Origin: a virus
Reading direction: 5' to 3' (one strand)
Length of the DNA stretch: 38,293 bases
IMG/VR virus record: IMGVR_UViG_3300048908_000089
Span: 1-38,293 of that record
Shown here: positions 1 through 38,293 of the stretch, in pieces
Position numbering within the stretch: position 1 is the first letter of the stretch
Layout: every line of letters begins with the position of its first letter
Translations under genes and position numbers: made by a program
The notes under the pieces: generated by a model
The model's database searches: none
The model's input: the letters and a program-made list of their open reading frames with translations, nothing else
Told to the model about the DNA's origin: nothing

Positions 1-77
1 CCGTTCAGGGCGTTCGGACAAAGACAAGCTTCGCGCGCGTCTTGAGAATCAGAACATTTAACCACGAAGAGGAAACC

Positions 78-1595
78 ATGAAATACCTCAAGAAACTGGG
101 CCTCTTGTGGGCCCTCACGCTGCAAACGATCATCTCGTTCTTCGTCAACTATCACAAGCGTGATAGCGGGCGGACATGGACGTTAATGGCGTACCGGCAA
201 CTTCCAATGTATTTGTTCCCCGGCGTCACCAACCAGTCCACCAGCTTCACGGCGGACGTTGAAGCGTACATTCAGGAAGAAGTCGAGCCGCTCGCGCGCC
301 GCCAACTGGTCGCGTACCAGTTCGGCAAACCGCTGAAGCTGGACACGAACCGGGGCACGACGTACACGGCTTCGCGCTACCAGCGTCTGCCGCTGCCGTT
401 CGCGCCGTTGCAGGAAGGCGTTGCGCCTCCCGGCGAAGCGATGACCCTGCAGCAGGTCAGCGCGACCGCGCAGCAATGGGGTGATCGCGTCATCATCACC
501 GACGTGGCGAACCTGACCATCAAGCATCCGCTGTTCCAGCAAGCCTGTGAACTGGTCGGCCTGCAACTGCCGGAGACGCTCGAACGCAACACGTTCAACA
601 CGCTTCTGGCCACCACGCAGGTGAACTACGCGAACGGCAAGGCCTCGCGCGCGAACCTGCTCGCAACCGACGTGATGACCCCGCACGAAACGAACCGCAT
701 CGTTGGTTCGTTCCTGACGTACGGCGTCCCGCGCTTCATGGGCGACGAACGCGAAGACATGATGATCGAAGCGGGCGCGTATCGCGATCCGTCGAAGTCA
801 CCGGCTGTCATGCAGCATTACGTTGCGCTGATCCATCCGCTGTCGGCGCAAGACATGCGCGAGAACACGACGGTCGTCAACGCGTGGTCGTACAGCGACG
901 TGAACCGCCTGTACAACAACGAACTCGGCCCGTTCAACGGCGCGCGCTTCGTTGAATCGAACATGATGCCTTACTGGACGGGCGCGGCCGCCATCCAGGG
1001 TACGGCGTCGGCGTCGGGCGGCACGCTGGCAACGAATGCCGGTTACCAGATCATCGTGACGGCATCGCCCGCACAAACGTCGGTCGAACAGATCATTTAT
1101 CAGGTGTCGAACGCGATCAGCGTTACGGGCCCCACGGGCTCGATTTCGGTTGTGATCCCGAACGTGCCGAACTACGTGTTCAACGTGTACATCGGCACGT
1201 CGGCCACACCGGGCAATCTGGCAACGGCAATCGGTAACGGGGTTCCCGTCACGGGCCCGCTGGCCGGTCAGGCGACGCAGCTGCTCCCGAACCAGACGGT
1301 TACGCTGACGGGTATCGGCGTCGCGCAAACACCGCCGGCAGCTCCAGCCACGGGCGTGAGCGTGTTCCCGACGATCTTTATCGGCAACCACTCGTACGGT
1401 CAGGTGCTTCTGGAGAACCCGGAATTCCACTACCTGACGGGCGCTGACAAGTCGGACCCGTTGAATCAGACGCGTGTCGTGTCGTGGAAGGTGTTCTACG
1501 GCTCGATCATCCTGAATCAGGCGTTCCTCGCGCGCGTCGAAGCCGGTTCGGCCTTCACGCCGGGGTATACTGCCGGTACTGTGACAACCCCGTAA
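78..1595 (+). CDS. Major capsid protein, N4-gp56-like family
   Basis: This is the likely shell-forming capsid protein. The N-terminal half matches the N4-gp56 family pattern: a long helix ending in EPLARRQLVAYQFGKPLKL, then a glycine-threonine strand segment, LQEGVAPPGEAMT, QQWGDRVIITDVANLT and a helix around QLPETLERNTFNTLLA. Residues about 310-430 form an Ala/Thr/Gly/Val-rich insertion that looks like an Ig-like or decoration domain, and the capsid pattern then resumes (GNHSYGQVLLENPEF). The ATG at 78 has a strong SD (GAGGAAACC) but adds about 36 residues that include a hydrophobic segment. The ATG at 186 (MAYRQLPMYLF) gives a more usual capsid N-terminus but has only a weak SD. A TTG at 42 is less likely. 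The adaptor and nozzle genes follow downstream, as expected for a podovirus. The family call is confident; the exact start is not. Confidence 0.85.
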   Translation: MKYLKKLGLLWALTLQTIISFFVNYHKRDSGRTWTLMAYRQLPMYLFPGVTNQSTSFTADVEAYIQEEVEPLARRQLVAYQFGKPLKLDTNRGTTYTASRYQRLPLPFAPLQEGVAPPGEAMTLQQVSATAQQWGDRVIITDVANLTIKHPLFQQACELVGLQLPETLERNTFNTLLATTQVNYANGKASRANLLATDVMTPHETNRIVGSFLTYGVPRFMGDEREDMMIEAGAYRDPSKSPAVMQHYVALIHPLSAQDMRENTTVVNAWSYSDVNRLYNNELGPFNGARFVESNMMPYWTGAAAIQGTASASGGTLATNAGYQIIVTASPAQTSVEQIIYQVSNAISVTGPTGSISVVIPNVPNYVFNVYIGTSATPGNLATAIGNGVPVTGPLAGQATQLLPNQTVTLTGIGVAQTPPAAPATGVSVFPTIFIGNHSYGQVLLENPEFHYLTGADKSDPLNQTRVVSWKVFYGSIILNQAFLARVEAGSAFTPGYTAGTVTTP

Positions 1596-1607
1596 TCAGG
1601 AGCATAA

Positions 1608-2093
1608 ATGCCCCCGCGCACGCCTAACACCCCGCCGGAAGGCGGGGATGAAAACCTCGAAAACGATCTGCCGTCCGCAGTTGAGACGCCGGAACAGCTC
1701 AAGGCCCGAATCAAGGCCCTGGAAGCCGAACTGGAAAAATCAACCGCTGGCCGGCTGATCGCAGAGGAAGAGTCCGCCCGTCTGTCGGCACAGGCGCAGT
1801 CGTCCATGTTCACGACCAACGTCACCGAGCGCTTCTCGCGCAAGACGTCGGACGGCGTGGATATGTGGTGGTATCGTATCGACCTGGCACCGTGCGGGGG
1901 TATCGATATCCGCCTGAATGGACAGCAGTATGTCCACGGCACAACGTACGAATTCACCACGGACGTGCTGCGCAGTGTCAAGGAAATCGTGGCCCGCACA
2001 TGGGATCACGAGAATAACATCAACGGGGCGAATGAAAACGCCTACAAGGTGGCTCAAGACCGCGTGCTGCGCGGTGGCGACCGCCGTCGATAA
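1608..2093 (+). CDS. Virion-region protein of unknown function with N-terminal coiled coil
   Basis: I do not recognise a named family. The ATG at 1608 follows a good SD (TCAGGAGCATAA) 12 bases after the capsid stop, so the gene is surely in the capsid transcript. Residues 1-25 are Pro/Gly/Glu-rich. Residues about 26-65 are a charged heptad-like helix (EQLKARIKALEAELEK), a likely coiled coil. Residues about 70-150 form a compact domain with two Trp and YRIDLAPCGGIDIRLNGQQY, suggesting beta strands. The C-terminus is very basic (LRGGDRRR). Its place between capsid and adaptor suggests a head-associated or head-completion role, but nothing in the sequence proves it. Confidence 0.7.
   Translation: MPPRTPNTPPEGGDENLENDLPSAVETPEQLKARIKALEAELEKSTAGRLIAEEESARLSAQAQSSMFTTNVTERFSRKTSDGVDMWWYRIDLAPCGGIDIRLNGQQYVHGTTYEFTTDVLRSVKEIVARTWDHENNINGANENAYKVAQDRVLRGGDRRR
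1630..1647 (+). other. GC-rich GNRA-loop hairpin just downstream of the capsid gene
   Basis: CCCCGCC, GGAA and GGCGGGG form a perfect 7-bp GC stem closed by a GNRA tetraloop. It lies 22 bases inside the gene that follows the capsid gene. No T-run follows, so it is not a standard intrinsic terminator. It could pause ribosomes, mark an RNA-processing site or stabilise the upstream capsid message; this is inference. Confidence 0.4.
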
Positions 2094-2104
2094 GAGGAAC
2101 CAAA

Positions 2105-2491
2105 GTGAGCGAACAGACCGCAGTTCTCGGCAATTTCCAGATCAACCTCCCCGCGCCTAACGGTGCGTCTGTGTCGATCAGCGGTTACGTCTACGAATCC
2201 GAATCGCTGGGGTCGCTGAACGAACGCATGGACACGTGCCGGGAAGCCCTGATCCGCCAGCAGGCGATTCTCGAAGTGCCCGTCCTTCAGAAGGAAGTCG
2301 AAGCACTGGAGCGCATGCTGGAAGACCATCGCAAGGCGTATGCTGACCTTCTGGAGCGCTCGAAGGCAAAGCACAAGCTCACGAGCCAGGATGACGCATC
2401 GATGCGCAACCTGCCGGTCCAGATCAAGCAGATTCAGTCCAAGCTCGAAGAAGGTCAGGCGAAGATTGCGTCCGTGAAAAAGGCAGCGTAA
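2105..2491 (+). CDS. Coiled-coil virion-region protein, unknown function
   Basis: This 128-residue protein starts with GTG at 2105 behind AAGAGGAACCAAA. Residues 1-35 look like a short beta domain (LGNFQINLPAPNGASVSISG). From about residue 40 onward it is almost all heptad-rich helix (VLQKEVEALERMLEDHRKAY, then IKQIQSKLEEGQAKI), so it is probably an elongated coiled coil. Its stop codon overlaps the start of the adaptor gene (TAATG), implying translational coupling. Such small coiled-coil proteins next to capsid and adaptor genes can be head-assembly or scaffold-like factors, but I cannot assign one. No separate scaffold gene is recognisable in the window, so this protein and its upstream neighbour are candidates. 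Confidence 0.7.
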   Translation: MSEQTAVLGNFQINLPAPNGASVSISGYVYESESLGSLNERMDTCREALIRQQAILEVPVLQKEVEALERMLEDHRKAYADLLERSKAKHKLTSQDDASMRNLPVQIKQIQSKLEEGQAKIASVKKAA

Positions 2492-3195
2492 TGGCTTACC
2501 TCCAGGCGCAACAGATTGTTAGTCTGGCCTGTGCGATCTGCAAATGCCCCGGCTTTACGCAGATCGGCGGCCAGATGCTTAACATGGCCCTGGAGGATCT
2601 CTGGTTGCATCGCGACCTGAAGATCAATCGCGTTACCGAATCCATTCTCGTACAGGCGAACAACTTCGGCCCGTTCACGCTGCCGTTGAACTATCTGCGC
2701 ACGTACGATCTGTTCTTCGAACAGAACAACCTGCCGTACTTCCTGAATCCGATCAGTACGGAAGAGTACGACCAGGAGTTTAAAGACCCGTCGATTGCGA
2801 ACTACCCGTACGAATTTATGACCATCCTGGTAGATGAAACGACGGCATTGGCGCAGAACTCGGCGGGCACGCTATTCATTTATCCGCAGTCATCCGGTCA
2901 GATCACGCTGACGCACCGCTACATGGTGAAGCAGCCTGATATCACGGCGCCGGAGACTTCAACGGTCGTCCCGTGGTTCCCGGATCAGGACTATCTCATC
3001 AAGGCGACAGCAGCACGCCTGATGGACATCACTGACGATACGCGGCGAGAAAGCTTCCTCCAGCAATGCCAGAACATGCTGCGCGTGCATCTCATCATGG
3101 AAGGCGACGAACAGCAGGTTGTGAAGTCTGTACGCCTCGATCCGCGTCGCTTCCACTCGAACCGCAGTCTAAAACCGACAAAAATCACCGACTAA
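2491..3195 (+). CDS. Head-tail adaptor (connector) protein
   Basis: This 234-residue protein has the features of podovirus adaptor proteins (P22 gp4 or T7 gp11-like) that dock under the portal. The N-terminus is a helix bundle (ALEDLWLHRDLKINRVTES). A Pro-rich beta segment follows (GPFTLPLNYLRTYDLFFEQN, TLFIYPQSSGQITLTHRYMV). A helical C-terminal part has the pattern PDQDYLIKATAARLMDITDD then ESFLQQCQNML. It lies directly before the beta-propeller nozzle gene, the usual order of adaptor and nozzle. The ATG at 2491 overlaps the preceding stop. The assignment rests on fold pattern and gene order rather than a single diagnostic motif. Confidence 0.65.
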   Translation: MAYLQAQQIVSLACAICKCPGFTQIGGQMLNMALEDLWLHRDLKINRVTESILVQANNFGPFTLPLNYLRTYDLFFEQNNLPYFLNPISTEEYDQEFKDPSIANYPYEFMTILVDETTALAQNSAGTLFIYPQSSGQITLTHRYMVKQPDITAPETSTVVPWFPDQDYLIKATAARLMDITDDTRRESFLQQCQNMLRVHLIMEGDEQQVVKSVRLDPRRFHSNRSLKPTKITD

Positions 3196-3204
3196 GGAGA
3201 CCGT

Positions 3205-4830
3205 ATGGCAATCCGCAACGGTCAACCGGTACGCTTCACGCCAAAAGGGATCTGTGACGCGTTCGACGCAACAGACGCCTTCCCCGGCGCGTGCTCTCAA
3301 CTCCAGAATCTTGTTTTTGACCAGGGGAACCCGGAAATCGTGGTTTCCCGACCGGGAGTCGGCAATCCGTTAACGTCGTTCGGCAGTTTCACGACGCCGA
3401 CTTTCGTGTCGGTGCATATCGTCATCGGAACCGTGGTTTACGGCATGGTTTCGACCGCGCGCAATGCGAACCACGATGAACCGTTCGCGTACGATACCGC
3501 GACGAACTCTTTCATTACGATATCAGGCGTGACGGCGGCTAACACTCCGCTGTCCCCGTCAACTACTGGCCCGTGGACGCCACCTGTCATGGCAGTGGTA
3601 AGCACAAAGATTATCGTTGCCCACAACGGGTTCAGCGGCACGGGAACTAATTTCTTCGGCGTGATAGACATCACGACGCCAGCGGCGCCCGTATGGAGTT
3701 CAACTAACACGGCCACGAACGCCCTGCCGGCAGTACCTACCGCTGTCGCGAACTACAACAACCGCGCGTGGTTCGCGGTCGGCAGCATTCTTTTCTTCAG
3801 TGACGTTCTGAACCCGACTACGCGGACGAATGCAACGCAATCCGTAACCGTGGGTGACACCACACTGGTTACTACGCTGTCAGGTCTTCCTATCCAGACT
3901 ACATCGTCAGGCGTACAAGCTGCGCTTGTCGCGTTCAAGGGCGGCAGTATCTGGCAAATCACAGGCGACACGGCGACAAACAATCTGGCGCTGAACTACA
4001 TCACGCTGACGACGGGCTGCGTGTCGCCCCGCAGCGCGGTGCAGACACCGTACGGGATTTTCTTTGCAGGCGTCGATTCTCCTTACGTTCTGAGCTATTT
4101 CGGCACGTTAGGCCCTCTGTCAAGTACGCCCGGTCAAGGGGGCGGGGTTGCGGATCTTCAGCAGCCTTTCCAGAACGTGACGGAGCCTACGCGCGTCGCG
4201 GCGGGGTTTTCCGGGAACATCTATCGCATCTACATGGCGACCATCGTGAGAGGCGCCACGGCAACGAACGATTACTGGTACGGTATCCGGCGCAACCGAT
4301 GGACGGGGCCGCATACGTTCTCCTACGACTGCGCTTCACAGTTGGGGGATTCGTTCATTATTTCGGGTGCTGCGCACGGCGCCGCGCTGTTCAAAAGTGA
4401 TTCGATCCCGACCGCAACCACGTCATACACAGACAACGGGGTGCCGCTTACGAGTCACCTAACGTCGTCTTCATTTCCGAAGACAGGCCATATGCAGGAA
4501 GTGCAAGTCGTTGAATCGACACTTGAACTGTCTTCGTCTGGTGCCTCGGTAAATTACAATATTGCGGCGCTCAACGATCAGACAAATGTGATCGGTTCGA
4601 CGTTCGTCAATACGCCGGCCACGGGCTTTCTGTGGGGCGCTGGCCTGTGGGGCACTGGGGTCTGGAGTACAGGCGTTAACATTCCGCACGTGTACACAAT
4701 CCCCTGGACTGCGCCGCTGGTGTTCCAGAAAATGGCGCTCGATGTCATGGCGACTTCCTCTAACAGTGTGTCCATCGGGTCTTTCTTCGCCCGGTATCAG
4801 GACACCGGATACACGAATATGGGCAGCTAA
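3205..4830 (+). CDS. Tail nozzle / DNA-stabilisation protein, beta-propeller type
   Basis: This 541-residue protein is probably the short-tail nozzle (P22 gp10 or T7 gp12-like), which extends the portal-adaptor channel and retains packaged DNA. Typical elements are an N-terminal NLVFDQGNPEIVVSRPG region, then repeated four-stranded blades with phrases such as NYNNRAWFAVGSILFFSDVL, VALVAFKGGSIWQITGD and SPRSAVQTPYGIFFAG. The C-terminal part (GHMQEVQVVESTLELSS, FLWGAGLWGTGVWSTG) is a beta-sandwich-like region rich in Gly and Trp. It starts behind AAGGAGACCGT and follows the adaptor gene directly. Length and blade-like repeats fit the family. There is no transmembrane segment or enzyme motif. 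Confidence 0.7.
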   Translation: MAIRNGQPVRFTPKGICDAFDATDAFPGACSQLQNLVFDQGNPEIVVSRPGVGNPLTSFGSFTTPTFVSVHIVIGTVVYGMVSTARNANHDEPFAYDTATNSFITISGVTAANTPLSPSTTGPWTPPVMAVVSTKIIVAHNGFSGTGTNFFGVIDITTPAAPVWSSTNTATNALPAVPTAVANYNNRAWFAVGSILFFSDVLNPTTRTNATQSVTVGDTTLVTTLSGLPIQTTSSGVQAALVAFKGGSIWQITGDTATNNLALNYITLTTGCVSPRSAVQTPYGIFFAGVDSPYVLSYFGTLGPLSSTPGQGGGVADLQQPFQNVTEPTRVAAGFSGNIYRIYMATIVRGATATNDYWYGIRRNRWTGPHTFSYDCASQLGDSFIISGAAHGAALFKSDSIPTATTSYTDNGVPLTSHLTSSSFPKTGHMQEVQVVESTLELSSSGASVNYNIAALNDQTNVIGSTFVNTPATGFLWGAGLWGTGVWSTGVNIPHVYTIPWTAPLVFQKMALDVMATSSNSVSIGSFFARYQDTGYTNMGS

Positions 4831-4832
4831 TC

Positions 4833-5609
4833 ATGGCGATCATCGGCACTCTCCCGGTTACGTTGCAAAATGGCACGGTCGCGGACGCTAACCAGGTGAT
4901 GAGCGACTTCAATTTCATCGTCAACCAGGTGAACGCGAATGCACTGGCGAACACGGCGGTTATCGGCGGTACGCAGCTAATCAACGTGCAGGTATTTCTC
5001 GTTTCCGGAACCTACACGCCTACCGCGCGCACGACGCGCGCCTATGTGGAAGTGTGGGGCGGCGGCGGCGCGGGCGGCGGCGCACCGACGACTGGCGTAG
5101 GACAATTCTCGATAGGTTCAGGTGGCGGCGCGGGTGCGTACTCGCGTGGACTGATCGCGAGCCCGGTAAGCGGGGCGGTCGTCATCGGCCCCGGCGGATT
5201 AGGCGCGGCAGGCGGCAATGGCAACACCGGCGGCACAACTGGTTTCCAGGGTTTGATCGTGTGCAACGGTGGCGCGGGCGGAACCACAGGCCCCTCCGGT
5301 ACGTCGCCTATCACGAATCCCGGAGCGGGCGGCACGGTAGCCACTCCAGGTAGCATCCTGAACGTGGCAGGGCAGGCAGGCGGCGCTGGGTGGGCCTATA
5401 CGACAGGACTAATCGGGGTATCCGGGCAGGGCGGCAATTCCTTGTACAGCGCGGGCGGGGCGTCGGTAGCCAGCGTTAACACAGTCGGCAATAACGGTAT
5501 CGGGTTTGGCGGCGGCGGCGGAAGTGGGGCGTTCAACGGTGCGTCGCAAAGCGACAGGGCAGGCGGTAATGGTGCGCCGGGGTTAATCATAGTCTACGAA
5601 TACGCATAA
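4833..5609 (+). CDS. Glycine-rich tail fibre tip / receptor-binding protein
   Basis: The first 50 residues form a helical attachment region (GTVADANQVMSDFNFIVNQV), as in many short fibres. A beta strand follows (VFLVSGTYTPTARTTRAYVE), then a Gly-rich domain opening with VWGGGGAGGGAP and ending GGNGAPGLIIVYEYA. Long Gly runs separated by single non-Gly residues (GSGGGAGAYSRG, GPGGLGAAGGNGNTGG) fit a polyglycine-II sandwich adhesin like that of phage S16 gp38. The loops between Gly runs would carry receptor specificity. It follows the nozzle gene by two bases. A role as adhesin is inferred from architecture. The antisense strand is also open here, because of Gly-codon composition. Confidence 0.7.
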   Translation: MAIIGTLPVTLQNGTVADANQVMSDFNFIVNQVNANALANTAVIGGTQLINVQVFLVSGTYTPTARTTRAYVEVWGGGGAGGGAPTTGVGQFSIGSGGGAGAYSRGLIASPVSGAVVIGPGGLGAAGGNGNTGGTTGFQGLIVCNGGAGGTTGPSGTSPITNPGAGGTVATPGSILNVAGQAGGAGWAYTTGLIGVSGQGGNSLYSAGGASVASVNTVGNNGIGFGGGGGSGAFNGASQSDRAGGNGAPGLIIVYEYA

Positions 5610-5629
5610 CATGGAAAGAGGGCCGGGGA

Positions 5630-5821
5630 ATGGAAAACAGAACGCTCACCGAGGGCGATGTCAAGGCGATAGTCGATGAACTGGAAAGACGGGCTGCGCA
5701 GCGCTTTCAGCTTAATATCGGGAAGGGCGTTCTCTCCCTGGTGTGGAAGGCGTGTTTCTACCTCATACTCTGGCTTGCCGCCTACGGCGCAGCTGGCGGT
5801 TTCGGAAAGTTCTTTAAATAG
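5630..5821 (+). CDS. Small single-span membrane protein, possible lysis accessory
   Basis: This 63-residue protein starts at ATG 5630 behind AGAGGGCCGGGGA. The N-terminal 30 residues are charged (DVKAIVDELERRAAQRFQLN). Residues about 33-58 form one hydrophobic helix (GVLSLVWKACFYLILWLAA), followed by GGFGKFFK. It sits two genes before the endolysin and three before the holin. A second holin, an antiholin or an accessory lysis protein are all possible. No family could be recognised, and one transmembrane helix alone does not identify a holin. Confidence 0.65.
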   Translation: MENRTLTEGDVKAIVDELERRAAQRFQLNIGKGVLSLVWKACFYLILWLAAYGAAGGFGKFFK

Positions 5822-5831
5822 GAGTCTTATC

Positions 5832-6044
5832 ATGTCGTTTTGGGATCAGATCGAAGCAGATTACAACGCGGTAATCTCTAGCGCGGATAGCGTAGCAACG
5901 AAACTGGAAAATCTCGTTGGTATCCAGACGCGCGCGCAGCAAATGACGACGCTTACGTCGCAGATCACAGCTATCGTAGACGACGGCGCGAAGGCGACAC
6001 CTGACAAGGTGACGGAGATCCTGACGGCGACGGGCAAACTGTGA
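5832..6044 (+). CDS. Small soluble helical protein in the lysis cluster
   Basis: This 70-residue protein starts at ATG 5832 behind TAGGAGTCTTATC. It is mostly helical and polar (SFWDQIEADYNAVISSADSV, QTRAQQMTTLTSQITAIVDD) and has no transmembrane segment or cysteine. The endolysin GTG at 6041 overlaps its stop codon (GTGA), so the two are translationally coupled. It may be a minor virion protein or a lysis regulator; neither is shown. Longer in-frame versions starting upstream would overlap the preceding membrane-protein gene and lack an SD. Confidence 0.6.
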   Translation: MSFWDQIEADYNAVISSADSVATKLENLVGIQTRAQQMTTLTSQITAIVDDGAKATPDKVTEILTATGKL

Positions 6045-6601
6045 TTCCAGAAGAACTGGCCGCTTGCATTGGGATTCCTCTCGCTCGCGCGCAAACGTGG
6101 GCTGATCCGCTGTCTGCGGCAATGGCGCTTTATGCGATCGATTCGCCTAAGCGCCAGGCTGCGTTCCTCGCGCAGATCGGTCACGAATCCGGGCGACTGG
6201 TCTACGTAAGAGAACTGTGGGGCCCCACGCCCGCGCAGGAGCGATACGAAGGCCGCGCGGACCTCGGCAACACCGAGAAGGGCGACGGGTTCAAGTTCCG
6301 GGGCCGGGGGCTGATTCAGGTCACGGGCCGCGCGAACTACCAGCGCGCGAGCGATGCGCTCGTTCTGCCGTTGACGGACCATCCGGAGTTGCTTGAACAA
6401 CCCGGCAACGCTGCGCAGTCGGCTGCGTGGTTCTGGAATACGCACGGTCTGAACGTCTGCGCCGAACTGATGGACTTCGAAGGTATTACGAAAGTCATCA
6501 ACGGCGGGCTGAACGGGTATGACGACCGCGTGAACCTGTGGAAGATGTGCTGCACCGCGCTTGGCGTCGGTGACGGCTACTGGAGCGAATCATGGCACTA
6601 G
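6041..6601 (+). CDS. Endolysin, glycoside hydrolase family 19 (chitinase-like)
   Basis: The 186-residue protein is a lytic GH19 enzyme that would cut peptidoglycan glycan strands at the end of infection. The first catalytic Glu lies in AAFLAQIGHESGRL (about residues 39-52). The second Glu region is AQERYEGRADLGNTEKGDG, followed by the family signature FKFRGRGLIQVTGRANY and then AWFWNTHGLN. The C-terminal part (GITKVINGGLNGYDDRVNLW) also matches GH19 endolysins. There is no signal peptide or transmembrane anchor, so release depends on the holin encoded next. The GTG start overlaps the upstream stop, and the holin gene starts 10 bases before its end. Length is typical of single-domain Gram-negative phage endolysins. 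Confidence 0.9.
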   Translation: MIPEELAACIGIPLARAQTWADPLSAAMALYAIDSPKRQAAFLAQIGHESGRLVYVRELWGPTPAQERYEGRADLGNTEKGDGFKFRGRGLIQVTGRANYQRASDALVLPLTDHPELLEQPGNAAQSAAWFWNTHGLNVCAELMDFEGITKVINGGLNGYDDRVNLWKMCCTALGVGDGYWSESWH

Positions 6602-6975
6602 ATCCGATCACGGCTGGACTGGACTTCGCAAGCACTATTGTTTCCCGCATCTGGCCGGACAAGTCGCAGCAGGAACAGCAGCAATTGGCCGCTGTCCTGA
6701 CGATGGTTCAAGGGCAGATGGCGATCAATCAGGCTGAAGCATCGAACGAAAGCACGTTCGTAGCAGGCTGGCGCCCGTTCATCGGCTGGGCGTGTGGCAT
6801 GGCCTGCGTATGGAACTGGATGGGCCTGCCTATCGCGAAGCTCGGATTGACGCTCGCCGGCCACCCGATCACGTTGAGCCCCGCTGACCTGTCGGAGATG
6901 ATGCCGGTTCTCATGGGTATGTTAGGGCTTGGCGGTCTGCACACATTCGAACGCGTAAAGGGCGTCAGCAAATGA
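6592..6975 (+). CDS. Holin, three-TM / gene-transfer-agent type
   Basis: This 127-residue membrane protein resembles the Holin_3TMs family. A soluble amphipathic N-terminus (DKSQQEQQQLAAVLTMVQGQ) is followed by the characteristic FVAGWRPFIGWACGMACVWN hydrophobic segment. A second hydrophobic region starts at GLPIAKLGLTLAG, and a third segment is EMMPVLMGMLGLGGLHTFE, with a basic tail (RVKGVSK). It overlaps the endolysin gene by 10 bases and the next gene by four (ATGA), so lysis genes are co-translated. Its role would be timed permeabilisation of the inner membrane to release the GH19 enzyme. No spanin genes are evident nearby. Confidence 0.75.
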   Translation: MALDPITAGLDFASTIVSRIWPDKSQQEQQQLAAVLTMVQGQMAINQAEASNESTFVAGWRPFIGWACGMACVWNWMGLPIAKLGLTLAGHPITLSPADLSEMMPVLMGMLGLGGLHTFERVKGVSK

Positions 6976-7535
6976 GGAACCTTGTAAAGATCGCAGCGGG
7001 TATCGACACGGCGCCCATGCTTCTGGAAATCGCGCGCCAGCCGAAACTGTGGAACCGGCACACGGTAAGGAAGACCGCGCCGGAGACTCCGCACGCGGCA
7101 ATGGACGATATCTGGCTTCGGTACAACGACGAAAAGCCGTTCAAGGAATCGGGCGACTACTCGAAGTTCAACGATGAGCACGACGCCAAATTCTACCCGG
7201 AATGGTTCGCGCTGCCGTCGCTCCACCAGGTGGTGTTCGATCTCGCGCACCGCGTGCGCGCGGTCCGCATTGGCGGGGTAATGATTACCCGCATCCCACC
7301 AGGCGGGCGCATCGAACCGCACGCGGACGACGGCTGGCACGCGAAGTATTACAATACCAAGCTGTACGTGGTTTTACAGTCCAATCCGCAATGCGTGAAC
7401 CGCGTGGAAGAAGAGCGGGTTGCGATGGCGCCAGGCGAAGTCTGGTACTTCGATAACCTGAAAGAGCACGAAGTCACGAACGACGGTCCGGATGACCGGA
7501 TCACGCTGATTATCTGCCTGCGGTGCGAGCGATGA
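6972..7535 (+). CDS. AspH-like Fe(II)/2-oxoglutarate-dependent dioxygenase
   Basis: This 187-residue protein has the core of the aspartyl/asparaginyl beta-hydroxylase fold. The iron ligands are visible as H117-x-D119 (RIEPHADDGWH) and H166 (NLKEHEVTNDG). R176 (DDRITL) sits where 2-oxoglutarate is bound. The strand before the triad (VMITRIPPGGRI) and the one after (TKLYVVLQS) are typical double-stranded beta-helix strands. Members hydroxylate Asp/Asn in proteins or oxidise small molecules; the substrate here is unknown. The ATG overlaps the holin stop and its own stop overlaps the cupin start (ATGA), so it is expressed late with lysis and virion genes. An AspH-like enzyme here is unusual. Confidence 0.75.
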   Translation: MRNLVKIAAGIDTAPMLLEIARQPKLWNRHTVRKTAPETPHAAMDDIWLRYNDEKPFKESGDYSKFNDEHDAKFYPEWFALPSLHQVVFDLAHRVRAVRIGGVMITRIPPGGRIEPHADDGWHAKYYNTKLYVVLQSNPQCVNRVEEERVAMAPGEVWYFDNLKEHEVTNDGPDDRITLIICLRCER

Positions 7536-7813
7536 TTAAGCATCACTTTTCAGCCGGCGGAGTGTACGCGCGCGAGCAGACGCTGAACGCCGGTCAGGAA
7601 GTCGAGAAGCACACGCACGACTACGACCACTTGAGCTATCTCGGCGCGGGCCGCGCGCTGGTGGAAGTGGATGGCGAATTGCGGGTTATCGACGGCCCTT
7701 GCATGCTGGAAATCAAGGCGGGCAAGAAACACCGCATTCAGGCATTAACAGACATCACCTGGCTCTGCATTCACTCGGAAGCGATAGCGGACCCGGACAT
7801 CGATAAGGAGTAA
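7532..7813 (+). CDS. Small cupin-domain protein
   Basis: This 93-residue single-cupin protein has both conserved motifs: EKHTHDYDHLSYLGAG supplies H27, H29 and H33, and EIKAGKKHRIQAL supplies H67, together a plausible metal site. The strand LVEVDGELRVIDG between them fits the barrel. Small cupins bind metals and act as oxygenases, isomerases or sensors; the sequence does not say which. The start overlaps the dioxygenase stop by four bases, so the two are translated together and may act in one pathway. A partner function for the AspH-like enzyme is inference. Confidence 0.75.
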   Translation: MIKHHFSAGGVYAREQTLNAGQEVEKHTHDYDHLSYLGAGRALVEVDGELRVIDGPCMLEIKAGKKHRIQALTDITWLCIHSEAIADPDIDKE

Positions 7814-7816
7814 ATC

Positions 7817-8869
7817 ATGCCTTGGGGAGTCGCAGCGGGAGTCGCCGCATCGGTCGCAGGTTCAGCTATTTCGAGCGCTATTTCGCCATCTCCTTCCGGC
7901 GGTTCAGGTGGAGGAGGCGGGTACTATGTGCCTACGGGTTTGCAGCCCGCCGACCAGCAGTGGCAGGGTATCCAGAACCAGAACTACAACAAGTACATGG
8001 GGTATGACCTCGACCAGTACGGGTTGAATTCGCTCTGGCAAGGCATTCAGGCGGGCCAGCAGTACGGCCCGCAGGTGCAGAACGCCGCCAACCAGGCGGG
8101 CGCCCAGTATGGCTACCTTGGGCAACAACTGAACAATGCCGCCGGTATCCAGTTTGGGCAGCAACAGAATCTGCTGAACGCGGGCGCACAGGCGTATCAG
8201 ACCGCGCTCGATCCGCAGAGCGCGCTTTACAACCGGTCAATCCAGCAATTGCAGGACCAGACGGGCGCCACAAACAGCATGTACGGGCTCGGGTCCAGCG
8301 CTGCCGGCGCGGGTGTTGCGAACCAGGCACTTGGTAACTTCAATATCGACTGGCAGAACCAGCAACTGCAAAGGCAGCTAGCGGGTTTGCAAGGTTACGG
8401 GCAGGCGGCGGGCGCCGCCGGGCAGGCGGCGGCGCAGGGCGGCGCACTCGGCGGCGCGGGGGCGGGTTACACGCTTCAGGGCGGGCAGTTGCCGTACCAG
8501 ACCGCGCAGGATATTGCCGCCAATCAAGGGCAACTGGCGGGGCAATTCGGTCAGTTCCTGAACCAGAACGTGTACGGCCCGGGTCAGGCGATCCAGAATC
8601 AGTACATTCCGTACGCGAACCAGGGGCAGGGTGCGCAACAGGTGGCTTACCAGAACCAGGCGCAGGCCGCTGGTGCCGCTGGCGCGCTCGGCGGTCAGGC
8701 AATCGGGCAAGGCGTACAAGGTCTCGGCAGCGCGTACCAGAACGCAGGCAGCTGGGGTAACCTGTTCGGTGGTACTACCGGATCATTCGGCGGCGGCGAC
8801 TTCAGCGGCGCATTCAACTCCAGTCCCTATTACAGCGGTGGCGGCAATAGCTACGGCTTTACGATGTAA
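7817..8869 (+). CDS. Internal virion / DNA-ejection protein, Gln/Gly/Ala-rich
   Basis: This 350-residue protein starts with a hydrophobic N-terminus (WGVAAGVAASVAGSAISSAI) followed by a Gly-rich linker. The rest has very high Gln, Ala, Asn, Gly and Tyr content (GIQAGQQYGPQVQNAANQAG, YGQAAGAAGQAAAQ). Such composition and order match the small ejection proteins of short-tailed phages (T7 gp14 or P22 gp7-like), which form a channel across the host envelope. It starts behind AAGGAGTAAATC and heads a run of three ejection-type genes. Cysteines are absent. The assignment rests on composition, the N-terminal hydrophobic segment and context. Confidence 0.65.
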   Translation: MPWGVAAGVAASVAGSAISSAISPSPSGGSGGGGGYYVPTGLQPADQQWQGIQNQNYNKYMGYDLDQYGLNSLWQGIQAGQQYGPQVQNAANQAGAQYGYLGQQLNNAAGIQFGQQQNLLNAGAQAYQTALDPQSALYNRSIQQLQDQTGATNSMYGLGSSAAGAGVANQALGNFNIDWQNQQLQRQLAGLQGYGQAAGAAGQAAAQGGALGGAGAGYTLQGGQLPYQTAQDIAANQGQLAGQFGQFLNQNVYGPGQAIQNQYIPYANQGQGAQQVAYQNQAQAAGAAGALGGQAIGQGVQGLGSAYQNAGSWGNLFGGTTGSFGGGDFSGAFNSSPYYSGGGNSYGFTM

Positions 8870-8878
8870 GGAGGCAAC

Positions 8879-10441
8879 ATGGCAGGAATCGCGGGGCTTC
8901 CCTACTTCATCCAGTACCAGGGGCAGTTGCAGGAGCAGGAGCAGGCGCGTCAGCAGCAGCAGATGCAGCTTTCGTTGTTCCAACAGCAACAGGCCGACAG
9001 ACAGCGTCAGCAGGCAGCGCAAGCCGCTGCCGGCAATGCCTTGCCGCAACTTCTGCAAAGCGGTCAGGTAGCCGCACAGCCGCAGCAGGGGCAAATGCCG
9101 CCCCCTCCGCAGCCTCCGGCTCCCGGTCAGGCTTCGCAGCCTATGCAACCGCCTCAAGGCGCGCCGATGCCCGGTATGGGTCCGGCGCCGGGTGGCGCGC
9201 AACCTCCGTTGCCTCCCGGCGGTGTTCCGCAGGGTGCAGGACCGCAGCAGCCGTTGCCGCCTTTCCGCCCGATGCCAACCACGCCTCCGCAATCGATGGC
9301 GCCGCAAGGCGCGATACCCGCGCCGCCGGCTCAGGCTGCCGCAACCGCTCCGCAGCAAGGGCAGGGCGGCCCGCTGTCGCTTCAGGGCGCAGTAAAGGTA
9401 CTTCAGGATCAGGGTTTGTCGGGCGCTGATCTGCTGGTCGGTCTACAACAACTCACGCCTGTACTGGACGCGCAATCGAAACAGCAGGCCGCGCAGCTCC
9501 AGGCGCAGTTCACGCACGAACTGAAACTGCAACAGTTGCAGGTCCAGAAGGACTCGTTGCAGGCTCGCATCGATGCCGCTAAACAGGCGTCCGAGGATCG
9601 GCAGCTGGGTATCCAGCAGCGGGCGGACGCCGCGCGCGAAGCAAACGCGATGCGCGGCGAGTCAATCGCGCTTCGCAAGCAGATAGCCGCACAATCGAAC
9701 GGTGAAGACGCGAAGTTTTCACCGGACGACCTTAAGTTCCTCGCGGAACAGGCGCGGCAAGGTGACACGTCCGTCTACCAGAACCTCGGACGCGGCGCGC
9801 AAGGCGCGAAGAACATCATTGCGTTGCGACGCGAGGTCATGAAGCAGACGCGCGAAGCTGGCGGCACGGGCGCTGATGTCGCGGCGGCGAACGTCGGCTT
9901 CCAGGGTGAGAAGGCGGCGGCGCGCACCGGCGCGACCAAAGCGGCGAACGTCGGCATGGCCGTGGCTGAAGCGCAGCAGACTTTCCCGCTTGTACGGGAA
10001 GCGTCGGCGGCATTGCCTCGCGGTCAGTTTGTTCCGGTCAACCGCGCATTGCAGGCCGCACAGACCAACACGGGCGATCCGCGCGTGATCGCGCTAGGCA
10101 CGGCGCTTAACACATCGGTGAACGCCTACGCGCGTGCGATCAGTCCCTCCGGCACGCCTACTGTGTCCGACAAGGAACACGCGCGCGAACTGCTGTCCAC
10201 GGCCAACACGCCGGAGCAGTTGAATGCGGTTCTGAACATCATGGAAAAGGAAATGGCTGCCGCGTCGCGCGCGCCGACCGAAGTCATGGCGCGGCAGAAG
10301 GCGCGCGTGTCCGGCAGGCAGGAAACCACGGCTTCCGATACGGGCGCCCCGGTTCGCGTGTCGTCGGACGCAGATTACGCAAACCTGCCGTCCGGTACGG
10401 ACTTCATCGCGCCTGATGGCTCGCATCGGAGAAAACCATAA
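8879..10441 (+). CDS. Internal virion / DNA-ejection protein, Gln/Pro-rich with coiled coil
   Basis: This 520-residue protein has three parts. Residues 1-60 are a Gln-rich helix (LQEQEQARQQQQMQLSLFQQ). Residues about 60-165 are a Pro/Gln/Gly-rich flexible region with many PPP and GxxP steps. Residues about 170-300 are mostly helical coiled coil (QLQAQFTHELKLQQLQVQKD, LQARIDAAKQASEDRQLG). The C-terminal third contains ordinary helices. It lies between the small ejection protein and the large ejection protein, the position of T7 gp15 or P22 gp20-like components, and starts behind a strong SD (TAAGGAGGCAAC). Its stop overlaps the next start (TAATG). No lytic domain was recognised. Confidence 0.6.
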   Translation: MAGIAGLPYFIQYQGQLQEQEQARQQQQMQLSLFQQQQADRQRQQAAQAAAGNALPQLLQSGQVAAQPQQGQMPPPPQPPAPGQASQPMQPPQGAPMPGMGPAPGGAQPPLPPGGVPQGAGPQQPLPPFRPMPTTPPQSMAPQGAIPAPPAQAAATAPQQGQGGPLSLQGAVKVLQDQGLSGADLLVGLQQLTPVLDAQSKQQAAQLQAQFTHELKLQQLQVQKDSLQARIDAAKQASEDRQLGIQQRADAAREANAMRGESIALRKQIAAQSNGEDAKFSPDDLKFLAEQARQGDTSVYQNLGRGAQGAKNIIALRREVMKQTREAGGTGADVAAANVGFQGEKAAARTGATKAANVGMAVAEAQQTFPLVREASAALPRGQFVPVNRALQAAQTNTGDPRVIALGTALNTSVNAYARAISPSGTPTVSDKEHARELLSTANTPEQLNAVLNIMEKEMAAASRAPTEVMARQKARVSGRQETTASDTGAPVRVSSDADYANLPSGTDFIAPDGSHRRKP

Positions 10442-12411
10442 TGGCCGGCTGGCAAGACGCACCTTTGATTACAGCAGGCAGCAGCAAAGGAAAAGCGGCC
10501 TGGGAAGACGCGCCGGTTGTCGGTGCAGGCGCACCCCCGCCCACTCCGCCGGCGCAGCCTCCGCAAAGCATGGCGGAGTTTGTCGGCGGTAACCTGGCGA
10601 AGGGTGCGGCGCAAGTCGCGGGCATCCCGGCGGCAGTCGGCAGCCAGTTGCTTGCGGCTACAGAGACGCCGGGGGAAGAGAAGTTCCGCGCGCTCATCAA
10701 GGCACCCGCACCTAAGCGTTCGGACTCCGCTATGGCCGGTAGTCAGGAGCATATCGAAGACCTGTTGCGGCAGCACGGCGTCATTACGCAATCCGCTGAA
10801 CCGCGCACAACGGCGCAGAAGTACGGCGCAGCCGCTTTACAGGCGCTTCCTTCTGCTGCCATTCCCGGCGGCGGGGCGTCCGCCTTGTCGCGCGTAGGCG
10901 CAGCCGTGGGCGGCGGACTCGGCGGCGAAGCCGGGCGCCAGATCGGCGGAACGCCGGGGCAGATCGCGGGTTCACTGATCGGCGGCGCGGCGGGTGGGAT
11001 GGCCGGCGCCGGGCGAGGCATCCCGAAACCGCCTAGCGAAGCCGCGCGTGCGTCGCAGGCATCCGGTATTCCGCTTACGTTAGGGCAGGAGACAGGCAGT
11101 AAGGCGCTTACCTTCACAGAGAATACGTTGCGCGATCTATTCCCGTCCGCCGGCACCGCGCACGCGGACGAATTGGCACAGGTCACGGCGGGCGCGAAGC
11201 GCGTCGATGATCTCGCAAGCGCGATGGGCCGCGCGACTGCGGACCCGGAAGCAATCGGCAACCAGTTACGCTCATCCTACAAAAACACCGTCGAGAACAT
11301 CGACAAGTTACGCAGTTCGCAGGCCGCAACCGACTACGGCGCGGTCCGTTCGCTGGCAGCGGGCAAGCCGGTTATCGGCTACAAAAACACGTTGGACACG
11401 CTGGACAAGATAATCGCGGAGAACAAAAACGTCCCGACCGGCGACGCGCCGAAGATCGTGAAGCAGGCGCAACAGGCAAAGGATTTGCTGGCGAAGCAAG
11501 GCACGGCCACGGTTGAGGACGCGATGAAGACGCGCAGCGCATGGGGGAAAGCCTCACGTCGCACCGGCAACGTGTTCTCCGACATTGACCAGAACGCGAA
11601 TCAGGTCTACGCAAAGCGCCTGTTTGGCGCCATCAATCAGGATTTTAATGACGCCTCGAAAGGCGGAACGCCTATCGCGCAGGCTTTGGCAAAAGCGAAC
11701 CAGAATTACGCGAAAGCTTCGCAATCGATCGATTTCATCAAGAAATCCGCGCTCGGAAAGCTGCTAGGTGAAGACGTGACTGACGCGGCCTTCACGGGCG
11801 CTACGGCGTCCACCAAGGCGCCGGAACTGATCGCAAAGCGGTATCTGAACATGAATCCGAGCGAGGCCAAATCGGTGACTTCGATTCTTCAGCAGCACGA
11901 CCCTCAAACGCTTCAGGACGTGAAGTCTTTCGTTTTGCGGAATGGCCTGGAGGCGGCAAAGAATGACGTACCCGGCGCGCCACCAATCTCGTTCGCAAAG
12001 TTCCGCAAGGAAATCGACAAGGTACAACCTAAGCTTGCTGAAATGGGCTTCACGAACAAAGAGATAAAGGACATCAAGGACGTTACCGACACGATGGCGC
12101 GCGCGGGCGATAAGACGGGCGTCAACACGTCCAAGACTACGGGCGTCGCGCACCTTGCCAGTCTCCCCGCGCTCGCGATCTCGCACCCTATGGCGGCAGT
12201 CGGCGCCGTTGTGACGCCTTACGTTGCGTCCAAGGCGTTGCTGACGCAACAGGGCCGCGATCTGCTGCGCAAAGCCTACAGCGCGGCGAACGGCAAAGCG
12301 CAGTCGGCGGCAGTCGGCGCGCTGCGCGCGCAGTACGGACAGCCTATTGATCGCGGTGGTCGGACGAGCCCGCAACCCACCAGCACACAATTAGCATCAC
12401 CGCCGCAATGA
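10441..12411 (+). CDS. Large internal virion / DNA-ejection protein
   Basis: This 656-residue protein is the largest of three consecutive ejection-type proteins. The N-terminus has two copies of a W-x-D-A-P motif (AGWQDAPLI and AAWEDAPVV), a short peptide repeat often seen at the start of such proteins. Residues about 45-185 include Gly/Ala-rich hydrophobic segments (GGGASALSRVGAAVGGGLGG, IAGSLIGGAAGGMAG) that could insert in membrane. Residues about 200-530 are charged helices. A final Ala-rich hydrophobic stretch (LASLPALAISHPMAAVGAVV) lies near residue 580. No lysozyme or transglycosylase motif was seen. The C-terminal coding region overlaps a small leftward gene on the other strand. Confidence 0.65.
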   Translation: MAGWQDAPLITAGSSKGKAAWEDAPVVGAGAPPPTPPAQPPQSMAEFVGGNLAKGAAQVAGIPAAVGSQLLAATETPGEEKFRALIKAPAPKRSDSAMAGSQEHIEDLLRQHGVITQSAEPRTTAQKYGAAALQALPSAAIPGGGASALSRVGAAVGGGLGGEAGRQIGGTPGQIAGSLIGGAAGGMAGAGRGIPKPPSEAARASQASGIPLTLGQETGSKALTFTENTLRDLFPSAGTAHADELAQVTAGAKRVDDLASAMGRATADPEAIGNQLRSSYKNTVENIDKLRSSQAATDYGAVRSLAAGKPVIGYKNTLDTLDKIIAENKNVPTGDAPKIVKQAQQAKDLLAKQGTATVEDAMKTRSAWGKASRRTGNVFSDIDQNANQVYAKRLFGAINQDFNDASKGGTPIAQALAKANQNYAKASQSIDFIKKSALGKLLGEDVTDAAFTGATASTKAPELIAKRYLNMNPSEAKSVTSILQQHDPQTLQDVKSFVLRNGLEAAKNDVPGAPPISFAKFRKEIDKVQPKLAEMGFTNKEIKDIKDVTDTMARAGDKTGVNTSKTTGVAHLASLPALAISHPMAAVGAVVTPYVASKALLTQQGRDLLRKAYSAANGKAQSAAVGALRAQYGQPIDRGGRTSPQPTSTQLASPPQ

Positions 12412-12436
12412 TATCCAGCCAGGGGTTAAGGTTCAT
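12344..12436 (-). CDS. Antisense 30-residue membrane microprotein
   Basis: Reading leftward, ATG at 12436 gives a 30-residue peptide: MNLNPWLDIIAAVMLIVCWW then VAGSSDHRDQ. A hydrophobic helix spans residues about 7-23, with a polar tail. The start overlaps the stop of the upstream leftward microprotein gene (ATGA), which implies translational coupling. The gene lies opposite the last 68 bases of the large ejection protein gene. I do not recognise the family. Support comes from the coupled start, the clear membrane segment and the promoter upstream of its partner; small size is the main reason for caution. Confidence 0.5.
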   Translation of the reverse strand: MNLNPWLDIIAAVMLIVCWWVAGSSDHRDQ

Positions 12437-12570
12437 TTGCGGTAGTTTTCCCACGGGCCATGCACGATAGGCGCGTCTTGCCATGCGGGATGCGAAGCTT
12501 CGTGCCTCGTAAGCATGACGCCTAGCGTGATAGTCTGAACGAGTAGAATTGCGGCGAGTAGTCCTTTCAT
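12433..12570 (-). CDS. Antisense 45-residue membrane microprotein with W-x-D-A-P motif
   Basis: Leftward ATG at 12570 follows a good SD (CTGGGAGATCACC) and lies exactly 25 bases after the TATAGT hexamer of a promoter-leader module found at three other small genes. The peptide has a Lys-led hydrophobic helix (MKGLLAAILLVQTITLGVML) and then a tail containing PAWQDAPIVHGPW. That motif is nearly identical to the two W-x-D-A-P motifs at the N-terminus of the large ejection protein encoded next to it. The predicted topology is a single span with a tail of about 24 residues. Function is unknown; interference with, or binding of, ejection proteins would be speculation. No spanin-like coiled coil is present. 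Confidence 0.65.
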   Translation of the reverse strand: MKGLLAAILLVQTITLGVMLTRHEASHPAWQDAPIVHGPWENYRK

Positions 12571-12593
12571 GGTGATCTCCCAGGTTGTTACGA

Positions 12594-12613
12594 CCACTAT
12601 AGCAAATGCAAAA
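12594..12613 (-). promoter_or_regulatory. Leftward promoter-leader module, copy 1 (TATAGT type)
   Basis: Read leftward, this is TTTTGCATTTGCTATAGTGG, with an extended -10 (TGCTATAGT; hexamer at 12601-12596). No good -35 is present 17 bases upstream (TAGTAT). The next 25 bases carry an SD and end at the ATG of the 45-residue microprotein. The same core and spacing recur at 17780, 23087 and 29770. The rightward ATG of the ATP-grasp gene begins at its edge. Confidence 0.65.
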
Positions 12614-13956
12614 TGAAAATACTAGTGATTGATGTCGGTTCCAATGCGCTCGATCTCTGCATGCGCTGGCAGATGCAGGGGCACGACGTGAAGTGGTACG
12701 ACAAACCCCGGCCTGACGGTACAGACCGCCACGCGGGGGAAGGCTTCGTGCACAAGATTCGCGACTTCAACGACCTCCGCAAAAAGTGGATCGGTTGGGC
12801 GGATCTCATCTATACGCCTGACAACGTTTCCTATCTCGATCTACTGGAGCCGTATCGCCGGATCGGCTACCCGATCTTCGGATGCAATCTCGACGCCGTA
12901 GAGTGGGAGCTTGACCGCGAGCACGGGCAGAAGATCATGGAAGAGTGCGGCATGCCGTGCATTCCGGGCAAGTCGTTTCATGACTACGATTCAGCTATCG
13001 CTTACGTAAAAAAGCAGGGTAAAGCGTTTGTCTCCAAGCCGTCCGGTGACGGCGAGCGGGCAATGTCCTACGTTGCGAACTCGGCGGCGGATCTGGTCTA
13101 CATGCTTGAGCGATGGAAGAAGATCCCGAAATACGTCAAGTCGGCCAAAGAAGACGGATTTATCCTCCAGGAGAAGATTGACGGGATGGAGATGGCCGTG
13201 GGTGGGTGGTTCGGGCCGGCTGGATGGTCCAAAGCAGGATGGGTTGAGAATTGGGAGAACAAGAAACTGATGAACGGCGATCTCGGCGTGAATACGGGCG
13301 AGATGGGCACTACGGTGCGCGTCGTCAAAAAGTCGAAACTCGCTGACCAGGTGCTGAAGCCGGCTACAGAACATCTCCATCGCGTGGGGTACGTCGGCTA
13401 CGTCGATGTGAATTGCATGATAACGCACGATGGAACCCCCTATCCGCTTGAGTGGACCATGCGCGACGGCTGGCCCATACGCCATAACCTCACGGCGCTC
13501 ATTGAAGGCGATCAGGCCCAATGGATGCTCGATCTGGTGAACGGTCGCGACACGCTGAAGGTGAAGACCGATGTAGTCTGCATCTCGGTTCTCATGGCCC
13601 TGCCCGACTTTCCCTATTCGAAGATAACGAACAAGGAACTTTGCGGCATACCGATTTACAATGCGGAAGACATGGAACACCTTCATTTCTCCGAAGTCAT
13701 GATAGGTGACGCGCCGCGCGAAGTGGGCGGGAAGGTGGTTAATCTTCCGGGTCCGGTGACGGCAGGGGACTATGTTCTGATTGCGACGGGAACGGGCGAA
13801 ACGATAACTGGCGCGCGCCGCAGTGCGTACAGTGCCCTAAAGAAGGTAAAGATACCGAACTCTCCTTTTTACAGGACAGACATAGGAGCTGGCCGGCTAA
13901 AGAAGCAGTTACCAGACCTTCAGCGTTTGGGATACGGATTGGGTCTTTCTTACTAG
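12613..13956 (+). CDS. PurD-like ATP-grasp ligase (phosphoribosylamine-glycine ligase family)
   Basis: This 447-residue protein has the full three-part layout of PurD. The N-terminal Rossmann part starts MKILVIDVGSNALDL. The ATP-grasp core contains KAFVSKPSGDGERAMSYV, GFILQEKIDGMEMAVGG, GDLGVNTGEMGTTVR and DVNCMITHDGTPYPLEW. The C-terminal domain has VLIATGTGETITGARRSAY and FYRTDIGAG. PurD joins phosphoribosylamine and glycine in purine synthesis. Here the motif usually reading EFNxRFGDPE is replaced by EWTMRDGWPIRHN, so the substrate may differ. No SD precedes the ATG, which lies at the edge of a leftward promoter element; no upstream in-frame start exists. Late operon position suggests a virion- or late-stage role, which is unproven. 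Confidence 0.75.
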   Translation: MKILVIDVGSNALDLCMRWQMQGHDVKWYDKPRPDGTDRHAGEGFVHKIRDFNDLRKKWIGWADLIYTPDNVSYLDLLEPYRRIGYPIFGCNLDAVEWELDREHGQKIMEECGMPCIPGKSFHDYDSAIAYVKKQGKAFVSKPSGDGERAMSYVANSAADLVYMLERWKKIPKYVKSAKEDGFILQEKIDGMEMAVGGWFGPAGWSKAGWVENWENKKLMNGDLGVNTGEMGTTVRVVKKSKLADQVLKPATEHLHRVGYVGYVDVNCMITHDGTPYPLEWTMRDGWPIRHNLTALIEGDQAQWMLDLVNGRDTLKVKTDVVCISVLMALPDFPYSKITNKELCGIPIYNAEDMEHLHFSEVMIGDAPREVGGKVVNLPGPVTAGDYVLIATGTGETITGARRSAYSALKKVKIPNSPFYRTDIGAGRLKKQLPDLQRLGYGLGLSY

Positions 13957-13966
13957 GAGTCATGAT

Positions 13967-14122
13967 ATGCCTATGAAATCGAAAGCACAGAACCGCTTCA
14001 TGCACGCTGCGGCCAAGGGTGCCGTCAAGGGCGTGGCAAAGGAAGTCGGCAAGAAGTTCGTCAAAGAGCAGGCCGGCAAGTCGCTGAAGGGTCTTCCTGA
14101 AAAGAAAAAGGCGAAGAAATGA
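13967..14122 (+). CDS. Small Lys-rich phage protein
   Basis: This 51-residue, strongly basic protein starts at ATG 13967 behind TAGGAGTCATGAT. It opens MPMKSKAQNRFMHAAAKG and ends in a Lys-rich tail (LPEKKKAKK). The 'KSKAQNRFM' opening is a recurring feature of small phage proteins found near packaging and head genes; their function is not established. Its stop overlaps the start of the TerS-like gene (ATGA). The basic charge would suit DNA, RNA or capsid-lumen binding. An alternative ATG at 13962 meets a stop after four codons and is not used. Confidence 0.65.
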   Translation: MPMKSKAQNRFMHAAAKGAVKGVAKEVGKKFVKEQAGKSLKGLPEKKKAKK

Positions 14123-14652
14123 CTTCCCGTGCGCGAAAGAGCGGCCTGATTTCCGAACAGTCGATCAAGACCGCCCTGACAGAAGCCAAGGGCGACATCT
14201 TTCTGGCTGCGTGCGCGCTAGACTGTACCCCGCGCGAGCTTGATCTGTTCATCCGTCGCAGTGCCGCCCTCCAGTCCTTCGCGGGCGCCATAGAAACAGT
14301 GAAGATTGATCCGGCTTACTCGCGCATGAGTGCTGAGCAGTTTGAAAACCAGGTCGCGGATCTGGTGCGCGCCTTCCGGGTAGACGGGATCAATGAAGTC
14401 CATAAGCTCGCAACGATGCAGTTCGGGGATAGCGCCGCCCTCGCCAAAGTCAAACTGGATGCTGCGCTCGCTCTCACTGGCGGAGGGACGACGCGGCAGG
14501 GAAATAGTGAGACTGAGAACGCCCTCGCTGAATTGAATGCTCTTTATCATGCTAACGCTCCAAGAATTAAAGAGATACGACAAACCGTCATCACAATGAC
14601 AGATGGTCGGGAAGTGATTCCACAAGTGATCGAACAGCTGCCAGATCGCTAA
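14119..14652 (+). CDS. HTH protein, candidate small terminase subunit
   Basis: This 177-residue protein has an N-terminal helix-turn-helix-like region (residues about 12-50: SIKTALTEAKGDIFLAACAL then CTPRELDLFIRRSAALQ). A helical middle follows (AEQFENQVADLVRAFRVDGI, ALAKVKLDAALALTG). This layout resembles TerS proteins, in which the N-terminal HTH binds the packaging site and the helical core oligomerises. The recognised large terminase is about 16.5 kb away, so the pair is not adjacent as is usual; other DNA-binding roles are possible. It is coupled to the preceding basic gene by ATGA. Its 3' end overlaps the convergent leftward gene by 62 bases, with no terminator seen between them. Confidence 0.45.
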   Translation: MTSRARKSGLISEQSIKTALTEAKGDIFLAACALDCTPRELDLFIRRSAALQSFAGAIETVKIDPAYSRMSAEQFENQVADLVRAFRVDGINEVHKLATMQFGDSAALAKVKLDAALALTGGGTTRQGNSETENALAELNALYHANAPRIKEIRQTVITMTDGREVIPQVIEQLPDR

Positions 14653-15400
14653 GCGCGCGCTGTCGTTTGCGCTCTACAACCTGCCAGTCGGGTTCCTGCG
14701 CCGGATAATGCATCCGGCGTTTCAGGTCGATATACCCGAACTTGCCTAGTTCCTCGATCATCGATTTGTGGCCTGACTCGATGATCGCGTTCTTCGTCAA
14801 CATGCCCGATTCCAGCCAGTCAAATGCCGGTAGCATCTCCTCGCGCTCCGGCGCAAGGCGCTTCTGTACGTACCAGTGTTCGACCGGATGCAGGGCGTTT
14901 TTGATGTACTGCAACTGGCTGATGGGGATACCCGTTTCCGTAGCCAGTTCACTGTTCGTAAACGGCTGGCCGTTAGTAATGGTCCATATCTCGCGCAACA
15001 GGTCCGCAGTCGGAAAACGCAGGTCGATGCACTCCTCATGCGTGGACCACGACATGGGGTTCGGGACCACGCCATACTCGTTATTGCGCCAGTTGCAGGC
15101 CTTCAGACGGTCCATGTCGTAGGGCGCCTCAACCATTACCGTAACGTCCGTCTGGTAACCGTCCTTCGGGTGCGTGTCCTGTTCAATCAGGATACCGCCC
15201 AGGTTCTTCCATCGCGTCAGTTGCGTCTCGCTCGCCGGTATCCATGACGCGTATTGCAGCACGGGGAGCCCGTCCAGCGTGGCCGTCTTGAAGTAGACGG
15301 GCTTAAGGATCGTGTACCCACGATTGAGGATGACATGCGTAAATTGCTCGTACGCCTTCTTGACGGACGCCGCAATATCAGTTGTGCTGTAGAGTTTCAT
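14591..15400 (-). CDS. Unknown protein at the end of the replication operon
   Basis: This 269-residue protein is the last gene of the leftward operon; its ATG at 15400 overlaps the previous stop (AATGAA). I do not recognise the family. The first 130 residues are mixed alpha/beta with strands such as HVILNRGYTILKPVYFKTAT and QTDVTVMVEAPYDMDRLKA. Residues about 145-175 read like a winged or simple HTH (FTNSELATETGIPISQLQYI). The C-terminus is a charged helix (DWQVVERKRQRALSDLAAVR). It may regulate or assist replication, by association only. Its 3' end overlaps the late rightward gene on the other strand. Confidence 0.65.
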   Translation of the reverse strand: MKLYSTTDIAASVKKAYEQFTHVILNRGYTILKPVYFKTATLDGLPVLQYASWIPASETQLTRWKNLGGILIEQDTHPKDGYQTDVTVMVEAPYDMDRLKACNWRNNEYGVVPNPMSWSTHEECIDLRFPTADLLREIWTITNGQPFTNSELATETGIPISQLQYIKNALHPVEHWYVQKRLAPEREEMLPAFDWLESGMLTKNAIIESGHKSMIEELGKFGYIDLKRRMHYPAQEPDWQVVERKRQRALSDLAAVRSLVESLPDHLSL

Positions 15401-15663
15401 TTCAGTTGCAGGGCTCTCATTGCCAGTTGTCGGACCTCTTCCGTAACCGCGTGGCCGAGGTCCTGCATATCGACCAGGCGGCGCGCGAACGCTGCCAGGT
15501 CGAGCACGGCTCGCGTATCGCTGCGCAGAGGCGCGTACAGGTGTTCTGTGGCTTTCTTCTCCGTTTCCGACCTGACCGTGTTTGGGTAATGGAGGTGCTT
15601 TTCCAGATCGTGAATCCGCATGTACAGTTCTGCTACGTCTTGCGCAGTCCAGTGCACGTACAT
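15397..15663 (-). CDS. Small helical protein of unknown function
   Basis: This 88-residue protein is almost entirely helical and charged (TAQDVAELYMRIHDLEKHLH, TRAVLDLAAFARRLVDMQDL). The ATG overlaps the helicase stop (TAATG) behind GGAGAAAG, and its own stop overlaps the next start, so it is tightly coupled on both sides. There is no cysteine, membrane segment or enzyme motif. It could be an accessory subunit for the SNF2-like helicase or the following protein, by operon position only. Confidence 0.65.
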   Translation of the reverse strand: MYVHWTAQDVAELYMRIHDLEKHLHYPNTVRSETEKKATEHLYAPLRSDTRAVLDLAAFARRLVDMQDLGHAVTEEVRQLAMRALQLK

Positions 15664-17033
15664 TACTTTCTCCTTTTCATAGCCTGCATCAAGATTTCCT
15701 GAACCGTCTTCTTGCTCTCAAGACGTTCAAGTACGTCAAAGTCCACCGTATCGTTTGCCAGAATGTAATGAATAAATACCGGTCTATCATGCCCCGCCTG
15801 TGCCTGCCTGGTCGGTCCTATGCGTTCGATGATCTGCGCGTGTTCTTCGAGATTCCAGTTCACGGTAAAGAAAACGAGTATATTTCCGCCATCCTGTAGA
15901 TTAAGACCGTGGCCGGCACTAGCAGGATGAGCGAATAGAACAGGTATCTTTCCAGCATTCCACGCGCGTATGGTTTCGGGATCAGAGTCCAGAACCCGAC
16001 CGCGAGGAAAAGCAGCAAGGAGACGAGCAAGATCATGACGGAAGTGATAAGCCACCAGAACAGGTGCGCCGTTCGCTTCTTCGATAATGTCATCAAGCGC
16101 GCTGATCTTCGCATCGTGAACCTCCTGCCAGTTGCGCTGGTCATCGGTATAGATCGCGCCGGCTGCCAGTTGCAGGCACTTCTGCGTCTTACTGGCCGCG
16201 TTCAGCGCTTCGATTTCCGTTGGCCCCAGATGCCCCTCCAGTTCCAGGAACATCTTTTTCTCCATGTCCCGGTACTGCTGCCGCGCCTTGTAAGGCAGAT
16301 CCACTATGATCTTGTTGCGGATCGGTTCTGAGAGATTGAAGTAGTCCTTCGCATCCAGCGATAAGCACACGTCGGATATGAGCGTCTGGATCTGGGACTG
16401 TGCACATTCCACGGGCTCCAGCCCGTACCCGTCGTAACTCGTCCTGAACCACCGTTGCGAAAAGGCCGCAAACGACTTGCCAAGTCTCTGACCCCCATCC
16501 ACGAACCACATCGGGCCCCATAAATCTTTCAGCCCATTCGGGGCCGGTGTGCCAGTAAGGCCTATCCATCTGTCCACCTTCTTGTGTGCGACTTCCGCGA
16601 GCGCCTTGGCGCGCTTCGTACCCTGGCGCGTGCGAAAGCCTTTGAGTTTCGTTACCTCATCCGCGACTATCGTTTTGAACGGCCACGGGCGGGGATTGTA
16701 TTTGAACCAGTCTACGAGCCACGGTACGTTCTCATAGTTGATCGTGAAGATAGCAGAATCCTCGCGTAACGCCTGCGCCCGCTGTTCCGCAGTACCAACG
16801 ACGGGCGTAACTGGTAGATCAAGCCCCCATTTCTTGACTTCATCAGGCCACGTGCTTTGAGCAACGCGCAGCGGGGCCAGTACAAGCGTCGGTGAGTCAT
16901 CGACAAGCGCTTGCGCCTCAAGTGCCTTAAGAGTCGATATAGTTTTGCCGAGGCCCATTGGGACAAAGGCATTGCATCTCTCCTTTTCAAGAAGGAAATC
17001 GCGAATGATTTCCTGATAGGGGCGAAGTTTCAT
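15663..17033 (-). CDS. SNF2-family helicase / DEAD-like ATPase
   Basis: This 456-residue superfamily 2 ATPase starts at ATG 17033 (MKLRPYQEIIRDFLLEKERC) behind GGCGGGAGCAA. Walker A is FVPMGLGKTIST, motif II is VADEVTKLKG (DEVT in place of DEAH) and motif III is IGLTGTPAPN. The second RecA lobe contains VLVAYHFRHDLARLLAAF and ASAGHGLNLQDGGNI. The C-terminal motif VI region reads QIIERIGPTRQAQAGHDRPV, a phage variant of the usual Q-x3-R-x2-RxGQ. The protein is short for SNF2 and lacks accessory domains, as in phages that pair it with a VRR-NUC nuclease. The partner genes lie just upstream. It would remodel or translocate on DNA during replication or recombination. Confidence 0.85.
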   Translation of the reverse strand: MKLRPYQEIIRDFLLEKERCNAFVPMGLGKTISTLKALEAQALVDDSPTLVLAPLRVAQSTWPDEVKKWGLDLPVTPVVGTAEQRAQALREDSAIFTINYENVPWLVDWFKYNPRPWPFKTIVADEVTKLKGFRTRQGTKRAKALAEVAHKKVDRWIGLTGTPAPNGLKDLWGPMWFVDGGQRLGKSFAAFSQRWFRTSYDGYGLEPVECAQSQIQTLISDVCLSLDAKDYFNLSEPIRNKIIVDLPYKARQQYRDMEKKMFLELEGHLGPTEIEALNAASKTQKCLQLAAGAIYTDDQRNWQEVHDAKISALDDIIEEANGAPVLVAYHFRHDLARLLAAFPRGRVLDSDPETIRAWNAGKIPVLFAHPASAGHGLNLQDGGNILVFFTVNWNLEEHAQIIERIGPTRQAQAGHDRPVFIHYILANDTVDFDVLERLESKKTVQEILMQAMKRRK

Positions 17034-17113
17034 TTGCTCCCGCCAATCACAAGCCCGATTGCCGCTGCGCAAATCACGCCCCAAACCAGAACCGCAATAG
17101 TCCAGATGCTCAT
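17030..17113 (-). CDS. 27-residue membrane microprotein coupled between nuclease and helicase
   Basis: The ATG at 17113 overlaps the VRR-NUC stop (TAATG), and its TGA overlaps the helicase ATG (AATGA), so the gene fills the gap exactly. The peptide is MSIWTIAVLVWGVICAAAIG then LVIGGSK: one hydrophobic helix with almost no tail. It may be a genuine small membrane protein, or its translation may only serve to pass ribosomes to the helicase start. I do not recognise a family. The double coupling is the best evidence that it is translated. Confidence 0.5.
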   Translation of the reverse strand: MSIWTIAVLVWGVICAAAIGLVIGGSK

Positions 17114-17385
17114 TACGCCACCTGTGAGATAAATAGATCGACTCCATCATAAGAGTCGATGGTCCAAGGGAAACAGCCCGCTCTTTCCAAGCGTCCGTGT
17201 TCTCTAATCTGATCCGTTCGAAGTTTTTCGCCCGGTGCTTTTAACTCTACAAAATGTACGCGGCCCTTAAAAACAGCAATCCGGTCGGGTACGCCCCGAT
17301 GGCCGGGGCTGACGAACTTTCGCTGAAGCCCGCCCGCTTCCTTGACACGCTTCACAAAGTAGGCTTCGATATCGCGTTCACGCAA
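17113..17385 (-). CDS. VRR-NUC domain nuclease
   Basis: This protein of about 90 residues is a stand-alone VRR-NUC (PD-(D/E)XK superfamily) nuclease. The core reads GHRGVPDRIAVFKGRVHFVE and then LKAPGEKLRTDQ, giving the D, E-x-K and Q of the active site (D in PDRI, E and K in VELKAPGE, Q in TDQ). I chose the TTG start at 17385 (reads MRERDIEAYFVKRVKEAGG) because GGAG lies eight bases upstream and it is the usual N-terminus of the family; a TTG at 17418 is the longer option. It overlaps the preceding small gene by eight bases. VRR-NUC with SNF2 is a common phage replication or recombination pair, probably acting on branched or flapped DNA. Confidence 0.8.
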   Translation of the reverse strand: MRERDIEAYFVKRVKEAGGLQRKFVSPGHRGVPDRIAVFKGRVHFVELKAPGEKLRTDQIREHGRLERAGCFPWTIDSYDGVDLFISQVA

Positions 17386-17575
17386 GGTGGTTCTCCAGCT
17401 TCCGTTCAAGTTCTTCAACGCGTTCGAACAGTTCGACCAACAGATCGTTCTTAGTGACGTTTGGCTTGTTGTCGTGACCGTCCGCGCAGTACTGCGTTCC
17501 GTCTAGAACCTCGCGCATGGTTGCGCGCGGCAAGCCCCTGTCGCAGCCCCGGCAGTAAGACCATTCCCATCCCAT
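17378..17575 (-). CDS. Small zinc-ribbon-like protein with C-terminal coiled coil
   Basis: This 65-residue protein starts at ATG 17575 behind GGAGGGGATAATA. C8 and C11 (YCRGCDRG) with C31 and H34 (YCADGHDN) form a plausible zinc site. The C-terminal third is a heptad-rich helix (LLVELFERVEELERKLENHL), likely a dimerising coiled coil. It overlaps the VRR-NUC start. A DNA- or protein-binding adaptor for the neighbouring nuclease and helicase is possible, but no family is recognised. Confidence 0.6.
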   Translation of the reverse strand: MGWEWSYCRGCDRGLPRATMREVLDGTQYCADGHDNKPNVTKNDLLVELFERVEELERKLENHLA

Positions 17576-17577
17576 TA

Positions 17578-17754
17578 TTATCCCCTCCACCCAAACAGCA
17601 AACCGAGAACCACGCCCGCTACGAGCGTGCCAACAATCGCGACTAGCCGTTCATGCTTGCGGCAGTGCGCGATGTCAGAACGATGATAAGGGCCAAAGGC
17701 TTGTTGGATAGTCCGGGGAACGGGGCGATAGGGCTTGTACTCTTCGTCTAACAT
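17578..17754 (-). CDS. Small membrane-anchored protein, first gene of the nuclease-helicase sub-operon
   Basis: This 58-residue protein starts at ATG 17754 behind CACAGGAGAACATC, exactly 25 bases after a TATAGT promoter hexamer. The N-terminal 40 residues are polar (DEEYKPYRPVPRTIQQAFGP, then a HCRKHER segment). The C-terminus is one hydrophobic helix (AIVGTLVAGVVLGLLFGWRG). A longer reading from 17808 has no SD and would begin inside the promoter. The tail-anchored topology suggests an inner-membrane protein facing the cytoplasm; function is unknown. Confidence 0.65.
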   Translation of the reverse strand: MLDEEYKPYRPVPRTIQQAFGPYHRSDIAHCRKHERLVAIVGTLVAGVVLGLLFGWRG

Positions 17755-17779
17755 GATGTTCTCCTGTGTTGTTGAGTCC

Positions 17780-17808
17780 ACTATAGCAAATGCAAAACAG
17801 GAAATCAA
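17780..17808 (-). promoter_or_regulatory. Leftward promoter-leader module, copy 2
   Basis: Read leftward, TTGATT (17808-17803), a 17-base spacer containing TTTTGCATTTGC, then TATAGT (17785-17780). The 25-base leader contains AACAACACAGGAGAAC and ends at ATG 17754. The -35 overlaps the end of the DNA polymerase gene, so this promoter can boost the nuclease-helicase genes independently of the polymerase transcript. Confidence 0.7.
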
Positions 17809-19874
17809 CCCTTTCTATAGCGGTACGCTTCGAATCCGGCAGCGGCTAACGGCAGACCTTGCGCCCATCCGGGGTTTGTTGCCATCAGTTGCGACAGGTG
17901 CTTCGCGTTATACAGTTCGCCATCTGGTGCGTACGTAATCAGTTCATCGTGAATCGGAAGACGGATGCTGTAACCTGCTGCCAACGCTACCGGATAGCAG
18001 AATTTGAACACGTCGCGCGCTACTGCCTGCGTCATGTTCTCGACCAGTTTTCCGCCGTATGTGGTCAGCCTTTGCCACTTTCGCGAGTACTGATTCATGC
18101 CCATGTAAGACAGTTTGCCGTCTTCGACTCGTGGCGCGGGGTACGACAATGCGCGACCCGATGGCAGGACGATACGCAACCAGTTTCCTTTGCGGATCAT
18201 GGTTACTTTGCGGCACTGAATTGCTACGCCCTCGTTTTCTACGGCGGCTATAGCGCAGTCTTTCACTTCTGGCCAATAGCCAGAAATCCGGTTGTTAGCG
18301 CGACGCCACAGGCGCTTTATCGAGTCGCACATCATGAACGTTTCAGGCTTCAGGCCGAATGTCGGACGCTTTGTGTCTGCCGCCCACGTATAAAACTTCT
18401 CCGCCTCGCTCCACACGTCGTCCGGCACCTCCGCTTTCATCGCGTCCAGGTCGATTCCATAAGTCGCGGCTCCTGTGATGAACGCACCAACACCGCCCTC
18501 AAAACCAAGGAAAAGTTCGATCACCTTGCCTATCTGGCGTTGCCATTTCTCGACTTCGGCAGGGTCAACGCCAAACGTTGATCCGTAACCAATCTCATAA
18601 AGATCAGGGCCTCCGTTCTTATCCAGCTCCCGGAACGCCTGTAGCTTCCACTCTTCGCCGGCCAGCCATGCGAGTACGCGCCCTTCAATGTTCGACAGGT
18701 CGGCAACGACGATCTTCGACTTCGGCGGCGCGATGATGACGCCACGCATTGCATTGGCGCACAACTCCATCACGTTATCCGTGATGAGATCCGCGCACCC
18801 CGCCTTGATAGCCTCGATACCCGTATCGATTTCATCCGCTTCGAGCGTCGGACGCATCAGGTTCTGCGGCTGGAACAGGCGCCCTGCATCGCGGCCCGTG
18901 CGCCCCGCTCCTGAGAACTGGATAACGCCTCGCAGATAGCCGTCCGACGACGTGCAGCGCATCACGCGTTTGTACTTGCTGACAGACGACGTGGACGCCA
19001 TCAGGCGTATCCCGATCAGTTCCCGGACCCCATCGGGCAAAGAAGGATCAAGCAAACGGCGCTCAAGAGTATCACCGCGCATATCGGGTAGGGATACTCC
19101 GTGTTCCTTGAGGATGTGCTCAAGCAATTTGTCTCGCTGCGTCGCGGATGTAACTGCTCCCAGTGTTGCTTCGCTAACATCGCTTGCAAGGCCGGCTTGC
19201 GCAACGTTGACCGCCTCGACGGCTTTCTCAGATAGTTCAAGATCGACATAAATCCCCTCGTTATTGATTCGCTGATCCAATTGCCAGAGTCGCAATTCGA
19301 ATTCGTGATTCGGGTAATTCCACTTCGGCATCTTCTGGTGCAGGATGCGCATGGACGTAATGTCCGACTTCGCGTACTCGATGAACTCCGCCCACTCTGC
19401 CGGGTGCGTTTCGCGGGTCTTGCGGCGCAGTTTCTGGTTAGCGGGCTGCGGCATGCAGAACATGCGAATCAGTTGCTTGCCGCGTTTGCTCTTCGCCACA
19501 TCGCTATCGAGGCGGAAGATATCGCAAAGCGCGGACAGCGAACCGGGCAGCCCGTGGCAGAGTGCCTGCACCATCGTGTCTCTGTGCTGGGACTCGGGCA
19601 TGTGCTTCGCCACTTCTGGCAAAGCGCGCTTCATAACAACGCGATCGAAGCCACCCGAATTGTGGCCCCAGTATTCGTCCGCACCTTTTATTACGTCAAG
19701 CAGGCCGACAGGTAACCCGGACGGAAAATCCGTACGCGTGGCATCCCAGCACTGAACCGGCCCGTCGTCAACCGCCCACGCGAACAACAATACCTCCGCG
19801 TTCTCCGCGTATCGGTGCGCGCCGTCGTTGATTGGGGTTTCGCTGTAGGTTTCCAAATCCCACCAGAGTTTCAT
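17805..19874 (-). CDS. DNA polymerase, family A, with 3'-5' exonuclease domain
   Basis: This 689-residue phage replicative polymerase starts at ATG 19874 (MKLWWDLETYSETPI), overlapping the methyltransferase stop by four bases. Exonuclease motifs are WDLETYS (Asp6, Glu8), GHNSGGFDRVVMK (about residues 69-81) and EYAKSDITSM. Polymerase motif A is VVADLSNIEGRVLAWLAGEE, motif B region is QIGKVIELFLGFEGGVGAF, and motif C is IRLPIHDELITY. SGAGRTGRDAGRLFQPQNL is the family A template/primer-binding stretch. There is no 5' nuclease domain. Motif B has ELFLGFEGG where bacterial Pol I has NFGLIYG, as in other short phage polymerases of this type. The residue pattern indicates activity in both domains. 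Confidence 0.92.
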   Translation of the reverse strand: MKLWWDLETYSETPINDGAHRYAENAEVLLFAWAVDDGPVQCWDATRTDFPSGLPVGLLDVIKGADEYWGHNSGGFDRVVMKRALPEVAKHMPESQHRDTMVQALCHGLPGSLSALCDIFRLDSDVAKSKRGKQLIRMFCMPQPANQKLRRKTRETHPAEWAEFIEYAKSDITSMRILHQKMPKWNYPNHEFELRLWQLDQRINNEGIYVDLELSEKAVEAVNVAQAGLASDVSEATLGAVTSATQRDKLLEHILKEHGVSLPDMRGDTLERRLLDPSLPDGVRELIGIRLMASTSSVSKYKRVMRCTSSDGYLRGVIQFSGAGRTGRDAGRLFQPQNLMRPTLEADEIDTGIEAIKAGCADLITDNVMELCANAMRGVIIAPPKSKIVVADLSNIEGRVLAWLAGEEWKLQAFRELDKNGGPDLYEIGYGSTFGVDPAEVEKWQRQIGKVIELFLGFEGGVGAFITGAATYGIDLDAMKAEVPDDVWSEAEKFYTWAADTKRPTFGLKPETFMMCDSIKRLWRRANNRISGYWPEVKDCAIAAVENEGVAIQCRKVTMIRKGNWLRIVLPSGRALSYPAPRVEDGKLSYMGMNQYSRKWQRLTTYGGKLVENMTQAVARDVFKFCYPVALAAGYSIRLPIHDELITYAPDGELYNAKHLSQLMATNPGWAQGLPLAAAGFEAYRYRKG

Positions 19875-20389
19875 ACGAGATCCCATCCGCGCGCGGCGCG
19901 GTATTCTTCCCATGCGCGGGTCACCGCACCGCTGCCGGGGAACAGGTCATGTAATTCATCGCCCGCTTCGGTATTGAAGGCGTCGAATAGCCAGTCACAA
20001 AAGCCTTTGGGTTTGGCGCCAGTCAGACCTTTTTTCAACGTGATGTTGACCGCGCACCAGTCGCGCACGGTCGGCTGATCCCGGCGTATCTTGCGCCCGC
20101 CCCAGAACACTACAGGCTCCCATGCGTACGCAAGACCGACGTTTGGTTTAAAAATGGCGAAAGGTTTTGTCCATGCCATAACGCGCGACGCTTTTGGGCA
20201 AAGCGGCAATATATCGTGCAGGTTTCCGCTTGTCATGGATAGCGCCCAGCCGTCCGGAAATTCGTCCTGAAGCCGTTCAATAAGCAACCGATGACCGTCA
20301 AGACTGTCATAGACGTGTGCTTCAGGATGATCGCCGTACAGGCGCACGGAGCATCCGTAGTAAGGCGGATCAGCGTAAGCGAATTTCAT
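19871..20389 (-). CDS. Small DPPY-type DNA methyltransferase
   Basis: This 172-residue protein is a minimal amino-methyltransferase (N6-adenine or N4-cytosine class). The catalytic motif IV is ADPPYYG near the N-terminus (D7-P-P-Y10). The AdoMet-binding motif comes late (GDELHDLFPGSGAVTRAWEE), giving the order IV then I. There is no obvious target-recognition domain, and no partner restriction gene is seen. It starts behind AAAGGAGATAAGA and its stop overlaps the DNA polymerase start (ATGA). Likely roles are protecting phage DNA or marking replicated strands. RNA or other substrates cannot be excluded. Confidence 0.75.
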   Translation of the reverse strand: MKFAYADPPYYGCSVRLYGDHPEAHVYDSLDGHRLLIERLQDEFPDGWALSMTSGNLHDILPLCPKASRVMAWTKPFAIFKPNVGLAYAWEPVVFWGGRKIRRDQPTVRDWCAVNITLKKGLTGAKPKGFCDWLFDAFNTEAGDELHDLFPGSGAVTRAWEEYRAARGWDLV

Positions 20390-20443
20390 TCTTATCTCCT
20401 TTGTGCCGGCTTTCTGGTTCCCGTAGCCGGCGACGGGTAGTGC

Positions 20444-21031
20444 TTACGCCAGATCGTCTTCAGCGTCCACGGAATCGAAACCGTCATCCGAGGGCCGCGA
20501 TGCGCCGCCGAACGAGTCACCAGGGGCGTCGTACTGGACGCCAAGCAGACCGCAACGCATACCGCGATACGTGCCTGCCTGGGCCCACATTTCTACCTTC
20601 GCGTTCACATAGCATCCCGCGTAGATCACGCCTTCCTTGCCGGTGAGGCGTTGCGCCTTACCCGTGGCCGGGTCCTTCACGTTGTGCAGGAACAGCGGCG
20701 CACCGTCCTTCGCCTTGCGCACGCCCGACAGCGCGTAGCGGTCTTCAAAGCCCTCGTACACTTCGCCCGTCTTGTCTTTCTTGTTCTTTTGGTACGAATA
20801 GGCTTTCTTGTCGCCGCGCAAGTCTTCGAGCATCGTGTCTGCCTTCTTGCCCCATGCGGCTACTGCCTCTGCCTGAATCGCGGCCTGGATTGCCTTGTCG
20901 TTAGCCGAGCCCGGTTCTACGATGAACGTGGCCGTGTGGCGGAAATCACCCTTACCTTCGTACTGGCCCGGTTCGAACAGTTCATCAATGAACGCGATAC
21001 GTACGTGTTTCAGTTGAACGATAGTACCCAT
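20444..21031 (-). CDS. ssDNA-binding protein, DUF2815 type
   Basis: This 195-residue protein resembles DUF2815 phage ssDNA-binding proteins (gp2.5-like OB fold). Characteristic segments are TIVQLKHVRIAFIDELFEPG, DFRHTATFIVEPGSANDKAI, GFEDRYALSGVRKAKDGAPL and VIYAGCYVNAKVEMWAQAG. The acidic C-terminal tail (DDGFDSVDAEDDLA) is typical of SSB proteins and recruits replication partners. It lies between the Cas4-like nuclease and the methyltransferase-polymerase pair and starts behind GGAGATTCACAA. It would coat single strands during replication and recombination. Confidence 0.85.
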   Translation of the reverse strand: MGTIVQLKHVRIAFIDELFEPGQYEGKGDFRHTATFIVEPGSANDKAIQAAIQAEAVAAWGKKADTMLEDLRGDKKAYSYQKNKKDKTGEVYEGFEDRYALSGVRKAKDGAPLFLHNVKDPATGKAQRLTGKEGVIYAGCYVNAKVEMWAQAGTYRGMRCGLLGVQYDAPGDSFGGASRPSDDGFDSVDAEDDLA

Positions 21032-21043
21032 TTGTGAATCTCC

Positions 21044-22276
21044 TTAACAAAGTTCGTCTACAGTGTCGAAACCGTCTTCGACAGGTTTAATTTCAATCGC
21101 AGGCCGCTTATCCGATTCGTGGACCACGTGCGGCTTACCTTCGGCTTGTACGACCAGTTGTTCGATCTGCTTCAGGCGTCGCGGCTGGTCCTTCAGCGCA
21201 TCCAGAATCGGTTTCGGTCCAAGCAGCTTGAACGAGTACATCTCGTCCTGCTTCATCTTGAACTTCTTCATGAGGGCTTCCGCTTCCTCATCCGAAGACC
21301 ATGCCCGGTTACCGCGCTTGCCTGCTACAACCTTCACGCCCGGTACGGTGTTGCCCGCGAACACCTCATACTCGATGCGTGCGCGAACGGCTTTGATCCA
21401 GTCTTCGAGCAGTTCTAGTTGCTCGAATTTCTCTCCCAGTTTTTCGACAGGAATTATCTGGGCGCTGACATGCGGTGCCGAAAAAGTGTCGAAAGATTCC
21501 TCAATCGCTTCCTCAACCACGTTGCGCAGCGCAGGACAAACCGCTTTTGCCTTGCACCACTGGCAGGTCTTCTCCGCCGGCGAGAAATCCTCTTCCTTCA
21601 GCGCGCGCTCACCTGCCATCTTGTGAATCAGGATTGCCTTCGCGGCGCGCGGTGAAGCCCACTCTACCCACTCATTCACAATCGCTGGCGTTACCTGCCA
21701 TTCGCTGTTCGTGCGTAGCGGCTGTTCGATCACGAAGCTGATGTTGCGGAACTCATCGACCAGTGAGAATTTCTCGATGACTCCTGACATGTACATCAGG
21801 CCCTGCGTGTTACCTTCGGCGAGCACTTCCGTATAGCCGAACTTCGCGTCGATCACATCAGCATCTGTCGCACCATCAGGCCAGATAACACGCAGGACGA
21901 TATCAACACGGCCCGTCGCATTATCCTCACCAGTGATGTGATCCACGGGTACGTCCTGTTCAACGTCAACAGCGACAGTAGCCCCGCGCAGTTCATAAGC
22001 ACGTATCCGCTCACGCACGCTATCCAGAACAGTTTGAACATCGGTTGCTAGCTCCTTGTTGACCGTGTGTCCTTTCTTCGGGATATGGCCTTCATAGTCC
22101 ATCGCGTTGCGTGCGAACTCCAGACAGAGAGCCAGAAGTTCGTGTTTGTCCGTACCCAGGTCAGCGGCTTTCGAATCGCCGTCCGGCTGCCCGATTTCCA
22201 TGGCCAGCGAGTTAGCGCAGTTCAGCCACTTGGCTGATGATGACGGGCTCGCTAGCGCGTGGTATTCGTCACTCAT
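21044..22276 (-). CDS. Cas4/RecB-like exonuclease, DUF2800 type
   Basis: This 410-residue PD-(D/E)XK nuclease has the DUF2800 layout. The start is ATG 22276 (MSDEYHALASPSSSAKWLNC) behind GGAGGGATTACAG. The N-terminal Cys lies in LNCANS. The nuclease core has ADLGTDKHELLALC (His), NATGRVDIVLRVIW (Asp), DADVIDAKFGYTEV (Asp/Lys) and a QGLMYMSG helix. A Cys cluster CQWCKAKAVCP near residue 265 completes a probable iron-sulphur site, as in Cas4. The C-terminal third is helical and ends in an acidic motif (VEDGFDTVDEL) that resembles the tail of the SSB encoded next to it (DDGFDSVDAED). The usual role is DNA end resection in phage replication or recombination. The preceding gene overlaps by eight bases. 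Confidence 0.85.
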   Translation of the reverse strand: MSDEYHALASPSSSAKWLNCANSLAMEIGQPDGDSKAADLGTDKHELLALCLEFARNAMDYEGHIPKKGHTVNKELATDVQTVLDSVRERIRAYELRGATVAVDVEQDVPVDHITGEDNATGRVDIVLRVIWPDGATDADVIDAKFGYTEVLAEGNTQGLMYMSGVIEKFSLVDEFRNISFVIEQPLRTNSEWQVTPAIVNEWVEWASPRAAKAILIHKMAGERALKEEDFSPAEKTCQWCKAKAVCPALRNVVEEAIEESFDTFSAPHVSAQIIPVEKLGEKFEQLELLEDWIKAVRARIEYEVFAGNTVPGVKVVAGKRGNRAWSSDEEAEALMKKFKMKQDEMYSFKLLGPKPILDALKDQPRRLKQIEQLVVQAEGKPHVVHESDKRPAIEIKPVEDGFDTVDELC

Positions 22277-22562
22277 CTGTAATCCCTCCGTACGGTCCGC
22301 AGAGTGCAACAACTGCGTTTTGAACAAGCGCATCGGGGTCAAAGTCTGGATCTTGCCCGCACATCGTTGCTCCGCGAATTGCGTAACGTACAGCGGCAAC
22401 GACGGATTCTCTTTGTGCATGGGTCAAAATCGGATGGGGTGTGTCCGCTGTGGTGTCGCGCTTTTCGTCCCACTCCGAACAGCGCGGCGCGTAAAGCCAG
22501 TGCTCTTTCGGAAGCGGCAAGGAGGCCGTGAAGAATCCCGAACCATCAGGCAACTTATCCAT
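22269..22562 (-). CDS. Phage protein of unknown function, early leftward operon
   Basis: This 97-residue protein starts at ATG 22562 (MDKLPDGSGFFTASLPLPKE) behind CCGGAGGCTTCGC. The KLPDGSGFFTASLPLPKEHW opening is a phrase I associate with small phage hypothetical proteins of unknown function. The middle is polar (CSEWDEKRDTTADTPHPILT) and the C-terminus is helical (RESVVAAVRYAIRGAT). It overlaps both neighbours by eight bases. Function is unknown. Confidence 0.65.
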   Translation of the reverse strand: MDKLPDGSGFFTASLPLPKEHWLYAPRCSEWDEKRDTTADTPHPILTHAQRESVVAAVRYAIRGATMCGQDPDFDPDALVQNAVVALCGPYGGITDE

Positions 22563-22989
22563 GCGAAGCCTCCGGGTCGACTTCACCCGCCGCGACACGC
22601 TTCATGTAGGCCACGTAGTCAGACCACTGGCTCTCGTTCAGAGCCTTGGCAGTCGTGACACCGAACCGCGCGAGGCCGGCGACAGCTTTCGACTTGTCCA
22701 TCTTGCTCACGGCAATCGTGACGTTCTTCACGTCATCGTAAGTCACCGATGCTTGCGAGGAAGGCGGCGAAATGTCGGTAGTGGGCGAGGGTTTCGTCTC
22801 GGCGTTTGGGACTTGTTTCCAGGCATGCTCACGCGCCACAACCTGCTGCAAGGCAATTGCCTCCGCAACAAAAGCCTCGGGGGGCGTTTCGTCCAGCGTC
22901 TGTGCAAGCGGAATCTGGCGCTCATTGAAAGAGCGTGTCAGTTCTACGACTGCTGCTGTCAGCAGTTCGATCTTTGCTTCCAATGACAT
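22555..22989 (-). CDS. First gene of the leftward replication operon, unknown function
   Basis: This 144-residue protein starts at ATG 22989 behind AAAGGAGATACAA. The N-terminus is a short coiled coil (SLEAKIELLTAAVVELTRSF). Residues about 60-85 are a Pro/Ser/Thr linker. The C-terminal 60 residues form a compact helical domain (YDDVKNVTIAVSKMDKSKAV, ALARFGVTTAKALNESQWSD), a pattern that often follows coiled coils in phage recombination-region proteins. It is the promoter-proximal gene of the operon. Function is unknown. Confidence 0.7.
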   Translation of the reverse strand: MSLEAKIELLTAAVVELTRSFNERQIPLAQTLDETPPEAFVAEAIALQQVVAREHAWKQVPNAETKPSPTTDISPPSSQASVTYDDVKNVTIAVSKMDKSKAVAGLARFGVTTAKALNESQWSDYVAYMKRVAAGEVDPEASHG

Positions 22990-23021
22990 TTGTATCTCCT
23001 TTGTGGGTGACTGCGGTTCGT

Positions 23022-23050
23022 AATTTAGCGGCGGAAAATTTCGCTGTCAA
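23022..23050 (-). promoter_or_regulatory. Strong leftward early promoter for the replication operon
   Basis: Read leftward, TTGACA (23050-23045), a 17-base spacer and TAAATT (23027-23022). The -35 is consensus and the -10 matches four of six positions of the host sigma-70 type. It lies 32 bases upstream of ATG 22989 and is divergent from the rightward promoter at 23064. Confidence 0.65.
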
Positions 23051-23063
23051 GCTAATTTTGCAC

Positions 23064-23092
23064 TTGCGTCAGCGTTTTGCATTTGCTATAGT
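23064..23092 (+). promoter_or_regulatory. Rightward early promoter-leader module, copy 3
   Basis: TTGCGT (23064-23069), a 17-base spacer containing TTTTGCATTTGC, then TATAGT (23087-23092). The 25-base leader (with CATCAACACAGGAGAACGAC) ends at ATG 23118. It is divergent from the TTGACA promoter; the two -35 elements are 13 bases apart, so one regulator could control both. Confidence 0.7.
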
Positions 23093-23117
23093 TCGTACAT
23101 CAACACAGGAGAACGAC

Positions 23118-23402
23118 ATGAAAATCCTAACGATTCGGCAGGAAAAACTTCTAGACCTGGCTATCCAAGAGGCGGAGGGATGGGAAGGATCGCTGGTCGG
23201 AAATCCCGATCCTGAACCTCTCGAACAGTTCCAAAAGACAATCGCGGAAATGAAGGCAGCGCTTAAAGTTGTCAGCGAGCAGCAGAAGGCGCTACGCGAT
23301 GTACGGCGCAAGATGCGCGCGCAGGGCGACGAAAGCGTTACGCTTTACTGCGCTGCGCTTGAAGGCTACGGTTGTGTTGATTTGGCGAACTGGGTTTTCT
23401 GA
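23118..23402 (+). CDS. First gene of the rightward early operon, unknown function
   Basis: This 94-residue protein starts at ATG 23118 behind ACAGGAGAACGAC. It is mostly charged helix (MKILTIRQEKLLDLAIQEAE, AEMKAALKVVSEQQKALRDV), probably a coiled coil from about residue 40 to 75. Upstream in-frame starts would extend it through the promoter region and are rejected. As the first early gene it may be a host-takeover or regulatory protein; nothing more can be said. Confidence 0.65.
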   Translation: MKILTIRQEKLLDLAIQEAEGWEGSLVGNPDPEPLEQFQKTIAEMKAALKVVSEQQKALRDVRRKMRAQGDESVTLYCAALEGYGCVDLANWVF

Positions 23403-23403
23403 C

Positions 23404-23559
23404 ATGGACGAAACATCTCTTATTGTAGGATGCGCCGCAGTCGGTTTGCTGTGCATCTTCGCGATGATGCGTGAAGTACTGCTAAAGAAAGAGCGCGATG
23501 CGTGGGTCAGGAAATTCGAACGACGTAACCGTAGCAACTATGATGACAGGGGGATTTAG
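23404..23559 (+). CDS. Small membrane protein
   Basis: This 51-residue protein has one hydrophobic helix near the N-terminus (SLIVGCAAVGLLCIFAMM) and a basic tail (LLKKERDAWVRKFERRNRSN). The positive-inside rule puts the tail in the cytoplasm. The start lies one base after the preceding stop with no clear SD, so it probably depends on coupling. The following gene starts within its stop (TAGTG). Function is unknown. Confidence 0.55.
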   Translation: MDETSLIVGCAAVGLLCIFAMMREVLLKKERDAWVRKFERRNRSNYDDRGI

Positions 23560-23837
23560 TGACAATCCAGAAGTTCAAAACGTGGATGAAAGAATCCACC
23601 ATCGATGAAAAGCGGGAACTGGCAGAGAAAGCGCAAACGTCTTTAAGCCTTCTCTACCAGCTGTCCTACGATCCGCCGAACAACCGGAACGCAAGTAGCG
23701 GCCTGGCTGGCCGGATCGAGAAAGCGGCAGCAGCGATTGGCAAGCGCAAACGCCACGCACCGTTACCTGAACTGCGGCGCGGGGATCTGGCGGAAGACTG
23801 CGCGAATTGCAAACTGTATAAGGAGTGCGGAGAATGA
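23559..23837 (+). CDS. HTH regulator with C-terminal cysteine cluster
   Basis: This 92-residue protein starts with GTG 23559 behind ACAGGGGGATTTA. Residues about 15-55 read as a Cro-like HTH (EKRELAEKAQTSLSLLYQLS, then SGLAGRIEKAAAAIGKR). The recognition-helix-like segment SLSLLYQLS followed by a selectable 'NRNASSGLAGRIEKA' helix is typical of small phage repressors. The C-terminus has DCANCKLYKECGE, a C-x2-C-x5-C cluster that may bind metal, which would be unusual in Cro-like proteins. It lies in the early operon, consistent with control of the divergent promoters at about 23.05 kb. Confidence 0.6.
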   Translation: MTIQKFKTWMKESTIDEKRELAEKAQTSLSLLYQLSYDPPNNRNASSGLAGRIEKAAAAIGKRKRHAPLPELRRGDLAEDCANCKLYKECGE

Positions 23838-23971
23838 CGCGTTTTATATGGGGTGCTGCGGCGTGCGTTAATACCGCAGGGTTAGTGGTCGGCTGTTTCC
23901 GGCACGACATGCTCTCAATAGTGATAGGTGTTTTAGGTGCGTTTTCCTGCCTGATAGTGGCGTCGTCATGA
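23834..23971 (+). CDS. Small two-segment membrane protein
   Basis: This 45-residue protein starts at ATG 23834, overlapping the HTH gene stop (ATGA) behind AAGGAGTGCGGAGA. It has two hydrophobic segments (FIWGAAACVNTAGLVVGCF and MLSIVIGVLGAFSCLIVASS) separated by RHD. The next gene overlaps its stop (ATGA). Function is unknown; the tight coupling on both sides supports translation. Confidence 0.55.
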   Translation: MTRFIWGAAACVNTAGLVVGCFRHDMLSIVIGVLGAFSCLIVASS

Positions 23972-24138
23972 CGCCCCTTGTTATGCGGTTGCTGGAACTA
24001 TCAATTCACTTCGATCAGTGTGGCATGCCTAACATTGCCAAGACTCTGACTGAAGCGATAAAGGAGATTGAAAATGCAAGACTCGTTCGCGGTACGACTG
24101 ATCAAAGCACAGAACCGGGCAGGAATGAAGAATTATGA
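23968..24138 (+). CDS. Small helical protein overlapping the second HTH gene
   Basis: ATG 23968 overlaps the preceding stop by four bases and gives 56 residues: MTPLVMRLLELSIHFDQCGM, then PNIAKTLTEAIKEIENARLV and a polar tail. The first 40 residues are a convincing amphipathic helix pair. The last 65 bases overlap the start of the HTH gene in another frame, which makes a truncated or alternative end possible. Coupling and codon usage favour a real gene; the overlap lowers confidence. Confidence 0.45.
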   Translation: MTPLVMRLLELSIHFDQCGMPNIAKTLTEAIKEIENARLVRGTTDQSTEPGRNEEL

Positions 24139-24295
24139 AGTCTGTGACAAAGTGGACGTGAACAGCTCTACCTACAGCAACTGGAGATCTGGCGCTATCG
24201 GCATAGCAGTGCCCACCTTGATACGACTCTGTAAAGCCCTGGACGTATCCGCCGATTTCCTGCTTGGACTTTCCGATAAACCGGAACTGAAATGA
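24074..24295 (+). CDS. XRE/Cro-CI-like HTH transcriptional regulator
   Basis: This 73-residue protein starts at ATG 24074, behind AAAGGAGATTGAAA; a TTG at 24068 is the longer alternative. The HTH_XRE pattern is clear: FAVRLIKAQNRAGMKNYEVC, then VDVNSSTYSNWRSGAIGIAV (turn and recognition helix) and PTLIRLCKALDVSADFLLGL. There is no C-terminal peptidase domain, so it is not a full CI repressor; it is closer to Cro. It could repress either divergent early promoter. The stop overlaps the start of the outer-membrane-like gene (ATGA). Confidence 0.75.
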   Translation: MQDSFAVRLIKAQNRAGMKNYEVCDKVDVNSSTYSNWRSGAIGIAVPTLIRLCKALDVSADFLLGLSDKPELK

Positions 24296-24936
24296 AACCT
24301 TTACTCCTGCTTCTCGCGTTGCCGCTCGCGGCTCACGCTTCGTGGTTCACGTACGAGGCAGGAGCGGGCCTGACATCATTCGAGACTGAAGATGGGCGCT
24401 GGTACCAGCAGCGCATGGACCATAGCCTTACCACTATCGCCCCGGAGTACTCGGTAGGCATCACAGGCCCGGTCGTCACGCGCGGCGCCTGGGGCGTGGA
24501 CTGGCATCTCGATTACGTGAACCTGGGCCGCGCTTCAGCCTCCTGCCAGTGCGATACGTCGGACAGCGACTACGCGGCGCACAACACGCGCCATACGGCG
24601 CTGTTCACAGGCTCAGGCCGCGCGCTGGGCGTCTCGCTGACTGTCGAGCCTTACAGGTGGTACGGCGGCTTGCGGTACGGTCTGGAGGCCGGTGCGTACG
24701 TCTACCGGTCAAGCTGGAGCGAACAGGTGTACGGCTGGTCGGTTGGCGGTCCGCCGCAGGATCTGAGTCTGTCGGCTAGCCGGTGGAACGCAGCGCCTGT
24801 CATTGGGGTGTCTGTCGGCGACGGCGCGTGGTCGGTGAACTACCGGCATTACTTCATGCGTATGAACAGCGCAAAACAGAACGTTCCGCCATTGTGGAAC
24901 GATGCTGATGTGATTGAAATCAAAAGGAGATTCTGA
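24292..24936 (+). CDS. Secreted beta-barrel-like protein, probable outer membrane protein
   Basis: This 214-residue protein opens with a textbook signal peptide (MKPLLLLLALPLAAHASWF, cleavage likely after AHA). The mature part has alternating hydrophobic/polar strands with Tyr and Trp girdles (WGVDWHLDYVNLG, VEPYRWYGGLRYGLEAGAYV, GDGAWSVNYRHYFMRM). It ends with Phe in VIEIKRRF, the C-terminal aromatic seen in proteins inserted by the BAM machinery. Two Cys (CQCD) lie in a loop. A phage-encoded outer membrane barrel could block receptor use by competing phages (superinfection exclusion) or alter the host surface; this is inference. It is coupled to the HTH regulator gene. Confidence 0.65.
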   Translation: MKPLLLLLALPLAAHASWFTYEAGAGLTSFETEDGRWYQQRMDHSLTTIAPEYSVGITGPVVTRGAWGVDWHLDYVNLGRASASCQCDTSDSDYAAHNTRHTALFTGSGRALGVSLTVEPYRWYGGLRYGLEAGAYVYRSSWSEQVYGWSVGGPPQDLSLSASRWNAAPVIGVSVGDGAWSVNYRHYFMRMNSAKQNVPPLWNDADVIEIKRRF

Positions 24937-24937
24937 G

Positions 24938-25708
24938 ATGGAAAAGATGCTTGCCTATCACAATGACCCGGCTATCAAACTGAAGTATCAGGCACGCTTC
25001 GAAGCGCACCGCAGGGCAGATGAAGTGATCCAGGGTACGGGGTTTGAGAACGGGCGTGGCTGCTTCGTCGGCTGCACGCTGGACGCCTACGACCACTCGC
25101 GGTTCCCGGTTGAGCTTGGCTGGCCCGAATGGCTGGCGCATCTGGCCGACGGTATCTTCGAAGGTATCCCGCGCGAAGAGGCACCGCAGTTCGGTACCGA
25201 CCTTCTGGAAGCCGTGCAGCCGGGTAAGGATCTGGAACCCGTGCGCTGGCAACTGGCCGCGTTGCGCCATCGCAAACAGTTAGCCGCGCTTGCGGGCAAC
25301 GAGGAGGAATACGCTGTTCAGGTTCGCGCGGCACTTGAACAGGCGATTGCGTATTGCGAATCGGAAATGAAAACCGACGAATCGCGGGCGGCGACAGCCC
25401 GTGCGGCGTGGTCGGCGGAGTCGGCGGCGGTTCGGGCGGCGGCGGCGGCGCGGTCGGTGGCGCGGTCGGTGGCGCGGTCGGCGTGGTCGGCGGAGTCGGC
25501 AGCGTGGTCGGCGGAGTCGGCAGCGTGGTCAGCGCGGTCGGTGGCGTGGTCGGTGGCGTGGTCGTCGTCGTCGGCGGCGTGGTCGGCGCGGTCGGCGGCG
25601 GCGTGGTCGGCGCGGTCGGCGCGGTCGGAGGCGGCGGCGGCGGCGGGGTGGTCGGCGGGGTATCGCTGGGAACGAGACACCTTGCTATCCCTTCTCCGGA
25701 ATATGTAA
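24938..25708 (+). CDS. Protein with Ala/Ser/Trp/Arg low-complexity repeat region
   Basis: This 256-residue protein starts at ATG 24938 behind AAAGGAGATTCTGAG. Residues 1-155 are ordinary and helical (LAYHNDPAIKLKYQARFEAH, then GCFVGCTLDAYDHSRFPVEL and RWQLAALRHRKQLAALAGNE). Residues about 157-245 are a repeat of short units of the type A-A-W-S-A and S-A-R-S, rich in Ala, Ser, Trp and Arg. The end is YRWERDTLLSLLRNM. Such A-W-S repeats occur in hypothetical proteins of several phages. Function is unknown; the N-terminal domain may be the active part. It is followed by a terminator. Confidence 0.65.
   Translation: MEKMLAYHNDPAIKLKYQARFEAHRRADEVIQGTGFENGRGCFVGCTLDAYDHSRFPVELGWPEWLAHLADGIFEGIPREEAPQFGTDLLEAVQPGKDLEPVRWQLAALRHRKQLAALAGNEEEYAVQVRAALEQAIAYCESEMKTDESRAATARAAWSAESAAVRAAAAARSVARSVARSAWSAESAAWSAESAAWSARSVAWSVAWSSSSAAWSARSAAAWSARSARSEAAAAAGWSAGYRWERDTLLSLLRNM
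25401..25660 (+). repeat. Low-complexity GTCGGCG/GCGGCG repeat tract in coding sequence
   Basis: The DNA is a near-tandem mix of GTCGGCG, GCGTGGTCGGCG and GCGGCGGCGG units. It encodes Ala-Ala-Trp-Ser-Ala type units in the gene frame, and other frames are open because of composition. The structure suggests slippage-prone expansion and contraction. Long alternative ORFs across it on both strands are composition artefacts. Confidence 0.75.
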
Positions 25709-25740
25709 TACACTCACGCCGTCTCCTTTGTTGTTTTCAG

Positions 25741-25766
25741 AGCCCGCTTTCGAGCGGGCTTTTTCT
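25741..25766 (+). terminator. Rho-independent terminator
   Basis: AGCCCGCT, loop TTCG and AGCGGGCT form a perfect 8-bp stem with a UUCG tetraloop, followed by TTTTCT. It lies 33 bases after the repeat-protein gene and would end the rightward early operon started at 23.09 kb. Confidence 0.85.
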
Positions 25767-25767
25767 A

Positions 25768-25796
25768 TTGCACGATCGGATTTCAAAGAGTATCCT
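25768..25796 (+). promoter_or_regulatory. Candidate rightward promoter for the AlpA/PP-loop/primase operon
   Basis: TTGCAC (25768-25773), a 17-base spacer and TATCCT (25791-25796), 36 bases upstream of the AlpA-like GTG. It is placed immediately after the terminator, so the next operon needs a promoter here. It lacks the TTTTGCATTTGC core of the other promoters. Confidence 0.4.
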
Positions 25797-25832
25797 GAAC
25801 GTCCGATGCTGTCCTAACAAAGGAGATGTCCC

Positions 25833-26009
25833 GTGCTGATCCCGATTGCCGATGTTCTGGCGCTTATCCCTGTCTCCCGTTCGACCCTCTATCTGTGGAT
25901 GGAGAAAGAGGACTTCCCGCGCGCGGTCCGCATTGGTGGGCGCGTCTTCTGGAAACTCAGCGAAATCGAAGCCTACGTCGATTCGAAACAAGACAAGACG
26001 GAGGCGTGA
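25833..26009 (+). CDS. AlpA-like excisionase/regulator, MerR-type HTH
   Basis: GTG 25833 behind AAAGGAGATGTCCC gives a 58-residue protein. It has the AlpA/excisionase pattern: VLIPIADVLALIPVSRSTLY (HTH with SRSTLYLW recognition helix), then MEKEDFPRAVRIGGRVFWKL (wing) and a terminal helix SEIEAYVDSKQ. It is longer than nothing but under 60 residues and easily missed. The next gene overlaps by one base (TGATG). No integrase is present in the window, so a transcriptional or replication-control role is more likely than excision. Confidence 0.75.
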   Translation: MLIPIADVLALIPVSRSTLYLWMEKEDFPRAVRIGGRVFWKLSEIEAYVDSKQDKTEA

Positions 26010-26752
26010 TGGTCAAGGTCCTCGTGCCAGTGTCCGGCGGTAAGGACTCGCAGGCATGTCTTGAACTCGCTGTCAAGCTGTTCGGCGTTGACGATATACG
26101 GGGCTTATTCTGCGATACGCAGTTCGAGCATCCGATCACCTACCAGCATATCGAATGGATGCGAAACCACTATGGGGTACAGATCGACAGGGTATCAGGC
26201 GGAACCGTGCTCGAAAAATCTGTAAAGTACGGACGTTTTCCCGGCGGCGGTGCTCGCCATTGTACAGACGAACTTAAGATTCGAGAGACACGGATATATT
26301 GTAAAGCGCTCGCTGAAATGCAAGGCGGCTTCGAAGTGTGGTACGGAATGCGCAGCGCTGAAAGCGATGAGCGTAAAAAGCGATACGCGGACAAAATTTC
26401 AGAAGACCTGTACGAGCCACACGAAGTCATGCCCGGAAAGTATCCCAAATATCTTGGCAGGATGGGCGTGCGCTTTCGTCTCCCGATTCTGGACTGGTCG
26501 AAAGAACAGGTAATGGCGGTACTCGACGGGCGTGAAAACCCGCTATATCGTGCCGGCTTTCCACGTGTGGGCTGCTTCCCTTGCCTGGCGTCAGGCGACC
26601 GCTTCAAAGAGATGGCGTTCCAGTTTGATGACTTCGGGCGCCGGCAGTTCGTGGACGTGCAAACTATTTCCGTAGAAATCGGAAAAAGCATCTGGACCTC
26701 CAAAGGCGGGAAAGAACGTAACGAGGGGGGCTGCGCGATATGCAATATCTGA
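26009..26752 (+). CDS. PP-loop ATPase, PAPS-reductase-like
   Basis: This 247-residue protein starts at ATG 26009 (MVKVLVPVSGGKDSQACLEL), overlapping the AlpA gene stop; a longer reading from 25826 is an artefact. The PP-loop is SGGKDS (residues about 9-14). Typical PAPS-reductase segments follow: GLFCDTQFEHPITYQHIEWM, GARHCTDELKIRETRIYCKA and FEVWYGMRSAESDERKK. Cysteines cluster at the C-terminus (GCFPCLASGDRF and GGCAICNI), possibly for metal or iron-sulphur. Family members activate sulphate or modify nucleotides and bases. The phage substrate is unknown; with no dnd genes beside it, phosphorothioation is not supported. It is followed by the primase gene, overlapping by 13 bases. Confidence 0.75.
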   Translation: MVKVLVPVSGGKDSQACLELAVKLFGVDDIRGLFCDTQFEHPITYQHIEWMRNHYGVQIDRVSGGTVLEKSVKYGRFPGGGARHCTDELKIRETRIYCKALAEMQGGFEVWYGMRSAESDERKKRYADKISEDLYEPHEVMPGKYPKYLGRMGVRFRLPILDWSKEQVMAVLDGRENPLYRAGFPRVGCFPCLASGDRFKEMAFQFDDFGRRQFVDVQTISVEIGKSIWTSKGGKERNEGGCAICNI

Positions 26753-28749
26753 AACAGTACGGCGAACAGCTGGTCGCGCTCGGCTACACGGTGCTTCCGA
26801 TCCGGCCCGGTACCAAGCGCCCGGATCTGAAGAACTGGCCGCAGCATGAGACGACAGCCGCCGACGTGGTTGCATGGTACAGCAACGGGCGCGCCGGCCA
26901 CGGGGCGGGCATCAACGCGCGCAACGCTCCCGCGATTGACGTTGACGTGCTGGATCCGGAAGTCGCACAGCAGATGTCAGACGCGATTGACGCGATCTTC
27001 CCCGGCGAACGGCTGATGACGCGCACGGGGCTCGCGCCCAAGTTTCTGGTTCCGTTCCGGTCTGACGAGCCTTTCCGGAAAATGACTTCTCACGTGTACA
27101 CGGATGGTACAAATGAACACAAGGTCGAAATTCTCGGAGACGGACAGCAGTGGGTTGCCTACCATGTCCATCCCGACACCGAACGCCCGTATAAATGGTT
27201 TGACGGGCTGTCGGATTCTGGAATACGGGAATCATCGCGCGACTCCCTTCCTGAACTCAAGCGAAGCGACGCTCAACGCGTTATTGACGCATTCGAGGTA
27301 CTTGCGGGGCGAATGGTGGAAAAGGGAGCATGGTCCGTCAAAGCCGTGGCGGAACGGGTACTGGTGGATCAGAAACATGATGGCGATCCTTTCGCTGCGT
27401 ACGCCGAACCAACAGACCTGAGCGCCGAACAGGTCACCGCCCTCATCCACAAGGTCACGGACTACGACGACCGCGACCAGTGGTTGCGTATCGGACGCAT
27501 GGTGCATCACCACTTTGCCGGCAGCGAAGAGGGCTTTGAAATGTGGGAAGCCTGGAGCACGAACGGGCAGAAGTACAACGCTGAAGACCAGCGCAGGGTT
27601 TGGGATTCGTTCGGCCATTCCGACAAGCCGGAGACGCTGCGCGCGCTGCTGAAGGAGTTCGGACAGCCGCCGGCAGACAAGGCCGCGCCTACCGAGGCTG
27701 ATCTGAATTTCCGGTTCTATGCGGGCGATGCCTACTCGGAAGACTTCGTTGGCGGACCGGAGCTGGTGGAAGACGTGCTGCCTGAGCGCGGTATCGCGAT
27801 GGTGTATGGGCCGTCCGGCAAAGGGAAAACGTTCTGGACGCTCGATCTGGCGTTCCGCGTGCATAACGGCGTTCAGTGGCGTGACAAGGACGTGAAGCAG
27901 GGCGACGTGATGTACGTGGCGGCGGAAGCCGGACGCGGCATCAAGAAGCGGATTCAGGCTATCAAGGTGCTGAACCCGGAATGGCGCTCACCGTTCATCG
28001 CGGACGCTGCGCCTAACCTGTCCAGCATGACTTCCGTTCAGGCCGTACGCGATGCCGCGCGTGCCGTAGGCGCGCCCGCCATGGTGATTGTGGACACGAT
28101 GTCGGCTTCGTTCGAAGGCGACGATAGCAGCCAGAAGGATGTCGCGCAGATGATCCGCAATCTGAAGATTCTGGCCGACGATCTGCAATGCCTTGTCCTG
28201 TTCGTCCACCACACGACCAAGGACGGCGGCAGCTTCCGGGGTTCTGGCGTGCTCTATAACGACGTGGACGCCGTTCTCGAACTGGAAGCAACGGGAGAAG
28301 GCGCAGACCGGAAACAGTGGGTCACGCAGAAGAAGCACAGGGAAGGTGAAGACGGCAAGGCGTACCCTTTCAGTCTGAAAGTATCCGCGCCGCTTGCGTT
28401 CAAAGCCAACGGCAAGCCGATCACGTCCTGTACGGTCGAACAGGAGAATTACAAACCCGAGCCGAAAAAGGAAGGACGCAAATCACGCTCTGGCGACTTC
28501 GAGACCAGCGCCAACTATCAGAAGGCACGCCACTTCCTCCACATCATCCAGGACATGTGCGGGATGGAAACCGGACTTGCCCTACAGGAGGATGAGGTGA
28601 TCGAAGCTATCCAGAAGGACAAGACAGTGAACCCGATGGAAGAACCAGACTACCCTCTGAAGAAAAATATCATCCCTACGTTGCGGACCCTAGCCTCGCT
28701 AGGTAAGATCAGCAAGGAAGGCCGTATTATAAGGGTTTGCCGACCCTAG
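26740..28749 (+). CDS. Primase-polymerase / RepA-like helicase fusion
   Basis: This 669-residue protein probably initiates and unwinds phage DNA. Residues about 1-175 form an AEP prim-pol domain: KPI-type opening (GYTVLPIRPGTKRPDLKNWP), the catalytic pair D67-x-D69 in APAIDVDVLD, and VEILGDGQQWVAYHVHP with the later active-site residues. Residues about 225-310 fit PriCT-2 (DYDDRDQWLRIGRMVHHHF, SEEGFEMWEAWSTNGQKYN). A RepA/RadA-like AAA ATPase follows: Walker A VYGPSGKGKTFW, Walker B MVIVDTMSASFEG and sensor CLVLFVHHTTKDGGSFRGSG. A charged C-terminal helical tail follows. The stop codon lies inside the first of the tandem repeats just downstream, which links the protein to a nearby candidate origin. 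Confidence 0.85.
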   Translation: MQYLKQYGEQLVALGYTVLPIRPGTKRPDLKNWPQHETTAADVVAWYSNGRAGHGAGINARNAPAIDVDVLDPEVAQQMSDAIDAIFPGERLMTRTGLAPKFLVPFRSDEPFRKMTSHVYTDGTNEHKVEILGDGQQWVAYHVHPDTERPYKWFDGLSDSGIRESSRDSLPELKRSDAQRVIDAFEVLAGRMVEKGAWSVKAVAERVLVDQKHDGDPFAAYAEPTDLSAEQVTALIHKVTDYDDRDQWLRIGRMVHHHFAGSEEGFEMWEAWSTNGQKYNAEDQRRVWDSFGHSDKPETLRALLKEFGQPPADKAAPTEADLNFRFYAGDAYSEDFVGGPELVEDVLPERGIAMVYGPSGKGKTFWTLDLAFRVHNGVQWRDKDVKQGDVMYVAAEAGRGIKKRIQAIKVLNPEWRSPFIADAAPNLSSMTSVQAVRDAARAVGAPAMVIVDTMSASFEGDDSSQKDVAQMIRNLKILADDLQCLVLFVHHTTKDGGSFRGSGVLYNDVDAVLELEATGEGADRKQWVTQKKHREGEDGKAYPFSLKVSAPLAFKANGKPITSCTVEQENYKPEPKKEGRKSRSGDFETSANYQKARHFLHIIQDMCGMETGLALQEDEVIEAIQKDKTVNPMEEPDYPLKKNIIPTLRTLASLGKISKEGRIIRVCRP

Positions 28750-28843
28750 CTGACCCTAGCTGACCCTAGCTGACCCTACAATCTGATGCTGTCGGACCCT
28801 ACGGACCCTACGCACCCTACCCTATAGGGTGCAGGTAGGGTCC
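28742..28843 (+). repeat. Iteron-like GACCCTA array with cruciform; candidate replication origin
   Basis: GACCCTAGC copies start at 28742, 28752 and 28762, with GACCCTAC at 28772: a 10-bp pitch. A second group starts at 28795, 28804 and 28813 (CACCCTAC): a 9-bp pitch. A further copy lies in the gene at 28686. The segment 28803-28819 pairs with 28825-28843 as a 17-bp stem with a 2-base AG bulge and a 5-base loop, containing the palindrome ACCCTATAGGGT. No T-run follows, so it is not a plain terminator. Position after the primase-helicase gene suggests an initiator-binding site. Confidence 0.7.
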
Positions 28844-28868
28844 GCCGGATTTAAGGAGTTATTGAAAA

Positions 28869-29054
28869 ATGATCATCAAATTGTCTTCGCGTTACGGGGA
28901 TGTGTACGTGAACGCTTCAAACATTACGTTCTTCAAACATGGCCAGAACGGAACCCTCATCTTTTTCGGCAATACGGAAGAGAACTACACAGAGGTGGCT
29001 AACAAGCCAGACGAAGTCGCGAAGATGATCGCGGCAAAGGAGAAAGGCAAGTGA
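28869..29054 (+). CDS. Small protein with FlbD-like beta pattern, unknown function
   Basis: This 61-residue protein starts at ATG 28869 behind TTAAGGAGTTATTGAAAA. The pattern (MIIKLSSRYGDVYVNASNIT, then FFKHGQNGTLIFFGNTEENY and a final helix PDEVAKMIAAKE) resembles the small beta-rich FlbD-type fold, but similarity is weak and by eye. It lies just after the candidate origin and overlaps the start of the next gene. Function is unknown. Confidence 0.6.
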   Translation: MIIKLSSRYGDVYVNASNITFFKHGQNGTLIFFGNTEENYTEVANKPDEVAKMIAAKEKGK

Positions 29055-29236
29055 ACCGCGATGACTCAGTGTTGTGCGTATGCTGTGGCCGGGAATTCAG
29101 CGTGCGGTTGCTGGAGCTTGTGAGATGGGAAGGGCCGTTGTGGTGCCAGACGTGTATCGGCAAGGCGGATCAGGAACTGGCAGAGGCTGCACAGCGTGCG
29201 AGGAAGGCGCAGGAGCCGTTTGTAGAGAGGGAGTGA
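29051..29236 (+). CDS. Small zinc-ribbon protein
   Basis: This 61-residue protein starts with GTG 29051, overlapping the preceding stop (GTGA). Cys pairs CVCC (with C9-x2-C12 as likely ligands) and WCQTC form a four-cysteine zinc ribbon, followed by an Ala/Glu-rich helix (KADQELAEAAQRARKAQEPF). Such proteins bind nucleic acid or protein. It is the last gene before the terminator. Function is unknown. Confidence 0.6.
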   Translation: MNRDDSVLCVCCGREFSVRLLELVRWEGPLWCQTCIGKADQELAEAAQRARKAQEPFVERE

Positions 29237-29257
29237 TACGCAGGCAGCAGGAAAGAG

Positions 29258-29284
29258 AAACGGCCCGTTGTGGGCCGTTTTCGT
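29258..29284 (+). terminator. Rho-independent terminator between converging operons
   Basis: AAACGGCCC, loop GTTGT and GGGCCGTTT form a 9-bp stem, followed by TCGTT. It ends the rightward primase operon. In reverse the stem is followed by CTCTTTCC, so it may also stop the leftward mini-operon, less efficiently. Confidence 0.8.
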
Positions 29285-29466
29285 TAGTGGATCGGCGCGA
29301 AGCCGATTGTGGACATCTGAGGGTTGGCCACAAGAAACGAATCGCGGTCCGGGAAGCCAGCGCATTCAGCCAGTTCGTCTGCGCACATCTCCAGCGTAGG
29401 CAGCCCGTGGCATTCGATCGAGCCGATCATTTCGTCGCCAGGGATCAGGATTGCGTATCGGATCAT
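29284..29466 (-). CDS. Third gene of the leftward mini-operon, unknown function
   Basis: This 60-residue protein starts at ATG 29466, one base after the previous stop (TGACATG); GGTG upstream is a moderate SD. It has short strands (IRYAILIPGDEMIGSIECHG) and a helix with acidic residues (LEMCADELAECAGFPDRD), and ends GFAPIH. No family is recognised. A longer frame from 29496 would overlap the second gene. Conservation of order with the two preceding small genes under one promoter supports it. Confidence 0.55.
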   Translation of the reverse strand: MIRYAILIPGDEMIGSIECHGLPTLEMCADELAECAGFPDRDSFLVANPQMSTIGFAPIH

Positions 29467-29467
29467 G

Positions 29468-29614
29468 TCAGCACCAGGTGATGTAGCGGTAGTCAACGGT
29501 ACGGCGGATGGACCAGTGACGGCGTAGCGCGGTCAGTTCCATGTCGTAGCAGCACACTTCGATGTAGCCGCCTGAGAGCAGTATCAGTTCGGTGTGGAGG
29601 TGGTTGAGGTTCAT
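29468..29614 (-). CDS. Second gene of the leftward mini-operon, unknown function
   Basis: ATG 29614 lies one base after the first gene's stop, with GGGG upstream. The 48-residue product begins MNLNHLHTELILLSGGYIEV, has two adjacent Cys (VCCYDME) and ends in a basic, aromatic tail (RRHWSIRRTVDYRYITWC). The pattern of strands and basic tail could bind nucleic acid, but this is guesswork. No family is recognised. Confidence 0.5.
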   Translation of the reverse strand: MNLNHLHTELILLSGGYIEVCCYDMELTALRRHWSIRRTVDYRYITWC

Positions 29615-29615
29615 G

Positions 29616-29744
29616 TCAGGCCCCGATGAGATGCGAAGCATAAGTGCGGGCAGCGTGCAGGCAGAATGCACGATCCGGGTCATCGGCGCAGCCTTCGCGG
29701 TAGTTCGCTGCGTAATGCAAGAGGGCTTTTGCAAGGTCGCTCAT
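29616..29744 (-). CDS. First gene of the leftward mini-operon, unknown function
   Basis: ATG 29744 lies exactly 25 bases after TATAGT of a promoter-leader module, with SD ACGGAGACACACC. The 42-residue product is helical: MSDLAKALLHYAANYREGCA, then DDPDRAFCLHAARTYASHLI and GA. The longer reading from 29873 would run through the promoter and is rejected. It has no membrane segment. Function is unknown; it may be an early host-control peptide. Confidence 0.6.
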   Translation of the reverse strand: MSDLAKALLHYAANYREGCADDPDRAFCLHAARTYASHLIGA

Positions 29745-29769
29745 GGTGTGTCTCCGTTGGTGTGACTCC

Positions 29770-29799
29770 ACTATAGCAATTGCAAAACGAGGAACCCAA
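29770..29799 (-). promoter_or_regulatory. Leftward promoter-leader module, copy 4
   Basis: Read leftward, TTGGGT (29799-29794), an 18-base spacer containing TTTTGCAATTGC, then TATAGT (29775-29770). The 25-base leader (GGAGTCACACCAACGGAG...) ends at ATG 29744. The core differs from copies 1-3 by one base (AATTGC for ATTTGC). Confidence 0.7.
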
Positions 29800-29883
29800 T
29801 AGATTGTTTGCATTATGGTCGCGCGTGCGATAGCGCAAAGTCTTTCGTGCAATGTTATAACGTAACACTTCAACGGTCAGCGA

Positions 29884-30054
29884 TTTGCGGTTTAGTGGCG
29901 AAACGACCCCCTGTGCGAGCCCCAAAAACATCGATGAAGTTAGCGTTCGCTAACCGCCAATATTGATTGCCTAGGCCAGTGCTTTGCGGTCTGATATCGC
30001 CTCGTCAAGACGTGATTTGCGGTAAGTTGTTGATTCTATTGAACAATAATACCA
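29884..30054. promoter_or_regulatory. Non-coding control region with repeats and palindromes
   Basis: About 490 bases (29800-30290) hold no convincing gene. Within them TTTGCGGT occurs three times in the same orientation (29884, 29983, 30016). A perfect inverted repeat GTTAGCG-TT-CGCTAAC lies at 29939-29954, and TATTG-AA-CAATA at 30037-30048. These look like regulator-binding sites placed between the leftward mini-operon and the late rightward operon. From about 30090 to 30235 I see nothing further. No clear phage RNA polymerase promoter was recognised. Confidence 0.5.
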
Positions 30055-30239
30055 GACTTAAACAGTCGGATATGTTTACATAATGGAAACTATCGAACTT
30101 TCGCCCGTCGAATCGGGGTTCTCGGTCCGGAATGAAAAGCATTCTCAAACTCTGGGAACCCTGGCCCTCCCCGCCGGACGGGTGGCTAAATTTGGAGACG
30201 TGTTTCCCAAACCGCGCACCGGAAAAACATCGCTGGAAT

Positions 30240-30268
30240 TTCCTGCCAGTTCGGCGCTGTGCCATAAT
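30240..30268 (+). promoter_or_regulatory. Candidate late promoter, extended -10 type
   Basis: TTCCTG (30240-30245), 17 bases, then CATAAT (30263-30268) preceded by TG (TGCCATAAT). It lies 22 bases before the first structural gene's ATG with SD CCGGAGGG between. This is a by-eye call with a weak -35. Confidence 0.35.
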
Positions 30269-30290
30269 CGCGCGAAACCCCGGAGGGTAT

Positions 30291-31073
30291 ATGGCGAGCA
30301 ATGGATATCTGAAGAGCGTTTCACAGAACCCGGTTGAGATCGTGTTCCCGCTGGCGGCGACCTTGAACCGCATTGGCGGGCATAGCCGCGTGGCCGTGTA
30401 CGGGCACCATCCGAGTCCGGTGACGGCAGGTGCTGACGTGTGGGAGGGAAGCGGGGCGTACCCGTTTCAGGCGGCAGCCGTCACGCTGGAGATTCTCTCG
30501 GCGAGCGCGAACGACACGGCGGCGGGTACGGGCGCACGGACGTTCACCCTCACGGGGCTGGACGCGAACTACAACGTTATCAGCGAGACGCTGACAATGG
30601 CGGGCGTGACGCCGGTACAGAGCACGAAGCAGTATCTGCGCGTGAACGGGCTGATTATGGCCAGTGGCGGGAGCGGCATGGTCAACGCGGGGGACGTGAC
30701 CTTGCGCGTGACGGGCGCGGGTGCCACGCAGGCTATCGCGCGCGCCGGGTACGGGTACGCGAAGCAGGCGATCTACACCGTGCCGGCGGGGTTCACGTTT
30801 CTGGCGACGGATCTGCTGTTCGAGTGCGGCGGCACGGGAACGACGACGGATATCCAGTTCAGCTTTACGCGGATCAATGCGATCAACAACACGATCCAGA
30901 CGACCAATGAGTACATTGCGGGGCCGCTGTTCCCGGTTCAGCGTAGTGTGATCGTGGGTGCGCTGGTGCCGGAGAAGACGACACTGACGACGCGCGTCAA
31001 GGCGGTGACAGGCACGGTGGAAGGGTTTGCGGCGTTCGAAGGCATTCTGATCGACAACGTGGATCTGCTATGA
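30291..31073 (+). CDS. Putative virion structural protein, beta-rich
   Basis: This 260-residue protein starts at ATG 30291 behind CCCCGGAGGGTAT; a longer reading from 30132 lacks an SD. It is strand-rich with few charges (AAVTLEILSASANDTAAGTG, ARTFTLTGLDANYNVISETL, TMAGVTPVQSTKQYLRVNGL). The 'TLTGLDANYNVISETLTMAG' and 'YLRVN' phrases recall structural proteins of marine and other podoviruses, which have repeated Ig-like or jelly-roll strands. It is the first gene of the late cluster, before the terminase. A capsid decoration or tail role is possible; which is unknown. Confidence 0.65.
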   Translation: MASNGYLKSVSQNPVEIVFPLAATLNRIGGHSRVAVYGHHPSPVTAGADVWEGSGAYPFQAAAVTLEILSASANDTAAGTGARTFTLTGLDANYNVISETLTMAGVTPVQSTKQYLRVNGLIMASGGSGMVNAGDVTLRVTGAGATQAIARAGYGYAKQAIYTVPAGFTFLATDLLFECGGTGTTTDIQFSFTRINAINNTIQTTNEYIAGPLFPVQRSVIVGALVPEKTTLTTRVKAVTGTVEGFAAFEGILIDNVDLL

Positions 31074-31189
31074 CGAAACAGCCATTCACGCATAAACCGA
31101 ACGTGCCCCGCCGTGGCGCGAACCCCCCGAGGGAACAGCACGGCGAGAAGGTGAAGCCGCAGAAGGAACTGGCGAAGAGGAACAAGTGA
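31070..31189 (+). CDS. Tiny basic protein preceding the terminase
   Basis: ATG 31070 overlaps the preceding stop (ATGA) and gives 39 residues (MTKQPFTHKPNVPRRGANPP, then REQHGEKVKPQKELAKRNK). It is Lys/Arg/Pro-rich and probably disordered. The terminase GTG overlaps its stop (GTGA). The coupling on both sides supports translation. Function is unknown; similar tiny basic genes follow the terminase. Confidence 0.55.
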   Translation: MTKQPFTHKPNVPRRGANPPREQHGEKVKPQKELAKRNK

Positions 31190-33186
31190 CCGGCCTGACT
31201 TCAGCAGCAACCTTACGCATCATCTCGGAAGACCGGGCACTCGCAAGCGCAATGGTGTTCCCGCACCGGCATCCGCAGAACTCGCCGGCGGCGCACGTGC
31301 AGATCATGGACGCGTGGCGCGCGCAGGATGAGTACGTGCTCATCGAGATGTTCCGCGAAGGCGGGAAGTCAACACTGAGCGAGGAGTTCCTGTTGCTGGA
31401 GGCGTGCCTCGGCAACTTCGGCTATTGCATCATCATTGGCGAGACGTACACGAAGGCATGCCAGCGCCTGGAGGCGATCAAGTTCGAAGCGTCGCGGAAC
31501 ATGAAGCTGGCGAGTCTGTTTGGCAAGCTGAAGGTGTCCGGGCATCTCTGGAACGAGCATCAGTTCGAACTGCCGAACGGCGTGCTGATCGAGGCCCACG
31601 GGTGGGAAGAAGAAATCCGGGGGTTCAAGTGGCACGACCTGCGGCCTGACCGCGCGTACCTGGACGATATCGAGAACAAGGAACGCGTCAAGGACAAGGC
31701 GGCGGTCGATGCGTCGATGCGCAAGATCTACCTCGAACTGATGCCTGCGATGGACAAGGAGAAAGGCAAGATCCGTGTGACAGGGACCCCTCTGGCCGAA
31801 GACTGCATGATTACGCGGTTGCGCGGTGACCGGTTCTGGACCAGCATGCGTTTCCCGATCTGCAATGGGGATATCGATGACCCGGGGACGGTTGCCACGT
31901 GGCCGGAGCGCTACCCGATGGAGTGGGTGCGGCGCGAGCGCGACAAGATGGAGTCCGCCGGCCAGCTGCGCGGGTTCATGCAGGAATACATGCTGATGGC
32001 GATCGGCAGTCAGGACAAACCTTTCGAGAGTGAGCATATCCGTGAAATTGCAATCGACCCTGCGCCGTGGCTTCCAAAGACTCTGGTGGTTGACCCCGCC
32101 CGCACTGCTAGTGTTACTTCTAGCGACCGGACGGGCCGGGTGGTGCTTAGCCGACTCGGCACCCGCATTTACGTGCATGCTTCAAGCGGTGAGTACTGGA
32201 AACCCGACCAGATAATCGCGGATGCGTTCGACACGTCGCGCCGGTTTGACGATGCGAACGTCGCGATTGAAAAGAACTCGCTTGATGAGTGGTTGCTCCA
32301 GCCAATGCGCGCGGAGATGCTCCGGCGCGGCGTCAGCCTGCCGCTGAAGGCGATCCAGGCGCCGCAGGACAGGAGCAAGGAACAGTTCATCATGGGGCTT
32401 CAGCCGTTCTTCGAAGCCGGGGACATTGTTCTGGTCGGCGGCGCGGGCCAGCATAAGCAGCTGGTTGCGGAGATTCTCAACTTCCCGTCTGGCAAGCGCG
32501 ACATTCTCAACGCACTGGCGTACGCGCAGCGGGTCTTTTCAGGAGTTCCGGTTTATGAAGACTTCGGAAGCTGGAACATCATCGACGGATATGAACCTTC
32601 TGCCCGCGATGCAATGGCGCTCTGCTTCAACGCGAACGGCAGCGAAACTACGGCGGCGCTTGTGGCTGTTGAGGGTGAGCGACTGGCCGTGGTTGCCGAC
32701 TGGATTTCGCCAGTCGTGCCAGCGCAGGCTGTACCGGACGTGCTGCAACTTGTACGCGCAGCTTTCCCGCGAGCAAGGCTGACGTGCTGGGTGCCGGGCG
32801 ACGTGGCCGACCAGGCGGACCGCCTGCCGCTGATGACGGCCCTGCGAACTTCGAAAATGAACCCGATGCGCGGGGCCTATCCGACGATGGCGCGCGGCGC
32901 GCTGTCGCCCATGATCCGCACGGAGAGCAAGGGCAAGCGCCTCTTCCTTGTTGACAGCAACGCGCGGCAGACGCTCAACGCACTGGCGGGCGGGTATTGC
33001 TATCAGGTCAGCAAGACCGGGCAGCAGTCGCAGGAACCGGAGCGCGGCGCGCATCGCACCTTGCTTGAAGGGCTTGAGGCAGCGGTATTTGTGCTAACAT
33101 CGCGTCAAAACACCTTGCCGGAAGATCTGCATTCTGCTATGAATCCGCATGGTGCAACCTATTTCACATCATTACCCCGGAGGTAA
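31186..33186 (+). CDS. Large terminase subunit (packaging ATPase/nuclease)
   Basis: This 666-residue protein starts with GTG 31186, overlapping the previous stop. The ATPase part has a variant Walker A REGGKST (residues 57-63), motor strand GYCIIIGETYTKACQR, Walker B RAYLDDIEN (156-164) and coupling motif VTGTPL (198-203). The RNase H-like nuclease part begins with TLVVDPARTASVTSSDRTG (D303), continues with NVAIEKNSLDEWL and KRDILNALAYAQRVF. About 180 further residues follow (from GYEPSARDAMALCFNANGS), longer than usual; this tail again has strand-helix patterns (LVAVEGERLAVVADW). It would cut and pump concatemeric DNA into proheads with a small subunit. The portal gene follows after four tiny genes. 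Confidence 0.9.
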   Translation: MTGLTSAATLRIISEDRALASAMVFPHRHPQNSPAAHVQIMDAWRAQDEYVLIEMFREGGKSTLSEEFLLLEACLGNFGYCIIIGETYTKACQRLEAIKFEASRNMKLASLFGKLKVSGHLWNEHQFELPNGVLIEAHGWEEEIRGFKWHDLRPDRAYLDDIENKERVKDKAAVDASMRKIYLELMPAMDKEKGKIRVTGTPLAEDCMITRLRGDRFWTSMRFPICNGDIDDPGTVATWPERYPMEWVRRERDKMESAGQLRGFMQEYMLMAIGSQDKPFESEHIREIAIDPAPWLPKTLVVDPARTASVTSSDRTGRVVLSRLGTRIYVHASSGEYWKPDQIIADAFDTSRRFDDANVAIEKNSLDEWLLQPMRAEMLRRGVSLPLKAIQAPQDRSKEQFIMGLQPFFEAGDIVLVGGAGQHKQLVAEILNFPSGKRDILNALAYAQRVFSGVPVYEDFGSWNIIDGYEPSARDAMALCFNANGSETTAALVAVEGERLAVVADWISPVVPAQAVPDVLQLVRAAFPRARLTCWVPGDVADQADRLPLMTALRTSKMNPMRGAYPTMARGALSPMIRTESKGKRLFLVDSNARQTLNALAGGYCYQVSKTGQQSQEPERGAHRTLLEGLEAAVFVLTSRQNTLPEDLHSAMNPHGATYFTSLPRR

Positions 33187-33188
33187 TC

Positions 33189-33350
33189 ATGGCCGTTTCC
33201 CGTACCATTGTCCCGAAAGCCCCCACGCAAAACCCGACCGCCTTCTACAAGGGCGAACAGCAGGGCGGCACGCACGGCAAGCCGACCAGCGTTCCCGAGA
33301 AGCTTCAGGGCGGCCCGATGCGCGAGAAAATGCGCCGCAACGGTCTGTGA
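33189..33350 (+). CDS. Tiny basic protein 1 between terminase and portal
   Basis: ATG 33189 behind CCCCGGAGGTAATC gives 53 residues (MAVSRTIVPKAPTQNPTAFY, then KGEQQGGTHGKPTSVPEKLQ and GGPMREKMRRNGL). It is polar, Gly/Pro/Lys-rich and probably disordered. It is the first of four small genes with overlapping or close starts. Head lumen or packaging accessory roles are possible, but none is shown. Confidence 0.6.
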   Translation: MAVSRTIVPKAPTQNPTAFYKGEQQGGTHGKPTSVPEKLQGGPMREKMRRNGL

Positions 33351-33499
33351 TGGAAGGCAAGAAAGGCCGCATGTCGCGTGTGTACACCGCGCCGGGCAAA
33401 AAGGCCACGCCCGAACAGGTCAAGAAAGGCGGCAAGATGCCGGAGCGCGGCGAGCGCACCGAGAAGCATCGAACCACCAAAGGCAAGATGGGCGGCTGA
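33350..33499 (+). CDS. Tiny basic protein 2 between terminase and portal
   Basis: ATG 33350 overlaps the previous stop (TGATG) and gives 49 residues (MEGKKGRMSRVYTAPGKKAT, then PEQVKKGGKMPERGERTEKH and a Lys/Gly-rich end). No hydrophobic core or cysteine is present. Composition resembles its neighbours, as if these arose by duplication or shared selection for basic, flexible peptides. Function is unknown. Confidence 0.55.
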   Translation: MEGKKGRMSRVYTAPGKKATPEQVKKGGKMPERGERTEKHRTTKGKMGG

Positions 33500-33501
33500 T
33501 C

Positions 33502-33657
33502 GTGGGCTATCGCGACCATCACAAGAGTGAAGGCAGCCAGGGCCCGGAGCGCGACACGCGCAAAACGCCAGGCAAAGGCGCCAAGCTCCCGCCGATGGGC
33601 GCGAAGCGCAAGATCATCGCGCGGCACGCCGACATCAAACCGAAGGGGCGGAAATGA
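33502..33657 (+). CDS. Tiny basic protein 3 between terminase and portal
   Basis: GTG 33502, two bases after the previous stop, gives 51 residues (MGYRDHHKSEGSQGPERDTR, then KTPGKGAKLPPMGAKRKIIA and RHADIKPKGRK). Basic and Pro/Gly-rich. Its stop overlaps the next start (ATGA). No SD stands out, so coupling probably drives translation. Confidence 0.5.
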   Translation: MGYRDHHKSEGSQGPERDTRKTPGKGAKLPPMGAKRKIIARHADIKPKGRK

Positions 33658-33869
33658 AAGCATCGAAGAAGGACATGCGCGGCAACAGCGGGCGCAACTG
33701 GTCGCAATCGGTTGATCTGCGCAGCGGCAAGATGTGGGCGGACAGCAAGACGCCGTACGGACGCACGTCGAAGAAGCCGGAAGAAGATGATCGGCCCGCG
33801 CGCACGCCGGCGGACCGCAACACGGGCAGTTCCCTCGCACGCAAGCTGGCCGGAAAAGTGATCGGGTAA
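33654..33869 (+). CDS. Small basic protein 4 directly before the portal
   Basis: ATG 33654 gives 71 residues (MKASKKDMRGNSGRNWSQSV, then DLRSGKMWADSKTPYGRTSK and a Pro/Asp/Arg-rich region, ending SLARKLAGKVIG). It overlaps the previous stop by four bases and its own stop overlaps the portal start (TAATG). The terminal short helix may be ordered. Function is unknown. Confidence 0.6.
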   Translation: MKASKKDMRGNSGRNWSQSVDLRSGKMWADSKTPYGRTSKKPEEDDRPARTPADRNTGSSLARKLAGKVIG

Positions 33870-36049
33870 TGGCGCGCAAAAAGAAAGAAGAAAAGAAGGA
33901 CGAACAGCCCGTCATCGAAACAGTCGATAGTCGGGCGATTGACGCTGAGCGCACCGGGGAAGAGATTGAGAATTTCGCGGAAGACCTGTCTTCCGATGCG
34001 TATATCGACGCGGCGAAGCTCTATCCGAAGATCCAGAAGTGCTATGAAAACAAACAGCAGCAGTCCGACTGGGTTGAAGAGTACTGGAATATCTACAACG
34101 CGCGCCCCGATGAAAACCAGCAGTACACAGGCAACAGCCAGTGCTACATACCCGCTGTTCGGGATGCAATCAACGCTCGATGCAAGCGCACTCTTGCTAC
34201 TCTGTTCCCAGCGAATTACAAACACGTTGACGCGGTTGGACCGGCTTCCGTTACGCCGTTTCCTACGCTTGCGCTACTAGAGCATTACATACGAAAAACG
34301 AACCTGAAGGATATCGTTCGCGCGGATCTGCTATCGGGCGACGTGTCAGGCCAATGGCTGCTGTATATCGACTGGATGAAGACGACGCGCCGCGTGACGG
34401 AGCTCGTCAAGAAACCGCCAATCCTGAGCGACGAAGAAGCAGGCGTTGACGTTGAAGACGTGACGGCTGAGGAAGAGTGGGACACGGAAGAGACGGAAGT
34501 CGTGGATGAGATGCCGGATATCACGCCGATGGCGGTTGATGATCTGGCCGTCTACCCGCCGACCGTGAACGACATCGAGCGCGCGACCGCTACGGCGGTA
34601 CGGCTGCGCCTGTCGAAAGAATCCGTGCAGCAGTTCATCGATGAAGGCGTCTTCGTCGGGTGGAACGCGAAAGAAATCATGGACAACCTGAACGAACCGG
34701 ATGGCGGTCGTCAGAAGAGTGTCCCGAACAAACGCCGGACCGCTGACGCGGGCGTGCGCACGGAAGGCACGTACAAGTACGCGCTGGTCTACGAGGTACA
34801 CACGAATCTGGAACTGGAAGAAGGACGTGGCAAGGAACCTTGCTTCGTCTACTACGCCGGTCCTGAAGTCATCCTGGGCATCATCCGAAACCCGTTCTGG
34901 TCAAAGAAGCGTCCGATCATCACGGCACCGGTTGAACGGATTCAGGGCACGATTTACGGTATCTCACGCGTAGAGCCGGTCAAGTACCTCCAGTGGAATC
35001 TGAACGACTACTGGAACATGGGGCAGGACAGCGCGCAGTACGCGCTTCTACCTATCGTGATGACCGATCCGTTAGCCAATCCCAATTATCAGTCAATGGT
35101 GATGGGTCTCGCCGCCGTGTGGCTGACCGATCCGCAGAAGACGCAGTTTGCGCAGTTCCCGGCGATCTACAAGGATGCCGTGGCGCTCTGTCAGGCGATC
35201 AAAGCGCAGATCAACGAGAGTATGGAAGTCAATGACGCCATGCTCGGCAAGATGCCCGCCGGCCGGAAGAATCAGGCGCAGGCCGCAGCTCAGGCGCAGG
35301 AACAGCAGTCCAACATCATTGACCATGCAAAGCGCTACGAGGGCTGCATCCTGAATCCGTTGCTCGAACGCATGTTCGAGCTCGACCGCCAGTTCCGTAC
35401 GAAGGAACTGACCGTGGTTACGATGGGCGAAGTCGGCGCGCGCGCGAAGCAGGAAGAGATTCCCGTGCAGGCGTTCAATGAACGGTATTTCTTCCGCTGG
35501 TGTGGCACGGCTTACCAGACGGGCATGCAGCGCATGCAGCAGATGATTGCGTGGATGAACGTCTTGCGAGGCATCCCCCCGCAGCAACTGGACGGCAGAC
35601 GCCTGAACGTGGGTCCCATTCTGGAAATGGGCACAGAACAGATCTTCGGCCCGGAAGTCGGCCCGCGCATCCTGATCGATGAACGCAACCTGTTCCACGT
35701 CGAGCCAAGCGATGAAAACCTGATGATGCACAACGGCTTGCCTGCCGAAGTTCATCCGGCGGACGACGACCAGCGGCACATCGCGGAGCACATGCAAGGC
35801 GCGACGCTGACAGGCGATCCTCACGGCCTGTTCCGCGCGCACATTCAGGCGCACCAGCAAGCCATGAACCAGAAGATGCAGAAGCAGCTCGGCGCACCGC
35901 AGGGCCAGCCAGGCGTGCCCGGCGGCGCGGGCCCCGGCGTGGCGGGCAGTCCGCGCCCCGGCGCTCAGCCCGGCCAGCCTCGCGCGCAAGGGCCCGCCGG
36001 TATGGTGCATCCTGACTCGGTTCAAGATCCGCAGATGGGGCCGCGATAA
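33869..36049 (+). CDS. Portal protein
   Basis: This 726-residue protein sits after the terminase and has portal traits of large podoviruses. The N-terminus is charged (MARKKKEEKKDEQPVIETVD). The wing region includes KCYENKQQQSDWVEEYWNIY, YIPAVRDAINARCKRTLATL and an acidic insertion rich in Glu/Asp (residues about 190-220). The stem/clip region is around NPFWSKKRPIITAPVERIQG and YGISRVEPVKYLQWNLNDYW. A Gln-rich helix (GRKNQAQAAAQAQEQQSNII) fits the crown or tunnel-loop area. The C-terminus is Gly/Pro/Gln-rich and probably flexible. It would form the DNA entry ring at one capsid vertex. Length is at the high end, as in P22 gp1 (725 residues). Confidence 0.85.
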   Translation: MARKKKEEKKDEQPVIETVDSRAIDAERTGEEIENFAEDLSSDAYIDAAKLYPKIQKCYENKQQQSDWVEEYWNIYNARPDENQQYTGNSQCYIPAVRDAINARCKRTLATLFPANYKHVDAVGPASVTPFPTLALLEHYIRKTNLKDIVRADLLSGDVSGQWLLYIDWMKTTRRVTELVKKPPILSDEEAGVDVEDVTAEEEWDTEETEVVDEMPDITPMAVDDLAVYPPTVNDIERATATAVRLRLSKESVQQFIDEGVFVGWNAKEIMDNLNEPDGGRQKSVPNKRRTADAGVRTEGTYKYALVYEVHTNLELEEGRGKEPCFVYYAGPEVILGIIRNPFWSKKRPIITAPVERIQGTIYGISRVEPVKYLQWNLNDYWNMGQDSAQYALLPIVMTDPLANPNYQSMVMGLAAVWLTDPQKTQFAQFPAIYKDAVALCQAIKAQINESMEVNDAMLGKMPAGRKNQAQAAAQAQEQQSNIIDHAKRYEGCILNPLLERMFELDRQFRTKELTVVTMGEVGARAKQEEIPVQAFNERYFFRWCGTAYQTGMQRMQQMIAWMNVLRGIPPQQLDGRRLNVGPILEMGTEQIFGPEVGPRILIDERNLFHVEPSDENLMMHNGLPAEVHPADDDQRHIAEHMQGATLTGDPHGLFRAHIQAHQQAMNQKMQKQLGAPQGQPGVPGGAGPGVAGSPRPGAQPGQPRAQGPAGMVHPDSVQDPQMGPR

Positions 36050-36552
36050 TGGCTGATCAATTTCAACTCGCTCTCCCCGTCTTCCAGATATTGGGCGGCA
36101 TGAACGACGCGGAAAGTCTGCGACGAGCCTTGCTTACGTTGTCGAATCAGGCTAATTCAGCAGTAAATATCCTGTCAGCCACGAAGACGGGCATTGTTTT
36201 GACAACGGTTCTCACCGGTCAGGCGGGCGCAATCTCCCCGACCGCGATCTATACAGCGCCCGTTGCGGGGCTTTACCGTGCGACGATCAGTGAGATTGTT
36301 ACGACGGCCAACGCAGGCGCCACGGGCAGTTACACCATTCTGCTAGTCAACGACAACGGAATAAACCACTCCGATCCGAACAGCTTCGCTACCGGTATGC
36401 CGCTGACGACAGCCGGCAACGAAACAAGCGCGACATTTAATTTCTACTGCGCCGCCTCAACGCCAGTTACTCTGAGCACCACGGCGACAGGTACGGTAAC
36501 CGGCGGCGTGTATGCGTTGCGAATCGTACTTGAATGCCTGGGGGCGGCATGA
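36049..36552 (+). CDS. Jelly-roll-like structural / head-fibre-like protein
   Basis: This 167-residue protein starts at ATG 36049 within the portal stop (TAATG). The first 45 residues are a helical attachment region (GGMNDAESLRRALLTLSNQA). The rest is strand-rich with C1q/TNF-like spacing (PTAIYTAPVAGLYRATISEI, VTLSTTATGTVTGGVYALRI) and ends LECLGAA. The layout of short helix plus trimeric jelly roll resembles phage head fibres or decoration proteins. Its stop overlaps the peptidase start (ATGA). The exact site on the virion is unknown. Confidence 0.6.
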   Translation: MADQFQLALPVFQILGGMNDAESLRRALLTLSNQANSAVNILSATKTGIVLTTVLTGQAGAISPTAIYTAPVAGLYRATISEIVTTANAGATGSYTILLVNDNGINHSDPNSFATGMPLTTAGNETSATFNFYCAASTPVTLSTTATGTVTGGVYALRIVLECLGAA

Positions 36553-36884
36553 AAGACTTCTGCGCACGCGTGACTCCGTGGGGCACAATACAGACGGGCG
36601 ATCAGTTCGCCGTTCTGTCGCGCTTTGAGCAGAACGCGATTCTGGCTCACGAGCGCGGCCACCTGCATCACAAACATGTAAATCGGAGATTGATATGGGT
36701 TCTGACGCTTCGAGCGTTTTTTCAGACTGAGAAGTTTTTCGCGATGTGCGAAGCGCAGGAATTGGAGGCGGACCAGTACGCGAAAGCATGCGGCTACGGG
36801 CCCGGCCTGGTAACGTACCTGCTGACGCATTGCCCCGGCGGGCGCCCATCAATAAGCAAACGGTTAAGGGCACTCCATGGCTGA
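36549..36884 (+). CDS. Minimal M48-like zinc metallopeptidase
   Basis: This 111-residue protein starts at ATG 36549, overlapping the preceding stop. It contains ILAHERGHLHHKHVNRR with the HExxH zinc motif (H34, E35, H38) and the third ligand motif AQELEADQYA (E71-x3-D75), as in M48 peptidases. GYGPGLVTYLL and the C-terminal RPSISKRLRAL match the end of the M48 domain. A hydrophobic segment (LIWVLTLRAFF) lies between the motifs. No signal peptide is present. Located between portal/head-fibre genes and, on circular closure, the capsid gene, it could be a prohead protease or a virion-associated enzyme. Both are inference. Confidence 0.75.
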   Translation: MKDFCARVTPWGTIQTGDQFAVLSRFEQNAILAHERGHLHHKHVNRRLIWVLTLRAFFQTEKFFAMCEAQELEADQYAKACGYGPGLVTYLLTHCPGGRPSISKRLRALHG

Positions 36885-38181
36885 CGCATTCCGAATCATT
36901 CCGTACCAGGTGCGCAGTGCGGGCACGGACGTGCCGCCTGAAGAAGTTCAGGCCGCCGTCAACTCGCTTGCGCAGCAGACAACGCTTGCGCTGAACAGCG
37001 TTGCGAGCGATCCGACAGGGCCAGCGGGCGGCGATCTGTCGGGAACGTACCCGAACCCGACTGTATCAGCCGTGCATGCGACTTCCGGCACGATGTCGGG
37101 CGTGGCGATCACTACTGGCTCGATCAACAATACACCGATTGGTGCGACCACGCCGAACACAGGCGCCTTCACGACGGCGACTGCCGGCAGCGTGTTCGCG
37201 TCCGGCGGTGCGGTACCGGCAGTAACCGCCACGGGCACGCAGATTTATAACAGCCCGAATCCGACAGTACAGTTTATCGACTCCATCCGTAGCGCAAACA
37301 ACAAAAACGCGTTCATTCAATGGGGGTTGACGGTCCTGTCAATGGGGTTCGCTAACGACGCCTTTACCGGTTTCGTGAACGCGATCACGATCACGGGCGG
37401 CCAGGGGATCGGTATCAGCGGAATCACGTCCAGTAGCGGCAGCGGCGCATGGGCGCACACGGGCGGGTTCAGCGCGACGGGAGGTATCAATAGTACGGCT
37501 GTCGGGAACACCACGCCGTCAACTGGCGCTTTCACTACGTTGTCCGCATCAAGCGGCATCAATAGCACGGCGATTGGTGCAACCACACCGTCAACCGGTT
37601 CGTTCACAACCTTGGCCGCAAGCGGCGCGGTGAGCGGCGCGGGGTTTACTGCGCGCTTCGCGTCCCCTGGCCCGATTGGCAATACTGCGGCGAGCACCGG
37701 CGCATTCACAACGCTTAGCAGCACAGGAACTTTCACCCCGTCCAGTACGAATGGCATTGTCGGTACGACCACGAACGACAACGCGAATACAGGCAGCGTG
37801 GGCGAGTTGCTCACCGCTACGACCACGGCGACAGCACTTAGCACGGGCGCGGTTGCAAACGCGACCAGCGTTAGTTTGACGGCAGGCGACTGGGACGTGA
37901 CAGGTATAGTGCATTTTCTGCCTGCAGCCGGAACCACGACAACCGTAGTGCAAGCGGGTATCGGCACTACGACGGCCACGTTTCAGATTATTTCAGGCTC
38001 ATTCCTTAACATTCAGTCGATTGCGGCTTCGGTTGTAGGGGTGCAGCAGATTGAAGTTGTGGCGCCGATAACACGGGTTTCACTCGCGAGCACTTCCACG
38101 GTATTTCTGTGCGCGGCTGCAGCGTTCTCAGGGAGCACGATGACGTGCAACGGATTCATCCGTGCACGGCGCGTACGTTGA
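36877..38181 (+). CDS. Tail fibre / appendage protein with repeated beta motif
   Basis: This 434-residue protein starts at ATG 36877, overlapping the peptidase gene by eight bases. The N-terminus (residues 1-45) is a helical anchor, followed by the fibre-collar motif GGDLSGTYPNPTV (51-63). Four copies of a repeat of the type I-N-S-T-A-I-G-A-T-T-P-S-T-G-A-F-T-T-L follow at about 83, 204, 228 and 267, with a unique segment (110-200) between the first and second. A C-terminal jelly-roll-like head starts at SVSLTAGDWDVTGIVHFLPA and ends FIRARRVR. It probably forms a trimeric shaft and receptor-binding tip. No lyase motif was recognised. Confidence 0.75.
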   Translation: MADAFRIIPYQVRSAGTDVPPEEVQAAVNSLAQQTTLALNSVASDPTGPAGGDLSGTYPNPTVSAVHATSGTMSGVAITTGSINNTPIGATTPNTGAFTTATAGSVFASGGAVPAVTATGTQIYNSPNPTVQFIDSIRSANNKNAFIQWGLTVLSMGFANDAFTGFVNAITITGGQGIGISGITSSSGSGAWAHTGGFSATGGINSTAVGNTTPSTGAFTTLSASSGINSTAIGATTPSTGSFTTLAASGAVSGAGFTARFASPGPIGNTAASTGAFTTLSSTGTFTPSSTNGIVGTTTNDNANTGSVGELLTATTTATALSTGAVANATSVSLTAGDWDVTGIVHFLPAAGTTTTVVQAGIGTTTATFQIISGSFLNIQSIAASVVGVQQIEVVAPITRVSLASTSTVFLCAAAAFSGSTMTCNGFIRARRVR

Positions 38182-38204
38182 CTTTTTGCAATAAATGCTA
38201 TACA
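38178..38204 (+). promoter_or_regulatory. Candidate rightward promoter before the capsid region, divergent module copy
   Basis: TTGACT (38178-38183), a 15-base spacer and TATACA (38199-38204), with TTTTGCAATAAATGCTATAC resembling the promoter-leader core but with one extra base. An extended -10 (TGCTATAC) compensates for the short spacer. It lies 29 bases before ATG 38234, so the spacing differs from the 25 bases seen in the other four. Confidence 0.5.
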
Positions 38205-38233
38205 ACCGGCGAAAGCCTAATCAGGGGATTACC

Positions 38234-38293
38234 ATGAAGAAAACCCGTATCGGCGCCCTGATCGGCGCGCTTTTCCCTGGCGTTCAAGGCCAG
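38234..38293 (+). CDS. Partial gene at the right window edge
   Basis: ATG 38234 behind CAGGGGATTACC opens a frame of 20 codons that reaches the window end: MKKTRIGALIGALFPGVQGQ. If the sequence is circular, it continues at position 1 for 14 codons to TGA at 43-45, ending just before the capsid SD, giving a 34-residue basic peptide. If the sequence is not circular, it is the start of a longer gene such as a missing scaffold protein. No family can be assigned. Confidence 0.5.
   Translation, partial: MKKTRIGALIGALFPGVQGQ

Follow-up and report, generated by a model that had tools for sequence, protein, structure and literature searches.

The origin of pRN1 is a stem-loop just downstream of the gene for ORF904, a PrimPol-helicase, and its sequence diverges while its shape is kept (PMC4234260). 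At the RSF1010 oriV, iterons lie beside hairpins (ssiA and ssiB) that are used for priming (PMC4234260), and a putative stem-loop origin has been proposed 3' of the gene for the PrimPol-PriCT2 replication protein of phages BIP-1 and BPP-1 (PMC4234260). SaPI Rep and SCCmec Cch2 are helicase-initiators whose C-terminal domain binds iterons directly downstream of the protein's own gene (PMC7581432). In the PLE RepA_N-ori modules the iterons of the origin covary with the initiator's DNA-binding domain, and the modules have been swapped; an origin-targeting nuclease is thought to select such changes and is a possible driver (PMC8263062). Here we describe an array of iterons and a palindrome at the end of a phage primase-helicase gene and compare it with these systems.

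Results

The repeat array and its terminal hairpin

The window, the whole stretch of DNA that was analysed, is a 38,293-bp IMG/VR virus record. An exact search of both strands found GACCCTA eight times, compared with 1.7 expected and a maximum of six in 100 shuffles. All eight copies are confined to 157 bp (28686-28842) in the 3'-terminal region of a PrimPol-PriCT2-RepA-like helicase gene, and the same search found none in the remainder of the window. The shorter ACCCTA has a single further site, at 12185. The exact plus-strand copies start at the positions given in Table 1, the minus-strand copy occupies 28836-28842, and the in-gene copy is separate from the main array. A preliminary description of this DNA had reported four repeats at a 10-bp pitch, and all four are exact matches. 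For the three at a 9-bp pitch it was right about the first two, and the third (CACCCTA) carries one mismatch. Its placement of the stop codon within the first repeat also holds, as the TAG at 28747-28749 overlaps the repeat at 28742. Several direct repeats at approximately the helical pitch, the arrangement of an iteron origin, adjoin the initiator gene. The Shine-Dalgarno sequence and start of the next gene follow directly 3' of the array.

Table 1. Features of the initiator gene, the array and the nearby downstream ORF in the window.
Feature	Position	Strand	Basis
Initiator gene, 669 aa: PrimPol (PF09250), PriCT_2 (PF08707), RepA/AAA_25 helicase (PF13481), C-terminal winged helix	26740..28749	+	Pfam; winged helix predicted
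Codons of the C-terminal winged helix (residues 585-669), proposed iteron reader	28492..28746	+	AlphaFold2; unit tracking
In-gene GACCCTA copy, within codons of the predicted recognition helix (28660-28698)	28686..28692	+	Exact search
Four direct GACCCTA iterons, 10-bp pitch (28742, 28752, 28762, 28772)	28742..28778	+	Sequence and exact search
Three direct iterons, 9-bp pitch (GACCCTA 28795, GACCCTA 28804, CACCCTA 28813)	28795..28819	+	Exact search
Terminal palindrome/hairpin, arms 28802-28819 and 28825-28844, core CCCTATAGGG at 28820-28829	28802..28844		DNA fold
Small zinc-ribbon-like ORF (CxxC...CxxC) a short distance 3' of the array, not proposed as array reader	29051..29236	+	tblastn over loci

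The array ends in a 17-bp hairpin whose 3' arm carries inverted iterons. Folded as DNA it reaches -20 kcal/mol, compared with -8.7 ± 2.0 for shuffles (z -5.7), and none of 200 shuffles was as good. The near-perfect hairpin described earlier at 28803-28819 and 28825-28843 is thus present, but its arms had to be redrawn and they enclose a small asymmetric internal bulge. The accompanying statement that no T-run would make it a terminator was borne out: a search of the plus strand found neither a U-tract nor a terminator-like site at the hairpin, which does not qualify as a rho-independent terminator. GC skew, suggested as a check for an origin, shows no inflection at 28.7 kb. Skew in the window follows gene direction and is therefore uninformative as an origin marker, speaking neither for nor against an origin. 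No tRNA or tmRNA was found in the window.

The initiator and its C-terminal domain

One fused protein carries the primase, the helicase and the predicted reader domain. The top Foldseek and hmmsearch matches of the helicase are to RSF1010 RepA (1olo and 1g8y; hmmsearch E 6.5e-14 for 1g8y), and the PrimPol domain matches ORF904 weakly, over 32 residues. AlphaFold2 predicts an H1-H2-H3-wing arrangement for the last 85 residues, with pLDDT values of 87-97 over the fold. The best VIA-align match of this domain is the ORC winged helix (Z 8.7), and its structural neighbours are winged helices, including those of ORC and Cdc6; because the fold is common and Z values of about 8 are usual, these matches indicate the fold only. 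Searched by itself, the domain retrieved nothing with E below 0.001 in Foldseek, and hmmsearch against the PDB was non-significant.

A PAPS-reductase-like gene (25826-26752) lies directly upstream of the primase gene in the window, and a PAPS-reductase gene is also found near the primase gene of Roseobacter phage CRP-821.

Distribution of the layout among relatives

In approximately 40 related viral loci, direct repeats at a 9-11 bp pitch are followed by a palindrome built from the same unit, directly after the stop codon of the primase-helicase gene. When array autocorrelation is averaged over loci, lags of 9-11 rank with the highest. The units vary widely and include GACCCTA, GAGCCTA, CTCATTC, GCTGACTTC, GCTGAGGTT, CTCAACCT, GTGACGCTA and others. 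The layout is present in the cultured phages CRP-811, CRP-821, CRP-831, BcepGomr, Rhizobium 16-3, CGphi29 and 1N2-2, and also in the named EBPR siphovirus 5. Ten hairpins from these loci, folded as DNA, gave z values of -3.7 to -7.6. A CTWTAG apex motif, or a near variant of it (CCTAAGG, CCTAAAGG), was found in 39 of 51 loci compared with 8.9 expected from shuffles, a count that includes sites off the dyad centre because the search spanned 150 bp after the stop. Seven matching relative records were searched whole, and in these the paired unit is confined to the site behind the primase gene; in the records tested, each genome has the layout a single time. Helicases that are more distant (26-31% identity) frequently have arrays of their own.

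The layout is not universal, and its absences count against an origin at this site. Arrays are missing from one clade and from several other related helicases, GB2A has none, and BPP-1 has none downstream of bbp29, where the maximum 6-mer count of 3 equals that of shuffles. The array of phi674 is weak.

The search for cultured relatives by DNA similarity returned two short matches and no more. A first scan of bacterial genome contigs confirmed no relative, and a second found distant relatives alone, the best at 38% identity. There were 70 viral matches to the GACCCTA pattern, some of which resemble coding repeats of other proteins.

Other observations were made in these collections. The array-less helicase loci include L120, L124, L125, L133, L139, L146, L149, L152 and L153, several of which have a short TTGCAAT/ATTGCA-like inverted repeat right after the stop. 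GACCCTA repeats in both orientations are found on other viral contigs (L013, L014, L018, L020, L025, L046 and L050). Near position 4120 of L063, on the minus strand, a palindrome is preceded by a head-to-tail run of eleven CAGGACCCTA-type units. On a Diaphorobacter sp. HDW4A plasmid (L158), a CTCCCC/GGGGAG palindrome with the core CCCTAAAGGG lies behind a helicase-like gene of the AAA family that is annotated without PrimPol; this array is weak, being reached by 9 of 500 shuffles. Sister primase loci (L081 and L148) occur on one 79-kb contig, IMGVR_UViG_3300037852_000046, with flanking stretches that are 81-91% identical and with primase C-termini and arrays that differ. The contig represents either tandem prophages or a chimeric assembly.

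Concerted change of the unit

Within each phage the direct copies and the hairpin arms largely agree, whereas the unit differs between phages. Of the 6-mers in the 3' hairpin arm, 36% are common to the phage's own array compared with 7% to the arrays of other phages. Most relatives have an in-gene copy of the unit, and the last ~150 bp of the genes have 6.3 six-mers in common with their own array and 2.0 with those of others. The array of L009 mixes GAGCCTA and GACCCTA and might be an intermediate.

The part of the initiator that tracks the unit

Mantel correlations between the unit and parts of the protein and DNA were calculated for 27 loci and for a non-redundant subset of 19. Over the 27 loci, rho was 0.51 for the C-terminal domain, 0.32 for the helicase and 0.21 for PrimPol. 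The partial correlation of the C-terminal domain with the helicase held constant was 0.46, and the reverse was 0.20. Helix 3 and the wing gave 0.61, compared with 0.48 for helices 1-2 alone. In the non-redundant subset helix 3 and the wing gave 0.555, helices 1-2 0.37 and the helicase 0.07 (not significant). PriCT (0.38) and PrimPol (0.33) also correlate there, helices 1-2 being no higher than PriCT, so the assignment to the domain rests mainly on helix 3 and the wing and on the natural swaps described below.

DNA upstream of the array also correlates with the unit (0.32-0.50, reaching 1.8 kb). Downstream DNA does so within ~300 bp (0.26-0.42), which counts against the origin reading, and from 315 to 915 bp downstream there is no tracking (rho 0.02). 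As the codons of the winged helix adjoin the array, part of the correlation is physical linkage; this proximity, together with a repeat copy lying within the recognition-helix codons, partly confounds the covariation found between the repeat and the initiator's predicted DNA-binding domain. The unit tracks the C-terminal winged helix better than it tracks the polymerase domain or the downstream gene. The latter, the zinc-ribbon-like ORF, was considered as the array reader and rejected: 23 of the 27 loci compared have it a short way 3' of the array, yet its rho is 0.19, against 0.54 for the winged helix.

Natural swaps between relatives

Several pairs of relatives separate the winged helix from the rest of the gene. 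The window and L008 are ~93% identical over long flanks, and the 5' portion of the primase gene is 83% identical, whereas the remainder of that gene, with the C-terminal part of the helicase, and the array are replaced. The window and L009 have a common unit and winged helices that are 73-83% identical, with helicases just 31% identical. The converse is seen in L103 and L104, where helicases are 95% identical, winged helices ~73%, and units different. The helicases of Roseobacter phages CRP-831 and CRP-811 differ at 2 of ~250 residues, and their C-terminal domains are ~72% identical (counted on the alignment). The core of the unit is TATAAA in CRP-831 and TACAAA in CRP-811, found at 10 and 11 places, while the palindrome core is unchanged and CCCTTTAGGG is kept in both. 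CRP-821 has the same winged helix and unit as CRP-831.

Discussion

These features suggest that 28686-28844 is the replication origin of the phage, with iterons to which the initiator, encoded immediately 5' of them, would bind through its C-terminal winged helix. We place the probability of this reading at about 0.77. An iteron origin beside the initiator gene had been proposed in the preliminary description, and it gains support from the layout kept in ~40 relatives and several cultured phages, from its single occurrence per genome in the records tested, and from the tracking of the unit by the winged helix. In pRN1, SaPI and SCCmec, too, the origin that is known or proposed has this position. 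What we infer from these comparisons is direct binding, origin activity, opening of the core and priming there. In the proposed mechanism the winged helix of a PrimPol-RepA-type helicase would bind iterons spaced roughly one turn apart, a spacing that would place the initiator subunits on the same side of the DNA helix. Opening or extrusion of the terminal dyad, which has a CTWTAG core, would then allow the helicase ring to load and the PrimPol domain to lay the first primer there.

Iterons often double as control sites in iteron plasmids, and the array lies just before the Shine-Dalgarno sequence and start of the next gene. It could be an operator, with repeats that serve as binding sites for the initiator or a phage repressor in controlling the operon or copy number and not in starting replication. 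We regard this as unlikely: the array lies at a gene's 3' end, a search of 28300-29400 found no sigma-70-like promoter, and an operator needs less than inverted copies and a conserved palindrome core. A control function could coexist with an origin function of the array. It is quite improbable that the element acts as RNA, with an mRNA hairpin that terminates the primase transcript, stabilises it or governs translation of the following gene. The folded loci do have a stable hairpin after the stop codon, but the U-tract and a terminator match are both absent, and a hairpin leaves the upstream direct repeats unexplained; moreover, the repeats extend into coding sequence in L008, L104 and L134, and direct and inverted copies change together.

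parS and pac sites typically have clustered repeats too, and some mycobacteriophages have parS-like repeats downstream of repA, so that a centromere-like partition site or a packaging site behind the primase gene might be considered. That the unit tracks the winged helix of the primase-helicase makes such a site very improbable, as does the lack of ParA/ParB-like matches among the window proteins scanned, which were part of the ORFs. Neutral expansion of a tandem repeat seeded by the in-gene GACCCTA appears the least probable of these explanations. Most relatives have the in-gene copy that it needs, but among unrelated units and hosts the layout and spacing are maintained, as are the inverted copies and the core, and slippage alone is unable to write the inverted arm. 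Conservation across loci already makes this explanation unlikely.

The origin reading may extend beyond this phage, and here our confidence falls somewhat short of even. The arrays could form a widespread class of phage origin whose short iteron word changes in all of its direct and inverted copies together with a small winged helix. Each sister phage would then have its own replication identity, and the pairs of word and reader would amount to a readable protein-DNA specificity code, exchangeable as one cassette. If so, the origins of many phages with RepA-type primase-helicases could be located by sequence alone, each with its own word-reader pair, and the pairs would be a natural series for how a winged helix chooses its DNA site. 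They would also hint at how closely related phages in one cell could avoid each other's origin, and offer an example in which concerted evolution of direct together with inverted repeats could be tested. In the open-licence literature no description was found of a RepA-helicase-linked, concertedly rewritten iteron-palindrome element as a class.

Comparison with known systems

The closest solved relative of the helicase domain is the hexameric RepA of RSF1010, whose iterons adjoin hairpins as they do in the window. RSF1010 differs in having three separate proteins, RepC, RepA and RepB', with RepC reading the iterons; the window has one fused protein with a RepA-type helicase and neither a separate RepC initiator nor a separate RepB' primase, and its iterons and hairpin have one common unit. 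As in pRN1, a PrimPol-helicase with a C-terminal winged helix is followed by a stem-loop just downstream of its gene, but pRN1 combines an SF3 helicase with an origin that has no iterons, whereas the window has a RepA-type helicase and iterons and a palindrome of one unit. BIP-1 and BPP-1 likewise have a PrimPol-PriCT2 phage replication protein and a proposed stem-loop 3' of its gene; they differ in their SF3 helicase and, for BPP-1, in the lack of a repeat array.

SaPI and SCCmec are similar in having a helicase-initiator, a C-terminal reader and iterons directly 3' of its own gene, binding being predicted in the case of the window. Cch2, however, has its relatives in the D5 helicase family; its primase/polymerase is a separate protein, so that there is no PrimPol-RepA fusion, and the passages of PMC7581432 consulted describe no CTWTAG-centred palindrome. 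The PLE modules resemble the window family in the covariation of initiator DNA-binding domain and iterons and in module swapping; their reader is N-terminal, their initiator is not a predicted primase or helicase, and their iterons are ~30 bp. The origin logic is already known from SaPI, SCCmec Cch2, pRN1, RSF1010 and PLE. To these features the candidate origin in the window adds a RepA-type helicase and a concertedly changing unit common to iterons and palindrome.
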